NCBI RefSeq assembly: GCF_013401515.1
Contig: NZ_CP058529.1
Span: 1,736,001-1,800,000, forward strand
Reading direction: 5' to 3'
DNA from: Halorarum halophilum
Lineage (GTDB): Archaea > Halobacteriota > Halobacteria > Halobacteriales > Haloferacaceae
Length of the DNA stretch: 64,000 bases
In this document: positions 1 through 64,000 of the stretch, piece by piece
Layout of the letters: each line of letters opens with the position of its first letter
How positions within the stretch are numbered: the first letter of the stretch is position 1
Program-made: the position numbers and the translations under genes
Notes under the pieces: model-generated
Told to the model about the DNA's origin: nothing
The model's input: the letters and a program-made list of their open reading frames with translations, nothing else
Databases searched by the model: none

Positions 1-1
1 C

Positions 2-232
2 ATCGACGACGTGGTTCGGGCCCTCTCCTCCGGTGCGGAGACGGAGCTTCGCGCCGAGCACGCGCTCAACACGACGGAGATCCTGTTCGCCGGCCACGAG
101 TCCTCGCGGCGGCGTGGCCGAGTCGACCTTCCGTTGGAGATAGACGACCACCCGCTGGAGTCGCTCATCGAGGCTGGCGAGGTCGAACCGACGGTGTCCG
201 ACGATCGGCCGCCGCACCCCTCGGAGGGGTAG
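2..232 (+). CDS. C-terminal end of a Gfo/Idh/MocA-type oxidoreductase (partial)
   Basis: The window opens inside this gene, so its start is missing; about 76 residues up to the TAG are visible. The tail contains NTTEILFAGHESSRRRGRV, which resembles the C-terminal segment of NAD(P)-dependent Gfo/Idh/MocA sugar dehydrogenases in haloarchaea, where a short Ser-Arg-rich helix follows the last beta strand. No Rossmann fold can be seen because that half lies outside the window. The acidic composition and clean codon periodicity support real coding. The family assignment is by resemblance and only moderately sure. Confidence 0.6.
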   Translation: MDDVVRALSSGAETELRAEHALNTTEILFAGHESSRRRGRVDLPLEIDDHPLESLIEAGEVEPTVSDDRPPHPSEG

Positions 233-846
233 ACGACCTCTAGAGTCGAAGTCTCGATGGCCAAGTGAAACCAGTCACGAGGGCAGTGTCCTCACTGTTC
301 AACTGTAGGATCGACTCGACGCGGTTGTCGTTCTTGCAAGGTAACATTCACAACCGTCCTATCCTGCAAGTTCCTCAGGTTCAGACGGGTTTGCGGAAGA
401 CGGACGTTCCCGGAGGGGGCTTCTCCCTGAACGTGTATCGTGGAGCCTCCACAGTTACCGCCTACCGTTGTTCGACCGTAGCCCCACGATCCTGATCGGA
501 AGGTCGCCGGCTTCGAGGTTCAACTGGAGACGGCTCCCGCCGCCGGACGTACTACCGTACGTAACGACATCATCATTCCCGACGAGCCGCGCTGCTCTGC
601 GCATATCGTCGTAAATGGTCGTCCGGTCGACGTTCGGGTGCTGGAGCGCCCTCCCGGCTTCCTCACGGTCCGCCGACGCCCTCGCCTGCCGTCCTCGATC
701 GCGCTCTTTCTTAGCTGCACGGCGGTGGTTTCGTCTTCCGAATGCTCGCCGTTCAAGCTAAACACCCCCTCGTATCGCTACTAAAGAGAAGTGCGGAGCG
801 GTGACTCTGGGGTGTGATTATATCGGCATATAGAGGGTCCGAAGAG
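233..846. other. Intergenic region without a convincing gene
   Basis: This 614-base gap has lower GC than its surroundings and no open frame with good haloarchaeal codon use. On the minus strand, a frame ending with TAA at 455-457 reads a helix-turn-helix-like stretch (VDRTTIYDDMRRAARLV) of about 90 codons but has no upstream ATG or GTG, so it may be the remains of a small DNA-binding protein. The plus-strand frame at 265-495 has no recognisable family features. The region may be decayed sequence. Confidence 0.4.
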
Positions 847-994
847 TGCCGGGGGCGGGCTCCGAACCCGCGATCTCCGCATATCCCAGGTACGAGGCTC
901 GGCGGGCCTCGTGGGGCGGAGGCTTCCAAGGCGGTCCGCACCGAATCTCGAAACCCTATGAGTGCGGCGCTATGTCCAGCTAAGCCACCCCGGC
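847..994 (-). tRNA. Elongator tRNA-Met (anticodon CAT), intron-containing
   Basis: Read on the minus strand, the 5' acceptor arm GCCGGGG (988-994) pairs with CCCCGGC (848-854), followed by a discriminator A at 847. The T arm with GGTTCGGAGCC-type loop lies at 855-871. The anticodon stem CCGCA/TGCGG (3' strand 877-881) encloses a loop with CAT at 958-960. Between anticodon-loop positions 37 and 38 an insert of 74 nt interrupts the gene; removing it leaves a normal 74-nt tRNA. Introns in elongator tRNA-Met at this position are known in haloarchaea. No CCA is encoded. Confidence 0.92.
883..956 (-). other. tRNA-Met intron (bulge-helix-bulge type)
   Basis: These 74 nt separate the anticodon loop from the 3' half of the anticodon stem of the tRNA. 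The boundaries are inferred from restoring a 7-nt loop closed by CCGCA/TGCGG. The intron is GC-rich and self-complementary (GAGGCC and related runs), consistent with the folded substrate of the archaeal splicing endonuclease EndA. The exact cut sites could differ by one or two bases. Confidence 0.75.
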
Positions 995-1120
995 TCACTC
1001 GAAGTTGGCGCGGTGAGACCCTTTAAGCTTCCCATCTCCCCCGACCGCGGGACGGCGCCGCCTCCGCCCCGCCCCCGCCGACCCACCGGTTTTAAGCCGT
1101 GGCCCCGGTCAATCCGAGGC

Positions 1121-2179
1121 ATGAGTCTTCCGGAACTGGTCCAGCGGGAGATGGGCGAGGAGGACCCCGTCGCCCGGGTCTCCCTCGGGGGGGACGACGA
1201 GCTGTTCGTCACCCCCACGCGGACGCTCATCTACCGCGGCGAGGGGCTCCTCTCCGACGAGACCGTCGACGAGTACCCCCACAGCGCAGAACGCGTCGCG
1301 GTGTCCGAGTCGCGACGCAAGGCGAAACTGACCCTCGATTACGGCCTCGACGGCGAGCAGTCGTTCAACATCCCGCGCAAGAAACTCGACGGCGTGCTCC
1401 ACCCCGTCATCGCCGGTGTCCTCGCCGCGTCCGACATCACGGAGGCCGGCGAGACCGTCGAGCGCACGTTCCGCTTCTCCGACCTGACGCTGGTCGTGAC
1501 GAGCGCGCGTGTCGTCAAGCACATCGGCGCGGCAGTCTGGGACGAGGAGTACGAGGAGTTCCCGTACGACGACGTGACCGACCTCACCTTCGAGGAGGGG
1601 AGCGTCGCCACCTCGATCGTGCTCTCGGTGAACGGCCGGCAGGAACGGTTCAAGGCGCCGGCCGAGGACGCCCGCGCCGTCCGCGAGACGCTCACGGACG
1701 CCATCACGACGTTCTACGGCGTGGACTCGCTGGAGGCGTTCCGCGCGCTCTCGGCCGACGCGGAGGGCGAGGATGAGGAGCCCCGCGGCGAGGTCGACTT
1801 CGGCGACGGGCCGGACCCGCTCTCCGCGGAGCCCGCCGAGATCGACAGCCCCGAGAACGCGACCCGGGAGGATCCGCTGGACGAACCGGTCGGCGGCGAC
1901 TCGCCGGCCGGCGTCGCCGAGGAACCCGCGGAGGACGACCCCACGGACGTCGGGAGCGGTCCGACGGTGGGCGCGACGACCGCGACGACCGCAGCGACGG
2001 AGCCGCGGGCCGAGGACGACGCCTTCGAGGAGAGCGGCTTCCAGGTGGCCGAGCCGACCGACGACGCCGCCGAGCAACTGGCCGCGCTCCGCCAGCAGGT
2101 CGAGGAGCAGAACGACCGGCTCGACCGCCAGTCGGAACTCATCGAACAGCTCATCGAGGAGCTCCGCCGCGGTCGATAA
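1121..2179 (+). CDS. Haloarchaeal conserved protein (DUF7115-like) with C-terminal coiled coil
   Basis: A 352-residue cytoplasmic protein. The start is the ATG at 1121, preceded about 30 bp upstream by a TTTTAAG TATA-like box, which fits a leaderless transcript; longer in-frame starts would run through the tRNA gene. The N-terminal 210 residues form a compact mixed alpha/beta region that begins MSLPELVQREMGEEDPVAR and contains LFVTPTRTLIYRGEG, reminiscent of PH-like or DUF7115 halo proteins. Then comes a roughly 110-residue acidic Glu/Asp/Pro/Ala linker, and the last 30 residues (EQLAALRQQVEEQNDRLDRQ onward) are a heptad coiled coil. The function is unknown; the layout suggests a scaffold or oligomeric regulator. 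The DUF name is from memory and tentative. Confidence 0.8.
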   Translation: MSLPELVQREMGEEDPVARVSLGGDDELFVTPTRTLIYRGEGLLSDETVDEYPHSAERVAVSESRRKAKLTLDYGLDGEQSFNIPRKKLDGVLHPVIAGVLAASDITEAGETVERTFRFSDLTLVVTSARVVKHIGAAVWDEEYEEFPYDDVTDLTFEEGSVATSIVLSVNGRQERFKAPAEDARAVRETLTDAITTFYGVDSLEAFRALSADAEGEDEEPRGEVDFGDGPDPLSAEPAEIDSPENATREDPLDEPVGGDSPAGVAEEPAEDDPTDVGSGPTVGATTATTAATEPRAEDDAFEESGFQVAEPTDDAAEQLAALRQQVEEQNDRLDRQSELIEQLIEELRRGR

Positions 2180-2235
2180 CGGGACCCGGCAACCGGCGTC
2201 CCCCGACTACTCTTCAGCAACCGCCTCGCGCCGAC

Positions 2236-2610
2236 TCACTCCCGGCCCAGCACCTTCCTGACACACGAGGAGCCGAAGGGTCCCAGTTCCCCCGACTCGA
2301 ACGTCACGAAGTGGCCGGTCGAGATGCCCGTCCCGCAGCGTCGACAGGAGAAGTCGCCCTCCCTCGTGACGACCTGCGACCCGAACCGGACGAACGACCC
2401 GCCGCGCCGTGTCCGGACCGTCGCGCCGTCGCGGTCGATGACGCCCCGGTCGTCCGCCTCGTCGAGGATGTCCCGCGTGAGCGTCGGCTCGGTCGTCACC
2501 GCCTCGATGCGGTCCATCGCGTCCGCGAGGGAGAGCTCGTCGTCCTCGAGGTGTTCGAGGAGTTCGACGCCGAGTTCGACGGTCTCGGCGCGGGTTCGCT
2601 TCGGCGGCAC
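2236..2610 (-). CDS. DUF5830-like haloarchaeal protein with zinc-binding motif
   Basis: A 124-residue protein found only in haloarchaea as far as the family is known. The first 85 residues are helical (ETVELGVELLEHLEDDELSL) and look like a winged helix, with an LTRDILDEADDRGVIDRDG recognition-like segment. The C-terminal part has CRRCGTGISTGHFV and a later Cys in GPFGSSCVRK, a plausible zinc knuckle. A TATA-like box (cgtttaagcc on the minus strand) sits about 35 bp upstream of the ATG. It converges with the coiled-coil protein gene. A nucleic-acid-binding role is inferred, not shown. Confidence 0.8.
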   Translation of the reverse strand: MPPKRTRAETVELGVELLEHLEDDELSLADAMDRIEAVTTEPTLTRDILDEADDRGVIDRDGATVRTRRGGSFVRFGSQVVTREGDFSCRRCGTGISTGHFVTFESGELGPFGSSCVRKVLGRE

Positions 2611-2936
2611 GGTTTCGTACCGATGTTTTCGAGGGACGGCTTAAACGTCGCGCCGAACGCGGAGGTCCGATTCGCGGAATCGGCGCGGAGGCGAATCTCG
2701 ACGACCTCGAAAGTCCCACCCGGCGGTCGATCGGGTCGAACGACGCGGTCCTGATTCCGGACGCGTGACGATGGAAATCAGCCGGCAGGCGCGCGGCGGC
2801 CGCTCAGAAGGCGCGGGAGTCGAGCGCCGCGGGGGCTCTCCAGGCCACCGCTATCGTCGACCCTCCCCTGCTACCCGTCGAACATCAACGAACGATCGAC
2901 CGTACCCCTTTTGCCCCGCCACACCCACCCGAGAGC
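2611..2936. other. Divergent intergenic region
   Basis: It holds the promoter of the DUF5830-like gene (TATA-like element near 2640-2647) and the upstream region of the VTT membrane protein. A short gccgcgggggctctcc motif near 2828-2843 resembles the ends of a repeat seen elsewhere in the window (45191-45312). No gene is seen. Confidence 0.4.
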
Positions 2937-3602
2937 GTGAACCGTCGCGCCCTCGCCGCGGGCCTGCTGGCGCTCGTCGTCGTGGCGCTGGCGTGGCTCT
3001 CCTCGCCGGACCTCCTCCTCTCGCGGCTCGAGTGGCTCACCGCCGACCCGGTCCGGCTGGGGCTCGCGCTCTGCCTGCTGGCCGTCGTCCGCCCGCTGCT
3101 CGCGTGGCCGACGTCGCTGCTGGCGGTGCTGGCCGGTTACGGCTACGGGCTCGCCGGCGCCCCGTTCGCGCTGCTGCTCATCACCGCCACGAGCGTCCCG
3201 CCGTACCTGCTCGCGCTGCGCGGCCGGGACGGCTGGGGCGACGGCCGGGCCTCGGCGCTGACTCGGCGGGCGGCCGACGCGGGCGAGCGCGCCGTCTCGG
3301 TCGCCGGCGGCTTCCGGTCGGTGGCCGCCTCGCGGCTGGTCCCGACGCCGTCTGACGCCGTCAGCGTCGCCGCCGGCCTCGCGGGCGTTCGTCCCAGGCC
3401 GTACCTCGCCGGCACCGCGGTCGGCGAGGTCCCCTGGGCGATCGCCGGCACCGTCGCCGGCGCCTCGGCGGGGCGACTCGCGAGCGGCGGGGTGAGCGCG
3501 GTGGTCGACGCGCGACTCGTCGCCGCGGCGGCGCTCGCCGCGTTCCTGTTGCTCGCGGGGCCGGCGGTCCGGCGCTACTCGTCGTCCCACCCGGAGTCCT
3601 GA
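2937..3602 (+). CDS. TVP38/TMEM64 (VTT, DedA-like) membrane protein
   Basis: A 221-residue integral membrane protein with about six hydrophobic segments. The central region has the VTT-domain pattern: a re-entrant Gly/Pro-rich stretch near residues 58-75 (TSLLAVLAGYGYGLAG) and a second motif RLVPTPSDAVSVAAGL followed by LAGTAVGEVPWAIAG. VTT proteins are implicated in lipid scrambling or proton-coupled lipid transport, including polyprenyl-phosphate carriers in bacteria. The GTG start is chosen because it directly precedes the first membrane segment and a T-rich box lies upstream. Its 3' end overlaps the convergent acetyltransferase by 28 bp. Confidence 0.85.
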   Translation: MNRRALAAGLLALVVVALAWLSSPDLLLSRLEWLTADPVRLGLALCLLAVVRPLLAWPTSLLAVLAGYGYGLAGAPFALLLITATSVPPYLLALRGRDGWGDGRASALTRRAADAGERAVSVAGGFRSVAASRLVPTPSDAVSVAAGLAGVRPRPYLAGTAVGEVPWAIAGTVAGASAGRLASGGVSAVVDARLVAAAALAAFLLLAGPAVRRYSSSHPES

Positions 3603-4048
3603 GTCGGCTCCCCTGCGTCCTCGTGGTCACGGCCCGAGTTCTCGTCGGGGTCGCGAGCCATCGCGAGCGCGTCGCCGTCGTCGTAGAAGCCCGGCCTTCG
3701 ACCCGTGACCGCGAAGCCGAGCTTCCGGTACAGTTCGAGCGCAGGCTCGTTGTCGGGGGCGACGAGGAGGGTGACGGTCTCGTCCGCGTCGTCGACGACG
3801 CGGCGGAGCAGTTCCGCTGCGCGGCCCTCGCGGCGGTGGTCGGGGTGGACGACCAGTTCCGCGACGTGGACGCCGTCGCCCCCGACCGGAACGACGTAGC
3901 CGACTGGGGTCCCGTCCGCGACGCTCACGAGCACGTCGCCGGTCCGGAGCCCGTGGGAGAGAAGTTCGGAGCTCGGCTCGTGGAGGTGCGCCTGGAGCCC
4001 CGCGAGCGCGGGCTCGTCGGCCGGTCGACCCTGTCGAACGCGGGTCAC
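3575..4048 (-). CDS. GNAT family N-acetyltransferase
   Basis: A 157-residue acetyl-CoA-dependent acyltransferase. The core beta strand plus acetyl-CoA loop reads HVAELVVHPDHRREGRAAEL, with the Q/R-x-x-G-x-A pyrophosphate-binding motif in RREGRA, and the C-terminal NEPALELYRKLGFAVTGRR is the usual GNAT motif B. The substrate is unknown. The start ATG overlaps the stop of the upstream DUF92 gene (ATGA at 4045-4048), so the two are probably co-translated. The last 25 residues are a charged tail beyond the fold. Confidence 0.9.
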   Translation of the reverse strand: MTRVRQGRPADEPALAGLQAHLHEPSSELLSHGLRTGDVLVSVADGTPVGYVVPVGGDGVHVAELVVHPDHRREGRAAELLRRVVDDADETVTLLVAPDNEPALELYRKLGFAVTGRRPGFYDDGDALAMARDPDENSGRDHEDAGEPTQDSGWDDE

Positions 4049-5394
4049 GCGAGGGGGATCGCGAGCGCGCTCCCGGCGAGCGCTCCGGCGAGCGTCGCGA
4101 GGAAATTGACGGTCTGGTTCGTCAGCCTGCTGCCCTCGACTGTCGCGCCGAGCAGGCTGTCGACGGTCATCCCGATGACACCCCCGCCGGTGACGACGGC
4201 GAGCGCGAGGATCGGGTCCCCAAGGGGCATCGACAGCGCGGCGATGCCGCCGACGAGCGCCGAGCCGACGAGGCCGGCGAGTTCGCCCTGCCAGGTGACC
4301 GCGCCGTCCGTGCCCGGTTCGACGCGCTCGAACGTGGTGACGAGCCGCGGGTCGTCGTACAGGCCGCCGAACTCCGAGGAGAGCGTGTCGGCCATCGCCG
4401 CCGCGACCGAGCCGGCGAACGCGAACGCGAGCAGCGTCGGCGCGACGTCGGCGAGCGGGATTCCGGGATCGAGCAGGTGGACGGCGACCGCGTAGCCCAC
4501 GACGGTGAACAGCGCGACCGAGGCGTTCCCGAGGACGTTCCCTGTGCCGCGGGCGCCGTCGTTCTCCTCGGCGACGCCGCGAGCCTCCTTCTCCTCGTAG
4601 CGGTACTTCGTCGCGAGCGCGCCGACCGAGAAGAACGAGATCAGCACGGCGAACCAGCCGTAGCCGCCGAGGACGACCGAGACGGCCGCGAGCAGGACGC
4701 CCGTGAGCATCCCAGGGACCGAGGCCGCGTCCAGCGCGTAGGACACCCAGCCGAGCGCGACCGCGAGGCCGAGGCCGACCGCGACGAGCCGCGCCGGTAC
4801 GGTCCCGGTGAGCGCGGCGAACAGCCAGAGGATGAAGCCGACCGAGACCATCACGAGCGGGTCGTCACGGCCGAACAGGATGGAGCGGAGCAGCGCGGCG
4901 ATGAGCGACCCGACGGCCGCGAGGAAGGTGTACTTCGGAAGCGCCGCGACGGCGAACTCGCTCGCCGCGGCCGCGACGAACGCCTGGCCGAGGGTGCCCG
5001 CGACGGTGCCGACGGTGACGAATCCCGCGACGACGGCGAACTCGTCGGTCGTGACGTCGCGGACGAACTCGCGGCCGAGGTTGCCGTACGCGAGCGTGAG
5101 GACGGCGGCGGCGAACACGGTGCCGGGGAGCGGCGGCGCCTGCGGGTAGTCGACCGTGAGGATGCCGAGGGCGGCGGCGGCGAGCGTGAACCCGGCCAGT
5201 CCGTTGAGCCGTCGGTCCTCGTGGTCGCCGGGGCGGGCGAACAGTTCGAAGACGGGTCCGTCCTCGATGACGAAGGCGGCGAGGACGGCGACTGCGGCGA
5301 AGGGGGCGGCGGCGGCCGGCCCGAGCGCGGGCGCGGCGAGCACCAGCGTCGCGACGGCGGCGAACGCCCCGGCACGCCGAAGTCGGTGAGTCAC
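4045..5394 (-). CDS. DUF92 (TMEM19/VTE6-like) integral membrane protein
   Basis: A 449-residue protein with 10 or more hydrophobic segments. The C-terminal half carries the DUF92 signature: KYRYEEKEARGVAEENDGAR, then GSVAAAMADTLSSEFGGLYD and VTWQGELAGLVGSALVGG. Characterised relatives include plant VTE6, a phytyl-phosphate kinase, and the fold resembles CTP-dependent polyprenol kinases. The N-terminal 200 residues add membrane helices, as in other archaeal members. It is divergent from a cis-prenyltransferase-like gene 125 bp away, which supports a role in prenyl-phosphate metabolism. That role is inference; the membrane family call is secure. Confidence 0.88.
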   Translation of the reverse strand: MTHRLRRAGAFAAVATLVLAAPALGPAAAAPFAAVAVLAAFVIEDGPVFELFARPGDHEDRRLNGLAGFTLAAAALGILTVDYPQAPPLPGTVFAAAVLTLAYGNLGREFVRDVTTDEFAVVAGFVTVGTVAGTLGQAFVAAAASEFAVAALPKYTFLAAVGSLIAALLRSILFGRDDPLVMVSVGFILWLFAALTGTVPARLVAVGLGLAVALGWVSYALDAASVPGMLTGVLLAAVSVVLGGYGWFAVLISFFSVGALATKYRYEEKEARGVAEENDGARGTGNVLGNASVALFTVVGYAVAVHLLDPGIPLADVAPTLLAFAFAGSVAAAMADTLSSEFGGLYDDPRLVTTFERVEPGTDGAVTWQGELAGLVGSALVGGIAALSMPLGDPILALAVVTGGGVIGMTVDSLLGATVEGSRLTNQTVNFLATLAGALAGSALAIPLA

Positions 5395-5519
5395 GTGGAC
5401 CGGTATCGCGGACGCGCACTTAACGCTCCCGACATGGTACCTCGCGGGTGATTTCGGCTCCGGAGGGAGCGACGACGACCGGACAGGTTTTTGCCGAACG
5501 CTCGCGGAGGTGGCAATCA

Positions 5520-6128
5520 GTGGGCATCTACGACACCTATCTCGCGCTCCGTCACCGGCGCCTCGGCGCCGACCCGCCGCGGCACGTCGCGCTCGTCATC
5601 ACCGAGCGCGACCTCCTCGAGCAGGGCGCCTACGAGACGCTGGAGGACGTGCTCGGCTGGGCGTTCGAGTACGGCGCCGAGCGCGTCACCGTCTCGGTCT
5701 CGGTGCTCGACGAGGCGGTCGTCGACACCCTCGCACGCGAACTCGCCGAGGTGGAGTCGCCCCGCCCCGTCGCGGTCCGGACCCCGGACGACACCGAGCG
5801 CGCGGACGCGCCGGTCCGGGTGAACATCGGCCTCGGCGGGAAACGGGAGTTCGCCGCCGCGGTCCGGGAGATCGCCGAGGCCGTCGAGGAGGGGGAACTG
5901 TCGCCCGAGGACGTCGACGGGGCGGACATCGAGGAGCGACTCGTCTTCCCGGAGGAGCCCGATTTGGTGGTCAAGACGGGCGCCGAGCGGCTCTCCGACT
6001 TCCTGATCTGGCAGTCGGTGTACTCCGAACTGTACTTCACCGACGTGAACTGGCGCGACTTCCGGCTTCGCGACTACTTGCGGGCGGTGCTGGACTACCA
6101 GAACCGACAGCGGCGGTTCGGGCGGTAG
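5520..6128 (+). CDS. Cis-prenyltransferase-like subunit lacking the catalytic Asp (NgBR/Nus1-like)
   Basis: A 202-residue member of the undecaprenyl diphosphate synthase family. The GTG start at 5520 removes a non-conserved leader and begins MGIYDTYLAL. The C-terminal half is well conserved: VNIGLGGKREF, KTGAERLSDFLIWQ at about 152-165, YFTDVNW, and a terminal RRFG at 198-201 matching the RxG motif. The N-terminal catalytic signature HVAxxxDGNxRW is replaced by HVALVITERDLLEQ, so the diphosphate-binding Asp is missing. This is the pattern of the non-catalytic subunit of heteromeric cis-prenyltransferases. The other gene at 7606-8538 has the opposite pattern. Often annotated as uppS, but it is unlikely to be active alone. 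Confidence 0.85.
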   Translation: MGIYDTYLALRHRRLGADPPRHVALVITERDLLEQGAYETLEDVLGWAFEYGAERVTVSVSVLDEAVVDTLARELAEVESPRPVAVRTPDDTERADAPVRVNIGLGGKREFAAAVREIAEAVEEGELSPEDVDGADIEERLVFPEEPDLVVKTGAERLSDFLIWQSVYSELYFTDVNWRDFRLRDYLRAVLDYQNRQRRFGR

Positions 6129-6225
6129 CGAGGGCCACTCGCGAGTCGCCCCGGTCCCGCTCACGGCCGGTCGATGGTCGCGCGGCCAGGTCGAGGTTTT
6201 TCAGGGATGACGAGCCATCCCACTC

Positions 6226-6891
6226 GTGGTATTCACGTACGTCAGGTGGAAACGGGGCCTGGTCGCCGGCGTCGCGTGCTATCTCGCCGGCTACCTCGCG
6301 ATGTTCACGCTCCGGCCCGGAACCGTCCGGCGGGCGATGGCGACGACGACGGCCACGACGGGCCACCGACTCCCGCCCCTGGCCGCCAGCGTTCCGTCGG
6401 ACGTCCCGCGGTGGAAGGTGCTCGCGTGGCTCTGGCACGGGAGCCTGTTCTCCCCGATGGCGACCCACTACCCCGCGATGGGCGGGACGTGGAACGTAAA
6501 CCCGATGGCGGGCATCGCGGACACCCACTGGTACCTGTTCGCGCTCGCGCCGGCGCACCTGTTCGTCGCGGGGTTCGTGGTCGTGCTCGTCTCGTGGACG
6601 CCGAAACCGAGATGCGAGTTCTACACGGGCGCGACGACGGTCCTCGGCTTCTTCCTCTGCTGTTACGCCGGCAGCGTGTACTTCTGCACGGACCAGGTGC
6701 CGACGGACGGGCCGGACCTCCTGACGAGCGCGTACCGTGCCGGGCTGCTCTATCCGGTCGCGTTCGGCGGGCTGGGCGGGCTTCTCGGGAAGCGGGTCAA
6801 GTCGTACTTCGGCATCACACACGAGATACCGCCCGAGGAGCTCTGGAAGTACGACAACCTGCGAACCGACGAGGAACGGCGGTGGGAGTGA
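6226..6891 (+). CDS. Haloarchaeal membrane protein, paralogue of the next gene
   Basis: A 221-residue protein with a GTG start and about five hydrophobic segments: residues about 10-28, 100-125 (YLFALAPAHLFVAGFVVVL), 135-155 and 175-195. The layout, with an Arg-rich start followed by GVACYLAGYLAMFTLRPGTV, an extracellular WLWHGSLFSPM segment, and a C-terminal LLYPVAFGGLGGLLGKRVKS, recurs in the following gene. It has several Cys residues (CEFYTG, CCYAGSVYFC), rare in haloarchaeal membrane proteins. No enzymatic motif is recognised. It lies between the two cis-prenyltransferase-like genes. Function unknown. Confidence 0.78.
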   Translation: MVFTYVRWKRGLVAGVACYLAGYLAMFTLRPGTVRRAMATTTATTGHRLPPLAASVPSDVPRWKVLAWLWHGSLFSPMATHYPAMGGTWNVNPMAGIADTHWYLFALAPAHLFVAGFVVVLVSWTPKPRCEFYTGATTVLGFFLCCYAGSVYFCTDQVPTDGPDLLTSAYRAGLLYPVAFGGLGGLLGKRVKSYFGITHEIPPEELWKYDNLRTDEERRWE

Positions 6892-6959
6892 GGTGTCGAT
6901 CCCGTTCGAATCTCACGGGCGACGGAAGAACTACATACGGGCTCGTGCGAGCCGAATTA

Positions 6960-7604
6960 ATGGCGTTCACCCACGTCCCGCTCCGGCGCTCGGCCGCGCT
7001 CGGCCTCGCCGCCGCCCTCCTCGGCTACCTCCCCGCGTTCGCCCTCGCGACGCTCCGACGATCCGCCATGCTGGCCGTCGAACTCCCCGGCGACCTCCGC
7101 GACCCGGCACCGATGCGCGAGGTGCTCGAACCGGGGACCGCGACTGCGGCCGGGTGGCTCTGGTACAACGCCCACCTCGTACCCACGTCGGTGCCGACGA
7201 CCGACGTGCTCGCCGGGCGGGCGACGCTGACGAACGTCAACTTCCTCAACGCCGTCGGCGGGGTCGCGTTCCTCCTCTACCTCGTTCCCCCGGTCCTGCT
7301 CGTCGCCGCGGGGTACGCCTTCGTCCGCTCCGACGGTATCGGGCTCTCGATGGCCGTCAGCGGCGGTGCGAGCGTCGCGGTCGGCTACACGCCGCTGCTG
7401 GTGCTCGGCGCGTTCCTGATCACCGCCCCCGCCGCGGAGCACGTGGCCGCCGGGCCTGCCGGTATCCCCAGCCTGTTCGCCGCACTCGTCTACCCGGTCG
7501 TCTTCGGCGCGCTCGGCGGAGTTCTGGCGAAGAAACGCGTCCAAGCGATCGAGGCCGCCGACGAGGAGGGAGACGCCGGAGAAGGGACGACCGAGACGAC
7601 CTGA
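6960..7604 (+). CDS. Haloarchaeal membrane protein, paralogue of the preceding gene
   Basis: A 214-residue protein starting at the ATG at 6960, about 70 bp after the preceding gene; longer frames upstream are antisense artefacts. The arrangement of helices parallels its neighbour: LGLAAALLGYLPAFALATLR near the N terminus, WLWYNAHLVPTSVPTTD in the loop, two central helices and LVYPVVFGALGGVLAKKRV before a charged cytoplasmic tail. The family (DUF7978-like in my recollection) is halo-specific and uncharacterised. It converges with the catalytic cis-prenyltransferase gene with a 1-bp gap. Confidence 0.78.
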   Translation: MAFTHVPLRRSAALGLAAALLGYLPAFALATLRRSAMLAVELPGDLRDPAPMREVLEPGTATAAGWLWYNAHLVPTSVPTTDVLAGRATLTNVNFLNAVGGVAFLLYLVPPVLLVAAGYAFVRSDGIGLSMAVSGGASVAVGYTPLLVLGAFLITAPAAEHVAAGPAGIPSLFAALVYPVVFGALGGVLAKKRVQAIEAADEEGDAGEGTTETT

Positions 7605-7605
7605 T

Positions 7606-8538
7606 TCAGTCCGCCGTCCCGCCCTTCGACTCCAGCGCCTCCTCCACTTCGGCGGCGTCGCCGCTGGGGAGCGTCTCGCGCAGGCGCGTCGCCACGGCCC
7701 GGGCCGCCTCCGTCTCGGTCGCCGCGAGCGAGCGGACGAGCGCGACCGCGCGCTTCGTGCGGGCGCGGCGCCACGACTCCTCGCGGGCCTCGTACGTCCG
7801 GATGCCCCGGAGGAGGTCGACCTTCGAGAACTCCGGCCAGAACGGCGTACAGAAGAACACCGCCGCCTCGTTGCCGTTGGCGTGCCAGGGGAGGAAGTTC
7901 GAGGTTCGCTCGTCGCCGCCGGTCCGGATGATGAGGTCCACGTCGCGGACGGGGCTGCGGTAGAGGCGGGACTCCACCTCGTCCACGTCGACGTCGGTCG
8001 CGGCGAGGCTCCCGTCGGCCACGTCGCCGGCGACCTCCCGGACGGCGCCGAGCAGTTCGTTCCGGCCGCCGTACGCCAGCGCGATGTTGAGGGTGAAGCC
8101 GTCGTAGCCGTCGGTCCGGCGCTCCGCGTAGTCCACGGCCGCGCGGACCCGGTCAGGGAGCATCGCCACGTCGCCGAGCGCGCGGATGCACACCTCCTGG
8201 TCGTGGACGCGGTCGGCGTCGGCGAACTCTCGGAGCTTCGACTCGAGGAGGTCGAACAGGGGGGCCAGTTCCTCGTCCGGGCGGTCGAAGTTCTCCGTCG
8301 AGAAGGCGTAGAGGGTCAGCTCCTCGACGCCGAGGTCGGCACACCAGTCGAGCACGCGCTCCGTCGTATCCGCGCCGGCTCGGTGGCCGTCGGGCGCGTC
8401 CTCGCCCTGCGAGCGCGCGTACCGCCGGTTGCCGTCCTGGATGATGGCGACGTGTTCGGGTGCGCCGGTGATCTCACGGCGGAGGAGCCCCTCGTAGGAG
8501 CGATCGAAGGCGGCCCGGAGCCGATCGGGGACGTTCAC
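7606..8538 (-). CDS. uppS: Cis-prenyltransferase catalytic subunit (undecaprenyl diphosphate synthase family)
   Basis: A 310-residue enzyme that extends an allylic diphosphate with cis isoprene units to make the lipid carrier for protein glycosylation. It has the full catalytic signature HVAIIQDGNRRYA with Asp35, GHRAG at 51-55, LYAFSTENFDRP at 77-88 and LNIALAYGGR. The isopentenyl-diphosphate site RTGGDERTSNFLPW begins near Arg205. In contrast to homodimeric bacterial enzymes, the dimer-interface RxG motif near the end is not visible; the sequence ends in a 75-residue charged helical tail. That complements the NgBR-like gene at 5520-6128. Archaeal enzymes usually use geranylgeranyl diphosphate as primer. 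Confidence 0.92.
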   Translation of the reverse strand: MNVPDRLRAAFDRSYEGLLRREITGAPEHVAIIQDGNRRYARSQGEDAPDGHRAGADTTERVLDWCADLGVEELTLYAFSTENFDRPDEELAPLFDLLESKLREFADADRVHDQEVCIRALGDVAMLPDRVRAAVDYAERRTDGYDGFTLNIALAYGGRNELLGAVREVAGDVADGSLAATDVDVDEVESRLYRSPVRDVDLIIRTGGDERTSNFLPWHANGNEAAVFFCTPFWPEFSKVDLLRGIRTYEAREESWRRARTKRAVALVRSLAATETEAARAVATRLRETLPSGDAAEVEEALESKGGTAD

Positions 8539-8635
8539 GCTGCCCCCACCTGGAACCCCGGAGAATATGTGTCTTGTGAGAGCCGCCAGCGTCGACGGTG
8601 CGTCATCGTCCGTTCCATCGGCGTACGGGCCTTCG

Positions 8636-9511
8636 TTACGGCTCCGCTAACTCCTCGACGACCTCGACCTCGCCGGTGAGCTGACGGTGCACGTACGGCA
8701 TGTCGATCCCCTCCGCGTCGAACCGCTCCTTCACCGCCTGCACGTACTCCGAGCGAACGCGGACGAAGTCCGAGCGGTCCGGATCGTCGATCCAGAAGCG
8801 CGACTGGAGGCCGACTGCCGAGTCGCCGAGTTCGGTCAGGCGGACCGACGTCGCCGGGTCGTCGAGGATCTCCCCGTGGGCCTCGGCCTCCTCGACCAGG
8901 ATGTCGGTCGCTTGGTCGATGTCGTCGTCGTAGCCGATGCCGAAGACGAACTTCTGGCGGAGCGTGTCGTACGCGACGGGGTTCTTCACGGCGTTGTTCG
9001 CCAGTTCCCCGTTGGGGACGGTGATCTGCTCGTTGTCGAAGGTCCGGACGCGCGAGACGCGGAGGTCGATCTCCTCGACGCGCCCGGCGGTGTCGTTCCA
9101 CTCGATCCAGTCGCCGACCCGGAACGGCTCGTCCTTCAGGATGAACACGCCGGCGACGAAGTTGCCGATCAGGTCCTGCGCGGCGAAGCCGATCGCCAGC
9201 GCGAGCGCGCCGCCGAGGGCCGCGAACGCGGTCAACGAGGCGCCGGGGACGGCGACGCTGAACGCCACCGCAACGGCAGCGAACAGGACGATCCCGGCAG
9301 CGACGCTGTCGGCTAAGCCCAGCACCCCCTCGTCGAACCCGCGGGCCGAGAGCGCCCGTTTCACCAGCGGGACGAACGCCAGGCGACCGACAATGTAGAC
9401 CAGGAGAAACGCGACGACGAAGTTGACGAGCTGTCGCAGGTACACTTCGGCGTCCGCGAACACAGCACCGACGTCGATTCCGACCTGTAGCGCGACTGGG
9501 TCCATCGGCAT
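8636..9511 (-). CDS. Small-conductance mechanosensitive channel, MscS family
   Basis: A 291-residue membrane channel that opens under turgor stress. The N terminus gives three membrane segments (about 30-48, 68-88, 93-112), the last with the Gly/Ala-packed pore helix FAALGGALALAIGFAAQDLI. The beta domain follows: GVFILKDEPFRVGDWIEW, then VEEIDLRVSRVRTFDNEQI and the VPNGELANNAVKNP motif typical of the family. The C-terminal alpha/beta vestibule runs to the end. It stands alone on the minus strand. An osmotic safety valve fits a halophile. Confidence 0.95.
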   Translation of the reverse strand: MPMDPVALQVGIDVGAVFADAEVYLRQLVNFVVAFLLVYIVGRLAFVPLVKRALSARGFDEGVLGLADSVAAGIVLFAAVAVAFSVAVPGASLTAFAALGGALALAIGFAAQDLIGNFVAGVFILKDEPFRVGDWIEWNDTAGRVEEIDLRVSRVRTFDNEQITVPNGELANNAVKNPVAYDTLRQKFVFGIGYDDDIDQATDILVEEAEAHGEILDDPATSVRLTELGDSAVGLQSRFWIDDPDRSDFVRVRSEYVQAVKERFDAEGIDMPYVHRQLTGEVEVVEELAEP

Positions 9512-9622
9512 CGGCTTCGGACGGGCATATAAATAAACTGGTGACGCCGGAGAACGCGGGTGTTATCGGTCGTACTGGGGGGACTGGGGCCCGGTCGTGG
9601 AGGCTGACCGAACTCGCGCCCC

Positions 9623-11386
9623 TCAGTGATCGGCCTCGTGCGGGTTCAGCTCCGTCCCGTACCGCTCGGCGTGTTCGGTGTACTCGATGAACCGCGGGGC
9701 GTCCGGGTCGAACGGGCGTTCCAGCGACTCGAACGCCTTCTTCTTGTCCCACGACTGGAGGCCGCCGACGGCGGAGCGGTCCTCCAGGTCGTGGTAGTCG
9801 AGGTCCGGCTCCGTCAGCTCCCACGCCTTCAGCCCCCGCTCGGTGCGGACGATGACGCTGGAGTACTCGTCGCTCGACCCGACCGAACCGACCGTGAGGT
9901 CCGCGCAGTAGCCGGTGAAGTCGGCGCACTCGTCACAGCCCTTCAGCGCGGCGCCGTGGAACTCCTCGATGTCCTCCTCCAGCAGGAGGTCGCCGTCGTC
10001 GTCGTAGACGATCATGTCCCCGTGGAGGACGTCGAGCTTCCCGATCTCCTCGGGCTGGATGTCCCGCTTCTCGGCGAGCTGCTCGCCGACGAGGCGCTCG
10101 TAATTGAAGTTCTTCGTGCACATCAGCGCGATAGTGTAGTCGGCGGCGCGGACGCCCGCCTCCTGAGAGGCGTAGTCCCAGTCGAAGTCCTGCAGGGCGC
10201 GGATCCCCTCGATCTCGCAGGGCGTGCCGACGAGCGCCAGCGAGAGGTCCTCCGGGTCCGTCTCGGGGAGCTTCTCGGCCCACTGGTCGACGTCGACGTT
10301 CCCGAGCGCCATCGTCTGGTTGTAGAAGCTCCCCGCGTTCGCGATCAGCTCCTCCGGCGTCGTCGCGAGGAAGCTCTCGGCCTTCCAGGGCTCCTCCTCG
10401 GACTCGGTGGCGACGAGCGCGCCGTCGATCTCCCCGGCCTCCAGCAGGTGGATCAGGACCGACGTGACGAGCCCACCGTCCTGGGCGTTCTCGCGCCACG
10501 ACTCCTCCACCTTCGCGGAGAACTCCGTGATGGGGTCGCCGGCGCCCTTCACGTTGTCCTCGCCGCCGGTGATCTTCCACTGGCGCTCGTAGCGCAGGCC
10601 GCCGCGCGGGCAGAAGTCCCAGCAGAGCGAGCAGCCGGTGCACATCTTCACCAGTTCCGGAAGACCGTCGTCGCCGATGCCGATGGAGTCGGACGGGCAG
10701 GAGGCGACGCAGGTTCCGCACTGGATACAGCGCCCCTCGTCGATGACGGCCGCGTCGAGCTCCATGAACCACGTCTTCCCGTCGGGCGTCTCGATGTCGT
10801 TCATCTCGTCCCGGATGGCGTAGCCGGGCGTGTCGAGGTCGATGCCGTCCGGGACCCCGACCCGCCTGTCCGGCCGGTCCGTCGAGAGGTCCTGGCTCCT
10901 CCCCTCGCCCGGCTCGGTGAACGACAGGTCGCCGAGGTTCCCCTCGCCGTCGACGTTCGCGGGGCGCGCGCCGCCGTCCGGGGCGGCAGTTCGCCTACCG
11001 TCGTCGATTCCAGCACGCTCGTCGGCACCGTCGCAGCCGCAGCTGCCGCCACAGCCGCAGACGCTAGCACCATCAGCCGTTCCGGTTTCGTCGCCACGCT
11101 CGCCACCGTCGCGCTCCGCTTCCCCCCGGTAGAACCGGATGGGCTTCGCGTCCGTCCGCTCGTGACCGGAGTGATCGGTTCGACCCCCGCGGCCGCCACC
11201 GCCGCTCGTCGGCGGCACGGTGGCCTCGTCGCCCGTCCCCCCGGACTCGGGGATTCGCGGGAGTGGCTGGTCCGCGGTCTCGTCCTCGTCGGAGGCGGTG
11301 TTCGGGACAGCATCCTCGACGAGTTCGGGCGCTGCGTCGGCGGGCGCGTTCACCCCACACTCCTCCCGGTGTTGCCCGTCAGTCAT
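9623..11386 (-). CDS. FrhB-type F420H2 oxidoreductase with 2[4Fe-4S] ferredoxin domain
   Basis: A 587-residue iron-sulfur flavoprotein. The ATG at 11386 is chosen because it overlaps the end of the upstream siroheme reductase by 8 bp; longer starts are antisense to that gene. Residues 1-205 are acidic and low-complexity with a Cys cluster CGCGGSCGC at 110-118. Residues 215-262 hold two [4Fe-4S] motifs: Cys220, 223, 226, 230 (CIQCGTCVASCP) and 249, 252, 255, 259 (CTGCSLCWDFCP). The rest is the FrhB/FdhB/HCAR-type domain, with LALVGTPCEIEGIRAL and CDECADFTGYCADLTVGSVG. FrhB-like proteins bind FAD and exchange electrons with coenzyme F420. The operon position suggests it reduces the siroheme enzyme. 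Confidence 0.9.
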   Translation of the reverse strand: MTDGQHREECGVNAPADAAPELVEDAVPNTASDEDETADQPLPRIPESGGTGDEATVPPTSGGGGRGGRTDHSGHERTDAKPIRFYRGEAERDGGERGDETGTADGASVCGCGGSCGCDGADERAGIDDGRRTAAPDGGARPANVDGEGNLGDLSFTEPGEGRSQDLSTDRPDRRVGVPDGIDLDTPGYAIRDEMNDIETPDGKTWFMELDAAVIDEGRCIQCGTCVASCPSDSIGIGDDGLPELVKMCTGCSLCWDFCPRGGLRYERQWKITGGEDNVKGAGDPITEFSAKVEESWRENAQDGGLVTSVLIHLLEAGEIDGALVATESEEEPWKAESFLATTPEELIANAGSFYNQTMALGNVDVDQWAEKLPETDPEDLSLALVGTPCEIEGIRALQDFDWDYASQEAGVRAADYTIALMCTKNFNYERLVGEQLAEKRDIQPEEIGKLDVLHGDMIVYDDDGDLLLEEDIEEFHGAALKGCDECADFTGYCADLTVGSVGSSDEYSSVIVRTERGLKAWELTEPDLDYHDLEDRSAVGGLQSWDKKKAFESLERPFDPDAPRFIEYTEHAERYGTELNPHEADH

Positions 11387-13070
11387 CGGCCGCGACACCT
11401 CCCGCGACGTTTGCCTCCGCACGCTGCATGAGCGCCCGAAGATCGTCGTCGTCGACGCGGCGGCACCACTCGTAGAACCGCTCGCCGTCACGTCGATCGT
11501 CCGCGTACGCCGCGAACAGTTCCGCCAGCGCCGGGATGACCGATCCGGCGGGCACCGCGGTCTCGACCCAGTCGAGGAACTCGTTATCCGTCCCGAGGCT
11601 CCCGCCGAGACCGAAGTCCATCCCCTCGACGATATCGCCGACCTCGCCGTCCTCTTCGACCTTGACCGTCTCCCCCCGGAAGCCGATGTCAGCGATCTGC
11701 GGCTGGGCACAGGAGGCCGAGCAGCCGGACATGTGCATCCGCACGACCTCAAGGTCGTCCGGGGTGTCGATGCGCCGGTCCAGTTCCCTCGCCCAGCGGC
11801 GGACGCGCTTTTTCGTCTCGATGATGCCGTAGTTGCAGAACTCCGAGCCGGTGCAGCCTACCGCGCCCCGCGAGAACGGCCCCGGGTCGGGCTGGTAGTC
11901 GGCCGCGAAGGGTTCGGCGAGCAGGTCGTCGACGTTCCCCTCGGGGACGTGCGTGATCAGGAAGTTCTGGTCGGTGGCGAGCCTGACCGTGGCGTCGTCG
12001 GTGCCGTACTCCCGGGCGGCGCGGGCGGCCGCGGCGAACTCGTCGCCGCCCATCCGGCCCGCGATGACGTTGAAGCCGACGTAGCACAGGCCGTCCCGCT
12101 TCTGCTCGTGGACGCCGACGTGGTCGCCGGTGTACCCCACGGTTCGGTCGGTCCCCCTCGTCGGGAGGTCGACGTCGCAGCGGTCGCGGACGGCCTCCTC
12201 GAACGTTTCGGGGCCGAGCTGCTGGACGAGGTAGCGCATCCGGCAGACGCCCCGGTTGTTCCGGTCGCCGAGTTCCTTGAACGCCTGGGCGACCGCACGA
12301 CAGAACTCCACGGCGTCCTCCGGCGGAACGAACACGTCCAGCGGCGAGGCCATCCGCGGGCCGTCCGAGAGGCCACCGCCGACCCGGACGTGGAAGCCGT
12401 AGAGCTCCTCGCCCTCGACCTCCTTTCGCGCCGGCGTCAACCCCACGTCGTTGATCTGGGACTGCGCGCAGTCCTCGCGACAGCCCGTGATGGTCAGTTT
12501 GAACTTCCGGGGGAGGTTGGCGTACTCCCGGTTCTCCGTGAAGAAGTCCGAGACCGCGTCGACCACCGGCTGGGCGTCGAAGCACTCGTGGTCGGTCAGC
12601 CCGGCGGCCGGGCAGCCGAGCACGTTGCGGGCGGAGTCGCCGCATCCCTGGATCGTCGTGAGTCCGACCTCGTCGTACCGTTCCCAGATGGCGGGCACGT
12701 CCTCGACCTCGATCCAGTGCATCTGGACGTCCTGGCGCGTCGTGATATCGAGGAACGCGTCGCCCCAGATCTCGTTCTGCTCTGCGCCGCCGTGCTCCGG
12801 CGGTGCGGTCGCGTACTCGTCCGCGACCTCGCCGATCACCTCGGCCTGCTCGGGGGTGAGGCGGCCGCCGGGCACCTTCGTCCGCATCATGAAGTAGCCG
12901 TCCTGGCGCCCGTGGGCGTACATCCCGGCCCACTTGAGCCGCTCCCACTCCCCGTCGCCGGCCCGCGCCTCGATCTCGTCGAACGCGAGCCCCTCCTCCG
13001 CGTACTCGCGGACGTCGTCGACGACGTCGAGGGGGTGTTTCTCCTGCTTCCACCGTTCGACTGAGTTCAT
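11379..13070 (-). CDS. Siroheme/[4Fe-4S] nitrite or sulfite reductase (NirA/SirA type)
   Basis: A 563-residue monomeric six-electron reductase of the ferredoxin-dependent NiR/SiR family. Two pseudo-symmetric halves are visible: residues 1-210 ending in ITGCREDCAQSQINDVG, and the second half with the cofactor-binding Cys406 and Cys412 (GCTGSEFCNYGIIETKK) and Cys450 and Cys454 (HMSGCSASCAQPQIADIG). The segment TIQGCGDSARNVLGCP near 139-154 lines the substrate cavity. Whether nitrite or sulfite is the substrate cannot be read from these motifs. No nitrate reductase gene is nearby, which leaves sulfite possible. It is the first gene of an overlapping pair with the FrhB-type protein. Confidence 0.92.
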   Translation of the reverse strand: MNSVERWKQEKHPLDVVDDVREYAEEGLAFDEIEARAGDGEWERLKWAGMYAHGRQDGYFMMRTKVPGGRLTPEQAEVIGEVADEYATAPPEHGGAEQNEIWGDAFLDITTRQDVQMHWIEVEDVPAIWERYDEVGLTTIQGCGDSARNVLGCPAAGLTDHECFDAQPVVDAVSDFFTENREYANLPRKFKLTITGCREDCAQSQINDVGLTPARKEVEGEELYGFHVRVGGGLSDGPRMASPLDVFVPPEDAVEFCRAVAQAFKELGDRNNRGVCRMRYLVQQLGPETFEEAVRDRCDVDLPTRGTDRTVGYTGDHVGVHEQKRDGLCYVGFNVIAGRMGGDEFAAAARAAREYGTDDATVRLATDQNFLITHVPEGNVDDLLAEPFAADYQPDPGPFSRGAVGCTGSEFCNYGIIETKKRVRRWARELDRRIDTPDDLEVVRMHMSGCSASCAQPQIADIGFRGETVKVEEDGEVGDIVEGMDFGLGGSLGTDNEFLDWVETAVPAGSVIPALAELFAAYADDRRDGERFYEWCRRVDDDDLRALMQRAEANVAGGVAADD

Positions 13071-13243
13071 ACGCGGCCTGTACGTAACGAACTGTTATGC
13101 GGGTTCGTCACCGGGCGAGTTCTGCACCTGCTCCCGGCTACGGGCAGCATTCGTGTGGAGTGGTGACACGCGACACAGCGTGCCGCGTCACGGAATCCCA
13201 CACCCCGTATGGGGGCTCGACCAGAACATCCACGAGACCGGCG

Positions 13244-14419
13244 TCACGGTTCGAGGGGATTCTTGCCCCTTTCGAGCACCGAACGGAACCGTCGCCCCGC
13301 CGAACCGTCGTCGCCGATGGCATCCCTCAGACGGTCCGCGATCCAGCCGTCGTCGGGGGCGTCGGACGTCCCGGCCGACCCGCCGAGTTCGTCGGGGACG
13401 AACCGGTCGTACACCGGCAGCCGCTCGAAAAGCGGGACGCCGCCGTGGTCGGCGACATCCTCGAGTTCCCGGAGCGCCGGCCACTCATAGTCGGGGTTGA
13501 TGTAGTCGTCCGTCACCGGCGAGACGCCGCCGAGGTCGTCAACGCCGCAGTCGAGCAGGTCGCGCACGGGCGCGAGGTTCGGCGGCGACTGCACCGACAC
13601 CTCCTCGGGGAGCGCGGCGCGGGCCATCGCCACGACGCGCCGCATCGTCCCCGTCGAGGGGGCGTCGTAGTCGGAGCGCTCGTTCGGGACGACGGGCTGG
13701 ACGATTACCTCCTGGACGTGGCCGTACCGCTCGTGGAGCTCCCGGATGGCGAACAGCGACTCGGCGCGGTCGCGCCAGCCCTCGCCGATGCCGACGAGGA
13801 TACCGGTCGTGAACGGGACGCGCGCCTCACCGGCGGCCCGGATCGTGTCGAGCCGCTGGCCTGGCGTCTTCCGGCGGGCGCCGCTGTGGGCCGCGACCTC
13901 GGCGGTCGTCTCCAGCATCACGCCCATCGAGACGTTCACGTCGCGCAGGCGCTCAAACTCCTCGCGGGAGAGGTCGCCCGGGTTCGAGTGCGGGAGCAGC
14001 CCCTCCTCCAGCGCGATCTCGCAGGCGCGGACGTGGTAGTCCACGATGTCGTCGTAGCCCCATTCGTCGAGCTGGTCGTGGATGGCGGTGTAGCGGTCGT
14101 CGGGCTTGTCTCCGAAGGTGAACAGCGCCTCCGTACAGCCGGCGTCGGCGCCGATCCGGCACTGCTCGCGCACCTCCTCGGGCGACATGAGGCTCGCCTC
14201 GCCGGGCACGTCGTAGTAGGTGCAGTAGGTGCAGGTGTACCGGCAGGCGGTGGTGAGCGGGAGGAAGACGTTGCGGGCGAAGGTGAGTGCCGGCGCCGCT
14301 TCGACGTCGTCGGGCGTCACTGTGAGCAGGTCGTTGACGGCGTCGTCGTCGACCGACACGTCGACGTCGTACTCCGCGGCGCCGGGGAACACGGGAACAC
14401 GTGGTTCCGGAGTCCCCAA
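13244..14419 (-). CDS. cofG: 7,8-didemethyl-8-hydroxy-5-deazariboflavin synthase subunit CofG
   Basis: A 391-residue radical-SAM enzyme that, with CofH, forms the deazaflavin chromophore of F420. The cluster-binding motif is CRYTCTYC with Cys59, 63 and 66, followed by TYYDVPGEASLMSPEEVRE. The TIM-barrel core contains EALFTFGDKPDDRY, NPGDLSREEFERLRDVNVSM and GILVGIGEGWRDR, all CofG-typical. The extreme C terminus is Gly/Asp-rich and less conserved. CofH is not in the window. It lies 173 bp upstream of the siroheme reductase on the same strand, and cofC is 2.3 kb further up. Confidence 0.95.
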   Translation of the reverse strand: MGTPEPRVPVFPGAAEYDVDVSVDDDAVNDLLTVTPDDVEAAPALTFARNVFLPLTTACRYTCTYCTYYDVPGEASLMSPEEVREQCRIGADAGCTEALFTFGDKPDDRYTAIHDQLDEWGYDDIVDYHVRACEIALEEGLLPHSNPGDLSREEFERLRDVNVSMGVMLETTAEVAAHSGARRKTPGQRLDTIRAAGEARVPFTTGILVGIGEGWRDRAESLFAIRELHERYGHVQEVIVQPVVPNERSDYDAPSTGTMRRVVAMARAALPEEVSVQSPPNLAPVRDLLDCGVDDLGGVSPVTDDYINPDYEWPALRELEDVADHGGVPLFERLPVYDRFVPDELGGSAGTSDAPDDGWIADRLRDAIGDDGSAGRRFRSVLERGKNPLEP

Positions 14420-14900
14420 AAGGGAGTCGGTCGCGGCGATGGGTGGTTGTAGCGAAGGGTGGTGTTTCGACCCCCAGTCCGTCAGCGACCTGCAGGGCTG
14501 AGGACCGGGAGGCGACCGGGAAAGCCCCCGCGGCCCCTTTCAGTCCCACCCAACCGCGCCGCAGCCACACCCTCCCCAGCCGACTCGCTCGCTGACGCTC
14601 GCTCGTCCCTCGCGCGCGTCCGGCTGGCACGGAGGCCAGCCGGCACGCGCCACTGCAGATCCTGAATCCACGTGGCGCGCGGCAGCCACGCCCTCTGCCC
14701 GACCGCTCGTGGAAGGGGCGAGCACTGCGGGCGAAACACGATGGGGTTTCTGTAACTCGTACGTAGTGGTACTCCATCAACCATCGGACCCGAAGTCGAA
14801 AAGTCACAGACCAGCCCATCGAGCGCCCAGTGACACCGACGTAACCGGGTGACCCCGCCGTTCGCGAGTCCTTATCCGGCCGGCTCACCAACGCGATGGC
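14420..14900. other. Intergenic region with repeat-like GC-rich hairpins
   Basis: No gene is seen in this 481-base gap. The minus strand contains a gggtgggactgaaagg motif followed by ccgcgggggctttccc (about 14515-14555) that recurs in altered form at 23661-23695 and at 45191-45312, suggesting a family of short dispersed noncoding repeats. Around 14640-14690 are short inverted repeats (ggcacgcgccac / gtggcgcgcggc). The right end holds the TATA-like ccttatcc box about 27 bp before the dioxygenase ATG. Confidence 0.45.
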
Positions 14901-15893
14901 ATGACGCAACCCGACCATCTGGACCCGATCGAGGGCATCCACCACGTGACGGTGATGTCCGGCGACCCCGACGAGAACGTTCGGTTCTTCCGGGAGACAC
15001 TGGGCCTCCGGCTGGTGAAGCGGACCGTCAACTTCGACGACGTGAACACCTACCACCTCTACTACGGCGACGAGGTCGGCACGCCCGGAACCGTCTACAC
15101 CGTGTTCCCGTTCGGCGAGGGGCGCCGCGGCCGCAACGGCACCGGCGAGGTGTCGGCCACCGTGTTCGCGGTGCCGGAGGGGAGCCTCGACTACTGGCGC
15201 GACCGCCTCGAATCCGAAGGTGCCCAGGTGCGAGAACCCGAGGACCGGTTCGGCGCGCGCGTGCTCCCCTTCACCGACCCCGACGGGCAGGAACTCGAAC
15301 TCGTTGGGACCGACGAGTTCGGCGGCATCGAACCGTGGGCCGACTCGCCGGTCCCCGAGGAGCACCAGATCCGCGGCTTCCACGGCGTCACGCTCAAGCT
15401 CGGCGACGTCGACGCGACCGCCGACCTGCTCGAGTTCATGGGCTACGAGTGGGTCGACGAGACGGGCGACCGGACCCGGTTCCGCGGCGCCGGCGACCGC
15501 GCGGCCGTCGTGGACCTGGTCGAACGGCCCGACGCGGGTCCCGCCGGCGGCGGCATCGGGTCCGTCCACCACGTGGCCTTCCGCGTGCCAGACGACGAGA
15601 CCCAGCTCGCCTGGCAGCAGGCGCTCCGCGAGCGCGGCCAGCACGCGACCCCCGTGAAGGACCGCCAGTACTTCCGATCCATCTACTTCCGCGAGCCCGG
15701 TGGGGTGCTGTTCGAGTTCGCCACCGACGGCCCGGGGTTCGACATCGACGAGCCGGTCGGGGCGCTCGGCGAGGAGCTGAAGCTGCCGGAGTGGCTGGCC
15801 GACGACCGCGAGCGGATCGAGTCGGCGCTGCCGCCGCTGTCCGCGGCCGACGGGTCGTCCGACGTCGACGGGGAGGTTCGGGCGGATGACTGA
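14901..15893 (+). CDS. Ring-cleaving dioxygenase-like VOC protein (MhqO-like)
   Basis: A 330-residue protein with two vicinal-oxygen-chelate (glyoxalase-fold) repeats, residues about 10-150 and 160-285. Metal ligands of the family are visible: His14 in IHHVTVMSGD, a His in RGFHGVTLKLGD, HHVAFRVPDD, and Glu in REPGGVLFEFATD. This matches MhqO/YdfO-type hydroquinone dioxygenases of bacteria, which depend on Fe(II) or Mn(II). The downstream hydrolase overlaps by 8 bp, as in bacterial mhqNOP-like loci that deal with quinones. The start is an ATG about 27 bp after a TATA-like box. The substrate is inferred. Confidence 0.88.
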   Translation: MTQPDHLDPIEGIHHVTVMSGDPDENVRFFRETLGLRLVKRTVNFDDVNTYHLYYGDEVGTPGTVYTVFPFGEGRRGRNGTGEVSATVFAVPEGSLDYWRDRLESEGAQVREPEDRFGARVLPFTDPDGQELELVGTDEFGGIEPWADSPVPEEHQIRGFHGVTLKLGDVDATADLLEFMGYEWVDETGDRTRFRGAGDRAAVVDLVERPDAGPAGGGIGSVHHVAFRVPDDETQLAWQQALRERGQHATPVKDRQYFRSIYFREPGGVLFEFATDGPGFDIDEPVGALGEELKLPEWLADDRERIESALPPLSAADGSSDVDGEVRADD

Positions 15894-16527
15894 GGGTCCC
15901 CACGCCGACCAGCAGGTCGTCACGGCCGGCGCCGACCTGGCGGACGCACGGGCGGCGGTGGTGATGGTCCACGGCCGCGGCGCGACCGCTCGGAGCATCC
16001 TCGGGATGGCCAGCGAGTTCGGCACCGACCACGTCGCCTACCTCGCGCCCCAGGCGGCGAATCACACCTGGTACCCCCACTCGTTCCTGGAGGAGACGGA
16101 GAAGAACCAGCCCCACCTGGACTCCGCGCTCGAGTTCCTCGGCGAGACGGTCAAACGCGCTGCCGACGCGGTGGGTCACGATCGTGTCGCCCTGCTCGGC
16201 TTCTCGCAGGGCGCGTGCCTCTCCTCGGAGTGGGTCGCCCGGAACGCCCGGCGCTACGGCGGCGTCGTCGCGTTCTCCGGCGGACTCGTCGGTCCGGAGG
16301 GGACCCCCCGGGAGTACGAGGGCGACCTCGACGGGACGCCGGCGTTCCTCGGCTGTTCGGACGTCGATCCCCACATCCCGCTGGAGCGCGTCCACGAGAC
16401 CCGGGACGTGTTCGAGGACCTCGGCGCCGAGGTCGACGAGCGCATCTACGAGGGCATGGGCCACGGCGTCAACGAGGAGGAACTCGCCGCCGCGAAGGGC
16501 ATCGTGACGAGCCTGGAGCGGGAGTAA
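15886..16527 (+). CDS. Alpha/beta hydrolase (phospholipase/carboxylesterase, MhqD-like)
   Basis: A 213-residue serine hydrolase. The oxyanion region VVMVHGRGATAR, the nucleophile elbow GFSQGACLSSEW (Ser in GFSQG), the Asp in CSDVDPHIP and the His in GMGHGVNEEE give a complete catalytic triad. The length and motifs match the small carboxylesterase family that includes bacterial MhqD. It overlaps the upstream dioxygenase-like gene by 8 bp and must be co-transcribed with it. Together they probably detoxify quinones or related aromatic compounds; this is inferred from the bacterial pair. Confidence 0.9.
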   Translation: MTEGPHADQQVVTAGADLADARAAVVMVHGRGATARSILGMASEFGTDHVAYLAPQAANHTWYPHSFLEETEKNQPHLDSALEFLGETVKRAADAVGHDRVALLGFSQGACLSSEWVARNARRYGGVVAFSGGLVGPEGTPREYEGDLDGTPAFLGCSDVDPHIPLERVHETRDVFEDLGAEVDERIYEGMGHGVNEEELAAAKGIVTSLERE

Positions 16528-16697
16528 GGCCAGTCGGCAAGCAGGTCGAACGCTGACTTTCCGTGGCTCGTCGCTCTTCTGGACAGGAATCAGTGGGAGT
16601 AAAAGGAGTCGCGAGACTTTCGCGGTCGTCCCTGTGACCGTAATGCTCTAGAAGTAATGGGGGAGACACTATCGAACGAAGGCAGTCCGAATGAGTT

Positions 16698-17321
16698 CTA
16701 TTCCGACCGAGTAAGGCCAACCCTGCCGTCGCTCGTATCCAGTTCGAACCCCGCGTCGACGAGCCAGTCCCGCGACGCGCCCTCCCCGTGCAGCAGCACC
16801 TCCACGAGGTCCTCGGGTTCGTCCACGTCGGTCGCGAGCCGCCACGAGTCCACCTCGCGCACGCTCGCGCCGACGTCCCGCGCGGCCCGGAGGTGGTCCA
16901 GGTACGAGGCGCCGTGGTAGTCCACCCGGAACTCCGGGTGTCGGACGACGAGCGCGTTCGTCCCGCCGCCGCGCCCCGGCGCGATCACCACGTCGCCGCC
17001 GGCGGTCAGTCGCGAGAGCGCGGCGGGCGTGGCGAGCGCGAGGTCGGCCATCACGACGGCGACCGGTTCGTCGTCGGAGGCGCCGTGCTCGCGGAGCGCG
17101 TCGTTCACCGCCTCGGTCAGCGGCCGGTCGTCCACCGTCTGAGCGACGTCGCGGTCCTGTCGCTCGGTGGCGAGCAGGTGGGGCGAGAAGTCGGCCGCCC
17201 GAAGCGCGTCGAGCACGTCGCTCAGCATCGCGTCGGCGAAGGATCGGCGCTCGGACGCCGTCAGAACGTCCGCGAGGCGCGTCTTCGGCCGCTCGGCCGC
17301 GAACGGCACGATCGCGCGCAT
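16698..17321 (-). CDS. cofC: 2-phospho-L-lactate guanylyltransferase CofC
   Basis: A 207-residue nucleotidyltransferase that joins GTP to 2-phospholactate in F420 synthesis, giving lactyl-2-diphospho-5'-guanosine. The N terminus MRAIVPFAAERPKTRLADVL holds the nucleotide-binding Lys/Arg; VVMADLALATPAAL and VIAPGRGGGTNALVV form the rest of the GT-A-like active site. It is the third gene of the minus-strand cetZ1 - secreted protein - cofC run, with a 1-bp gap to the gene before it. The same gene order is known in Haloferax. Confidence 0.94.
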   Translation of the reverse strand: MRAIVPFAAERPKTRLADVLTASERRSFADAMLSDVLDALRAADFSPHLLATERQDRDVAQTVDDRPLTEAVNDALREHGASDDEPVAVVMADLALATPAALSRLTAGGDVVIAPGRGGGTNALVVRHPEFRVDYHGASYLDHLRAARDVGASVREVDSWRLATDVDEPEDLVEVLLHGEGASRDWLVDAGFELDTSDGRVGLTRSE

Positions 17322-17322
17322 C

Positions 17323-18114
17323 TCAACCGAGTCGATCGTAGTTGTCCTGCCCGGAGCGCCAGTACAGGACGCCCCCGACGAGGACCGCGAGCACGAGCAG
17401 GCCCGCGACGCCGTAGATGATGAGCTGGTTCCGCTGCTGATCGCTGGAGGCCTGGTTCGCCTCGCGCTCGGATCGCTCGGCGAGCGTGACCGCGTTGTCG
17501 AAGTTGCCGGCCTCGTAGGCGTTCACGGCGCTGTCGAACGTCTCCTCCGCGTTCGTCGGGTTGCCGGCCGAGTCGATGGCGGCCGCCGCCGAGTCGAGCG
17601 CCTCGCGCGCCTCGCGGCTCTCTTGGGTGTACTGGGTCGCGTTCTCCGCGACGATCTCGTTGGAGTCCCCGCCCTGACGCACCTGCTGGAGTTCGACCAG
17701 CCGGAACTCGGCCTGCCGCTCGTAGTCGTACGCCTCGATCGGGGGGACGGTGCCGGTCACGCGGACCCGGACCTCGTCGTGGCCGTCGTCGATGGAGACC
17801 GAGGCCCCCTCGAACGACTCCCCGTCGTAGGACTCCTGGTCCACCTGGTTGCCCGCCTGGTCGTAGTACGTCACCGTCCAGGTGACGTTCCCGAGGCCGG
17901 TCGAGCCGGCGAGCTGCCAGCTGTCGTACTCGCCGTACAGTTCGGCGAGCGTCAACGTGGCCGTGACCTCCTCGCCGACCTCGGCGGTGTCGGGCAGGTC
18001 CTGCTCGCCGACCGAGACGGCAGCCGCTGGCGCGACGGCCGTCACGAGGAGCGAGAGTACGATGAGGACCTGGACGAGCCTAGAACAGCGATTCGAGCTC
18101 GTCTTCGTCATCAC
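17323..18114 (-). CDS. Signal-peptide-bearing, C-terminally anchored protein downstream of cetZ1
   Basis: A 263-residue exported protein. Residues about 12-32 form a Sec-type signal peptide (VLIVLSLLVTAVAPAAAVS). The ectodomain (33-225) is beta-rich, then helical with NAEETFDSAVNAYEAGNFDN, resembling a TPR-like helix pair. A membrane helix near 233-251 (LIIYGVAGLLVLAVLVGGVL) is followed by a short charged tail, giving an outside-in topology. Its start overlaps the end of cetZ1 by 35 bp, implying translational coupling. The function is unknown. The conserved position suggests a role linked to the cell surface or to CetZ. Confidence 0.82.
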   Translation of the reverse strand: MMTKTSSNRCSRLVQVLIVLSLLVTAVAPAAAVSVGEQDLPDTAEVGEEVTATLTLAELYGEYDSWQLAGSTGLGNVTWTVTYYDQAGNQVDQESYDGESFEGASVSIDDGHDEVRVRVTGTVPPIEAYDYERQAEFRLVELQQVRQGGDSNEIVAENATQYTQESREAREALDSAAAAIDSAGNPTNAEETFDSAVNAYEAGNFDNAVTLAERSEREANQASSDQQRNQLIIYGVAGLLVLAVLVGGVLYWRSGQDNYDRLG

Positions 18115-19261
18115 TTACCAGGTTGTCCAGGTTGTCGTCGCTCTCCTGCCGGATCTCGTCGATGTTGTCTTGCGCCTCGATGGCGACCTGCTGGAGCTCC
18201 TTGATGCGCGGGACGTTCGTCACGCCCGACAGCAGGATGACCGCCGCAACGAAGCCCGAACCGCTGACGGGGTAGTCGCCGCCGCGGACCTCCATCGAGC
18301 CGGTCTGCTCTTCGAGCCACTTCCGGCCGCGCTCGATGCCCTTGCGGTTGAGGTGCTGGGGCGGGCCGGCCATGACGAGCAGGGCGCGCTCTGCGCCCTC
18401 GATCTCGCAGGGCAGGGTGAGCCGCCCGAGCGCCGCCTTGCGGACGAGCGACGTGATGCGGTTGGTCGTGTGGGCCGTGTCGAGCCCCTCGTCGCCGCCG
18501 TCGTCGCCGGTGAGCCGCGAGAGCAGGCCGCCGGAGGACTTCTCCTCGACCTCCTCGCTGGCGTAGCCGACCGTCGACACGCCGCCGCCGCTGAGCGTGT
18601 TGATGATCTCGCTGGAGTCGACGACCGACTCCGCGACCTCCTGGCCGGCCTCGACCTCGCCGGCGCCGAAGAGGATGCCGAACCGCTTGACGATCTCCTC
18701 GTTGATCTCGTCGTAGCCGCCCGACACCGACTCGCCGGTCTTGCGCCACGCGTCGTTGTCGAACACCATGAGGTTGTCCACCTCACGGACGAACGTCTGG
18801 AACGAACGCGCCGCGTTGAGCGTGTAGATGCCGCCCTCGTCCGAGCCAGGCAGGACTCCCAGTCCGTAGACGGGTTCGGTGTAGATGCGCTTGAGGTGCT
18901 TCGCGAGCACGGGCGCACCGCCCGACCCGGAGCCGCCGCCCAGCCCGGAGACCACGAGGAACGCGTCGACCTCGTGGACCGGGATGGAGTCGACGGCGCC
19001 CTGCACCTCGTCGATGTCCTCCTCGGCGATCTCCGCGCCGAGCTCGTTGTCGGCGCCGACCCCGTGACCCTTGACGCGCGACTGTCCGATCAGCACGCGC
19101 TGGTCCTGTGGGATGTTCTCCAGTCCCATGAGGTCGGCCTTCGCCGTGTTCACAGCGACCGCGGCGCGAACGATGTCGCTCCCCGTCCGACGGTCGTAGT
19201 CGACGAACGTATCGACGATCTTTCCCCCTGCTTGTCCGAAACCGATGAGTGCGAGTTTCAT
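18080..19261 (-). CDS. cetZ1: Tubulin-like cell-shape protein CetZ1
   Basis: A 393-residue GTPase of the CetZ family, which controls shape and motility in haloarchaea. The N-terminal nucleotide fold starts MKLALIGFGQAGGKIVD; the tubulin signature is GGGSGSG at 108-114, where the usual Thr is Ser. The T7-like region GGYDEINEEIVKRFG and the C-terminal activation domain are complete. It ends with the acidic tail DDEDELESLF that is typical of CetZ1 orthologues. A GGAGG ribosome-binding site and a TATA box precede it. The downstream genes overlap or abut it. The CetZ1 assignment rests on remembered near-identity over several blocks. Confidence 0.95.
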   Translation of the reverse strand: MKLALIGFGQAGGKIVDTFVDYDRRTGSDIVRAAVAVNTAKADLMGLENIPQDQRVLIGQSRVKGHGVGADNELGAEIAEEDIDEVQGAVDSIPVHEVDAFLVVSGLGGGSGSGGAPVLAKHLKRIYTEPVYGLGVLPGSDEGGIYTLNAARSFQTFVREVDNLMVFDNDAWRKTGESVSGGYDEINEEIVKRFGILFGAGEVEAGQEVAESVVDSSEIINTLSGGGVSTVGYASEEVEEKSSGGLLSRLTGDDGGDEGLDTAHTTNRITSLVRKAALGRLTLPCEIEGAERALLVMAGPPQHLNRKGIERGRKWLEEQTGSMEVRGGDYPVSGSGFVAAVILLSGVTNVPRIKELQQVAIEAQDNIDEIRQESDDNLDNLVSDDEDELESLF

Positions 19262-19588
19262 GCGTCTCCCCTCCTCATTAGCCGAGAAACAGTTTCAGCG
19301 TGGATAAAAGGTTTGTGTTGGGGGTATCGATTCTGAGAGCCGCCGGGCCCCCGTGCTGGCCCGGAAACCGCACGACTGCGTCCAGGTAAGCTCTCCTTTC
19401 CGGCACCGGTCGAGCGTCCGACAGCTGTCTGACTTGCCATCGTTCTGTCTCGTCTCGGGAGGCTATCCGCATTAGTTACTCCCGCCATAACTCCGGTGGT
19501 AACCGTCCCTTACCAGTCGTCTCGGTCGTACTACCTCGAGAAGTTGGACTATCTGTAGGTCTGGAGAGTTCAGTGGGCCGGGGTGAGC
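19262..19588. other. Intergenic region upstream of cetZ1
   Basis: Apart from the cetZ1 promoter elements, the 327 bases hold no gene. The part nearest 19589 is downstream of the epimerase-like gene, which reads toward cetZ1's promoter on the same strand. No clear terminator hairpin is seen. Confidence 0.4.
19270..19313 (-). promoter_or_regulatory. cetZ1 promoter and Shine-Dalgarno site
   Basis: On the minus strand a TATA-like cttttatcca (19301-19310) lies about 45 bp upstream of the ATG, and gaggagggg with a GGAGG core (19270-19274) lies 8 bp before it. The combination predicts a transcript with a leader of about 20 nt, unlike the leaderless genes common in this window. Confidence 0.6.
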
Positions 19589-20527
19589 TTACGCCGGCGT
19601 ACCGGTCCGTCGAGCCGTTCCCCCTCTCCCCTCCAGCCCCAGGTACTCCGCGAACGTCGTGAGGTCGGCCTCCCGCACGTCGAACGCCCCGATGGCGTTG
19701 TCGCGCGTGGTGTTGTCGAACTCGAGCGAGCGGTACTGATCGGGCCCCATCGGGAACCCGAGCGTCCCCAGCACCGTCAATCCGACCTTCGCAAGTCCCA
19801 TGGGGAGGCCGACGACGGAGACGGACTTCCCCTCGGACTCGTACACCATGTCGGTGATCTGCCGGAGCGTGAGCACCTCGGGGCCGCCCAGTTCGTACGT
19901 CTCCCCGAGGTGGTCGTCGTCCTCGACCGCGTCCGCGAGCATGGGCACGAGGTCGCCGACCCAGATCGGCTGGAACCGCGTCTCCCCGCCGCCCGGCAGC
20001 GGGTACACCGGCAAGCCCGGGGCGAACATCCCCTTCATGCGCTTCGTGAACGAGACGAACTCCCCCCCGTCGCCGAAGACGACCGAGGGCCGGGTGATCA
20101 CGTGGGGCAGGTCGCTGTCGCGGACCGCCGCCTCCGCGCGGCCCTTGGCCCGGATGTAGTGGGTGTCGCCGTCCGGGTCGGCGCCGAGCGCAGACTGCTG
20201 GACGAACCGCCCCACGTCGGCCTCCTCGGCCGCCCGCAGGAGGTTCTCGGTTCCCAGTCGGTGGACCCTGTCGTGCATCTCGTTGCCGCCGTCGGGCGTG
20301 AACAGCGGGGAGAGAGCGACGAGGTTGACGACCGCGTCCGCGCCCGCGGGTGCGTCGCGGACTGAGTCGTAGTCGGTCACGTCGCCCCGGACCGTCTCCA
20401 CGCCGTCCGGGAGGTCTGCGTCGTCCGGCGAGCGGGCCATCGCCGTCACGTCGTGGCCCCGCTCGTCGAGTTCCCGGCAGAGGTACCGCCCGATGAAACC
20501 GTCGCCGCCCGCGATGAGGACCTGCAT
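19589..20527 (-). CDS. NAD(P)-binding epimerase-like protein (NDUFA9/complex I-like SDR)
   Basis: A 312-residue atypical extended SDR. The Rossmann motif is MQVLIAGGDGFIGRYLC (GxxGxxG form), followed by RGDVTDYDSV for the adenine site, NLVALSPLF, and a modified active site where the usual YxxxK is YIRAKGRAE. C-terminal RFQPIWVGDLVPMLADAV and YELGGPEVLTLRQITDMVY are typical of the NDUFA9/YfcH-like subgroup. Such proteins often bind nucleotide without a known substrate in archaea. It is a single minus-strand gene divergent from pyrG. Confidence 0.9.
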   Translation of the reverse strand: MQVLIAGGDGFIGRYLCRELDERGHDVTAMARSPDDADLPDGVETVRGDVTDYDSVRDAPAGADAVVNLVALSPLFTPDGGNEMHDRVHRLGTENLLRAAEEADVGRFVQQSALGADPDGDTHYIRAKGRAEAAVRDSDLPHVITRPSVVFGDGGEFVSFTKRMKGMFAPGLPVYPLPGGGETRFQPIWVGDLVPMLADAVEDDDHLGETYELGGPEVLTLRQITDMVYESEGKSVSVVGLPMGLAKVGLTVLGTLGFPMGPDQYRSLEFDNTTRDNAIGAFDVREADLTTFAEYLGLEGRGGTARRTGTPA

Positions 20528-20742
20528 ACGTACAGGTGTTGACGCGGCCGTGACATAACCTTGCGGGGCCGTGACCGGAGCTGTTCGTGTGGTGAGAGCG
20601 AGGTAGCGACCGGGAGGTTTCCTCCGTCAGTCCGAGTCCGTCCCGTGTGCAGACCGACCGAGTACCGCCCGGAGGACGTCATCGAACCGACCACTCCGCG
20701 TCCCTCCGAAACGGTTTTCCACGGGCCTGACGCACGGTCAGT

Positions 20743-22401
20743 ATGCCGACAGAGGAAACGGGGTACGACCCGACACTGGGTCGCAAATTCATCTTCGTCA
20801 CCGGCGGTGTCATGTCCGGGCTGGGAAAGGGCATCACGGCCGCGTCTACCGGCCGCCTCCTCGCCAACGCCGGGTTCGACGTGACGGCGGTGAAGATCGA
20901 CCCCTACCTGAACGTGGACGCGGGGACGATGAACCCGTACCAGCACGGCGAGGTGTACGTACTGAAGGACGGTGGCGAGGTGGACCTCGACCTGGGGAAC
21001 TACGAGCGCTTCCTCGGGGTCGACATGACCTCCGACCACAACGTCACCACGGGGAAGACGTACCAGCACGTCATCGACAAGGAGCGCGCCGGCGACTACC
21101 TCGGGAAGACGGTCCAGGTCATCCCGCACGTCACCGACGACATCAAGCGGCGCATCCGCGAGGCCGCCGAGGGGACCGACGTCTGCATCGTCGAGATCGG
21201 CGGCACCGTCGGCGACATCGAGGGGATGCCGTACCTCGAGGCGCTCCGCCAGTTCGCCCACGAGGAGCCCGATGACAACGTCCTCTTCACCCACGTCACA
21301 CTCGTCCCGTACTCGAAGAACGGCGAGCAGAAGACGAAGCCGACCCAGCACTCGGTCAAGGAGCTCCGGAGCATCGGCCTCCAGCCCGACATCGTCGTCG
21401 GGCGCTGTGACGACAAACTCGACCCGGCGACGAAGGAGAAGATCGCCCTGTTCGGCGACGTCCCGACGGACGCGGTGTTCTCGAACCCCGACGTCGAGGA
21501 CGTGTACCACGTCCCGCTCGTCGTCGAGGAGGAGGGGCTCGACGAGTACGTGATGGAGCGACTCGGCCTCGCCGGCGAGGCGCTCCCCGAGGGCGAGCGC
21601 GAGAACACCTGGCGGAACCTCGTCACGCGCGAGCGAACGGGCGAGGTCGACATCGCGCTGGTCGGCAAGTACGACCTCGAGGACGCGTACATGTCGGTCC
21701 ACGAGTCGCTGAAGCACGCCGGACTGGAGCGCGGCGTCGACGTGAACGTCCAGTGGGTCAACTCCGACGAGATGCTCGACCACCACGACGAGCGCCTCCG
21801 GGAGGCCGACGGCGTCGTCGTCCCCGGCGGCTTCGGCTCGCGGGGGACGGCCGGGAAGATCGAGGCCATCCGCTACGCCCGCGAGCACGACGTCCCGTTC
21901 CTGGGGCTCTGTCTCGGCTTCCAGATGGCCGTCGTCGAGCACGCGCGGAACGTGCTCGGGCTCGAGGACGCCCACTCGGCCGAACTCGACCCCAACACAG
22001 CGCACCCGGTCATCGACCTCCTCCCCGAGCAGGCCGACGAGGACGACATGGGCGGGACGATGCGTCTCGGCGCCCACGAGACGGAGATTCTGCCGGGCAC
22101 GCTCGCCCACGAGGTGTACGGCGCGGATGTCTGCGTCGAACGCCACCGCCACCGCTACGAGGTGAACCCCGAGTACATCGACGACCTGGAGGCCGGCGAC
22201 CTGGCGTTCTCCGGCCGGGCGGGCCGTCGGATGGAGATCCTCGAGCGCGCGGACCACCCGTACTTCCTCGGCACGCAGTTCCACCCCGAGTTCCGCTCGC
22301 GCCCGGACCGCGCCAGCCCGCCGTTCGTCGGCCTGCTCGACGCGGTCCTGGAGCGTACCGACCCGCGTGGAGGAGCGGACGAAGAGGGGGTGACCCTCTG
22401 A
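20743..22401 (+). CDS. pyrG: CTP synthase
   Basis: A 552-residue glutamine amidotransferase making CTP from UTP, ATP and glutamine. The synthetase domain (1-280) has [17 protein letters not shown] (P loop), [20 protein letters not shown] and [20 protein letters not shown]. The class I GATase domain has Cys390 in [13 protein letters not shown] and a C-terminal [11 protein letters not shown] with the His-Glu pair. The stop codon shares a base with the ATG of the GMP synthase subunit (TGATG), so the two nucleotide-aminating enzymes are coupled. Complete and of normal length. Confidence 0.98.
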
Positions 22402-23318
22402 TGGTGGACGCAGACGCCTTCATCGAGGAGGCCACAGCCGAGATCAGCGACGAGGTCGGCGACGCCAACGCCGTCATCGCGCTCTCGGGCGGCGTCGACT
22501 CCTCGGTCGCGGCGGCGCTCGCGTACCGCGCGCTCGGCGACCGACTCACACCGGTGTACGTCGACACGGGGCTGATGCGGAAGGGGGAGACGGACGCCAT
22601 CCGCGAGACGTTCTCGTTCATGGACTCGCTGCGGGTCGTGGAGGCGCAGGACCGCTTCCTCGACGCGCTGTCGGGCGTGACCGACCCCGAGGAGAAGCGG
22701 AACGTCATCGGCGAGGGGTTCATTCGCGAGTTCGAGCGCGAGGCGAAGGAGGCCGACGCGGACTACCTCGTCCAGGGGACCATCTACCCCGACCGCATCG
22801 AGAGCGAGGGGAACATCAAGTCCCACCACAACGTCGGCGGCCTGCCCGACGTGGTCGACTTCGAGGGCATCGTCGAACCCGTCCGCGACCTGTACAAGGA
22901 CGAGGTCCGCGAGGTCGCCCGGGCGCTCGACCTGGAGGAGGTCGTCTCCGAGCGCATGCCGTTCCCGGGCCCGGGCCTCGCGGTCCGCGTCGTCGGCGAG
23001 GTCACCCGCGAGAAGGTCGAGGTGGCCCGCGCGGCGTGCCACGTCGTCGAGGAGGAGACCGAGGAGCACGACCCCTGGCAGGCGTTCGCCGCCGTCCTCG
23101 GCAAGGCGACGGGCGTGAAGGGCGACAACCGCGTCCACGGCTGGGTCGTCAGCGTCCGGTCCGTGGAGTCGCGCGACGGGATGACCGCCCGCGCGCAGGA
23201 ACTGCCGTGGAAGACGCTCCAGCGGATCCAGTCGCGGATCACCGGCGAGAACGAGAACGTGGCCCGCGTCGTGTACGACGTGACGCACAAGCCGCCCGCG
23301 ACGATCGAGTACGAGTAG
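22401..23318 (+). CDS. guaAB: GMP synthase subunit B (ATP pyrophosphatase/dimerisation)
   Basis: A 305-residue protein that aminates XMP to GMP using ammonia from a separate glutaminase subunit, as in archaea generally. SGGVDSS at 29-35 is the PP-loop; later motifs include [20 protein letters not shown] and [18 protein letters not shown], ending in [11 protein letters not shown]. The start at 22401 overlaps the pyrG stop by one base. The glutaminase subunit (guaAA) is not in the window. Confidence 0.97.
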
Positions 23319-23936
23319 GTTCGGTTCGGATATTCTGGCGACTTCTTTCTGTTCGTGAGTTCTCGAGCGCGAGCTGTGAACTGGATCACGACTGGCTTTC
23401 AGTCCCGCCCTGGGGACGGTCAGGCGAGCGTCGTGTGTCCTCCCCACGCCTCCCCGGCGGGCGCGGCTCCCGGCCCTCCGCGAGACTCACCTCGTTCGAC
23501 TTGCGCGCTCTCGTTCGCTCCCTCCGGTCGCTCACGAGAACTTCGGGGCCGCTCGCGTGGCGCCCGCACGCATCCCCCCGACAGTTGGCCGGCGAACGCT
23601 CGGGAGGACTACCGACGGCGTTTTCGTTCGGTAGTCGGGTCGTGTCCCTGGGCCGAGATTCGGCAGGGTGGGGATGGAAGGGACCACGGCTTTCACGGGC
23701 GCGCTGCGCCCGTGAACTCAGGAGAGCTTGCTGTCCAGTTGCTCGGCGAACCCCGACCCCGCAAGCACCGCAGGCCGAAGGCCGAGGAGCGCAGCGTGGG
23801 GCGCGGGAGCCGAGAGCCGTGGGCGCTTCCGAGGCGTTCCAATTCGCACTGCGGACGGAATACACGTCAACACGAACATCCGAGAACCAAATCGCGAATA
23901 CAACCCCTTTTCACCGCCGGGGCGCTCCAGCAAGCC
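23319..23936. other. Long intergenic region with repeat-like sequence
   Basis: The 618 bases contain no frame with convincing coding character; the apparent frames are Arg/Ser-rich with poor codon use. A tggctttcagtcccgccc motif near 23391 and gggtggggatggaaggg near 23665 recall the repeat family also seen near 14520. Stretches such as ctcgttcgctccctccggtcgctcacgag form small palindromes. The right edge contains the promoter of the small gene at 23937. Confidence 0.4.
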
Positions 23937-24266
23937 ATGACGAGTAAAACCGCCATCGTCGCCGGTCCCGACGAGGAGCGCCTCGCGGACGCCCTCGAGT
24001 CCCACGGGTTCGGCGTCACCCGCATCGAGGACGTCGTCTCCGGCGAGACCCTCCGCGAAGCGGGTATCGACGGCGCCGCGCTGTTCGTCCTCACGGACCT
24101 CGAGGAGGCGACGAGCATCGCCGTCGCGAAGGAACTGAACCCGGACGTCCGCGTGGTCGCGTACGCCCACGACTCGCTCCCGGAGTTCGCGAAGGCGCAG
24201 GCGGACCTCGCGGTCGACCCCGACCTCCTCGCCGCCGACGTGGTCGCCGAGGAACTCGCGGCGTAG
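23937..24266 (+). CDS. Small Rossmann-like haloarchaeal protein (DUF7126-like)
   Basis: A 109-residue protein starting MTSKTAIVAGPDEERLADAL, with alternating beta strands and helices: VTRIEDVV, ALFVLTDLEEATSIAVAKEL, VRVVAYAHDSLPEFAKAQA. The pattern is that of a short TrkA-N-like or receiver-like alpha/beta fold without the GxGxxG. Relatives are sometimes labelled CTP synthetase in haloarchaea because of their position near pyrG; nothing in the sequence supports that activity. The ATG at 23937 is chosen because longer frames extend into noncoding sequence. Function unknown. Confidence 0.8.
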   Translation: MTSKTAIVAGPDEERLADALESHGFGVTRIEDVVSGETLREAGIDGAALFVLTDLEEATSIAVAKELNPDVRVVAYAHDSLPEFAKAQADLAVDPDLLAADVVAEELAA

Positions 24267-24626
24267 CTACTGCGAGACCGCTTCCATCGCCCGCTCGATC
24301 CTGTCCGCCCCTTCGGCGTCCTCGTACGCCTCCATGAACGACCGCGCGACGTCGAGCGCCTCGTCCCGGCCCTCCACGTCGGCGATCGGGTCCATGCGGT
24401 CCGGGTTGTCGAAGGACCCCTGGACGACGCCGACCCGCCAGCGATCGGTGTCGGCGTGGGGGACGTTCGGCTCCGAGGGGAACACTCGTAGTCCCACCTC
24501 CGCGCCCTCCCGCTCGTACAGGACCGATGCCCGGGCGTCGTCGGTCGACGGCATCGCCTCCATGCTCTCCGCCTCCGACCAGCCCACCGGGAAGCTCTCG
24601 TCGTCCGAAGTGTCGGATCCGACCAT
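24267..24626 (-). CDS. Small acidic haloarchaeal protein of unknown function
   Basis: A 119-residue acidic protein with no membrane segment. The ATG at 24626 is preferred over a GTG 24 bp upstream because a cttaggtg TATA-like box lies about 27 bp before it. The core has VLYEREGAEVGLRVFPSEP, RWRVGVVQGSFDNPD and EALDVARSFMEAYEDAEG, predicting three strands and a final helix. The gene converges head-on with its neighbour with no gap. No family is recognised. Confidence 0.7.
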   Translation of the reverse strand: MVGSDTSDDESFPVGWSEAESMEAMPSTDDARASVLYEREGAEVGLRVFPSEPNVPHADTDRWRVGVVQGSFDNPDRMDPIADVEGRDEALDVARSFMEAYEDAEGADRIERAMEAVSQ

Positions 24627-24861
24627 GGTACCAGTTCGGCTGGAAGACACCTAAGCGCGGGGGCCGACGCCGACCGACGACGGCCCACGTCGCCCGCGGG
24701 GAGGGCGAGGCTCGAACACCCGCGACCGGTCGGACCGGGCGACTGCCGCACCGAACCGTCCCTTAATCGGGCTTAATTCGGGTTCAGAGCGCTTCAAATC
24801 GGGGAACTCGCGTTCGGCGTTTCCCCTATTCATGTAGTGTGGGGTCCAGGGGGAAATCGCG

Positions 24862-25656
24862 ATGAACGCACATGGACTGCTGGTGGTCTTCGTCGTCGCG
24901 CTCATGGTGAGTGCCGGCGCCGGGGCCGCCGCGACAGGGGCGGAGGGAACGGACACGACGACCACAGAGACGGCGACGGAGACAGGGACCGAAACGGAAC
25001 CCGTCGACTACGACGCGGACGCGAGCTACGATAACGGCACGGTGACGTTCGTCGTCGCCGAGAGCGGCTCCGGCGTCGACGGGCTGGACGTCAGCGTCGA
25101 CAACGAGTCGGTCGGCACGACCGACGCGAACGGGACCGTGACGTTCGACTCGAACGAGTCGGAGATCGAGATCGAGGTCTCGGGCGAGAACGTCACTGGC
25201 GAGTTCGAGTACGCGCTCGAGAACGGCACTCTCACCCTCGTCGAGGGCGGGTTCGAGTACGCAGACGGAGCGGAGGACGAGGCGCGCGGGCCGCCGACGG
25301 ATATGCCCCCGCAGGCGAACGACCGCGTCTCCCAGATCCACGGCATCATCAACGCCTTCCTCGACGGTAACCTCGACGAGGACACGACCCTCGGCGCCGC
25401 GCTGAGCGACATCGTCTCCCAGAAGAAGGACGCGTCCGAGCGGGGCGCGCCCGACGACGCCGGGAAGCCCGACGACGCTGGAAAGCCCGACGACGTCGGC
25501 CCGTCCGACGACGCTGACGACGGGGAGGAGTCGGACGACGCGGAGAACGATGAAGATGACGAGGACGAAGACGATGAGGAAGACGAGGACGACTCGAACG
25601 GGAAGAGCGACGACCGCGGGAACCGCGGCAACGGAAACGGTAACGGTCGACCGTAG
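24862..25656 (+). CDS. Secreted, highly acidic Ig-like/Asp-repeat protein
   Basis: A 264-residue exported protein. Residues 1-24 form a signal peptide (LLVVFVVALMVSAGAGAAA). A Thr/Glu linker follows, then a small beta domain (about 50-135) with VTFVVAESGSGVDGLDVSVD and several N-glycosylation sequons (NGT, NES, NVT). Residues 145-190 are helical, and the end is disordered: three PDDAGK/PDDVG repeats and a run of Asp/Glu, closing with NGNGNGR. No lipobox or anchor is seen, so it is probably released or held by charge at the surface. Function unknown. An aggggga ribosome-binding-like stretch precedes the ATG. Confidence 0.8.
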   Translation: MNAHGLLVVFVVALMVSAGAGAAATGAEGTDTTTTETATETGTETEPVDYDADASYDNGTVTFVVAESGSGVDGLDVSVDNESVGTTDANGTVTFDSNESEIEIEVSGENVTGEFEYALENGTLTLVEGGFEYADGAEDEARGPPTDMPPQANDRVSQIHGIINAFLDGNLDEDTTLGAALSDIVSQKKDASERGAPDDAGKPDDAGKPDDVGPSDDADDGEESDDAENDEDDEDEDDEEDEDDSNGKSDDRGNRGNGNGNGRP

Positions 25657-25882
25657 GCCCGAGTTCGTTCCCGTCGGACGCGGATGAGGCGTCCGCGGGC
25701 GCGACCGGAACCGACCGCAGGTCGCCGCCGACCGACGGACGGCAACTGAACGCGGACGCGCCTCGCCGGGGGCGCGACTCGGAGGCACGCGACGGGTGGG
25801 CGCCGACCGCCCGCGGCGGTATCGGGGGGCACTGATTCGGGCACCCACACACGCTTTTTGTCCAGCGGGAGAACGTCACACC

Positions 25883-26212
25883 ATGGACCGACTCGCAGAC
25901 GTCCTCTCAGAACTCGACCCCGACGACGGCGCGGTCGAGTCGGCGGAAGTGGTCGTGACCGACGACGTGCTCGTGAAGGCGTTCGCGCTCGGCCCCGGCG
26001 CCGAACTCTCGCCCCACGAACACGCGGACAGCACAAACGTCTTCCACGTCGTCCGCGGCACCGTCACGGTGATCCGCGACGGCGAGGAGGCGGCGGTCGA
26101 CGCGCCGGGCGTCGTGCTCCACGAGCGCGGCGACGTCCACGGCGCGCGCAACGACACCGACGAGGTCGTCGCGTTCACCGCGAGCCTCTGCCCGCTTCCC
26201 GGCGGAGGGTAG
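25883..26212 (+). CDS. Cupin domain protein
   Basis: A 109-residue single-domain cupin. Motif 1 is SPHEHADSTNVFHVVRGTVT with the two metal-binding His and Glu-like position, and motif 2 is APGVVLHERGDVHGARN with the third His. The fold binds a metal but the substrate is unknown. The ATG at 25883 follows a TTTTTG box by about 30 bp, which fits leaderless transcription. It converges with rps8e across a 45-bp gap. Confidence 0.9.
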   Translation: MDRLADVLSELDPDDGAVESAEVVVTDDVLVKAFALGPGAELSPHEHADSTNVFHVVRGTVTVIRDGEEAAVDAPGVVLHERGDVHGARNDTDEVVAFTASLCPLPGGG

Positions 26213-26257
26213 GCGTCGCTATCGCGTAAAACGGAGATTCGGAAAACGCGAACCGGG

Positions 26258-26635
26258 TTACTCGTCGACGACGACGGCGTTCACCTGGCCGGTCTGACCC
26301 GGACGGGAGGTGACGCGCGCGGTGCCGGCGCTCGTCTCGATGACGGCGCCCTTCGTGATGATGTTCCGGCGGACGTAGTTCACGTTCGCGGGGTTCTCGA
26401 CGACGTCCTCGATCTCGGCCTCGGTCGTGTCGCCGCCTTCGGTGACCTGCGCGACGTTCGTGGAGAGCGCGCGGACCTTCTGGCCCGTACCGCGGGAGGC
26501 GACGACCTGGAACCGGGGCTCGCCGACGGTCGTCTCGGCCGGCTCGCGGCCGAGCTGGTGTCGCTTCTTGTTCCGAAACGTGCGGCGTCGACCGCCGGTA
26601 CGCTTTCGCTTCTGACGTCCGCTCTGATCTTTCAT
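26258..26635 (-). CDS. rps8e: 30S ribosomal protein S8e
   Basis: A 125-residue archaeal/eukaryotic-type small-subunit protein. The basic N terminus (KDQSGRQKRKRTGGRRRTFR) and the core RNIITKGAVIETSAGTARVT and PGQTGQVNAVVVDE are characteristic. It has the normal length and stands alone on the minus strand, 130 bp from radB. Confidence 0.97.
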   Translation of the reverse strand: MKDQSGRQKRKRTGGRRRTFRNKKRHQLGREPAETTVGEPRFQVVASRGTGQKVRALSTNVAQVTEGGDTTEAEIEDVVENPANVNYVRRNIITKGAVIETSAGTARVTSRPGQTGQVNAVVVDE

Positions 26636-26765
26636 ACCCCGAAGAACCGCCGGCGGCTACTTGAATCGCTCGACTCCCGTCTCGGGAGTCCTGACGGTCT
26701 GCTACGGGCGTTTCGGCGGGTGGAGACCCGGAAACCAGCGGAACGGACGGTCGGACGGCATCCGC

Positions 26766-27458
26766 TCAGGGTTCGTCGCCGTCCTCGATCCCCGATCCGG
26801 TGATGCGGAACCGCGCGGTCCCCCCTGCGGGCTGGGAGCGGTGCTTTTCCAGGGTCGCGCGGCGGTTCCCCCCGCGGTAGCGATCGAGGCGGACGACGAC
26901 GCCCGTCCAGTGCTCGAGCGTGTTCCCCCCGAGCGGCCGGACCCGGTCGGCGTCGGGGTCGGTGAACACCTGGTTCGTGATGAGGACGGCGAGGTCGCGC
27001 TTGCGGGCCAGCGAGAGGAGGTGGGTGATCTGCTTGGCGACCGTCCGGAGCGAGTCGCCGCCCTGCTGGTCCTCGCCTCGCTCCAGCCGGTAGAACCCCG
27101 TCGCCGAGTCGAGGACGATGAGGTCCGCCTCCTCGGCGAACCCCTCGACGTCCCGGATCGCCTCCGCCTGCTCCTCGAAGGACAGCGCCTCGGTGACGAT
27201 GAGTCGCGAGGCGACCTCCTCGACCGGTTCCTCGGAACGCGCCTCGGCGATCTGCCGGAAGCGCTCCATCGACAGGTCCTCGGTGTCGATGTAGAGCACC
27301 GTGTCGCCGGCGGCGGCCGCCTCGGCCGCGGCGGTCAGCGCGACGTTCGTCTTCCCGGCCGCCGGCGGGCCGTACAACTGCGTGACGACGCCGCGCTCGA
27401 GGCCGCCGCCGAGGAGGTCGTCGAGGGCGTCGGAGCCGGTGGTGAGCGGGTCGGACAC
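26766..27458 (-). CDS. radB: DNA repair and recombination protein RadB
   Basis: A 230-residue RecA-fold recombination mediator, a RadA paralogue that lacks the N-terminal DNA-binding domain. Walker A is YGPPAAGKTNVAL, Walker B is DLIVLDSA, and VLITNQVFTDPD plus LGGNTLEHWTGVVVRLDR match the family. The GTG at 27458 starts VSDPLTTGSDALDDLLGGG, the usual RadB beginning; longer frames overlap the divergent gene. It shares a 69-bp intergenic region with a RuvC-fold protein. Confidence 0.95.
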   Translation of the reverse strand: MSDPLTTGSDALDDLLGGGLERGVVTQLYGPPAAGKTNVALTAAAEAAAAGDTVLYIDTEDLSMERFRQIAEARSEEPVEEVASRLIVTEALSFEEQAEAIRDVEGFAEEADLIVLDSATGFYRLERGEDQQGGDSLRTVAKQITHLLSLARKRDLAVLITNQVFTDPDADRVRPLGGNTLEHWTGVVVRLDRYRGGNRRATLEKHRSQPAGGTARFRITGSGIEDGDEP

Positions 27459-27527
27459 GGGCGTGGCTGGGGCGCCATCGGTTAAGAACCCCCCGGACCG
27501 CGGGGGCGACACCGTAAAGCCGGTCCC

Positions 27528-28295
27528 GTGACCTACTCCCGGCCAGTGATCGTCGTCGCCACCGAGGACTTCGCACTCTATCACGCCGTCGTCGGCGAAC
27601 TCCGCGACCGCGGAGCGACCTTCACGACCCAGGAACCGGGCACGGAGTTGCCCGATCGGGCGGAGGTCGTCATCTCCGCCCCGTCCGATCGCGTCCCAGA
27701 CGACGTCGACGGGACCGAGGATGTGGAGCGCGTCACCACGACGGCCGAGGACGCCCGCGCCGGCGTCGCCACGGCGCTCGGCGTGGTCCGCGGGGGCGAG
27801 GGTCGCCTCGTCGTCGGCGTCGACCCCGGGGAGCGGCCGGGCATCGCCGTGCTCTCGGGCGAGACGGTCGTCGCGGCGTACCACGTTCCGGTCGCGGACG
27901 CGGTCGACGCGGTCCGCCGGGAAGTCGACGGCGAGCCGGACGCGCTGGTCCGCGTCGGCGACGGCGCCCGGCTCCAGGGCGCGCGCATCGTGAACGACCT
28001 GGAGGGCGTGACCGTGGAACTCGTCGACGAGACGGGGACGACGCCCGTGCTGGGCGCCGGCGCGAACGGAAAGGGCATGGCGGACGTGCTCGCGGCGGTG
28101 AACATCGCCCGACGTGAGGGCGACCGCGTCGAGACGCGCGACGTGAACCCGACGGCCGGCGAGATACAGCGGGTGAAGAACGAGTCCCGCGAGCGCTCCG
28201 ACGGTGAGGTGACCATCGGCGAGTCGCTGGCTCGACGGGTCGCGCTCGGGGAACTCACGATGGCGGAGGCGCTCGCCGAGCAGCAGGAGGAGTGA
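27528..28295 (+). CDS. RNase H/RuvC-fold protein divergent from radB
   Basis: A 255-residue protein. The N-terminal 70 residues are a small alpha/beta domain (VIVVATEDFALYHAVVGELR). A second domain opens with VVGVDPGERPGIAVLSG, the first strand and Asp99 of the RuvC/YqgF-like RNase H fold, followed by Glu164 in VTVELVDETG and Asp186 in GKGMADVLAAVNIARR, spaced like the acidic metal-binding residues of that fold. The final 35 residues are helical (LARRVALGELTMAEALAEQQ). Such proteins are annotated only as hypothetical in haloarchaea. A nuclease role beside RadB is an attractive inference; the acidic triad is seen, the activity is not. Confidence 0.8.
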   Translation: MTYSRPVIVVATEDFALYHAVVGELRDRGATFTTQEPGTELPDRAEVVISAPSDRVPDDVDGTEDVERVTTTAEDARAGVATALGVVRGGEGRLVVGVDPGERPGIAVLSGETVVAAYHVPVADAVDAVRREVDGEPDALVRVGDGARLQGARIVNDLEGVTVELVDETGTTPVLGAGANGKGMADVLAAVNIARREGDRVETRDVNPTAGEIQRVKNESRERSDGEVTIGESLARRVALGELTMAEALAEQQEE

Positions 28296-28457
28296 CTACT
28301 CGTCGCCGACGAACACCGTCCTCACCCGGTTGCCACAGGCCGGGCAGTTCAGCGTCTGCCACGCCCGTGGGTCGAGTCCGCCCGTCGTCTCCGAGCGGAT
28401 CGCCTCCGCCCGTGTGAACCGCTCGCCGCAGGTCGGACACTCGTACTCGTCGGTCAT
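28296..28457 (-). CDS. Two-CPxCG small zinc-finger protein
   Basis: A 53-residue protein starting MTDEYECPTCGERFTRAEAI and containing a second knuckle, LNCPACGNRVRTVFVG. The paired CPxCG knuckles give a four-Cys zinc ribbon. Such micro-proteins are numerous in haloarchaea and several have roles in stress or biofilm control, but this one is not assignable. The stop abuts the convergent RuvC-fold gene with no gap, and the start is 13 bp from the end of larC, with which it reads in the same direction. Confidence 0.85.
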   Translation of the reverse strand: MTDEYECPTCGERFTRAEAIRSETTGGLDPRAWQTLNCPACGNRVRTVFVGDE

Positions 28458-28470
28458 CCGTGCCCGCCGC

Positions 28471-29898
28471 TCAGTCCTCCCGCACGGCCGCCTCCGCGCG
28501 GCGGAGCACCTCGCGGGTCGGCAGGCCAGTCTCGCGGGCGACCGCCGCGGCGTCGTCGTACTCCGCGCTCACGTCGTACGCCGTGCCGTCCGCATCCGAC
28601 GCGACCTTCACGGTGACCTCGTACGCCTCCCCGTCGATCTCGAGTTCGGCAGTCTCGAACGCGCGCTCGGCGATCCAGCGGTGGCGCGCGCCGCCCTCCC
28701 GCACGCCGAGCGTGCCGGTCTCCTCCGCGAGTCGGCGCGCGACGGCCCCGGCGTCCTCGGGCTTGCAGATCACCTTCACCAGGTGGCCCGGTCGCGACTT
28801 CTTCATCGTCGCGGGCAGGATCGAGACGTCGCGGGCACCGGCCTCCCCCAGCGCCTCGTAGAGGCCGCCGAGCACCTCCGGCGTCGCGTCGTCGAGGTTC
28901 GTCTCCAGCACGGCGACGTCGTCGCGGACGAGCCCCGATTCGGCCGCCGTCTCCCCGGGGGTGACCGCCTCGCCGCCGTCCGTCCGCGTCTCGCCGACGA
29001 TCGCCCGGAGGACGTTCGGGCGGTCCGGGAAGTCGTAGCCGCCCGCGCCGTAGCCGGACTGCTCGACGCGGAGCGACGGTAGTCGCTTCACGCCCTCGGC
29101 GAAGTGTGCGAGGATCGCCGCGCCGGTGGGCGTCAGCAGTTCGGCGTCGACCGGGCCGCCGCGGAGCGACCAGCCGGCGCGCTCCGCGATCTCGACGACC
29201 GCCGGGACAGGGACCGGGTAGACGCCGTGGCTGAACTCGATCTCGCCGTCGCCGGTCGCGAGCGGCGTCGTCACGACGCGATCGGGCGCGAGGTCGGCGA
29301 ACAGGAGACAGCACCCGACCACATCGGCGATGGCGTCGTCGGCGCCGACTTCGTGGAAGTGCGTGTCCCCGAGGGGCTGACCGTGGACGGACGACTCCGC
29401 CTCGCCGAGGACCTCGAAGACGGCGAGCGCGTCCGATTCGACGCCCGCCGGGAGCCCCGCGTCCTCGACGAATTCGACCACCTCGGCGTAGGTTCGTTGC
29501 GGGCCGTGGCCCTCCGCACCGTGGTCGTGTTCGTGACCGTGAGTGTGACTGTCTTCGTGGTCGTGTGAGTGGCCGTGTCCGTCGGCGTGTGAATGGCCGT
29601 CGTCGTGAGGATCGTGGGAGTCGGCGTGATCGTGGCCGTGATGATGGTCGTGTGAGTGGTCGTGACCGCCACGACCGTCCTCACCGTCGTCCCCTCCCTC
29701 GGTCCGAGCCTCGTCGTGGACGACCCGGGCACGGGTCGCGGCGATGCCACGCTTGTCGACGGTGTCGAACTCGTAGGTGACGGGCAGGACCTCCTCGACG
29801 GGATCGAGGACGGCGGGGTCGGCGCCGGCCGCGACGAGCGCGCCGAGCAGCATGTCGCCGGCGGCGCCCATCCGACCGTCGAAGGCGAGCGTTCGCAT
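28471..29898 (-). CDS. larC: Nickel-pincer cofactor insertion protein LarC with His-rich insert
   Basis: A 475-residue protein of the LarC family, which inserts nickel into the pyridinium bis-thiocarboxylate cofactor of lactate racemase using CTP. The N terminus AFDGRMGAAGDMLLGALVAA and GQPLGDTHFHEVGADDAI, PVPVPAVVEIAERAGW, and NLDDATPEVLGGLYEAL are family marks. Between residues about 74 and 132 is an insert with roughly 30 His alternating with Asp/Gly, a probable metal store. Neither larA, larB nor larE is in the window. The small zinc-finger gene follows 13 bp downstream. Confidence 0.93.
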   Translation of the reverse strand: MRTLAFDGRMGAAGDMLLGALVAAGADPAVLDPVEEVLPVTYEFDTVDKRGIAATRARVVHDEARTEGGDDGEDGRGGHDHSHDHHHGHDHADSHDPHDDGHSHADGHGHSHDHEDSHTHGHEHDHGAEGHGPQRTYAEVVEFVEDAGLPAGVESDALAVFEVLGEAESSVHGQPLGDTHFHEVGADDAIADVVGCCLLFADLAPDRVVTTPLATGDGEIEFSHGVYPVPVPAVVEIAERAGWSLRGGPVDAELLTPTGAAILAHFAEGVKRLPSLRVEQSGYGAGGYDFPDRPNVLRAIVGETRTDGGEAVTPGETAAESGLVRDDVAVLETNLDDATPEVLGGLYEALGEAGARDVSILPATMKKSRPGHLVKVICKPEDAGAVARRLAEETGTLGVREGGARHRWIAERAFETAELEIDGEAYEVTVKVASDADGTAYDVSAEYDDAAAVARETGLPTREVLRRAEAAVRED

Positions 29899-30207
29899 AC
29901 TCCCACCGACGAGGGCCGGGGTAAAAGTCGGTACCGTCGCCGGTGCGTCGGGGAACCGCCGACCGACGAGACGTCGATCCGCGACACGTATCGGCGATCC
30001 TACTTGTCTCCCGTCGGCGACCGTCGTCCGACCGACTCGCGTCCGCCACCCGTCATCCGGGCACCCGGTGATGTTTTCAGGCCCCGTCGCGTACCGTGGT
30101 ATGTCGTATCACACCTCGTCGGAAACCGACAACGAGACGAGGTAGCAAAGCACTTAACCGCGGACGACCCGGAGATTCCCCACACGAACACCCCCGTCCC
30201 CTAACAC
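29899..30207. other. Divergent promoter region between larC and cdc48
   Basis: No gene is seen in these 309 bases. A gcacttaacc TATA-like element near 30149-30158 lies about 55 bp before the cdc48 ATG, implying a short leader. Upstream of larC on the other strand is a ttttacccc stretch near 29911-29919 at a leaderless spacing. Confidence 0.45.
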
Positions 30208-32433
30208 ATGAACGAAGTTCAACTCGAAGTCGCGAAGGCGTACCCGAACGACTCGGGGCGCGGTATCGCGCGTCTCGACCCCGACACCCTACTCCACCTG
30301 AAGCTCTCCCCCGGCGACATCATCGAGATCGAGGGCGCCGAGACCACGGCGGCGAAGGTGTGGCGCGCCGACCGGCAGGACTGGAACACCGACACCGTCC
30401 GCATCGACGGGTTCACGCGCCAGAACGCCGACGTCGGTATCGGTGAGCGCGTCACGATCCGCAAAGCGGAGGCACAGAAGGCCGAGAGCCTCACGCTCGC
30501 GCCGCCGGAGGAGGCGTCCGTCCAGTTCGGCTCGGACGCCGCCGGCATGGTGAAGCGGCAGATCCTCAAGCGTCCGGTCGTCGAGCGCGACATCGTGCCG
30601 GTCATGTCGAGCACGAACCACCCGTTCATGCGCTCGCCGGGCCAGGCAATCCCGCTCATCGCGGTCGACACCGAACCCGACAACGTCGTCCTCATCACCG
30701 AGGACACCGAGGTGGAGCTCCGCGAGGAGCCCATCTCCGGGTTCGAGAAGACCGGCGGCGGCATCACCTACGAGGACATCGGCGGCCTCCAGGGCGAGAT
30801 CCAGCGGGTCCGGGAGATGGTCGAACTCCCGATGAAGCACCCGCAGATCTTCCAGAAGCTCGGCATCGAGCCGCCACAGGGCGTGCTCCTCCACGGCCCG
30901 CCGGGCACCGGGAAGACGCTGCTCGCGAAGGCCGTCGCCAACGAGACCAGCGCCTCGTTCTTCTCCATCGCGGGGCCCGAGATCATCTCGAAGTACTACG
31001 GCGAGTCCGAACAGCAGCTCCGGGAGATCTTCGAGGACGCGAAGGACGAGTCGCCCTCCATCATCTTCATCGACGAACTCGACTCCATCGCGCCCAAACG
31101 CGAGGACGTGACCGGCGAGGTCGAGCGCCGCGTCGTCGCCCAGCTGCTGACGATGATGGACGGGCTCGAGACCCGCGGCCAGGTCATCGTCATCGCCGCG
31201 ACCAACCGCGTCGACTCCGTCGACCCGGCGCTCCGCCGTCCCGGCCGCTTCGACCGCGAGATCGAGATCGGCGTCCCGGACGAGTCCGGCCGCAAGGAGG
31301 TGCTGCAGATCCACACCCGGGGGATGCCGCTCTCGGACGACGTGAACCTCGACCGCCTGGCCGACGAGACCCACGGCTTCGTCGGCGCCGACATCGAGAG
31401 CCTGACGAAGGAGGCCGCGATGAAGGCGCTCCGCCGGTACCTCCCCGAGATCGACCTCGACGAGGAGGACATCCCGCCGAGCCTCATCGACCGCATGATC
31501 GTCAAGCGGAGCGACTTCCACGGCGCGCTCGCGGACGTCGAGCCGTCGGCGATGCGGGAGGTGCTCGTCGAGCTTCCGAAGATCACCTGGGACGACGTCG
31601 GCGGGCTCGAGGACCCCAAGCAGCGGGTCAAGGAGGCCGTCGAGTGGCCGCTGTCCGACCCGGAGAAGTTCCAGCGCATGGGCGTCGAGGCGCCGAAGGG
31701 CGTCCTCCTGTACGGCCCGCCCGGCACGGGCAAGACGCTGATGGCGAAGGCCGTCGCCAACGAGACGAACGCGAACTTCATCTCCGTGCGCGGCCCGCAG
31801 CTGCTCTCGAAGTGGGTCGGTGAGTCCGAGAAGGCCATCCGGCAGACGTTCCGGAAGGCCCGCCAGGTGTCGCCGACGATCATCTTCTTCGACGAGCTCG
31901 ACAGCCTCGCGCCGAGCCGCGGACAGGAGATGGGCAACAACGTCTCCGAGCGCGTCGTGAACCAGCTGCTCACCGAACTCGACGGGCTCGAGGAGATGGG
32001 CGACGTGATGGTCATCGGCGCGACGAACCGGCCGGACATGATCGACCCGGCGCTGATCCGTTCGGGCCGGTTCGACCGGCTCGTGATGATCGCACAGCCG
32101 GACGAGGAGGGGCGCGAGCAGATCCTCAAGATCCACACGGACGACACGCCCCTGGCCGCCGACGTGAGCCTCCGCGAACTCGCGGAGATCACAGACGGCT
32201 ACGTCGGCTCGGACCTGGAGTCCATCGCGCGCGAGGCCGCCATCGAGGCGCTTCGCGAGGAGGACGACGCCGAGGAGGTCGGCATGCGCCACTTCCGCCA
32301 GGCGATGGAGAACGTCCGGCCGACGATCTCCGAGGACATCATGAGCTACTACGAGGGCATCGAGGAGCAGTTCAAGGGCGGCGGCACCGACTCGCTTCGC
32401 AGGGACAAGGGCGGTCGGATCGGGTTCCAATAG
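30208..32433 (+). CDS. cdc48: Cdc48/VAT-type AAA ATPase
   Basis: A 741-residue unfoldase that extracts and unfolds proteins, often for the proteasome. Residues 1-190 form the N domain (double-psi barrel plus the beta-clam). D1 has [20 protein letters not shown], Walker [13 protein letters not shown] and the arginine-finger helix; D2 has [20 protein letters not shown] and [12 protein letters not shown]. The C terminus KGGRIGFQ lacks the HbYX proteasome-docking motif of some relatives. The stop codon runs straight into a hairpin-rich repeat that is found inverted after phoU. Confidence 0.97.
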
Positions 32434-32613
32434 AACCTCTTTTTCGCGGGGGCCTCCTCGCTCGCTCCCTTCGGTCGCTCGCTTGTCGACCCCCGCCAAA
32501 AACCCGTTCATGCTGTGGGATTCCTTCGGAATCCCACTGCTGACGGGAAATCTTCGATTTCCCGTAATGCCAAAAGGCCGCGACCTCGGGCCTTCGGCCC
32601 TCGCTCGCGGTAC
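32434..32613 (+). repeat. Hairpin-rich inverted repeat, copy 1 (after cdc48)
   Basis: Starting directly at the cdc48 stop codon, about 180 bp match in reverse complement the 169 bp at 33206-33374. Inside are three near-perfect hairpins with 3-nt loops: GTGGGATTCC/GGAATCCCAC at 32515-32537, ACGGGAAATC/GATTTCCCGT at 32543-32565, and GGGCC/GGCCC at 32588-32600. All loops read TTC on the plus strand. The block resembles a dispersed haloarchaeal repeat that yields spurious conserved ORFs. The AACCTCTTTTT at its beginning could act as a terminator for cdc48. Confidence 0.85.
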
Positions 32614-32737
32614 TAACGCTGGTGTGAACCGCCACCGCAACCGCCACGGGACGTTGGTCACGGAATAACGGAACTCGGCGGGATTCGGTCGCCGAGTCGA
32701 CCGAGAGGTTATTATCGTACGCCATGAGCCTGCGTTC

Positions 32738-33139
32738 ATGTCCAGGCCCTCCCGGACGAAGAGCGGTTTCCACGGCTTTCTGAAGGCGCTCGTAGCAGTC
32801 ATCATCATTTTCTCATCCGCCGCGTTCGGGTTCCTCTTCCTCGGACCCCTCGGGGCGATGCTCGGCGGACTATTCGGGGTGTACGTTGCTACAGCCGACC
32901 AGAGACGGACGCGAACGGAGGAGTTGGAACCCGACCAGGTGTCGTGCCAGGAGTGCGAAGCGGACAACGTCCGGTCGGCGAACTACTGTCAGAACTGCGG
33001 CGTCGAACTGGAGACGGCCGAGCCCGAGAACCCCGCACGGAAGAAGTCGAACGGCGAGGTGTACTACTGCGACAAATGTGGGAACACGGTCCCCGAGGAG
33101 TCGGAGTCGTGTCCGGACTGCGGGCGGGAGCTCTCGTGA
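32738..33139 (+). CDS. Membrane-anchored double zinc-ribbon protein
   Basis: A 133-residue protein. Residues about 15-50 form one or two membrane helices (FLKALVAVIIIFSSAAFGFL, then GAMLGGLFGVYVA). The cytoplasmic part has two zinc ribbons: CQECEADNVRSANYCQNCG and YYCDKCGNTVPEESESCPDC. A ttattatc TATA-like box at about 32709-32716 is at the leaderless distance from the ATG. The gene is enclosed by the two long inverted repeats, so it may be a mobile or invertible cassette. The function is unknown; double zinc ribbons often mediate protein contacts. Confidence 0.85.
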   Translation: MSRPSRTKSGFHGFLKALVAVIIIFSSAAFGFLFLGPLGAMLGGLFGVYVATADQRRTRTEELEPDQVSCQECEADNVRSANYCQNCGVELETAEPENPARKKSNGEVYYCDKCGNTVPEESESCPDCGRELS

Positions 33140-33205
33140 ACGTAGTCGATCGGGAACACCGAGTTCGTTGATCTACCGTCCGCCGCGGCGGAATCACCAG
33201 TGACT

Positions 33206-33374
33206 GTACCGCGAGTGAGGGCCGAAGGCCCGAGGTCGCGGCCTTTTGGCATTACGGGAAATCTTCGATTTCCCGTCAGCAGTGGGATTCCGAAGGAATC
33301 CCACAGCATGAACGGGTTTTGCGGGGGTTCGACGAGCGAGCGGAGCGAGCGAGGAGGACCTCCACAAAAGAGGT
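33206..33374 (-). repeat. Hairpin-rich inverted repeat, copy 2 (after phoU)
   Basis: The reverse-complement partner of the repeat at 32434-32613. It begins at the phoU stop codon and ends at ctcgcggtac-like sequence. It carries the same three hairpins (33282-33304, 33254-33276 and the GGGCC one near 33221-33233). In the middle hairpin the loop is TTC on the plus strand in both copies, meaning this loop is flipped relative to the rest of the repeat. The flanking tracts differ by scattered substitutions and small gaps. Confidence 0.85.
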
Positions 33375-34049
33375 TCAGTAGATGAGCTCGTCGTCGTTCT
33401 CCAGCATGTACAGCGTCCGCGCGGCAATGTTGACCGCGTGGTCGCCGACGCGCTCCAGGTCCCGGATGGTGAGCAGGAGGCGCGAGACGTCGGCCATGAT
33501 CTCCTCGACGTCCTCCTCGGTGTCGACGCCCTCGCGCTGGATGAGGTCGCGGACGACCGCGGAACTCGCCGTCTCGCACATCGCGTCGAGGTCGTCGTCC
33601 GACTCGGCCACCGCGTAGCAGGCGTCGGTGTCCTCGTCGGCGTACGCGTTCATCGCGTTCTCGAGCATGTCGAGGGTCATATCGCCGAGGCGCTGGACGT
33701 CCACGTCGGGGAACACGTCGTGCTCGGCGTCGAGCGTGTACCCGCCGAGGTTGGTCGCGAGGTCGCCGATCCGTTCGAGGTCGGTGATGATCTTGAACGA
33801 GGCGGCGATGAACCGGAGGTCCCCCGCGACTGGCTGCTGGAGCGCCAGCAGGTCGACGCAGTCCTGCTCGAGTTCGAGGTAGATCTGGTTCACCTCGGAG
33901 TCCTTCTCGATGACGGTCCGCGCGAGCTCCTCGTCCTTCTGCTCGAGCGCGTCCATCCCCATGCGGAGGCGCTCTGCGACCAGTTCGCTCATGTAGAGCA
34001 CGTCCTCACGGAGCTCCGCGAGGCGTTCCTGGTACTGTTTCCTGGGCAT
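33375..34049 (-). CDS. phoU: Phosphate signalling complex protein PhoU
   Basis: A 224-residue all-helical protein with two PhoU three-helix bundles. The metal-binding signatures are ITDLERIGDLATNLGGY in the first bundle and TIRDLERVGDHAVNIAARTLY in the second (D-x-E-R-x-G-D). The ATG at 34049 begins MPRKQYQERLAELREDV, the usual PhoU start. It is the last gene of the phosphate locus, 462 bp after pstB on the same strand. PhoU restrains Pst transport when phosphate is plentiful. Confidence 0.96.
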   Translation of the reverse strand: MPRKQYQERLAELREDVLYMSELVAERLRMGMDALEQKDEELARTVIEKDSEVNQIYLELEQDCVDLLALQQPVAGDLRFIAASFKIITDLERIGDLATNLGGYTLDAEHDVFPDVDVQRLGDMTLDMLENAMNAYADEDTDACYAVAESDDDLDAMCETASSAVVRDLIQREGVDTEEDVEEIMADVSRLLLTIRDLERVGDHAVNIAARTLYMLENDDELIY

Positions 34050-34511
34050 ACCGGAAATGGCATCGGACGGCGGGTAAGCGTTACCCTCGGACACCTCCTT
34101 GGGGTACGGAACCCACACGAGCACTCGGGAGCGAACAGTAGTCGGCGGCGGCTGCGGTTCACGTGTTGGTTCTTTGTACCGTCCACCCGACGGTCGGGCG
34201 TGGACAGACGTGCGTTCCTCGCGACTCCCTCTTGGTGACGGCCGGATGCGGGAGCGGCGGCGACGCCTCCCCCACCGTCGCGACGAACCTCCGGGGGAAA
34301 CCGGGACCCTGGCCCGCCACGACGCCCGCGCCGAACGCGACGCCGACGGCATCGACGTGACCGCGCGTGTGCTGGAGGGAACTGGCGTTACGACGGCGGA
34401 GGAAACGTGAACCGAGAACGAGCGGAGACGGGACGCGATCGAGACATCGCGTGGACGGAGAATCAGTGACCGATCCGCGGCCGTCCCCGGACTGTGGCCG
34501 GACGACGACGG
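34050..34511. other. Intergenic region between pstB and phoU
   Basis: The 462 bases have high GC and several Arg-rich open frames on both strands, none with recognisable domains or normal acidic composition. A plus-strand frame at 34246-34410 (54 codons) is the least bad, but it is not supported. The phoU promoter probably lies at 34060-34085. Confidence 0.35.
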
Positions 34512-35372
34512 CTACCCGAACTTCCCGGTGATGTAGTCCTCGACGCGGTCGGACTCGGGGTTCTCGAAGATCTCGTTCGTGTTGCCGAACTCCACGAGTT
34601 CCCCGCCCGTGAGGAACACCGCGGTCTTGTCCGAGATGCGCGCGGCCTGCTGCATGTTGTGGGTGACGATGACGACCGTGTACTCCTCCGAGAGATCGTC
34701 GATGAGGTCCTCGATCTTCGAGGTCGCCACCGGGTCGAGCGCCGACGCCGGCTCGTCCATCAGGATGACCTCCGGGTCGGCCGCGATGGCCCGGGCGATG
34801 CAGAGCCGCTGTTGCTGCCCGCCCGAGAGTTCGAGCCCCGACTCGTCGAGCTGGTCGGACACCTCGTCCCACAGCGCCGCCCGCTTCAGCGCCCGCTCGA
34901 CGCGCTCGTCCAGATTGTCCGTTCGGTCCTGGACGCGCAGGCCGTACGCGACGTTGTCGTAGATGCTCTTGGGGAACGGGTTCGGCTGCTGGAACACCAT
35001 CCCGATGCGTCGTCGGAGCGCCACCGGGTCGACGTCCTCGTCGTACACGTCCTTGCCGTTGAACAGCAGTTCGCCCTCGACGCGGGCGGCGTCGATGAGG
35101 TCGTTCATCCGGTTGATACACCGGAGGAACGTCGACTTCCCGCAGCCCGACGGCCCGATCATCGCCGTCACCTGGTTCTCGGGGATCTCCATCGAGACGT
35201 CCCGGATCGCCTGGGTGTCGTTGTACCAGACGTTCAGGTGCCGGCTCTCGATGACCGTCGACTCCGTGACGGGCGTGGACTCCTCGCGCTCGCTGAGTCC
35301 GCCCATCCCGGGGTCGGTCTCGATCAGTTGATCGTCCGTTGCCACGCTGGTCGTCGTCGTGTCGTCGTTCAT
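34512..35372 (-). CDS. pstB: Phosphate ABC transporter ATP-binding protein PstB
   Basis: A 286-residue ATPase. Walker A is [20 protein letters not shown], the Q loop is [17 protein letters not shown], the signature is [14 protein letters not shown], Walker B is [13 protein letters not shown] and the switch His is in [15 protein letters not shown]. The ATG at 35372 gives a roughly 35-residue acidic N-terminal extension (Thr/Asp-rich) before the ABC domain, common in haloarchaeal PstB. It follows pstA with a 5-bp gap. Confidence 0.97.
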
Positions 35373-35377
35373 GGTTC

Positions 35378-36985
35378 TCAGGAGCCCCGCTGGTAGTTGT
35401 TCCGCACGTAGATGGCGACCGAGTTGATGGACAGCAGGATGACCATCAGGGTCACCACGCCGGCCGCGAGCACGCCCTCCCGGAACGCCTCGTCCGGGAG
35501 GAACGCCCAGCCGTAGATCGTCATCGGCATCGCCGACCCCTTCCCGAACAGCCCCGTCGGCGCGTTGAACACCGTCGTCGGGAGCCCGATGATGATGAGC
35601 GGCGCCGTCTCCCCGATGGCCCGCCCGAGCGCGAGGATGGAGCCCGTCAGGATGCCCGGGACCGCCTCGGGGATGACGACCGACTTCACGGTCTGCCATC
35701 GTGTCGCGCCCATGCCGTAGGCGGCCTGCCGCTGCGAGTCGGGCACGGAACGGATCGCCTCCTGCGAGGAGATGATGACGATGGGGAGGATGAGGAGCGA
35801 CAGCGTCATCGCCGCGACGAGGACGATACCGAACCCGAGCCCGATGAGGTTCACGAAGATGCCGAGGCCGAGCAGGCCGTACACGACCGACGGGACCCCC
35901 GCGAGGTTCGCGATGTTCACCTGCACGACGTTCGTGGCCATCCCGCCGTACCCCGACTGGGGCGCGTACTCCTCGAGGTACACCGCGCAGCCGACCCCGA
36001 AGACGAACGAGAACACCGCGACGAGCGAGATGATGAACACCGAGCCGATGATCGCCGGGTACAGCCCTGCCTGCTCTGCGAACCGCGACGGCGCGCTCGT
36101 GAGGAACTGCGCGTCGAGCCACGGCTCCGGGCCAGCGAGGCCGAGGGCCGTGACGACGGCCTGGCCCAGGAGCGCGCCGACGAGCAGGACGACCGGGAAC
36201 AGCAGCCCGCGACGACCGACCGGTTCGTCCAGGGCGACCTCCGCGGCGTAGGAGGCCACGAGCACGCCGGGCGTGAGCGCGACCACGAAGCCGGCTTCGG
36301 GGCCGAGCCCGGACACGGCGGCGAGCCCGAACCCTGCGGCGGTCGCACCCGCCAGGATCCCGAGGCCGACGAGCACGCCGGCGACGGTGCCGGCGCGCGC
36401 CCGCCAGCGCAGGCCGAAGTACGACGCGACGGGGACGCCGAGCATCCAGAGCGCGATGAGGACGTCGATCGGGAACGTGTCCACGGGGCCCTTCAGGAGG
36501 TACCCCGCCAGGAGGCCGACGACGAGGACGACCAGCGGCACCGGGAATTCGACCCGCGGGTCGTCCGCGACGCGGCCGTAGAGGACGAGAGCGGCGGCGG
36601 GGACGACCCCGACCGTATAGAGCAGGAACCAGAACTGGACGTCGGAGACGATGAACAGCACCACGAGCGCGACGGCGAGTTCGGCGCCGCCGATGACCCT
36701 GACGACGAGCCGCTCGAGCACGTCCGCGACGCCCGGCGTCCGCGCCGCGTACCAGACGAACCCGATCGCCGGGACGACGAGCGTGAGGAGGAACACGAGG
36801 AACCACGCCGGTTCGGCCGGCCCCACGCCCAACGCGTCGGCCGAGACGTAGCCGAGCAGCACCGCGAGCGCGACGATGCCGACGAGCGAGGCGGCGAGCG
36901 TCAGGTACTCGAAGGCGACGCCCTTCACCTGGCTGACCGAGCCGAACTCCGTGTCGCGTGACTCGGCGGATTCGGCGGCTGTCAT
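35378..36985 (-). CDS. pstA: Phosphate ABC transporter permease PstA (long form)
   Basis: A 535-residue permease. The C-terminal 270 residues are the classical PstA, with the EAA-like loop [20 protein letters not shown] and [16 protein letters not shown]. The N-terminal 250 residues add about eight further membrane helices not found in bacterial PstA, in the pattern known from haloarchaea. The start (ATG 36985) overlaps the pstC stop by 4 bp (ATGA at 36982-36985). The role of the added helices is unknown. Confidence 0.95.
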
Positions 36986-37956
36986 TGGTACTCCTCCCGG
37001 TAGCGCCTGACGATCAGTTCGCTGACGACGTTCATGGCGAGCGTGATGACGAACAGGGTGATGCCGATGGCGAACAGCGCGTTGTAGCCGAGCGATCCGC
37101 CCGTGATGTCCGAACTCGCGAGCTGGACCATCGCGGAGGTCATCGGCTGTGCCGGTTCGAGGAACACGTCCGCCGGGTGGACGTACGGGATCGAGAGCCC
37201 GAGGAGCTCGTCGTAGCGCACCGACGGGAGCCGGGCGTTCGACCCGGCCGCGACGACGACGATCATCGTCTCGCCGATGGCCCGCGAGAGCGCGAGGATG
37301 AACGACGACACGATGCCGGAGATCGCCGCGGGCACGACGATGCCGGTCGACACCTCGAACTTCGTCGCCCCGAGCCCGTAGCCGGCCTGGCGGAGCGAGT
37401 CCGGCACCGCGTTCATCGCGTCCTCGCTGATGGACGCGACCATCGGCACGATCATGATGCCGACCATCAGCGACGCCGAGAGGACGTTGAACGTCGAGAT
37501 CGACGGGAACAGCGTCGCCTTGAGGAACGGCGTGAGGTAGACGAGCGCGAGTATACCGTACACGATCGTCGGGACGCCCGCGAGGATCTCGAGCGCGGGC
37601 TTGAGGTAGGTTCGAACCCGGTCGCTCGCGTACTCGCTGAGGTAGATCGCCGTGAGAACGCCGATCGGCAGCGCGACGGCGGCCGATGTGATCGTCACGA
37701 CGATCGTGCCGAACACGAGCGGGAGGACCCCGAACGAGACCGGGTGGATGCCCGGGCTCCAGTTCGTCCCGCCGAGGAACCGGCCCAGCGAGTAGTTCGT
37801 GAAGAACCCGACGGCGTCCACGAGGAGCGCGCCGACGATCCCGACGGTGGTGAGGACGGAGACGATCGCGCACAGGAGGAACGCGGCGTGAACGAGCCGT
37901 TCGCGCAGCGAACGGGCCTCCGTTCCCCCGGTCAGATCTGCCGGTTCAGCACTCAT
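36982..37956 (-). CDS. pstC: Phosphate ABC transporter permease PstC
   Basis: A 324-residue permease with six membrane helices. The ATPase-contact loop reads [20 protein letters not shown] and is followed by [18 protein letters not shown], matching PstC. The N terminus is short and cytoplasmic with an EARSLRERL helix. It lies between pstS (102-bp gap) and pstA (4-bp overlap). Confidence 0.96.
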
Positions 37957-38058
37957 GGAGCGTGGGTGTGAGCGGCTCGGTGGGCCGGTGCATGGGTGGG
38001 TGGTCTGGCGGACGGTGCAAAAAACGACGCGTTCCCGCTCGTCGGTCGCTCGTGCATA

Positions 38059-39072
38059 TCAGGCCTGCTGGATGAACTGGTTGAGCTGGTCGAGCTGTTC
38101 CCGCATCTGCTCGTCCGTGTTGGGCACGTAGCCGATGCTCTCGGCGATGAGTTCGCGGTTCGCGCTCTGTCTCACGTAGAAGCGTGCGAACTCGGCGATG
38201 TGCTTTTTCGTCATCGAGTCCTGGGCGGCGTAGGTGAACAGCGGGCGCGAGAGCGGCGCGTACTCGCCGCTCTGAGCGGTTTCGAGCGAGGGCTTCACCG
38301 GCCCGTCGCCGTTGTCGATGCCGAGCGCCTTCACCCGATCGGTGTTGCCCTGGTAGAACGCGAAGCCGAAGTAGCCGATGGCGTACTGGCTGCCCGAGAC
38401 GCCCGTGACGATCTGGTTGTCGTCCTCGGTGGCCTGATACGCCTGCGTGTGGGCGCCCTCCTCGCCCACGACGGCCTCCGTGAAGTAGTCGAACGTGCCC
38501 GACGTCTCGGCGGCGCCGTAGCGCTCGATGGTCTCGTCGGGGAAGCCGTCCCGGACCTCCGACCAGGTCTCGACCGGGTCGGGCTTCCAGATGCTCCGGA
38601 GTTCCTCGACGGTCAGGTGGTCGACGAAGTCGGTCTCGTTGTTGACGATGACCGTCAGCGCGTCGGTGGCGACGTTGATCTTGTGCCACTCGACGCCGTT
38701 CTCGCTGCAGTTCCGTTTCTCCTCCTCGGCGATGGAACGGGAGGCGTTGTTGAAGTCGGTCCTGCCCTTGCAGAAGAAGTTCGCGAAGCCGCCGCCCGAA
38801 CCGGTCGACTGGACGGTGATGTCCACGCCCGCGTGCTTGCGCTGGAACTCCTCTGCGACGGCGCTGGCGATGGGGAACACGGTCGAGGAACCGGCGAGCG
38901 AGATGTTCCCCACCAGCCCCTCGCCCTCCGCGCCTCCCGAACCCCCGGGACCGAACGAGTTATCGGGATTATCTTCGCCGGTACAACCCGCGATGCCGAC
39001 GGTCCCGGCCGCCCCGGCCGCCGCGATGAATCGGCGCCGGGAGAGGCCATCGGGACCGGTCTTGTCGGCCAT
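38059..39072 (-). CDS. pstS: Phosphate-binding lipoprotein PstS
   Basis: A 337-residue solute-binding protein. The N terminus has a Tat lipoprotein signal: SRRRFIAAAGAAGTVGIAGC, with the lipobox Cys near residue 30, then a Gly/Ser/Glu linker. Phosphate-contact motifs are LAGSSTVFPIASAVAEEF, STGSGGGFANFFCKGRTDFN and GAAETSGTFDYFTEA. The ATG at 39072 is preferred to a GTG one codon upstream. It is first in the pstSCAB-phoU locus, with an AT-rich promoter just upstream. Confidence 0.96.
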   Translation of the reverse strand: MADKTGPDGLSRRRFIAAAGAAGTVGIAGCTGEDNPDNSFGPGGSGGAEGEGLVGNISLAGSSTVFPIASAVAEEFQRKHAGVDITVQSTGSGGGFANFFCKGRTDFNNASRSIAEEEKRNCSENGVEWHKINVATDALTVIVNNETDFVDHLTVEELRSIWKPDPVETWSEVRDGFPDETIERYGAAETSGTFDYFTEAVVGEEGAHTQAYQATEDDNQIVTGVSGSQYAIGYFGFAFYQGNTDRVKALGIDNGDGPVKPSLETAQSGEYAPLSRPLFTYAAQDSMTKKHIAEFARFYVRQSANRELIAESIGYVPNTDEQMREQLDQLNQFIQQA

Positions 39073-39090
39073 CACACGAACGAAGCCGAG

Positions 39091-39126
39091 ATATACATAA
39101 ATACCCTACTATGTCATCTATATATC
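39091..39126 (-). promoter_or_regulatory. pstS promoter, AT-rich
   Basis: On the minus strand a tatttatgtatat box (39091-39103) is centred about 25 bp before the pstS ATG, fitting a leaderless transcript. A second AT element, gatatatagatga (39114-39126), lies further up and may bind a phosphate-responsive regulator. The region is shared with the divergent AbrB-PhoU gene, whose own box (aatatatag, 39314-39322) is similar. Confidence 0.55.
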
Positions 39127-39364
39127 CCTGGGGAGAGGTCCAGTGACACGGATACGTCGGCCGGTGGTGAGATCCCCGAGTCGCGTCCTGCGTCGTGGTA
39201 TCGCCCGCTCACGTCGAAATGGTTGAACCTACCGCCCCCACCTGTCGGAGTACGGTCGGCCAGCACGCCGAGTGGAGTCCGGGTTCGGCCGTCGGCCCAT
39301 ACTCCCCGCCCACAATATATAGAATTCCGATAAAGTTATGCTGTAACCGCCGACTACGGAGTAC

Positions 39365-40378
39365 ATGGTCGAAACACGGAAGGTGCAGGTGACGGGCGGC
39401 TCCACGTACACCGTGTCGATCCCCAAGGACTGGGCGACCGAGAACGACGTGAGCGCCGGCAGCACCGTGGAGTTCTACCCGGAGGAGGACTCGCTGTTCC
39501 TCACCCCACAGACGGACGAGGAGCGCACGGAGGGGACGCTCGACATCGCCGACCTCGAGGGCGACGAACTCACGCGGGCGGTGATGACGATGTACGTCTC
39601 CGGGTTCGACATCATCGCGCTAGAGACCTCGCGCATCTCGAACGACCAGCGCCGGACCATCCGCGACTCCACCCAGAGCCTCGTCGGCCTCGAGGTGCTG
39701 GAGGAGACGCGCGACCGCGTCGTCATCCGCGACCTGCTCGACTCCTCGGAGCTGTCGATCCACAACGCCGTCACCCGGATGCGGCTCATCGCGCTCTCGA
39801 TGCTGGAGGACGCCGTCGCCGCCCTCGCCGAGGGCGACGAGGACATGGCGAAGGACGTCATCCAGCGCGACGACGACGTGGACCGGCTCCACATGGTCGT
39901 CTCCCGCATCTTCCGCTCGACCCTCCGCACCCCGAAGGCCGCCGAGGAGCTGGGGGTCGGCCGCGAGACCTGCTTCGACTACCACGCGAGCGCCCGACAG
40001 CTCGAACGGGTCGGCGACCACGCCACGAAGATCGCCCACCTGACGCTCCAGCTCCACGAGGAGGGGGACGTCGAGGTCCCCGCCGAGGTCATCGAGGCCC
40101 TCGAGGAACTCGAAGCCGACGCCCGCGACGTGGTCGACCGCGCGATGGACGCGCTGTTCGCCGACGAGAACGCCGAGGCCGCGCGGCTCGCGAACGACGC
40201 CCGGGGCTCCGTCCTCGACATCGACGAGCGCGCGCGCAGCATCGACGAACTCCTCCGGGACCAGGAGCCGGCGCGGGCGCAGTTGCTCGGGCTCATCGTG
40301 GACTCGGTGTCGCGCTCGGCCGACTACGGCGGGAACATCGCCGAGACCGCGCTCCAGAAGGCGGCGCCGACGCCGTAG
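39365..40378 (+). CDS. AbrB-PhoU fusion regulator
   Basis: A 337-residue protein. Residues 1-45 form a SpoVT/AbrB swapped-hairpin domain (KVQVTGGSTYTVSIPKDWA), normally DNA-binding. The remainder is a PhoU-like helical region with CFDYHASARQLERVGDHATK and a weaker second bundle near DSVSRSADYGGNIAET. This archaeal architecture is taken to be a phosphate-responsive transcription factor. It is divergent from pstS across a 290-bp AT-rich region, so control of the pst operon is the natural inference. Complete, starting at an ATG with no strong ribosome-binding site. Confidence 0.92.
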   Translation: MVETRKVQVTGGSTYTVSIPKDWATENDVSAGSTVEFYPEEDSLFLTPQTDEERTEGTLDIADLEGDELTRAVMTMYVSGFDIIALETSRISNDQRRTIRDSTQSLVGLEVLEETRDRVVIRDLLDSSELSIHNAVTRMRLIALSMLEDAVAALAEGDEDMAKDVIQRDDDVDRLHMVVSRIFRSTLRTPKAAEELGVGRETCFDYHASARQLERVGDHATKIAHLTLQLHEEGDVEVPAEVIEALEELEADARDVVDRAMDALFADENAEAARLANDARGSVLDIDERARSIDELLRDQEPARAQLLGLIVDSVSRSADYGGNIAETALQKAAPTP

Positions 40379-40519
40379 ACGATCCGAACTGCGGTCGAAC
40401 ACTTCTCGCGCCCCTTCCCCGCGACCACCCCGACCGTTCTACCGACCGCCAGTGCCGCCGACCGTCGCCGACGCACCCTGTTGTCGACGTACCTCGCCAC
40501 CTTGGGGCCGCAAGCCATT

Positions 40520-40539
40520 TTATGCTCGTATGTGCATAA
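40520..40539. promoter_or_regulatory. Inverted repeat upstream of purA, candidate operator
   Basis: TTATGC at 40520-40525 and GCATAA at 40534-40539 form a perfect inverted repeat with an 8-nt spacer, ending 61 bp before the purA start. It overlaps the AT-rich part of the promoter (ccattttatgc), where a repressor or activator could act. The cognate factor is not known from the sequence. Confidence 0.45.
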
Positions 40540-40600
40540 GTACGGCCCTCTGAACCCACAGAATAGCCACTAATTTGTACATCGAGTCCGGACTTCCCGT

Positions 40601-41965
40601 ATGACCGTCACCATCGTCGGGTCCCAGCTCGGCGACGAAGGCAAGGGCGGCGCCGTCGACCTGTTCGGCGAGCCCGCCGACGTCGTCGTCCGGTACCAGG
40701 GCGGCGACAACGCCGGCCACACAGTCGTGTTCGGGGACAGCGAGTACAAGCTCTCGCTCCTCCCGTCGGGCGTCGTCCGCGGGACCGTCGGCGTACTCGG
40801 CAACGGCTGCGTCGTCAACCCGGAGACGCTGTTCGACGAACTGGACGCGCTTCGCGAGCGCGGGCTCGACCCCGACGTCCGCGTCGCCGAACGCGCGCAC
40901 GTCATCCTCCCGTACCACCGTCGGCTCGACGGCATCGAGGAGGAGGCCCGTGACGACGACGCGGTGGGCACGACCGGTCGCGGCATCGGCCCGGCCTACG
41001 AGGACAAGGCGGGCCGACGCGGCGTCCGCGTCGGCGACCTCCTCGACCCCGACGTGCTTCGCGACCGGCTGGAGTACGTCGTCCCCTGGAATCGGGCCCT
41101 CGTCGAGGACGTGTTCGGCCTCGAGGCGGGTGAAGAGTGCGACGTCGACCACCTCCACGACGTCTACGGCGGCTACGGCGAGCGACTCCGGGAGGAGAAC
41201 GCGACCGTCGACTGCGGCACCTACCTCCAGCGACGGATCGACGCCGGCGACGAGGTGATGCTCGAGGGCGCGCAGGGGACGCTGATCGACGTCGACCACG
41301 GCACCTACCCCTACGTCACCTCCTCGAACCCGACGGTCGGCGCAGCCTGCACGGGAAGCGGACTCGGTCCCGGCGTCGTCGGCCGGGGCGAGGTCGTCGG
41401 CGTCGTGAAGGCGTACCTCACGCGCGTCGGGAACGGCCCGATGCCGACCGAACTCGGCGGGGTCGAGGGGCAGACGCCCGGCTACGCCGACGGTTCGGAC
41501 GTCGACGAGGCGGAGGAGGAGGTCGCGACGTACATCCGCGACGAGGGCGGCGAGTACGGCACCGTCACCGGCCGACCGCGCCGCGTCGGGTGGCTCGACG
41601 TGCCGATGCTCCGGCACGCCGCCCGCGCGAACGGTTTCACCGGCATCGTGGTCGGCCACGTCGACGTGCTCGCCGGCCTCGACGAGGTGCTCGTGGGCCA
41701 CAGCTACGACGTCGAGGGCGAGGAGTCGACGACCGTCCCGACGACGGCCGCCGGTTGGGACCGCTGTACGGTCGACTACCGGCGATTCGACGGCTGGCCC
41801 GACGTCGACTGGGACACCGTCGCCCGCGAGGGCTACGAGGCGATTCCCGGGAACGCCCGCACCTACCTCGAGTACGTCTCGGCGGAACTCGACGCGCCGA
41901 TCTACGCCGTGGGCGTCGGACCCGGACGGGAGGACACCGTCGTCCTGGAGGACCCGTCCGAGTGA
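40601..41965 (+). CDS. purA: Adenylosuccinate synthase
   Basis: A 454-residue GTP-dependent ligase that joins IMP and aspartate. GSQLGDEGKGGAVDLFGEPA carries the catalytic Asp and P-loop-like segment, DNAGHTVVFGD the catalytic His, and GTTGRGIGPAYEDKAGRRG the IMP-binding loop; LEGAQGTLIDVDHGTYPYVT is also diagnostic. Length is normal for an archaeal PurA. It converges with the moeA-PBP gene across 10 bp. Confidence 0.97.
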   Translation: MTVTIVGSQLGDEGKGGAVDLFGEPADVVVRYQGGDNAGHTVVFGDSEYKLSLLPSGVVRGTVGVLGNGCVVNPETLFDELDALRERGLDPDVRVAERAHVILPYHRRLDGIEEEARDDDAVGTTGRGIGPAYEDKAGRRGVRVGDLLDPDVLRDRLEYVVPWNRALVEDVFGLEAGEECDVDHLHDVYGGYGERLREENATVDCGTYLQRRIDAGDEVMLEGAQGTLIDVDHGTYPYVTSSNPTVGAACTGSGLGPGVVGRGEVVGVVKAYLTRVGNGPMPTELGGVEGQTPGYADGSDVDEAEEEVATYIRDEGGEYGTVTGRPRRVGWLDVPMLRHAARANGFTGIVVGHVDVLAGLDEVLVGHSYDVEGEESTTVPTTAAGWDRCTVDYRRFDGWPDVDWDTVAREGYEAIPGNARTYLEYVSAELDAPIYAVGVGPGREDTVVLEDPSE

Positions 41966-41975
41966 CGCCGAAGGC

Positions 41976-43874
41976 CTACGTCGCGCCGTAGCCGGCCAGC
42001 CCCTCGAGCACGTCGTCCAGTTCGCCGACCCGCTCGCGGAGTTCCGCCACCCCGGGCTTCCCGACGCGGTCCGGGTTCGCGCGAACCCGGACCTCCTGCT
42101 CCCCGAGCGGGACGAACCCCGTCCCGAGTTTCTCCGCGGTCGCGCGCAGGCCCAGTCCCGCGTCCGCGTCGCCCGCGAGCACCCGACGGGCGGGCGACTC
42201 GTGGGCGCGGACGGAGCGGTCGAAGCCGTCGATGGACTCGACCAGTTCGCGGCGCTCGACGCCGCGTTCGGCCGCCAGGTCGGCGACGACCTCTCCCAGA
42301 CTCGTGCGGAGCCCCGAGTTCGCGTCCCGGTTGACGAACCGGAGGTCGCGGTCGACGAGGTCCGCGACCCCCTCGATCCCCTCGGGGTCGTCCGCGGGGA
42401 CGACGAGGCCCCACTCGCGCGTCCAGCCGCCGAGGTCCACGGCGTCCACCTCCCGCGCTGCCGACCCCGCCGTCACGGCGAAGTCGGGCACGCCGTCGCG
42501 GAGCCGTCGAAGCCCCTCCCGGCTCCCGACCGGGAGGTAGCGCGGGCGCTCCAGCCGGTCGAGCAGGCGCGAGAGCGCCGGGTCGTCCTCGCCGGCGCCG
42601 AACGCCGACGGCGGCCTGACCTCCGGGGAGAACAGCTGTACCTCCACCCGCTCGCCCTCCGCGAGGTAGTCCGTGTCGGGACCGACGACGACGACGCCGT
42701 CGGCCTCCACGAGGCTCGTCGTCGCGCCCGACCCCTTGTCGACCGGGTAAACGAGCGTGTTTCTCTCGGCGTCGTCCACCAGCCCGGCGGGCATCAGCCG
42801 CATCCGTCCCTCCGCGTATCGCTCGCGGACGGCCATGTTCCCCTCGACGGTCGCGGTCCGCGGCTCTGGCTTCCCGGCCGCCTCGCGGATCGCGGGCGCG
42901 ACGAACGTCCGGAAGATGGTGAGCGCCGACACCGGGTAGCCCGGGAGGCCGACGTAGGCCGACTCCCCGACCCGGCCGACGAGCATCGGCTTGCCGGGCT
43001 TCACCGCGACGCCGTGGAGGAGCAGGTCGCCGCGCTCCTCGATGACGCGGTAGATGACGTCCACCGCCGAGGCGGATGTCGAGCCCGAGGAGAGCACCAG
43101 GTCGCACTCCTCGCTGGCCTCGACGAGCAGGCGCTCCATCTCGTCGTAGTCGTCGCCCGCGTGGGGGTAGAGGCGCGCCTCGCCGCCCGCCTCCTCGACG
43201 CCGGCCGCGACGGTGTAGCTGTTCACGTCGTATATCTGCCCGCGCTCGCTATGCAGGTCCTCGCCGGGACGGACGAGTTCGTCGCCGGTGGAGATGACGC
43301 CCACCGTCGGCCTCCCCCGGACGGGGACCTCGTCGGCCCCGAGCGCCGAGAGCAGGCCGATCTCGCGGGGCGTCAGTTCGGTCCCCGGGCCGAGCGCCCG
43401 CGCGCCGGCGGCGATGTCCGCGCCCGCGAACATCACGTGGTCGCCCGGGGCGACGGAGGTGCGGATCTCGACGACGTCGCCCGACTGGCTCGTCCGCTCG
43501 ACCATCACCACGGCGTCGGCGCCGTCGGGCATCACCGCGCCCGTGGAGATCTCCGCGCACGTCCCCGGTTCGACCGCGAGTTCGGGTTCGACCCCGGCGT
43601 GGACCTCCCCGACGAGTTCGAGCGTCGCGGGGTCGGCCTCGTCGGCGCCGAAGGTGTCCCGCGCCCGGACCGCGTAGCCGTCCATCGACGCCCGGTCGAA
43701 CCCCGGCACGTCGAGTGCGGCGTCGATCCGTTCGGCGAGCACACGTCCCCGCGCTTCTGCGAGCGGGACGCGCTCGGGTTCCGGTTCGAGGTCAAGCGAC
43801 GCGATTGCCTCGCGGGCCGCGTCGGGGGTGGCGAGGTCGCGGAACTCCTTGCGCTCCGGGCCGTCGTCGCTCAT
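41976..43874 (-). CDS. MoeA molybdopterin molybdotransferase fused to a PBP-like domain
   Basis: A 632-residue two-part protein. Residues about 10-410 are MoeA: DVPGFDRASMDGYAVRA, ISTGAVMPDGADAVVMVE, STGDELVRPGEDL, LSSGSTSASAVDVIYRV and VAVKPGKPMLVG. Here the usual GGxSxG is SSGSTSA. Residues about 420-632 form a periplasmic-binding-protein-type domain (DFAVTAGSAAREVDAVDLGG, VNRDANSGLRTSL), without a signal peptide, so it acts inside the cell. MoeA inserts molybdate or tungstate into molybdopterin. The fused domain may bind the oxyanion or another ligand. It starts within the stop of the second moeA (ATGA). Confidence 0.93.
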   Translation of the reverse strand: MSDDGPERKEFRDLATPDAAREAIASLDLEPEPERVPLAEARGRVLAERIDAALDVPGFDRASMDGYAVRARDTFGADEADPATLELVGEVHAGVEPELAVEPGTCAEISTGAVMPDGADAVVMVERTSQSGDVVEIRTSVAPGDHVMFAGADIAAGARALGPGTELTPREIGLLSALGADEVPVRGRPTVGVISTGDELVRPGEDLHSERGQIYDVNSYTVAAGVEEAGGEARLYPHAGDDYDEMERLLVEASEECDLVLSSGSTSASAVDVIYRVIEERGDLLLHGVAVKPGKPMLVGRVGESAYVGLPGYPVSALTIFRTFVAPAIREAAGKPEPRTATVEGNMAVRERYAEGRMRLMPAGLVDDAERNTLVYPVDKGSGATTSLVEADGVVVVGPDTDYLAEGERVEVQLFSPEVRPPSAFGAGEDDPALSRLLDRLERPRYLPVGSREGLRRLRDGVPDFAVTAGSAAREVDAVDLGGWTREWGLVVPADDPEGIEGVADLVDRDLRFVNRDANSGLRTSLGEVVADLAAERGVERRELVESIDGFDRSVRAHESPARRVLAGDADAGLGLRATAEKLGTGFVPLGEQEVRVRANPDRVGKPGVAELRERVGELDDVLEGLAGYGAT

Positions 43875-45088
43875 TCGTCCACCTCCCACAGCTCCACGTC
43901 GATCGTCTCGCCGGCGTCGATCCCCTCCCGGGATTCGGGCACCACCGCCCAACCGTCGGCGAGCGCGACCGACGAGAGCACGCCCGACCCGGACGCGCGG
44001 GTCGGCTCGGCTGCGAGTCCGTCCTTCCCCTCCGCGAGTCGAACCCGCGCGAACGTCCGGGTCCCCGGCTCCGAGGAGAGCTTCCGCGTCAGCGTCGCCC
44101 GGCGGGTCGGGTGCGGGTCGGCGGGGAGCCCGCCGATCTCCTTCAGCACGGGTCGGAGGAACTGGACCGCGTTGACGATGCAGGCGACCGGGTAGCCGGG
44201 GAGCATCAGGACCGGCGTCCCCTCCGCGACCCCGAGCGCGACCGGGTGGCCGGGCTTGAGGGCGACGCCGTGGACCAGCACCTCGCCGAGGTCAGCGACG
44301 ACCTCCGGGACGAGGTCCCGTTCGCCGACCGAGGAGCCGCCGGTGGTGACGACGACGTCGTGGTCGAGGTCGCGCTCGATCGCAGCGGCGAGGGCATCCT
44401 CGTCGTCCGTGACGATCTCCCGGTACGTCGCGTCCGCGCCCCAGCGCTCGGCCAGCCGGGAGACCGTCAGGCCGTTCGTCTCGATGACCTCGCCGGGGTC
44501 GGGGTCGGCCTGCACCAGCTCCTCGCCGGTCGGAACGACGGAGACGCGGGGGCGCTCGAACACCTCCACGTCGGCCAGGCCGACGGACTTCAGCAGCCCC
44601 AGGTCCGAGGGGCGGAGCCGGTGTGGCGGCTCGTACAGCGTATGTCCCTGGGCGACGTCCTCGCCGGTCGGGCCGACGTTCTCGCCCTCGGCGACGGCGT
44701 CGAACACCTCCACCTCGCGCCCCAGGTCCTCGGTCTCCTCGACCATGACGACGGCGTCGGCGCCCGCGGGGAGTTCGCTCCCGGTGTGGACCCGGACCGC
44801 CTCCTCCGGTCCGACCTCGTCTTCGCCGGCGAACAGGACGGCCGGCGAGCGGCCGGACGCGCCGAAGGTGTCGGCCGCTCGGACGGCGTAGCCGTCCATC
44901 GCGGCGCGGTCGTACCCCGGCACCGGGTTCGGCGCCGTCAGCGGCCCGGCGACGGCGCGCCCGTCGGCCTCGACGAGGGGGATCCGCTCCGTCCGGCCGT
45001 GACGCGAGGCGTGCGTGAGCAGGCGCTCGCGGGCGTCCGCAACCCGAGTCCGGTCCTTGAACCCGGCGCTCGTGCGATCGTGACTCAT
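43871..45088 (-). CDS. moeA: Molybdopterin molybdenumtransferase MoeA
   Basis: A 405-residue MoeA of standard length. Motifs: NPVPGYDRAAMDGYAVRAAD, VHTGSELPAGADAVVMVEET, VVPTGEELV, TTGGSSVGERDLVPEVV and HGVALKPGHPVALGV. The ATG at 45088 begins MSHDRTSAGFKDRTRV. It overlaps the MoeA-PBP gene by 4 bp and is the promoter-proximal gene of the pair. Two MoeA proteins side by side often serve molybdenum and tungsten, or act as a heterodimer. Confidence 0.95.
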   Translation of the reverse strand: MSHDRTSAGFKDRTRVADARERLLTHASRHGRTERIPLVEADGRAVAGPLTAPNPVPGYDRAAMDGYAVRAADTFGASGRSPAVLFAGEDEVGPEEAVRVHTGSELPAGADAVVMVEETEDLGREVEVFDAVAEGENVGPTGEDVAQGHTLYEPPHRLRPSDLGLLKSVGLADVEVFERPRVSVVPTGEELVQADPDPGEVIETNGLTVSRLAERWGADATYREIVTDDEDALAAAIERDLDHDVVVTTGGSSVGERDLVPEVVADLGEVLVHGVALKPGHPVALGVAEGTPVLMLPGYPVACIVNAVQFLRPVLKEIGGLPADPHPTRRATLTRKLSSEPGTRTFARVRLAEGKDGLAAEPTRASGSGVLSSVALADGWAVVPESREGIDAGETIDVELWEVDE

Positions 45089-45457
45089 AGGTCGGGGTTG
45101 GTGTCGTGTCGTTGTAAAAGGCTCACTCGTCAGTAGCTGGGCGGAGCGTCGACCGGTGCTCAGCAAAGGGGAGCAAGATAGCGACGACCGCGAAAGCCCC
45201 CGGGACTCTGGACTCGGGGGGCACAACTCTGCGGTCCTCGGCTCGCTCACTCCGTTCGCTCGCCTGTGGTGCTTGAGGCGCCCGCCTTCGTCCAGAGCCG
45301 TGGGGGCTTTCCAGGCTGTCCCAGTGCCAAAGTAAACCGGAGCGAGTACGGCCACGAGTGCATCAACCCACCCACGAACACGAAACACCCCGAATCCCCA
45401 CCGTCGAACCGGTAATCGACCGCGGCGCTTTTAGACGACCCACACATACGCAGAGGC
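45089..45457. other. Intergenic region between moeA and hsp20
   Basis: The 369 bases contain a palindromic element at 45191-45312 and the hsp20 promoter (a gcttttagacg box about 30 bp before the ATG). No gene is seen. Confidence 0.45.
45191..45312. repeat. Palindromic element with 23-bp imperfect terminal repeats
   Basis: The ends, cgaaagcccccgggactctg (45191-45210 plus gac) and gtccagagccgtgggggctt (45290-45309 plus tcc), are inverted copies with few mismatches around a 76-bp centre with the palindrome cggctcgctcactccgttcg. Motifs like the ends occur near 2828 and 14535. This looks like a small non-autonomous repeat or a highly structured noncoding element. Confidence 0.55.
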
Positions 45458-45814
45458 ATGTCGACACTGCGCGAGGCGCTCCGGGAACTCCCTGCTGCGG
45501 TGTTCGCCGACCTGCTGGAGAGCGACGACGAGTACCTCCTCGTGATCGACCTCCCCGGCGCCACCGCCGAGACGACCGAGGTGACCTTCGAGGGTGGCCG
45601 CCTCGACGTCGAGGCACGGCGCGAGAAGGACGTGCCCGCCGACTTCGAGTACGTCGAGGAGGAACGGCGCCTCTTCCTCGACGCCGACCTCCCGCTCCCG
45701 CCGGACGCGACCGACGAGGAGGCGAACGCGTCGATGGACAGGGGGGTCCTGGAGGTCCGCCTGCCCAAGCGGACCGCCACCGCGGACCGAACCATCCCCG
45801 TCACGGACGCGTAG
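45458..45814 (+). CDS. Hsp20/alpha-crystallin family protein
   Basis: A 118-residue small heat-shock protein. The alpha-crystallin domain is visible as YLLVIDLPGATAETTEVTFE, RLDVEARREKDV, and the closing strand GVLEVRLPKRTA (the G-x-L motif). It lacks the C-terminal I-x-I tail motif in clear form (TIPV may serve). It is followed 6 bp later by the UbiB-like gene, so both are likely in one operon with a promoter containing gcttttagac. Confidence 0.88.
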   Translation: MSTLREALRELPAAVFADLLESDDEYLLVIDLPGATAETTEVTFEGGRLDVEARREKDVPADFEYVEEERRLFLDADLPLPPDATDEEANASMDRGVLEVRLPKRTATADRTIPVTDA

Positions 45815-45820
45815 GGCGGG

Positions 45821-47617
45821 GTGGTCACGCTGGTCTCTCCCCGCGCCTACTGGCGGTTCCCGCTCGTGGTGTACCGCTTTCTCCCGCTCATCGTCGCCTA
45901 CGCCCGCGACCGCCGACGCTTCCTCCTGTTCGGGCCGTCCCGGTCCGTCTCGCCCGCCGTCCGTCGCGAGCGGGCGTCGGTGCTGCTCGACACGCTGTTG
46001 ACGCTCGGGCCGACGTTCATCAAACTCGGGCAGATCCTCTCCACCCGGCCGGACGTCCTCCCGCCCGAGTACATCGACGTGCTGTCCACGCTCCAGGACG
46101 ACGTGCCGCCGGCACCCTGGCCCGAGTCCCGGGAGGTGCTGGAGGCGGAACTCGGCCCCGTCGAGGAGGTGTTCGACGAGTTCGACGTCGACCCCATCTC
46201 GGGGGCGAGCCTCGGGCAGGTGTACGTCGCCACCTACGAGGGCCAGCGCGTGGCGGTGAAGGTTCGCCGACCGGGGATCGAGGACCTGGTGAACGCCGAC
46301 CTCCGGGTCATCAAGTGGTCGCTCCCGGTGCTCTCGCGGTTCGTCGGGCAGGGCCAGGCGTTCTCGCTCGAGAACCTCGCGGAGGAGTTCGACCGCACCA
46401 TCACCCAGGAGATGGACTACGAGCGGGAGCGCGCGATGCTCGAGCAGATCCGCGACAACTTCGCGGACGAGGACCGCATCGTCATCCCCCACACGGTCGG
46501 TGCCGCCTCCGGCCCGCGGGTGCTCACGATGGAGTACCGCCCGGGGACGAAGATCAGCGACACGGCCGCCCTCGACCGGGCGGGCATCGACCGGACGGAG
46601 CTCGCGCGGACGCTCCAGGAGGCGTATCTCAAGATGATCATCGACGACGGCACCTTCCACGCGGACCCCCACCCGGGGAACCTCTCGGTCACCGACGACG
46701 GCCGGATCATCTTCTACGACTTCGGCATGTCGGGCCACGTCGACCCGTTCGTCCAGGACCGAATCGTCGACTTCTACGTCTCGATCGCGAACCAGGACAT
46801 CGACGGCATCCTGGACGCGCTCGTGGCGATGGGGACGCTCTCGCCGGAGGCCGACCGGGCCGTGATGGCGGACGTGATGGAGCTCGCCATCGCCGACGTG
46901 CGCGGCGAGGACATCGAGCAGTACCGGGTCCAGCAGGTGATCGAACAGGTCGAATCCACCATCTACGACTTCCCGCTCCGACTCCCGCAGAACATGGCGC
47001 TCGTCCTCCGCGTCGCGACCGTCGTAGAGGGGGTGTGTGTCACCCTCGACCCGAACTTCGACTTCATCGAGGTGGCGACCGACTACCTCCGGGAGGAGGG
47101 CTACCTGGAGGAGACCGCGGAACGGCTCGTTCGCGACGCGGCCCGACAGACCCGCGACACCGCGGAGGCTATCTTCACCGTCCCGCCGAAACTCGACTCC
47201 GTCCTCGACTCGGTCCAGCGCGAGGACCTGACGGTGAACGTCACCCTGACCGACGAGAGCCGCATCATCGACAGGCTCGCCAAGCGGCTCGCCTACTCCA
47301 TCCTGACCGCAGTCGGCCTCCTGTCGGCGTCCATCGTCTACTCGTTCGGCGACACGGACGTCGAGATGTACCTCGCTGTCGCCATCGTCGTCCTGACGCT
47401 CCCGATGGCGTTCTTCCTCTACCGCTCGTTCCGCACGAAGCGACGCGGCATCCAGGCCAGCCCGCAGTTCACCCGACAGAGCATGCGCGAGCGGCAGCGG
47501 ACGAGCGGCGCGGAGGGTGCCGACGTGAGCGGGGGTGACGGTGCGATGATCCCCGGGGCGACGACGCGGACCGGCGTCGCCGAGAGCGAGGACGGGAGCG
47601 ACGTGCGTCGGAAGTAG
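45821..47617 (+). CDS. ABC1/UbiB (AarF) family atypical kinase
   Basis: A 598-residue membrane-associated protein kinase-like protein. The KxGQ extension FIKLGQILSTRPDVLPPEY, the Ala-rich loop GASLGQVYVATYEGQRVAVK with the catalytic Lys, EMDYERERAML, the catalytic FHADPHPGNLSVTDD and YDFGMSGHV are all present. Two C-terminal membrane helices (LAYSILTAVGLLSASIVYS, MYLAVAIVVLTLPMAFF) are followed by a disordered tail. UbiB proteins support isoprenoid quinone and lipid handling. GTG start, 6 bp after hsp20. A hairpin (CGGACACG/CGTGTCCG, 47643-47668) follows the stop. Confidence 0.94.
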   Translation: MVTLVSPRAYWRFPLVVYRFLPLIVAYARDRRRFLLFGPSRSVSPAVRRERASVLLDTLLTLGPTFIKLGQILSTRPDVLPPEYIDVLSTLQDDVPPAPWPESREVLEAELGPVEEVFDEFDVDPISGASLGQVYVATYEGQRVAVKVRRPGIEDLVNADLRVIKWSLPVLSRFVGQGQAFSLENLAEEFDRTITQEMDYERERAMLEQIRDNFADEDRIVIPHTVGAASGPRVLTMEYRPGTKISDTAALDRAGIDRTELARTLQEAYLKMIIDDGTFHADPHPGNLSVTDDGRIIFYDFGMSGHVDPFVQDRIVDFYVSIANQDIDGILDALVAMGTLSPEADRAVMADVMELAIADVRGEDIEQYRVQQVIEQVESTIYDFPLRLPQNMALVLRVATVVEGVCVTLDPNFDFIEVATDYLREEGYLEETAERLVRDAARQTRDTAEAIFTVPPKLDSVLDSVQREDLTVNVTLTDESRIIDRLAKRLAYSILTAVGLLSASIVYSFGDTDVEMYLAVAIVVLTLPMAFFLYRSFRTKRRGIQASPQFTRQSMRERQRTSGAEGADVSGGDGAMIPGATTRTGVAESEDGSDVRRK

Positions 47618-47994
47618 GGACGAACCGGACGGACTATCACGACGGACACGTCCCGCAGTGCGTGTCCGAACCGAGTACCGGTACACCAACGATCGGAAAC
47701 GGAAGTCGATCTCGGCCCTGCACGGCTGCCCGTGGTGAGCTCGATCGATCCTGCGACCCTGCCGGCCGCTGGTTCGTGGGCTGTCCCCCCGTCGCAAGTA
47801 GTGGGACTCGATGTCGTTCGTCCGGACTGTCGGCGTGGCCATCCGTAGAACACGGAGGGCACGAGTCTCCCTGCTCCCGATCCGATGGAAAGTGCTGCTC
47901 CTGCCAGTCCCGGCATCGCACTAGAGTTAGGGCAGTGGCGTTGTCGGACGCGTGGGACTTCAGCCGGAGTCCACGCGGAGTCGAGGACGCGTTA
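47618..47994. other. Convergent intergenic region with hairpins
   Basis: There is no convincing gene in these 377 bases. A hairpin at 47643-47668 (8-bp arms) lies 25 bp after the UbiB-like stop, and another at 47949-47977 (CGCGTGGGACT/AGTCCACGCG, one bulge) lies 17 bp after the isomerase stop on the other strand. Both may be transcript 3' structures. GC content is locally lower and the middle part is Cys/Ser/Arg-rich if translated, unlike halo proteins. Confidence 0.4.
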
Positions 47995-48846
47995 TCAGTC
48001 GACGTACCGTTCGAGGACCTCGCGGGACCGCTCGGCCGCCCGGTCCGGTTCGTCCGGGTACGTGTACAGTTCGAGGGTGGCGAACCCGTCGTAGCCGACG
48101 TCGTCGAGCGCGTCGAATATCGCCCCGAAGTCGAGGTCACCCTCCCCGGGGATGCGGTGGTAGTGTTTGCCCCGCCGCCCCCCGACGATGTCCTCGAGGT
48201 GGACGCCCGTGATGTGGCCGGCACACCGGCGGACCGCCTCCGCGGGGTCCTCGCCGTACACCGCCGCGTGGCCGACGTCGAGGTTGACGCCGAGCGAGTC
48301 GCGTCCGACGTCGTCGATGAGTTCCAGCACCTCGTCGGTGCACTCGACCAGCAGTTCGGGTTCGTACTCGATGCCCACGTCGACGCCCTCGGACTCGGCG
48401 TAGTCGAGGATCTCGTCGAGCGACTCCCGCAGGTACTCGTGGGCGCGCTCGGGTGGGGTGCCCGGCAACGGTCGACCGGTCGCGACGCAGACGGCCGGCG
48501 CCCCGACTGCCGACGCGAGGTCGATGGCCCTCTTCGTGTACTCGACCCGCCAGACCCGGTCGTCCTCGTCCCCGGTGACGATGGTGGGGTCGAAGAACGA
48601 CGACGGCGGCGCGTCGTCGTAGTAGCCGGTCGCCGTGTTCGCGTTGACGTTCGAGACCGACAGTCCCGTCTCGTCGAGCGCCTCGCGCACGTCCGCGAGG
48701 TCGTCGTCGCCGAACCAGGGGAAGAACGCGTGTGGCTCGTCGCCGAGCAGTTCGACGCCGTCGTAGCCGTGGCGTCCGATCCGCCGGACGGCCTCCGGGA
48801 GGTCGAATCGGGTGTAGGCGTTCGTCGAGAAGGCGAGTTTAACCAT
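47995..48846 (-). CDS. Sugar-phosphate isomerase/epimerase (EboE-like), copy 2
   Basis: A 283-residue TIM-barrel protein of the xylose isomerase-like/AP endonuclease 2 superfamily. The start MVKLAFSTNAYTRFDLPEA, EYEPELLVECTDEVLELIDD, GVNLDVGHAAVYGEDP and GHITGVHLEDIVGGRRGKHY give the Glu, Asp-His and His metal ligands. It is about 40% similar by eye to the gene at 49864-50739, with the same order of motifs. It is the last gene of the minus-strand run, 71 bp after the UbiA-like gene. The substrate is unknown; the context is an ebo-like cluster. Confidence 0.9.
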   Translation of the reverse strand: MVKLAFSTNAYTRFDLPEAVRRIGRHGYDGVELLGDEPHAFFPWFGDDDLADVREALDETGLSVSNVNANTATGYYDDAPPSSFFDPTIVTGDEDDRVWRVEYTKRAIDLASAVGAPAVCVATGRPLPGTPPERAHEYLRESLDEILDYAESEGVDVGIEYEPELLVECTDEVLELIDDVGRDSLGVNLDVGHAAVYGEDPAEAVRRCAGHITGVHLEDIVGGRRGKHYHRIPGEGDLDFGAIFDALDDVGYDGFATLELYTYPDEPDRAAERSREVLERYVD

Positions 48847-48917
48847 GGTACACGGTCTTAGCCGGGGGTTCAAATCGTTTCTCCCGACGCCCGGAAGATC
48901 GCCCGCATCGGAATGGT

Positions 48918-49862
48918 TCACGTCACGTCGAACACGCCGGAGAGCACGACCGCCGGGACGAGGAACGCCAGCACCGCGAGCGCCCACGCAGATCCCGCGA
49001 TCGCGGCGAACGCCGCGTCCAGCACGACCAGCCCCAGCACGCACGTCCCGACGGCGGGTCCGATGGTCCCCGGCGACGGGTCGGCGTACGCCGCCCGAAG
49101 CGCCCGGCCGGTCCACGCGACGAAGCCGACGAGAAGCGCTCCCGAGAGCGCGACGTCGACCAGCGGGGGGGAGCGCAGGAAGAGGAGGCCGACGAGTCCG
49201 AGAACGGCGACGGCCACCCCGGCCACTCCAGTCGACACCGCACCCCGGTCCGCGTCGCCGGTCTCGCTCTCGGCCATGGACGTGACCCCGGCGATGTAGA
49301 GGAGGACGATCGCGGGTACGGCGAGCGTCCACGATGGAAGCTCCGTCGGACGGACGGCCGCCGTCGTTCCCAGCAGGACGTTCAGCCCCCTGCACGCGCC
49401 CATGGTCAGGAAGCCGAGCGTCGACCCCTTGAACGCGCCGTCGTAGAGCAGCACGGCGAGGGCGACACCGCCGGCGACGAGGCCGGCGGTCGCGCCGCCG
49501 GCGACCGCGGCGACCGCGACGCCGCCGGCCAGCAGGCTCCCGCCGAACACGACCGCCGCCGGTCGGGAGACGTCGCCGGAGGGGATTGGTCGCTCCCGGC
49601 GCTCGCGGGCGTCCTCCGGCGCGTCGAAGTAGTCGTTCAGCGTCGTCCCCGCGCCGTACAGCAGCACCGAGGCGGCCGCCAGACCGGCGACGGTCCCGAC
49701 CGAGACGGCGTGGCCGGCCGCGACGACGAGCGCGACGCCGAGCAGGACGTCCGGCGGGGCGGTGAAGAGGTTGGGGAGTCGAACCAGCGTGGCGTACGCG
49801 GCGAGCGGACGCCGGCTGTTCCCGTCCGCGTCCACCTCGTGGTGTTCGGACGGGACCGTCAT
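48918..49862 (-). CDS. eboC: UbiA-family prenyltransferase-like protein (EboC-like)
   Basis: A 314-residue membrane protein with about nine helices. The first Asp-rich motif is NDYFDAPED (NDxxDxxxD), coordinating Mg-diphosphate in UbiA enzymes, followed by RRERPIPSGDVS. The second loop is YDGAFKGSTLGFLTMGACRG, then LNVLLGTTAAV, the form typical of the EboC branch. UbiA proteins transfer prenyl groups to aromatic or glycerol acceptors. The gene sits 1 bp after an isomerase gene and belongs to an operon with a TatD-like hydrolase. EboC assignment by motif and context. Confidence 0.88.
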   Translation of the reverse strand: MTVPSEHHEVDADGNSRRPLAAYATLVRLPNLFTAPPDVLLGVALVVAAGHAVSVGTVAGLAAASVLLYGAGTTLNDYFDAPEDARERRERPIPSGDVSRPAAVVFGGSLLAGGVAVAAVAGGATAGLVAGGVALAVLLYDGAFKGSTLGFLTMGACRGLNVLLGTTAAVRPTELPSWTLAVPAIVLLYIAGVTSMAESETGDADRGAVSTGVAGVAVAVLGLVGLLFLRSPPLVDVALSGALLVGFVAWTGRALRAAYADPSPGTIGPAVGTCVLGLVVLDAAFAAIAGSAWALAVLAFLVPAVVLSGVFDVT

Positions 49863-49863
49863 G

Positions 49864-50739
49864 TCAGGCCCAACCGTGCTCCCGCAGGTACCGCATCGCG
49901 TCGTGTGCGGTCTCCTCGGCGGTCTCCCCGTACGGGTACAGTTCGACGGTGACGAAGCCGTCGTAGCCGCTCCCCTCGACGGTGCTCAGGAAGCCGTCGA
50001 TGTCCATCGCGCCCTCGCCGAGCTGGGTGTGCTCGTGTCGCCGGTCCGCGGGAATGTCCTCGATGTGGTAGTGGCTCGTGTACTCTGCCAGTTCGTCGAC
50101 AAGTTCGGCGGGGTCCTCGCCGACCGAGAAAAAGTGCCCCGCGTCGAAGTTGCAGCCGACGCTGTCGGAGTCGACCCGGTCCATCAGGTCGAGGAAGTCG
50201 TCGGAGGTCTCGATCAGGAGTTCCGGCTCGGGCTCCACGAGCACGTCGACGCCGACCTCCTCGGCGGTCGGCGCGACCGCCTCCAGCCCCTCGACGAACT
50301 CGTCCAGCGCCTCGTCGTCGGACTTCCGCTTCGGCACCGGTCCGCCGGGCGGGACGGAGATGTGGGGGGCGCCGAGCGCGGCCGCCGTCTCCAGGGCGTC
50401 CTTCGTGTGCTCGACCCGCTTCCGGCGGTCGTCCGCGTCGAGTTCGACGAACGACGGGTGGTGGAATGCCTCCGTGTCGCGGCTGAACTCCGCCTCCTCG
50501 CTCTCGGCGCTCGGCTCGATCGCGCTGAGCATGAACGCGTTGCAGTTGCACACCTCGAGGCCGTGTTCCTCGAGCAGGCCCACGACGCGCTCGACCTCGT
50601 CCTCGTCGGCCGTCCCCGGGTACAGGTGCGGGTCGTCGAGGAGGATCTCGATCCCGTCGTAGCCGGCGTCGCCGAGCACCTCGACGGTGCTGTCCAGGTC
50701 GTAGTCGCGGAACGCGTTGGTGGAGAACCCGAACCGCAT
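49864..50739 (-). CDS. Sugar-phosphate isomerase/epimerase (EboE-like), copy 1
   Basis: A 291-residue TIM-barrel protein. The start MRFGFSTNAFRDYDLDS parallels the other copy. Metal-site motifs are VLVEPEPELLIETSDDFLDL, GCNFDAGHFFSVGEDP and SHYHIEDIPADRRHEH; CNCNAFMLSAI carries extra Cys residues absent in copy 2. Spacing is 2 bp from the TatD-like gene and 1 bp to the UbiA-like gene, so the three are almost certainly one mRNA. A member of the EboE group, substrate unknown. Confidence 0.9.
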   Translation of the reverse strand: MRFGFSTNAFRDYDLDSTVEVLGDAGYDGIEILLDDPHLYPGTADEDEVERVVGLLEEHGLEVCNCNAFMLSAIEPSAESEEAEFSRDTEAFHHPSFVELDADDRRKRVEHTKDALETAAALGAPHISVPPGGPVPKRKSDDEALDEFVEGLEAVAPTAEEVGVDVLVEPEPELLIETSDDFLDLMDRVDSDSVGCNFDAGHFFSVGEDPAELVDELAEYTSHYHIEDIPADRRHEHTQLGEGAMDIDGFLSTVEGSGYDGFVTVELYPYGETAEETAHDAMRYLREHGWA

Positions 50740-50741
50740 GG

Positions 50742-51542
50742 TCAGGGTTCGTACTCGAAGTTCGGCGACTGGCTGAAGAACTCGTACGGGTTCTCGAACA
50801 CGACCTTCCGCACCTCCTCGCGGTCCCAACCCCGGTCGAGCATCTCGTCGCGGGCCTTCGGCACCGCCAGTGGATCGGAGGGGTCCCAGTCGGCGGCGCT
50901 GTTGAACAGCATCCCGTCGGTGCCGTACTCCTCCAGCAGGTCGATGGCCGCCGAGGCCTCGATCTTCCCGGGGTAGAGCGTGAACCCGACCCAGCAATCG
51001 GTCCCGACGGCCGTGTCGATGGTGTTCTCGGTGTTGTGGTCGATGACGATGCGCTCCTGGGTCACGCCCTCGTCCTCGATCATCTCGACGATTCGCTCGG
51101 TCCCCTGCGGTTTGTTCGTGTGCGGCGTGTGGACGATGACCGGGAGTTCGCGCTCCTCGGCCATCCGAAGCTGGCGGCGGAAGGCGTCGCGTTCCTCCTG
51201 CGTGTCCTGGTCGAGCCCGATCTCGCCGACGCCGACGACGTTCTCGCGGTCGAGGTACTCGGGGAGGCGGTCCATCACCGCCTCGGCCATCTCGGGGTAG
51301 TTCGCCTCCTTCGGCTCGAGCCCGATGGTGACGTAGTGGTCGACGCCGGCGGCCCGCTCGGCGCGCTCGGTCTCGAAGTCGATGATCTGCTCGAAGTAGT
51401 CGAAGAACGAGCCGGGGTGCTGTTTGTCCGTCCCGCTCCAGAACGCCGGCTCGATACAGCACTCGATGCCGGCCCGACGGGCCCGCTCGTAGTCGTCGCT
51501 CGAGCGGGACACCATGTGCATGTGGGGGTCGATAACTCGCAT
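50742..51542 (-). CDS. TatD-like metal-dependent hydrolase (EboB-like)
   Basis: A 266-residue amidohydrolase-superfamily TIM barrel. Metal ligands: His-x-His in MRVIDPHMHMVSRSSDD, Glu in VVGVGEIGLDQDTQEERD, His in LPVIVHTPHTNKPQGTE, His in RIVIDHNTENTI, and a late Asp in MLFNSAADWDPSDP. The start at 51542 gives the DPHMHM motif near residue 6. EboB in bacterial ebo clusters belongs to this superfamily. It is the first gene of the minus-strand operon and faces the inositol-phosphate synthase gene across 192 bp. Confidence 0.92.
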   Translation of the reverse strand: MRVIDPHMHMVSRSSDDYERARRAGIECCIEPAFWSGTDKQHPGSFFDYFEQIIDFETERAERAAGVDHYVTIGLEPKEANYPEMAEAVMDRLPEYLDRENVVGVGEIGLDQDTQEERDAFRRQLRMAEERELPVIVHTPHTNKPQGTERIVEMIEDEGVTQERIVIDHNTENTIDTAVGTDCWVGFTLYPGKIEASAAIDLLEEYGTDGMLFNSAADWDPSDPLAVPKARDEMLDRGWDREEVRKVVFENPYEFFSQSPNFEYEP

Positions 51543-51734
51543 TACAGGTCGGGCGAACCGCCAGGTGTGCTTCAGTATACACCGGCTATCCATCGGGAGC
51601 GCATCGGGTAGGATTCATCTAACTGGGATAGGGCCGACTGTTCGTCCAGTAAGCGAATTCGACGAGTACGAAGTGGACCGTCGACGACCGGTAGCAGCGT
51701 TATAACAATCCGACTAACTTGGCAGTGGGGCTAC
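51543..51734. promoter_or_regulatory. Divergent promoter of the ebo-like cluster
   Basis: The 192 bp drive two operons. On the plus side, agcgttataacaatcc (about 51697-51712) is a TATA-like element about 30 bp before the synthase ATG. On the minus side, a gtatactgaagc stretch (about 51569-51580) is at a similar spacing for the TatD-like gene. The sequence between is richer in A/T than the genes. A shared regulator is possible. Confidence 0.5.
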
Positions 51735-52949
51735 ATGGAACGAACTGGTGTGTGGCTCGTCGGCGCGTACGGCAACGTGGCGACCACGGCGATCGTCGGC
51801 GCGCGCGCGATCGCTCACGACGTCGCGAACACGACCGGCATGGTGACGGCTCGACCGCCGTGTACCCGACTGGACCTCCCCGACCTCCGCGACATGGTGT
51901 TCGGCGGTCACGACGTGCGCGACACGTCCCTCCTCGAGACGGCCAGGCGGCTCTCGGCCGGTGGTGTTCCCACGGCCGACGTCGTCGAAACGGTCGCCGA
52001 CGACCTCGCGGAGATCGACGAGAACGTCCGGGTCGGAACCGCGGTCAACTGCGGACGGGCGGTGACGGACCTCGCGGACGAGACGCTGGACGCTCCGGAC
52101 GTCGGGGACGTCGTCGGACAGATCCGCGACGACTACCGGTCCTTCGCAGACGAACACGACCTCGACAGGGTGGTCGTCGTCAACGTCGCCTCGACGGAAC
52201 CGGGCGTCGCCGACCCCGACCGGTACGACACCCTCGATGCGTTCGAGCGGGCCGTCGAGGCGAACGACCGCGACCTGCCGGCCAGTTCACTCTACGCCTA
52301 CGCCGCGCTCGTCGAGGGACACCCGTACGTGAACTTCACACCCAGCACTGGAGCGGCGCTGGGCGGCCTGCGCGAACTCGCCGAGCGCGAGAACCTCCCC
52401 AACGTGGGACGGGACGCGAAGACCGGCGAGACGCTGCTCAAGTCCACGCTCGCACCGATGTTCGCCGCCCGGAACCTCCGGGTGCGCTCCTGGGAGGGTC
52501 ACAACATCCTCGGCAACGACGACGGCCTCGTGCTGGAGAACGACGCCAACAAGGCCGGCAAACTGGCGAGCAAGGGCGACGTGCTGGAGGGGATCCTGCC
52601 GGACATCGAGCACAACCGGGTGCGAATCGACTACGCGCCGCCGCTGGGCGATTGGAAAACGGCGTGGGACGACATCCGGTTCGACGGGTTCCTCGACACG
52701 CGAATGAAACTCCAGTTCACCTGGGAGGGCTCGGACTCGGCGCTGGCGGCGCCGCTCGTGCTGGACCTCGTCCGGCTGGTCGCCCACGCCGACGAGTACG
52801 ACGAGGGCGGCCTCCAGCCGCAGCTGGCGTCGTTCTTCAAGGCTCCCCTCGGCGTCGACGACCACGACTTCGCACACCAGTTCGACCTGCTCGAACGGTA
52901 CGTGGACCGCCACGCCGGCGAGGGCGACGACGGTCGGGTTCGGCGATGA
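51735..52949 (+). CDS. Inositol-3-phosphate synthase family protein
   Basis: A 404-residue NAD-dependent sugar-phosphate cyclase-type protein. The Rossmann motif is GVWLVGAYGNVATTAIVGAR, NVASTEP lies near residue 150, the catalytic-domain motif is YVNFTPSTGAALGGLRELAE, and RSWEGHNILGNDDGLVLEN with KAGKLASKG are hallmarks of the MIPS family. In haloarchaea such genes serve di-myo-inositol phosphate or lipid head-group synthesis, but here the neighbours are ebo-like. It overlaps the phosphodiesterase gene by 4 bp (ATGA). Confidence 0.93.
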   Translation: MERTGVWLVGAYGNVATTAIVGARAIAHDVANTTGMVTARPPCTRLDLPDLRDMVFGGHDVRDTSLLETARRLSAGGVPTADVVETVADDLAEIDENVRVGTAVNCGRAVTDLADETLDAPDVGDVVGQIRDDYRSFADEHDLDRVVVVNVASTEPGVADPDRYDTLDAFERAVEANDRDLPASSLYAYAALVEGHPYVNFTPSTGAALGGLRELAERENLPNVGRDAKTGETLLKSTLAPMFAARNLRVRSWEGHNILGNDDGLVLENDANKAGKLASKGDVLEGILPDIEHNRVRIDYAPPLGDWKTAWDDIRFDGFLDTRMKLQFTWEGSDSALAAPLVLDLVRLVAHADEYDEGGLQPQLASFFKAPLGVDDHDFAHQFDLLERYVDRHAGEGDDGRVRR

Positions 52950-54310
52950 CCGGGTCGCCCGCCGGCCGAGTAGTCGTCCTCGACGTGGTCGGGCTCCAGC
53001 CGGACCACGTGACGGCCGACCTCGCTCCCGAACTCGCCTCCCTGTTCGGCGGCACGACCGCACTACGCCCGGCGTTCCCCGCGCTGACGGTCCCGGCGCA
53101 GACGACGCTCGCCACGGGACAGTCGCCGGGTGAGCACGGCGACGTCGCCAGCGGCGAGTACGACCGGGCCACCGACGAGGTCGCGTTCTGGGAGCGCGAC
53201 CGCGACGGCCGGAACCGGCTCTGGGAGACGGCCCGGGAGGCCGGAACGACGACGGGTGCGCTCTTCTTCCAGCACCTCATCGGCACCGACGCCGACGTGG
53301 CCGTGACGCCGTCGCCCATCGAGGACGAGGACAACAACATGCTGGAGATGGACTGCTGGAGCAACCCGGACGGGTTCTACGACGACCTCAGGGAGGAGTT
53401 CGGTCACTTCCCCCTGCACAACTACTGGGGGCCGGCGGCCGGCGAGGCGAGCAGCGAGTGGATCCTCGACGCGGCGGCGACGGCGGTCGACCGGTTCGAC
53501 CCGGACCTCCTCTGGGTGTACGTCCCGCACCTCGACTACGCCGGACTCCGACACGGCCCCGGCGAGGAACTGCGCTCGGCCGTCGGCGAGGTCGACCGAC
53601 TCGTCGGCGAGTTCCTCGACGCGCTGCGGGCGGACGACCGGTGGGACGAGACGGTCGTGAACCTCGTCAGCGAGTACGGCTTCCACGACGTCGAGACGCC
53701 CGTGTTCCCCAACCGCGCCCTCCGCGAGGCGGGGCTGCTCTCGGTCACGGACGACGGGGAGGGCGGCGAGGAGGTCGACCTGGTCGACTCCGACGCCTTC
53801 GCGATGGTCGACCACCAGGTCGCCCACGTCTACCTCGACGACGGCGTCGACGAAGCGCGGGAGGCCCTCCGGGGGCTCGATGGCGTCGACGAGGTCCTCG
53901 ACGAGGATGGGAAGGCCGAACGCGGCGTCGACCACCCGAACGCTGGCGACCTCGTGCTCGTCGCCGAACCGACCGCGTGGTTCCAGTACTACTGGTGGTT
54001 CGACCGCGGGGACGCGCCGTACTACGCGACCGACATGGACATCCACGCCAAACCGGGCTTCGACCCCTGCGAACTGTTCTTCGGCGACGAGGGGCTGGCC
54101 TCCCTCGACCCGACGAAGGTCGGCGGCTCCCACGGGCGCGTCGACGACGAGGCGTTGGGCGTCTACGGGCTCGGCGGCCCGGCGGCGCCAGACGGCCCGA
54201 CCGACGACGACGCAGTCGACGCCCGGTCGGTCGCGCCGACGATCGCTTCGCTTCTGGGAATCTCGGACGAGGTCGCGACCTCGTCCGACTACCCCTCGCT
54301 GCTGGAGTGA
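52946..54310 (+). CDS. Alkaline phosphatase-superfamily phosphodiesterase (EboF-like)
   Basis: A 454-residue type I phosphodiesterase/nucleotide pyrophosphatase. The nucleophile Thr is in AFPALTVPAQTTLATGQSPG; metal ligands are in VVVLDVVGLQPDHVT, YVPHLDYAGLRHGPG and LVSEYGFHDVETP, with a late His in MVDHQVAHVYL. No signal peptide or anchor is seen, so it is cytoplasmic. EboF of bacterial clusters belongs to this superfamily. It probably hydrolyses a phosphoester made by the cluster. Confidence 0.92.
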   Translation: MTGSPAGRVVVLDVVGLQPDHVTADLAPELASLFGGTTALRPAFPALTVPAQTTLATGQSPGEHGDVASGEYDRATDEVAFWERDRDGRNRLWETAREAGTTTGALFFQHLIGTDADVAVTPSPIEDEDNNMLEMDCWSNPDGFYDDLREEFGHFPLHNYWGPAAGEASSEWILDAAATAVDRFDPDLLWVYVPHLDYAGLRHGPGEELRSAVGEVDRLVGEFLDALRADDRWDETVVNLVSEYGFHDVETPVFPNRALREAGLLSVTDDGEGGEEVDLVDSDAFAMVDHQVAHVYLDDGVDEAREALRGLDGVDEVLDEDGKAERGVDHPNAGDLVLVAEPTAWFQYYWWFDRGDAPYYATDMDIHAKPGFDPCELFFGDEGLASLDPTKVGGSHGRVDDEALGVYGLGGPAAPDGPTDDDAVDARSVAPTIASLLGISDEVATSSDYPSLLE

Positions 54311-54414
54311 CGACGGCGATCGCACCCCCGGGGGGTCTTCCGTCCCCGTTCGGGGCTGCGAGATTCACCGGGCAGATTTTTGCCGGTCGCAGGGGTAGAA
54401 ACGGTATCACTTCG

Positions 54415-55047
54415 ATGAGCGAACGACGACCATCATCCCGGCGACGATACCTTCGAGGAGTCGGCACCGCCCTCGGCATCGGGCTGGCCGGGTGCTCCGC
54501 CGAGCCGGGTGGAACGACCGGGGAGACTCCGGGGACAGACGAAGGGACGGCCGGGACGACAGCCGAACCGACGGCGACCGCCGACGAACCGACCGCACGG
54601 ACCGACAGTTCGACGGCCGAACAGGCGACGACCGACCGGGGGTCGACTCCGGTCCACGCCGGATACGAGACCACGGAGGTCCGCGTCACGTCGGAGGGGG
54701 AGACGTTGGGGTCGGTGACGGCGGCCATCGCTGACACGCAGGAACTGCGGTATCGCGGGCTCAGCGACACCGAATCGCTCCCGGAGGATCGGGGGATGCT
54801 GTTCGTGTACGAGTCCGTCGATGAACGCACGTTCGTCATGCGGAGGATGGACTTCGGGATCGACATCGTCTACGCGGACGCGGACGGGACGATCACCCGG
54901 ATCCACCACGCCCCGGAACCCGGTCCGAACGAGGACGGCGAGGATCAGCGCTACCCCGGGCGCGGGCAGTACGTCCTGGAGATCAACTACGAGTGGACGA
55001 CCGACCACGGGGTCGAGGAGGGCGACGTACTCGAGTTCGAGCTCTGA
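54415..55047 (+). CDS. DUF192 lipoprotein
   Basis: A 210-residue exported protein. The N terminus is a Tat lipoprotein signal (SSRRRYLRGVGTALGIGLAG followed by Cys), then a Thr/Glu-rich spacer of about 60 residues. The DUF192 domain occupies the last 120: VTAAIADTQELRYRGLSDTE, GMLFVYESVDERTFVMRRMD, FGIDIVYADADGTI and YVLEINYEWTTDHGVEEGD. This small beta fold is widespread and functionally unclear. The ATG at 54415 is the only start giving a full signal. It is a separate transcript 104 bp after the phosphodiesterase gene. Confidence 0.92.
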   Translation: MSERRPSSRRRYLRGVGTALGIGLAGCSAEPGGTTGETPGTDEGTAGTTAEPTATADEPTARTDSSTAEQATTDRGSTPVHAGYETTEVRVTSEGETLGSVTAAIADTQELRYRGLSDTESLPEDRGMLFVYESVDERTFVMRRMDFGIDIVYADADGTITRIHHAPEPGPNEDGEDQRYPGRGQYVLEINYEWTTDHGVEEGDVLEFEL

Positions 55048-55138
55048 TCGGGGCGTTGGACGACATCCGTGACGCGATGCCGGTAGGGTCCCGGATTTCG
55101 AACGTCGATCAGGACCGGAGTCGGTCGACGGGTCGCGA

Positions 55139-56089
55139 TCAGTCGAGTTCGTCGAGGATCAGGTCGGTCACCGTCACCGGCTGTTCGTGCTGGACCCAGT
55201 GGGTCGCCTCGTCGACGAGCGAGAAGCGGCCGTCGACGCAGTACGCCAGGCTGTCGTGGGCCATCCGACGCTTGAGGAACTGGTCGCCCGAGCCCCAGAT
55301 GACACGCGTCGGGACCGTCACGCGCCGCGTCTCCGGACGGGCACGCTCGCGGGCGGCGGCGCGATACCAGTTCAGCATCGCCGTGAACGCGCCCGGCCGG
55401 GACCAGGCCGCGCGGTAGCGGTCGAAGTCGGCGGCCGAGAACGTCCCCGGCATCGCGGACTCGCGCATCATCCGGGTCGGCAGGCGCCAGTTCAGCGCCC
55501 TGCTCGCGGCCTCGGGGAGGACCGGGAGCTGGAAGAACATGGCGTACGAGGAGCGGAGGAGCTGTTCCGGGTCGCCCCGCAGCGTGTCGCGGGTGACCGT
55601 CGGGTGGGGCGCGTTCACGGCGACGAACTCGGAGAGCCGGTCCGGGTGGTGGATGGCGACCCACCAGCCGACGACGCCGCCCCAGTCGTGGCCGACCAGC
55701 GCGGCCGTCTCGGCCCCGTAGGCGTCGACGAACCCGAGCACGTCGGCTGCCAGGTACTCCATCCGGTAGTTGCTCACCTCGGCCGGCTTCTCGCTCCGGT
55801 TGTACCCCCGCTGGTCCGGAACGACGACGTGGTAGCCCGCGTTGGCGAGCGGCCTGATCTGGTGGTGCCAGCCGTACCAGAACTCGGGGAACCCGTGTAG
55901 CAGGAGCAGCAGGTCGCCGTCGTCGGGGCCAGCCTCGACGACGTGGAACCGTCGACCGTTCGCCTCGACGAATCGGGCCTCGCCGGGGACGTCGGGCGGC
56001 AACTCGTCGGTCGTCCCGGCAGCGGTCGTCGAGTCGGTCGCAGCGTCGGCGGGTGCGGCGCCGCCAGCGTCGTCGCTCGCGGGTGTCAT
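55139..56089 (-). CDS. Alpha/beta hydrolase, epoxide-hydrolase-like
   Basis: A 316-residue hydrolase. HGFPEFWYGWHHQIRPLA gives the HGxP oxyanion motif, GHDWGGVVGWWVA the Asp nucleophile as in epoxide hydrolases and dehalogenases (rather than Ser), IWGSGDQFLKRR the acid, and EATHWVQHEQP the catalytic His. The ATG at 56089 leaves a roughly 35-residue Ala/Thr/Asp leader before the fold; a longer start is possible. A lid domain is visible around NWRLPTRMMRESAM. The substrate is unknown. Confidence 0.9.
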   Translation of the reverse strand: MTPASDDAGGAAPADAATDSTTAAGTTDELPPDVPGEARFVEANGRRFHVVEAGPDDGDLLLLLHGFPEFWYGWHHQIRPLANAGYHVVVPDQRGYNRSEKPAEVSNYRMEYLAADVLGFVDAYGAETAALVGHDWGGVVGWWVAIHHPDRLSEFVAVNAPHPTVTRDTLRGDPEQLLRSSYAMFFQLPVLPEAASRALNWRLPTRMMRESAMPGTFSAADFDRYRAAWSRPGAFTAMLNWYRAAARERARPETRRVTVPTRVIWGSGDQFLKRRMAHDSLAYCVDGRFSLVDEATHWVQHEQPVTVTDLILDELD

Positions 56090-56160
56090 ACCCCACGATA
56101 CAGTCGCGGACGGCGAAAACGTACCGGCGGTCGCGGCGGCGAGTGGCGCGACGGATCGGG

Positions 56161-56484
56161 TCAGTCCCGTCGGTCGGCGACGGCACTCCACACGGCGGTC
56201 GCGCCCAGCAGCGCCGCGGGCAGCATCGGGAGGACGAGCATCGCGGTCAGGAAGCCCAGGCCGAGTTCGCCAGGCGCCGCCGGCCGGACGTAGATGATGC
56301 CGGGGATCACCAGGAACGCCAGGACGACCACCGCGACGAGCACCGTGCCGGTCCGGCCCAAGCCCTCGTCGGACCCGTCCGCCCCGGGGTCGTCCGCGAC
56401 CCCGGACTCGCCGTCCCAGTCGTCGGGACGGTGGACGTACCCGCCGTCGCTCCCCGAGGTTCCCGCGTCGGCTTCAGAGTTCAC
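56161..56484 (-). CDS. Two-helix membrane protein of unknown function
   Basis: A 107-residue protein with a 45-residue acidic Gly/Asp N terminus and two membrane helices (TVLVAVVVLAFLVIPGIIYV, LTAMLVLPMLPAALLGATAV). The short charged tail ends DRRD. It starts inside the end of the alcohol dehydrogenase gene (11-bp overlap), so it is expressed from the same mRNA. No family is recognised. Confidence 0.75.
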   Translation of the reverse strand: MNSEADAGTSGSDGGYVHRPDDWDGESGVADDPGADGSDEGLGRTGTVLVAVVVLAFLVIPGIIYVRPAAPGELGLGFLTAMLVLPMLPAALLGATAVWSAVADRRD

Positions 56485-57514
56485 TGTCGGGTCTCACCAC
56501 CACTTTGCCGAAACCCTCGCGGTTCTCCAGCATCTCGTGGGCCCGGGCCGCCTCGGACATCGGCAGCACCTCGCGAACGCGGGGCTCGAACGTGCCGTCC
56601 CAGACGAGTTCGAGCACGTCGTCCACCTCGCCCGGCGTCGCCATCGTGGAGCCGATGACCGACAGCTGGTTCCAGAAGATGCGGTTGATGTCCGTCTCGG
56701 GGGTCCCGCCGGTGGTCGCCCCGCAGGTGACGACGCGGCCGCCCTTCGCGAGCGACTTCAGGGAGTCGTGCCACGTCGCCGCCCCGATGTGGTCGACCAC
56801 CATGTCGACGCCGCGTCGGCCGGTGTGCTCGCGGATCTCGTCGGCGAAGTCGTCCTCCTCGTAGTTGATGACGTGGTCGGCGCCGCACTCCTCCGCGTAG
56901 GAGAGCTTCTCCTCGCTGGAGGCGGTCGCGTACACCTCTGCGCCGGCGTAGTCGGCGATCTGGACCGCCGCGTGGCCGACGCCGCCGGAGGCGCCGAGGA
57001 CCAGGACCTTCTCGCCCGGCGAGAGCTCCCCCCGCGTGAGGAGCATCCGCCAGGCGGTCTGGAAGACGAGCGACGCCGACCCTGCCGTCTCCCAGTCGAC
57101 GTGGCTCGGCACCGGAACGAGGTTGTCCTCGGGCACCACGGCGAGTTCCGAGTGGACGCCGCGCTGGTGCTCGCCGATGATGCTGTACCGAACGCACTCG
57201 GACTCCTCGCCGTCGCGGCAGAACTCGCAGACGCCACAGGAGACGCCCGCGCTGACGGTGACGCGGTCGCCCTCCTCGAACCGGGTGACGTCGGCGCCGG
57301 CCTCCCTGACCACGCCGGCGCCGTCGCTGCCGGGGATGTGTGGCATGTCGAGGTCGATGCCCGGGAGCCCCTTCCGCGTCCAGACGTCGAGGTGGTTCAG
57401 CGCGCCCGCCTTCACGTCCACGAGTACCTCGTCCCGTCCGGGTTCCGGGTCAGGGAAGTCGCCGTACTCGATCACGTCGCGGTCGCCGTGCTCGGAGAAC
57501 TGAACGGCCTTCAT
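56474..57514 (-). CDS. Zinc-dependent alcohol dehydrogenase / quinone oxidoreductase
   Basis: A 346-residue medium-chain dehydrogenase. The catalytic zinc region is GALNHLDVWTRKGLPGID with IPGSDGAGVVREAG; structural-zinc cysteines are in GVSCGVCEFCRDGEESECV. The cofactor site is VLVLGASGGVGHAAVQIADY. The full-length fold is intact. The natural substrate cannot be told. It leads a two-gene unit with a small membrane protein. Confidence 0.94.
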   Translation of the reverse strand: MKAVQFSEHGDRDVIEYGDFPDPEPGRDEVLVDVKAGALNHLDVWTRKGLPGIDLDMPHIPGSDGAGVVREAGADVTRFEEGDRVTVSAGVSCGVCEFCRDGEESECVRYSIIGEHQRGVHSELAVVPEDNLVPVPSHVDWETAGSASLVFQTAWRMLLTRGELSPGEKVLVLGASGGVGHAAVQIADYAGAEVYATASSEEKLSYAEECGADHVINYEEDDFADEIREHTGRRGVDMVVDHIGAATWHDSLKSLAKGGRVVTCGATTGGTPETDINRIFWNQLSVIGSTMATPGEVDDVLELVWDGTFEPRVREVLPMSEAARAHEMLENREGFGKVVVRPDSEL

Positions 57515-57839
57515 GCATCGCCCTCACACGGCCGGGACCAAAACCCTACCTGCCGGGCGGCGCCGACGGGCGGTCGCGATTCGAGACGGAACGATACTCG
57601 GGTACCGGTGCGAACGCATCCGGAAAACGGGGACCCCAGTCGGCGGAACGGACGGGGAGAGGTGGGCACCCTGATCGACTGGGGACTGGAGGGCCGTGGT
57701 CGCGGGCCGGCGAACAAACGCTCGCCTGGCGGCGTCATCACTTCACCGACCGGGGAATCTCCCACATCGCGGGAACCGACCGTTTCGGCGGGGATAGAAC
57801 GGAACACAAATGGTCCACGGGCCGGAACGAACCCCCAGA
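57515..57839. other. Divergent intergenic region
   Basis: The 325 bases between the alcohol dehydrogenase and the regulator gene show no gene or clear repeat. The dehydrogenase promoter probably lies at 57535-57550 (ggttttgg on the minus strand). A weak acaaatgg AT patch is close to the regulator start. Confidence 0.4.
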
Positions 57840-58658
57840 ATGTCGTCCCTCGACGCGACCGAGGTCGCCTCGGTGCTCGCCAAACGGCGCGAGTGCCTCC
57901 GCGCGGTGACGGGCGGGCCGGTCCGCAAGCGCGACCTCGTCGACTCGCTCGACATCCCGCGGACGACGCTCGACCGCGCGGTGCGCGAGTTGGCGGAGGT
58001 CGAACTCGTCGAGTGCGCGTCCGGCGGGGTACGCGCGACCGGGTTCGGCCGCGAGGCGCTCGCGGCGGCCGACAGCTACCGCGAGACGCTCGACGGGCTG
58101 GCGGACGCGTCGTGTCTCCTCGACGCGCTCCCCGCCGCCACCCCGCTGGGCGACGCGTTCCTCCGCGGCGCGAGCGTCAGCCGCGCGGCCCCGCCGGCGC
58201 CGGACCGGGTCGTCACCGACCTGTTCGACTCCGTGGCCGGCGCCGACTCGGTCCGCGGCGTCGCGCCGGCGGCGCTCACCGGCCACATGGCGTCGTTCCA
58301 GGAACACGCGAGTTCGGGCGGGGCGGTGCCCGAACTGCTCGTGACGCCCGCGGTCCTCGACCAGGTCGTCGCGGTGCGCGGCCGGGCCGTCGTCGAATCG
58401 CTCCGCGACGGCGAGATCGACCTCCGAAGCGGTCCCGTCCCGTTTCGGTTCGGGCTCTGGCTCGTGGACGACGCGGAGGCCGGCGTCGTCGTCTACACCG
58501 ACACCGGGATCCGGGGCGTCGCCGTGAACGACACCGAGGAGGCGCTCGCGTGGGCCCGCGAGCAGTACGGCCGTGTCGCCGAGCAAGCCGAGGCCGTCAC
58601 CCCCGAAGGGATCGTGAAGATGCTCGACGGTGATCGGCACGGCACTGCCGCGGAGTAA
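57840..58658 (+). CDS. Winged-helix transcriptional regulator with FilR1-like domain
   Basis: A 272-residue regulator. Residues 1-75 are a winged helix (VRKRDLVDSLDIPRTTLDRA with VRELAEVELVEC). The remainder resembles the FilR1/DUF1724 ligand-binding region common in haloarchaeal and methanogen regulators: ALTGHMASFQEHASSGG, PVPFRFGLWLVDDAEAGVVV, GVAVNDTEEALAWAREQYG. An ATG 30 bp upstream is possible. Target genes are unknown; the divergent dehydrogenase is a candidate. Confidence 0.88.
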   Translation: MSSLDATEVASVLAKRRECLRAVTGGPVRKRDLVDSLDIPRTTLDRAVRELAEVELVECASGGVRATGFGREALAAADSYRETLDGLADASCLLDALPAATPLGDAFLRGASVSRAAPPAPDRVVTDLFDSVAGADSVRGVAPAALTGHMASFQEHASSGGAVPELLVTPAVLDQVVAVRGRAVVESLRDGEIDLRSGPVPFRFGLWLVDDAEAGVVVYTDTGIRGVAVNDTEEALAWAREQYGRVAEQAEAVTPEGIVKMLDGDRHGTAAE

Positions 58659-58704
58659 CGAACCAACGCGTCGCTTTTTGTGCGCCCCTCGCCAACGGCG
58701 AGCC

Positions 58705-59292
58705 ATGAGCGACCACGGCCACGAGGGCAGTGACGACCACCGCGGAGACGATCGTGACCACGGTAGTCACGATCACGACCACCACGAACACCACGACGAC
58801 CACCACGCCCACGACATCGGCGACGTCGGCTACGCGATCGTGACGGTCTCCTCCTCGCGCAGCATCGAGGACGACCCGTCGGGGGACGCGATCGCGACGG
58901 CCGCCGAGGACACCGGCGGCGAGGTCGTGACGCGCGAAGTCGTCCGGGACAGCTACGACGGCGTGCAGGGCTCCGTCAACAACCTCGTCGACCGCGACGA
59001 CGTGGACTGCGTCGTCACCACGGGCGGCACCGGCGTCACCCCGGACGACGTGACCGTCGAGGCGGTCGAGCCGCTGTTCGACAAGAGGCTGCCGGGCTTC
59101 GGCGAACTGTTCCGGGCGCTCTCTCGGGAGGAGATCGGGACGATGGTCGTCGCGACCCGCGCGACCGCCGGCGTCGCCGGCGACGTCCCCGTGTTCTGTC
59201 TCCCGGGGAGCGAGAACGCCGCCCGCCTGGGCGCCGAGGAGATCATCACCGAGCAGGCGGGCCACCTCGCCGGCCTCGCGCGACGTGAGTGA
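58705..59292 (+). CDS. moaB: Molybdopterin adenylyltransferase MoaB with His-rich N terminus
   Basis: A 195-residue MoaB/MogA-fold protein. Residues 1-37 contain about 14 His with Asp/Glu ([20 protein letters not shown]), a probable metal-binding tail. The core has [60 protein letters not shown] and [13 protein letters not shown], the molybdopterin-binding loops. It activates molybdopterin by adenylylation before MoeA acts. It stands apart from the moeA pair. The ATG at 58705 follows a ctttttg box by about 30 bp. Confidence 0.95.
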
Positions 59293-59301
59293 ACGGGCGG
59301 T

Positions 59302-60651
59302 TCAGCCGGCCGACTTGAGCACGCGCCAGACGACGCCCGGGCGCAGGAGCGAGGTGGGGGGTCGCTCCATCATCAACACCCGGACGAACGCGCTCGAGAG
59401 CTCGCCGTCGGTGTGGGCTGCTCGGGCCAGTCGCGAGAGATACCGACTCGTGAGAGCCGTGCCGCGCGGTCTGGGACCGGTCGTCTGCGGGAACCCGAAG
59501 TCGCTTCCCACCGCCAGCGTCCACGCGGCGTCGACGACCGGTTCGGCGCGGTCGAAGAACCGACGCGCGAGGTCCTCGGTGCCGCCTTCCGCCAGCGCCC
59601 GGTGGAGCATCAGAGCCTCGAGCGCGGCCACCGACATGCCTTGCGCGTAGACCGGGTTGAAACTCGCAATCGCGTCGCCGACGACGAGCAGCCCGTCGGG
59701 GAACCGGTCGAGATCCTCGTAGCGGTACCGCCTGTTGGCGGGAAATGGGTAGCATTCGATGCCCTCGGAGCTCCTGGGATGGTCCTCGAGCAGTCGCTTC
59801 AACTCGGGGGTCGGGAGGCTCGCTACGAACTCGGAGAAGCCCGCGAAATCCGTCGGGGGGTCGTCGCCGTGGACGCCCTGCACGTTCACGACCCAGCGGT
59901 TCCCCTCGACCGGCGCAGCCATGCCACCGCGGGTACGGGGCGAGGCGGGCGGTACGAGGAACGTTCGACGGTCGTCGGGCGGTCGCTCGACGTAGGTGGT
60001 GCTGTAGGCCAGATCGATGCGCACCTCGTCGAGTTCGGGCGGCGCGTAGCCGTGCTCCGCCAGCCATGCCGGAGTCCGACTCGTCCGACCCGTGGCGTCG
60101 ACGACCAGATCGGCGCCGATCTCCTCATATCCGGACTCCGCGCGGATCGCCACGCCCTCCACGGTCGTTCCCGCCTCGTCGAGGAGGTAGCCGGTGAACT
60201 GGCAGCGCGGACGCACGCGGACCCCGTCGAGTTCGGACACGCGCCGTCGAGCGACCTGCTCGATGAGCGGTCGCGTCGCGGAGCACGTCTCCATCCGCGT
60301 CGGGCCGTGGGCGAGGAAGCCCCCCTCTGCGTAGAACCTCACGTCGCCAGCGAAATCGATCAACAGCCCGCCGGCAGAGAGGAGTTCCTCGGTGTACCCC
60401 GGGAACAGGTCGGCCAGCGTCGCGGACCCGGCCCTCAGGAGCGCGTGGGGGTGACGACCCTGCGGTACGCCGCGACGTGCGACCGGATCGCCCTCGAGGG
60501 AGTCACGGTCGACGACCGTGACGGTCTCGAACCGATCGGCGAGGACGCGGGCCGCGAGCAGACCTGCCACGCTCGCCCCGACCACCACGGCGTGCCCACT
60601 CCGCCGGGAGAGCAGGTCCCGATCGTACCGTGGAACGGTCGCCAGGGTCAC
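59302..60651 (-). CDS. FAD-dependent monooxygenase, LasC/MonCI epoxidase-like
   Basis: A 449-residue flavoprotein. The FAD motif is [20 protein letters not shown] with VVDRD at the strand end; [16 protein letters not shown] and [20 protein letters not shown] follow, and the second FAD motif is [33 protein letters not shown] is a mark of the group that includes polyether epoxidases LasC/MonCI. Uncommon in haloarchaea, so lateral gain from actinobacteria is possible. It converges with moaB across 9 bp and diverges from cmk. Its substrate is unknown. Confidence 0.85.
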
Positions 60652-60845
60652 GACGGCAACTCACCTTCCCGTTCCGGTTCGCCGCCAAGCATGTTAAGTG
60701 TTCACACCCCAACCCACCTCAGTCCGAACTGACGGCTTTCCCCTGGAATCTGGAGTCGTGAAACGGACGTGGACGTCCGATTCCCACCCGCCGCGTCCGC
60801 GGCACCAATGGACGCCTTTTTGACCGCGACGGGCGCAGACGGGAT

Positions 60846-61424
60846 ATGTTGATTACCGTCTCGGGCCCGCCGGGGAGCGGGAAGAGCACGACCGCCGCGG
60901 CGCTCGCGGAGGCGTTCCAGCTCGATCACGTCTCAGGCGGCGACATCTTCCGCGAACTGGCCGCCGAGAACGACATGACGCCAGTCGAGTTCAACGAGCT
61001 CGCCGAGGAGGACGAGGCGATCGACCGCGACCTCGACCGCCGGCTCCGACAGGTCGCCATCGAGCGCGACGACGTGCTGCTCGAGTCCCGACTCGCCGGG
61101 TGGCTCGCCGCCGAGCACGCCGACCTCCGCATCTGGCTCGACGCGCCGCTGTACATCCGCTGCGAGCGCATCGCCGAACGGGAGGACAAGTCGCTCGATC
61201 GGGTGCGCGAGGAGACGAAGCGCCGCGAGAAGAGCGAGGCGAAGCGCTACGAGGAGTACTACAACATCCGCATCGACGACCTCACCATCTACGATATCTC
61301 CTACAACACCGCGCGGTGGTCGCCCGAGGGCGTGCTGGGGATGTTGACGACCGCCATTGACTCCTACGACCCGGACACCGACGAGGGGAAGGCGCCGGTC
61401 GAGGGCGTCGACTACGACTTCTGA
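60846..61424 (+). CDS. cmk: Cytidylate kinase, archaeal type
   Basis: A 192-residue kinase that phosphorylates CMP/dCMP. The P loop is [20 protein letters not shown], followed by [19 protein letters not shown] for nucleotide binding, [20 protein letters not shown], and a C-terminal [19 protein letters not shown]. The length and motifs are those of the archaeal Cmk family. truB starts 2 bp after the stop. A cctttttga box about 27 bp before the ATG suggests a leaderless mRNA. Confidence 0.97.
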
Positions 61425-61426
61425 CC

Positions 61427-62317
61427 ATGCGCGCCGCCCCCGGCAGCCGGACAGTCGACGAACTCCTCGAGTTCGGCGTCGTGAACCTCGACAAGCCCGC
61501 CGGCCCCTCGGCCCACCAGGTGAGCGCCTGGGTCCGTGATCTCGCCGACGTGGAGCGTGCGGCACACGCGGGCACGCTCGACCCGAAGGTGACGGGGTGT
61601 CTGCCGACACTGCTCGGGGACGCCACGAGGATCGCGCAGGTGTTCCTCGAGGGGACGAAGGAGTACGTCGCCGTGCTCGAACTCCACGGCCGCGTGCCGG
61701 GCGACCTGGAGGCCATCGTCGGGGAGTTCGAGGGGGAGCTCTACCAGAAGCCGCCCCGCAAGTCGGCCGTCTCGCGTCGCCTCCGCACCCGGACGGTGTA
61801 CGACCTCGACGTGCTGGACCAGGACGGACGACAGGTGCTGCTCGGCATCCGCTGCGAGTCGGGGACGTACGTCCGGAAACTGTGCCACGACATCGGCCTC
61901 GCCATCGGCACGGGCGGGCACATGGGCCACCTCCGCCGGACCGCGACCGACCCGTTCGACGACCGCGACCTCCACACGCTCCACGACTTCGTGGACGGGC
62001 TCACGTGGGCGGACGAAGACGGGGACGAGGACCTGCTCCGGGAGGTCGTCGCGCCCGCCGAGCGGGCGCTCACCCACATCCCGCGCGTCACCGTCGCCGA
62101 CAGCGCCGCGGCCGAGATCGCCAACGGCGCGCCGGCGTACGCCCCCGGCGTGCTGGAGGTGTCGGGCCCGACCGACTCGCCCGACGCGGCTCCCGCCGAG
62201 GGCGACCTCGTCGCCTGCTACACGGCGGACGGCTCGGCGGTCTGTCTCGGCACGCTCGTCGGCGACCCCGACGCCGAGCGCGGCGAGGTCGTCTCGCTGG
62301 AGCGCGTTCTCGTCTGA
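61427..62317 (+). CDS. truB: tRNA/rRNA pseudouridine synthase TruB (Cbf5-like)
   Basis: A 296-residue archaeal pseudouridine synthase. The catalytic loop is AAHAGTLDPKVTGCLPTLLG with the Asp, preceded by NLDKPAGPSAHQVSAW; KEYVAVLELHGRVPG, YQKPPRKSAVSRRLR and IRCESGTYVRKLCHDIGLA also match. The last 80 residues are a PUA domain (RVTVADSAAAEIANGAPAY). Cbf5-type proteins act with H/ACA guides or alone on tRNA position 55. It follows cmk by 2 bp in an archaeal gene order. Confidence 0.97.
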   Translation: MRAAPGSRTVDELLEFGVVNLDKPAGPSAHQVSAWVRDLADVERAAHAGTLDPKVTGCLPTLLGDATRIAQVFLEGTKEYVAVLELHGRVPGDLEAIVGEFEGELYQKPPRKSAVSRRLRTRTVYDLDVLDQDGRQVLLGIRCESGTYVRKLCHDIGLAIGTGGHMGHLRRTATDPFDDRDLHTLHDFVDGLTWADEDGDEDLLREVVAPAERALTHIPRVTVADSAAAEIANGAPAYAPGVLEVSGPTDSPDAAPAEGDLVACYTADGSAVCLGTLVGDPDAERGEVVSLERVLV

Positions 62318-62382
62318 TCAGTTCCGTCCGGCGAGACTGCCGGCTGGCGGGGCTTTTTCACCGGCGTTCGTGAGTCCGTGGT

Positions 62383-63507
62383 ATGACGAACTCCATCGAG
62401 GTCGGCACCGCGAACGCGGCGGCCGGCGAGGTCGCCGACGGCTGGCTCCCCGTCACGGGGCTCCCGACCGGCGGCGACGAGCGACTCCCGGTGACGGTCG
62501 TCGACGGCGCCGACGAGGGGCCGACGCTGTGGGTTACGGGCGGCGTCCACGGCGACGAGGCGACCGGCGTCGCCGTCGCGCAGGATACGGCACGGACGGC
62601 CCGGGAACTCGCTGATGAACTCGCCGGCGCCATCGTCGTCGTCCCGTTCGTCAGTCCGGCCGGCCTGCGGCGGAACGAGCGCACCACCTACTACGGCGGC
62701 GACGACCCGAACCGCTACTTCCCCGACGTGGAGCGCGAGTCCACGCGCCCGCCCGAGACGCAGGAACGCGTCGCCACCAGGCTGTTCGAGGCGGTCGCGG
62801 ACTCCGCGGACCTGCTCGTCGACTGCCACACGGCGCAGGCGGGGTCGGTTCCGTTCGCCATCCGCGACCGGGTGCTGTACGGCGAGGAGCGAACCGAGGA
62901 CGAGGCCGAGGAACTGGCGTCGGACCTGGACCGGATGGTCGAGGCGTTCGGCCTGCCGATCCTTACGGAGTACCCCGCCGAGGAGTACCTCGAACAGTCG
63001 CTCCAGCGCTCGACGGCCGGCGCGGCGCTGAACACCGCCGGGATCCCCGCGTTCACGGCCGAGCTCGGCGGCCACAGCGTCGTCGAGGAGCACGCCCGGG
63101 CGGCCGGCGTCGCGGGCACGTTCGCCGTCGCGGCGGAGTTCGGCCTGGTCGATTCGATTCCGGAGGACGTGGGGGGTGCGGACGAGGAGATCGGGGAACC
63201 GGGCGCCGGCGTGCCGGACGCGCCGGTCGACTTCCCGGTCCGGCGCTTTGTCGGCCCGCGGGCCGAGACGGCTGGGCTGGCCCGTCACCGGGTTGACGCC
63301 GGCGACGCGGTCGAGGAGGGCGAGGTCGTCGCGGACGTGCTGTCGCCCCACGGCGAGACCCTGGAGTCGGTCGAGTCCGAGCACGACGGCTACGTCATCG
63401 GTCGGCGCGAGGGCCTGTCCGTCTACGAGGGCCAGCCGGTGGCGAGCATGGCCGTTCGTGACGACGGGGAGCTGGTGGTCCCGCGCGATGAGGAGGACGA
63501 GGAGTGA
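62383..63507 (+). CDS. Succinylglutamate desuccinylase/aspartoacylase family protein
   Basis: A 374-residue zinc carboxypeptidase-like hydrolase. The zinc ligands are in TGGVHGDEATGVAVAQD (His, Glu) and LVDCHTAQAGSVPFAI (His); PAFTAELGGHSVVEEHARAA carries the catalytic Glu. The C-terminal 100 residues form a beta domain with a lipoyl-like appearance (HRVDAGDAVEEGEVVADVLS). Substrates in this family are N-acyl amino acids or peptides. Single gene after truB, with a ctttttc box just before the start. Confidence 0.93.
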   Translation: MTNSIEVGTANAAAGEVADGWLPVTGLPTGGDERLPVTVVDGADEGPTLWVTGGVHGDEATGVAVAQDTARTARELADELAGAIVVVPFVSPAGLRRNERTTYYGGDDPNRYFPDVERESTRPPETQERVATRLFEAVADSADLLVDCHTAQAGSVPFAIRDRVLYGEERTEDEAEELASDLDRMVEAFGLPILTEYPAEEYLEQSLQRSTAGAALNTAGIPAFTAELGGHSVVEEHARAAGVAGTFAVAAEFGLVDSIPEDVGGADEEIGEPGAGVPDAPVDFPVRRFVGPRAETAGLARHRVDAGDAVEEGEVVADVLSPHGETLESVESEHDGYVIGRREGLSVYEGQPVASMAVRDDGELVVPRDEEDEE

Positions 63508-63613
63508 GTCGGGGGTGCAGGGTCCGAACCGGGGGACGAGGCGGCCCCGTCGGGCGACGGTGGGCCGACTGAAACGAAGCGCTTAACCCCGGGCCTCGAT
63601 TTTGTGTACCTGC

Positions 63614-63684
63614 GGGACCGTAGGGTAGTGGTATCCTCTGCCGATGGGGTCGGTAGGACCTGAGTTCGAATCTCGGCGGTCCCA
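63614..63684 (+). tRNA. tRNA-Pro (anticodon GGG)
   Basis: GGGACCG (63614-63620) pairs with CGGTCCC (63677-63683), with discriminator A at 63684. The anticodon stem TGCCG/CGGTA encloses ATGGGGT with GGG at positions 34-36. The T loop is GTTCGAAT. No intron and no encoded CCA. A cgcttaacc element about 30 bp upstream is a likely promoter. Downstream sequence changes character to tiny overlapping ORFs. Confidence 0.93.
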
Positions 63685-63748
63685 CTCCGTATAAACCCTT
63701 TTTGGAGGGTTTTCTGATAGGTAGCGGCCGCTCTCCGGGGTGGTTCGC

Positions 63749-63859
63749 GTGAGCGTCCACTCCAGCGACGAGACGCCTATCTGCGACTACTGCGGCGGCT
63801 GGATTACCGAGCCCCACCAGCGCTGTCCCGCGCTCGACGAGGGAGTGTGTCGCCCATGA
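63749..63859 (+). CDS. 36-residue Cys-rich small protein
   Basis: A GTG-started ORF reading MSVHSSDETPICDYCGGWIT with a later RCPALDEGVCRP, giving four cysteines arranged like a small zinc knuckle (C-x2-C ... C-x7-C). A ggggtgg element 6 bp upstream may be a ribosome-binding site. An in-frame GTG nine bases earlier is possible. The stop overlaps the next start (ATGA). Tiny coupled ORFs of this type are typical of haloarchaeal viruses, plasmids and integrated elements. Confidence 0.6.
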   Translation: MSVHSSDETPICDYCGGWITEPHQRCPALDEGVCRP

Positions 63860-63978
63860 GGCGGCATTGCCGCGTCTGCTGTGGCCGGATGCGTGTCGAG
63901 ACAAGTCCCGGCGGTATCCCGCGCCGCGTCTGCGAGAACGGACCCCACGGACTCGGGGAGGCGTTCGCCGGACCATGA
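63856..63978 (+). CDS. 40-residue Cys-rich small protein
   Basis: MRRHCRVCCGRMRVETSPGG followed by IPRRVCENGPHGLGEAFAGP. The C-x2-CCG...C pattern could bind zinc. It overlaps the previous and next ORFs by four bases each (ATGA), so the three must be translationally coupled. No homologue is recognised. Confidence 0.55.
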   Translation: MRRHCRVCCGRMRVETSPGGIPRRVCENGPHGLGEAFAGP

Positions 63979-64000
63979 GTGCCGACACGCCAACGCCACC
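63975..64000 (+). CDS. Start of a further coupled ORF (partial)
   Basis: An ATG at 63975 overlaps the previous stop and opens MSADTPTP before the window ends. Only eight complete codons are visible, so nothing can be said of function; it is listed because the ATGA coupling continues the pattern. Confidence 0.4.

Follow-up and report, generated by a model that had tools for sequence, protein, structure and literature searches.

The ebo gene cluster was reportedly named in 2016, and its product is said to have been elusive since then. As defined by Yurchenko et al. 2016, the cluster comprises EboA (or EboG), EboB, EboC, EboD, EboE, and EboF (PMC5133447). Two of these proteins, EboA and EboE, are required for the Nostoc phenotype (PMC6282210), and both are missing from the haloarchaeal cluster described here. 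This locus lies in a stretch of 64,000 nt from Halorarum halophilum (GCF_013401515.1, NZ_CP058529.1, forward-strand positions 1,736,001-1,800,000), referred to below as the window. At the level of sequence, the locus is a MIPS+ISO-type ebo variant, a class that we define here from actinobacteria and Gemmatirosa, in which EboB, EboC, and EboF are combined with a myo-inositol-1-phosphate synthase (MIPS) and a short TIM-barrel isomerase (ISO), and EboD is lacking. The literature searched gave no account of an archaeal ebo cluster, in agreement with the initial annotation of this DNA, which had regarded its function in archaea as undescribed.

Layout of the locus and identity of its proteins

Table 1. 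Features of the ebo-type locus, numbered from the first nucleotide of the window
Feature	Position	Strand	Size and principal matches
ISO2	47995-48846	-	283 aa; xylose-isomerase-like TIM barrel (AP_endonuc_2); Pfam 4e-47
EboC-like UbiA-family prenyltransferase	48918-49862	-	314 aa; top NCBIfam model EboC, 195 bits
ISO1	49864-50739	-	291 aa; xylose-isomerase-like TIM barrel; Pfam 2.6e-47
EboB-like TatD-superfamily hydrolase	50742-51542	-	266 aa; 42-47% identity to bacterial EboB (Streptomyces, Gemmatirosa)
Divergent intergenic region	51543-51734	no strand	192 bp between TatD and MIPS ATGs
Predicted myo-inositol-1-phosphate synthase (MIPS)	51735-52949	+	404 aa; Pfam NAD_binding_5 + Inos-1-P_synth
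EboF-like type I phosphodiesterase/nucleotide pyrophosphatase-fold protein (PDE)	52946-54310	+	454 aa; Pfam Phosphodiest 1.2e-49

All six ORFs are intact in the window and begin with ATG, and Pfam matches (E 1.7e-19 to 6.6e-51) are consistent with each of the six assignments. TatD and ISO1 are separated by 2 bp, ISO1 and UbiA by 1 bp, and UbiA and ISO2 by 71 bp, while MIPS and PDE overlap by 4 bp; together with the coordinates and Pfam matches, this spacing bears out the two divergent operons of six genes described in the initial annotation. On reading the intergenic sequence, TTATAA was found ~33 bp 5' of the MIPS ATG and GTATAC ~33 bp 5' of the TatD ATG, both of which are possible archaeal TATA boxes. 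An ABC1/UbiB kinase gene adjoining the cluster (45821-47617) was weighed as a partner and set aside, as its family was not recurrent in the flanking survey.

The metal-site residues of EboB (D/H/E/H/H/D) are conserved in more than 95% of 123 sequences. The PDE shares 46% identity with EboF from the Streptomyces operon, carries an E-Y-G signature found in more than 95% of 115 aligned ebo EboF proteins, and has NPP (7n1s) as the nearest structure to its AlphaFold model. The identities and conserved residues of both proteins uphold their earlier description as EboB and EboF homologs. The same annotation had seen no EboA, and a profile search of 38 haloarchaeal genomes with the EboA model, which scores bacterial EboA at 144-151 bits, likewise returned no match. 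No EboG was detected by tblastn in the named haloarchaeal loci, and the gaps within the operons are too short to hold either EboA or EboG. Assignment as an ordinary ebo cluster was rejected, as EboA, EboD, and EboE were all looked for and not found.

In a tree that included paralogs from its own genome, the window UbiA falls within the Ebo (EboC/SCO3242) clade (support 95/96), with the six other UbiA proteins of this genome all outside it, so that placement in another clade, named at the outset as grounds for abandoning the ebo reading, was not what we found. With the EboC model it scores below the cut-off of 250 bits, and UbiA genes of accepted ebo clusters from Azospirillum, Deinococcus, and Streptomyces reach only 89-126 bits. 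EboC-clade invariants are present, and the second Asp motif is lost, as it is across the family. The AlphaFold model (pLDDT 93.7) has a UbiA fold, with DGGGP synthase (6m31) as the nearest solved structure; identity as DGGGP synthase, MenA, or heme O synthase was nevertheless rejected, given where the paralogs fall and that the second Asp motif is gone. A UbiA protein of this kind cannot be assumed to prenylate its substrate. Ubi-297, the UbiA protein of a marine-bacterial ebo cluster, farnesylates 8-hydroxyquinoline-2-carboxylate in vitro, an aromatic substrate rather than a cyclitol (PMC9235831).

ISO1 and ISO2 had been taken for EboE counterparts, a view that does not stand, as both score only 20-24 bits with the EboE model against a cut-off of 250 (true EboE, 412) and are separated from EboE by a branch with 100% support. 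ISO2 forms its own haloarchaeal clade and keeps the EPE, DxGH, H, and E motifs that usually mark the metal site in proteins of this fold, while ISO1 is closer than ISO2 to the ISO of actinobacterial ebo operons, with moderate support (SH-aLRT 86).

The first gene of the plus-strand operon is predicted by both of its Pfam domains and by its catalytic residues to encode a myo-inositol-1-phosphate synthase. It matches Archaeoglobus fulgidus MIPS (1u1i) with E=3.6e-82, the catalytic residues that have been mutated are conserved, and N257, K276, K280, K308, and K369 are kept in more than 95% of ebo-type MIPS proteins. Haloarchaeal MIPS is sister to actinobacterial ebo MIPS (support 100/94).

Distribution and cyclase content of ebo loci

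Orthologs of UbiA, TatD, and MIPS occur in an identical set of 38 out of 292 Halobacteria genomes, and one additional genome has MIPS of this type without UbiA and TatD. Exact overlap of two 38-genome sets would arise by chance with a probability of ~10^-48 if the genomes were independent, which, being related, they are not. The co-occurrence of the cluster genes is not due to chance, and the prospect that they might fail to co-occur in other haloarchaea, raised at the start as a reason for doubt, did not materialize. All six genes are found together at 30 of 37 haloarchaeal loci; of the seven incomplete ones, three are cut at a contig edge, three have their MIPS gene at another genomic site, and one has no PDE within the stretch read. 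MIPS itself is nearly limited in haloarchaea to cluster-bearing genomes (38/40), and the cluster is plasmid-borne in Halobaculum, Halocatena, Haladaptatus, and Natronococcus.

Across ebo loci, an ISO gene is present in 0/24 of the EboD type and 49/49 of the MIPS type, and none of these loci has both EboD and MIPS. Six ISO-type actinobacterial genomes without an adjoining cyclase encode MIPS elsewhere, and no DHQ_synthase Pfam match was detected in 11 of the 12 cluster-bearing haloarchaeal genomes examined, including that of the window. On the EboB tree the cyclase has switched at least twice. Given the mutual exclusion of EboD and MIPS and the confinement of ISO to MIPS loci, MIPS+ISO seems to replace EboD. 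The use of two unrelated ring-forming enzymes in one type of locus, in turn, points to a cyclitol, or ring alcohol, as the intermediate common to both. The initial proposal of an ebo-like archaeal cluster thus holds for the EboB, EboC, and EboF homologs, but not for the cyclase, which is predicted to be MIPS rather than EboD. This clean, repeated exchange of EboD for MIPS and one isomerase marks inositol as a likely precursor, which lends itself to labeling and tracing.

A cupredoxin-domain protein, detected with a specific profile built for the purpose, is encoded within ~19 kb around UbiA in 17 of the 38 genomes compared with ~1 expected, a chance figure made too small by kinship among the genomes. 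Many of these proteins are fusions with a sugar dehydrogenase or a 3-keto-disaccharide hydrolase, and many carry a secretion signal; none is encoded near the window locus. Genes for Gfo/Idh/MocA, ThuA, and 3-keto-disaccharide hydrolase proteins also lie near some haloarchaeal loci. A cross-domain link to multicopper oxidases was rejected after 84 bacterial loci (~9 kb on either side) were scanned for the oxidase motif and none was found. On two related Streptomyces plasmids, a multicopper oxidase is encoded at the end of the stretch read.

Candidate products of the cluster

We favor, with moderate confidence, the explanation that the haloarchaeal MIPS+ISO-type variant makes a prenylated, inositol-derived, membrane-anchored cyclitol. 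Homology, co-occurrence, gene order, the exchange of EboD for MIPS+ISO, and active-site conservation are its observed basis, and from these we infer the reactions after MIPS, the identity of the product, and its role. MIPS would convert glucose 6-phosphate to inositol phosphate, ISO1 and ISO2 might act on the cyclitol, or on its keto form, by isomerization or dehydration, the EboC-like UbiA would couple the cyclitol to a polyprenyl chain, and EboB and EboF could strip or swap protecting or phosphate groups, yielding a lipid that may take part in a process on the outer side of the membrane. If the ISO substrate were of the inosose type, an inositol dehydrogenase would be required, and none is encoded in the locus. 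It also counts against this explanation that we know of no product for any ebo cluster, and that the two proteins on which the Nostoc phenotype depends, EboA and EboE, are missing. A role in scytonemin export cannot be carried over to the haloarchaeal locus; haloarchaea, some of them genetically tractable, have no scytonemin pathway to confound the search for the ebo product.

The cyclitol might instead serve as a prenylated carrier, taking a metabolite, cofactor, or metal out of the cell for use by secreted oxidases. This proposal, modeled on the suggested handling of the scytonemin monomer by ebo proteins, overlaps with the favored one and adds a definite role to it. The excess of cupredoxin neighbors speaks for a carrier, but these genes may merely mark sugar-catabolic islands, their chance figure is affected by kinship as noted above, the window locus has no such neighbor, and the bacterial loci read contain no multicopper-oxidase motif, leaving the carrier a tentative possibility. 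Still more speculative, and in our judgment unlikely, is the broader idea that haloarchaea and bacteria make the same type of prenylated cyclitol lipid, through either EboD or MIPS plus an isomerase, and that haloarchaea use it at the cell surface for secreted sugar dehydrogenases with copper domains.

Two further explanations were considered. That the cluster makes the head group of the membrane phospholipid archaetidylinositol, and that its UbiA is a lipid synthase, would fit the resemblance of UbiA to DGGGP synthase and the myo-inositol group said to occur in haloarchaeal polar lipids, for which HVO_B0213 is listed as MIPS (PMC8305020). HVO_B0213, from Haloferax volcanii, has a published identity of 43% to AF_1794, compared with 40-46% for haloarchaeal ebo-type MIPS. 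However, the genome's six other UbiA proteins belong to a different clade from that of the cluster, the locus encodes no CDP-alcohol transferase, its MIPS groups with bacterial ebo MIPS and not with that of Archaeoglobus, and its patchy occurrence, on plasmids in four genera, is unlike that of core lipid genes, so we consider this quite improbable. We give even less credence to a catabolic cluster degrading a cyclitol or keto-sugar with UbiA and MIPS as incidental members: MIPS is a biosynthetic NAD-dependent cyclase, it and UbiA are among the most faithful members of the cluster, and their pairing holds across domains, despite the resemblance of the TIM barrels to sugar epimerases and inosose dehydratase and the sugar-related genes near some loci.

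Comparison with known systems

Classical eboA-F clusters (cyanobacteria, Bacteroidota, pseudomonads, and eustigmatophyte plastids) share clustered EboB, EboC, and EboF with haloarchaea, but have EboA, EboD, and EboE, whereas the haloarchaeal loci carry MIPS+ISO where EboD would be. The EboG-type clusters of Deinococcus and Gemmatirosa, the latter with an EboG-like gene and MIPS, resemble the haloarchaeal ones in missing EboA, and haloarchaeal EboB grouped with EboG-type and PVC-group sequences in a quick tree, a grouping that was not decisive in a careful one. In contrast with the haloarchaeal loci, in which no EboG, EboE, or EboD was seen, EboG-type bacteria keep EboE, and Deinococcus uses EboD. 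Archaeoglobus MIPS (AF_1794, 1u1i) belongs to the same enzyme family, with 40-46% identity to haloarchaeal MIPS and shared catalytic residues, but forms a separate clade and lies outside any ebo-like cluster in the genomes searched. Archaeoglobus-type TatD and MIPS genes were rejected as an archaeal precursor cluster, being at least 27 kb apart when on one contig in the cases checked, with TatD scoring only ~160 bits.

The closest arrangement is the MIPS-type ebo operon of actinobacteria, represented here by Streptomyces NBC_00663 and NBC_00019, Nonomuraea, and Micromonospora (SCO3242 family), and not the cyanobacterial or pseudomonad clusters to which the initial annotation had likened the locus. 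MIPS, UbiA, a short TIM barrel, TatD, and PDE are common to both groups. The actinobacterial genes form a single operon that also includes EboA and true EboE, whereas haloarchaea are without both, have an extra short TIM barrel, and mostly arrange their genes in two divergent operons. While the ebo family itself is already known from bacteria, what is new here is its predicted MIPS-for-EboD form in archaea, which adds this domain to the known range of the family.

Gene content, distribution and neighborhood of the cluster

The two divergent gene groups proposed in the initial annotation were borne out, with six intact genes, all starting with ATG and each confirmed by Pfam (see table). Candidate TATA boxes, read from the sequence, lie ~33 bp upstream of both divergent starts. 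A gene for an ABC1/UbiB-family kinase faces the cluster, and no recurrence of this family beside other clusters was found in the flanking survey.

Positions of the cluster genes and a neighboring gene in the window
Feature	Position	Strand	Remark	Evidence
Whole cluster	47995-54310		two divergent groups	
TatD, ISO1, UbiA, ISO2	51542 downwards	-		Pfam
MIPS, PDE	from 51735	+	4-bp overlap MIPS/PDE	Pfam
ABC1/UbiB-family kinase gene	45821-47617		oriented towards the cluster	

Orthologues of UbiA (EboC-like), TatD (EboB-like) and myo-inositol-1-phosphate synthase (MIPS) were searched for separately in the same 292 Halobacteria. The UbiA orthologue was detected in 38 genomes, the TatD orthologue in the identical 38, and the MIPS orthologue in 39, comprising these 38 and genome G208, so that co-occurrence across haloarchaea, on which the initial annotation had made its reading depend, was found for all three genes. 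MIPS of any type, as defined by Pfam, was present in 40 genomes (the 39 and G172), and since only G208 and G172 lie outside the 38, MIPS in Halobacteria is nearly restricted to cluster-bearing genomes. G208 carries an ebo-type copy alone (locus L225), and the G172 protein (L224) belongs to a different clade.

The full six-gene set, including the EboF-like phosphodiesterase (PDE) and the short TIM barrels ISO1 and ISO2, was present in 30 of the 37 loci read, most with the same divergent layout. Among loci without the full set, three are at contig ends (L033, L039 and L045), three have MIPS elsewhere (L034/L236, L046/L239 and L052/L237), and L047 lacks PDE in the stretch read. Species found to carry the cluster include Halorubrum saccharovorum, Halobellus inordinatus, Halorussus aquaticus, Halopiger djelfimassiliensis, Salinigranum salinum, Halogeometricum limi and Halobaculum salinum. 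The cluster is plasmid-borne in four genera, and its patchy spread (17/77 genera) fits an accessory trait. A second, decayed copy was observed at L235 (G272:C12), in which MIPS is broken into several reading frames and the adjacent TatD gene is intact.

As in the initial annotation, no EboA was seen: its model gave no matches in the 38 cluster-bearing haloarchaea. The same model recovers EboA of Streptomyces and of Azospirillum (144-151 bits). EboG was likewise not detected by tblastn at the named haloarchaeal loci. A quick EboB tree placed haloarchaeal EboB with EboA-less bacteria, a grouping that was unsure in a careful tree.

Cupredoxin-domain proteins were encoded within the ~19 kb read around UbiA in 17/38 genomes, compared to ~1 expected from copy numbers (loci L033, L035, L036, L037, L041-L045, L048-L050, L053, L057, L063, L066, L068 and L086). 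The probability calculated for this excess treats genomes as independent and is too small; by genus, the figure is 10/17. Their copper ligands H, C, H and M are invariant, with the signature GWxGxxP...NPTLxL. Several are Tat-secreted fusions with a glucose/sorbosone-type dehydrogenase, with a ThuA/DUF7133 protein or with a 3-keto-disaccharide hydrolase. Because the family is common in haloarchaea generally (125/292 genomes) and the window's own locus has no such neighbor, this association is a lead only. At L070 and L071, on Streptomyces plasmids, a ScyD/ScyE-family gene lies upstream of the ebo MIPS and a multicopper-oxidase gene downstream of the operon, an arrangement that was not found to be general.

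The UbiA-like protein and phosphodiesterase

The top NCBIfam model for the window UbiA was EboC (195 bits), followed by SCO3242 (161 bits), both below their cut-offs. The EboC cut-off is narrow, given that UbiA genes from accepted ebo clusters reach 89 bits in Azospirillum, 96 in Deinococcus, 111 in Streptomyces and 126 in Gemmatirosa, and that only Aureibacter UbiA (343) passed among those tried. The initial annotation had considered that UbiA might fall in another clade; instead, the tree groups all Ebo UbiA proteins, haloarchaeal included, apart from the window genome's six further UbiA proteins (support 95/96), and the MIPS-type proteins group together with moderate support (91/77 and 90/65). 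Thirteen positions are invariant in a 29-sequence Ebo UbiA set. Of the two Asp-rich motifs, the first (NDxxDxxxD) is preserved; the second is replaced by T...E in every Ebo UbiA aligned. The predicted structure (pLDDT 93.7) has a UbiA fold, nearest to DGGGP synthase (6m31) and Aeropyrum UbiA. Identity between the window and L074 (Halobaculum salinum) is 94% for EboB, 86% for MIPS, 84% for ISO2, 74% for ISO1, 72% for PDE and 51% for UbiA, and from this species pair the prenyltransferase appears to evolve unusually fast.

The predicted EboF structure has the NPP fold, and the NPP nucleophile threonine (T48) and D197 are kept. D289, H290, H294, H367 and H396 are invariant in a 30-sequence set. 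Because three NPP metal-ligand positions are occupied by L/Q, E and Y across the aligned EboF proteins (SEYG for DHG), the active site and chemistry of EboF may differ from those of a two-zinc phosphodiesterase.

Apparent replacement of EboD by MIPS plus ISO

The cyclases were compared at loci with an Ebo UbiA among the best 80 loci of an EboB-based scan of genome contigs, plus plasmids. EboD was present in 24 loci, none of which has an ISO gene, and MIPS in 49, all with ISO, a count dominated by actinobacteria; no Ebo-UbiA locus sampled contains both cyclases. Eight actinobacterial loci have ISO without an adjacent cyclase, and an ebo-type MIPS (58-59% identity) was found elsewhere in 6/6 such genomes tested. 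At haloarchaeal loci L087 and L094, no MIPS was found within the locus stretch read. On the EboB tree, cyclase type switched at least twice (starred branches), with three switches in the best tree. Given the EboD/ISO exclusion, the MIPS/ISO pairing and these repeated switches, it appears that MIPS and ISO take the place of EboD jointly, as one unit. Outside ebo, the two are also found together in Hymenobacter (L073), Roseomonas (L078) and, by sequence match, Methylobacterium (L075); annotated neighbors at L073 and L078 include YcaO, Gfo/Idh/MocA and PIG-L deacetylase, and these clusters may represent an unnamed inositol-based pathway.

The two isomerases noted in the initial annotation are not EboE: ISO1 and ISO2 score 20-24 bits on the EboE model versus 412 for Streptomyces EboE. 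Both are short TIM barrels, and in the tree a branch with 100% support separates them from EboE. Of the two, ISO1 is the nearer to the ISO found in actinobacterial ebo operons (SH-aLRT 86).

In the proposed pathway, MIPS would make inositol phosphate, a step well supported by conserved residues. ISO1 and ISO2 retain motifs that metal-dependent epimerases and dehydratases with a TIM-barrel fold typically have. UbiA would then attach a prenyl chain to the ring. The one in vitro result for a related ebo UbiA comes from the marine-bacterial Ubi-297, which farnesylated an aromatic compound (PMC9235831); a cyclitol acceptor is therefore an inference, in line with the argument of Yurchenko et al. for EboD-type clusters (PMC5133447).

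Consistent with the earlier view that the function in archaea is undescribed, the ebo literature searched, mostly without subscription journals, contained no description of an archaeal ebo cluster and no discussion of the MIPS-type form. Gene-by-gene annotation of the actinobacterial MIPS-type operon is already in public records. The haloarchaeal locus would be a variant of the ebo cluster.

The window MIPS can be aligned over its length to the Archaeoglobus fulgidus enzyme (1u1i, E=3.6e-82), and the two have conserved catalytic residues in common but belong to different clades, with the window MIPS sister to actinobacterial ebo MIPS (100/94) and Archaeoglobus MIPS outside. Among bacterial loci, L108 (Bacterium isolate R3-B46) comes nearest to the haloarchaeal set of genes: ISO1- and ISO2-like genes were seen together in no other bacterial locus, and L108 also has EboB, EboC and a PDE, with a MIPS (43% identity) elsewhere in the genome.
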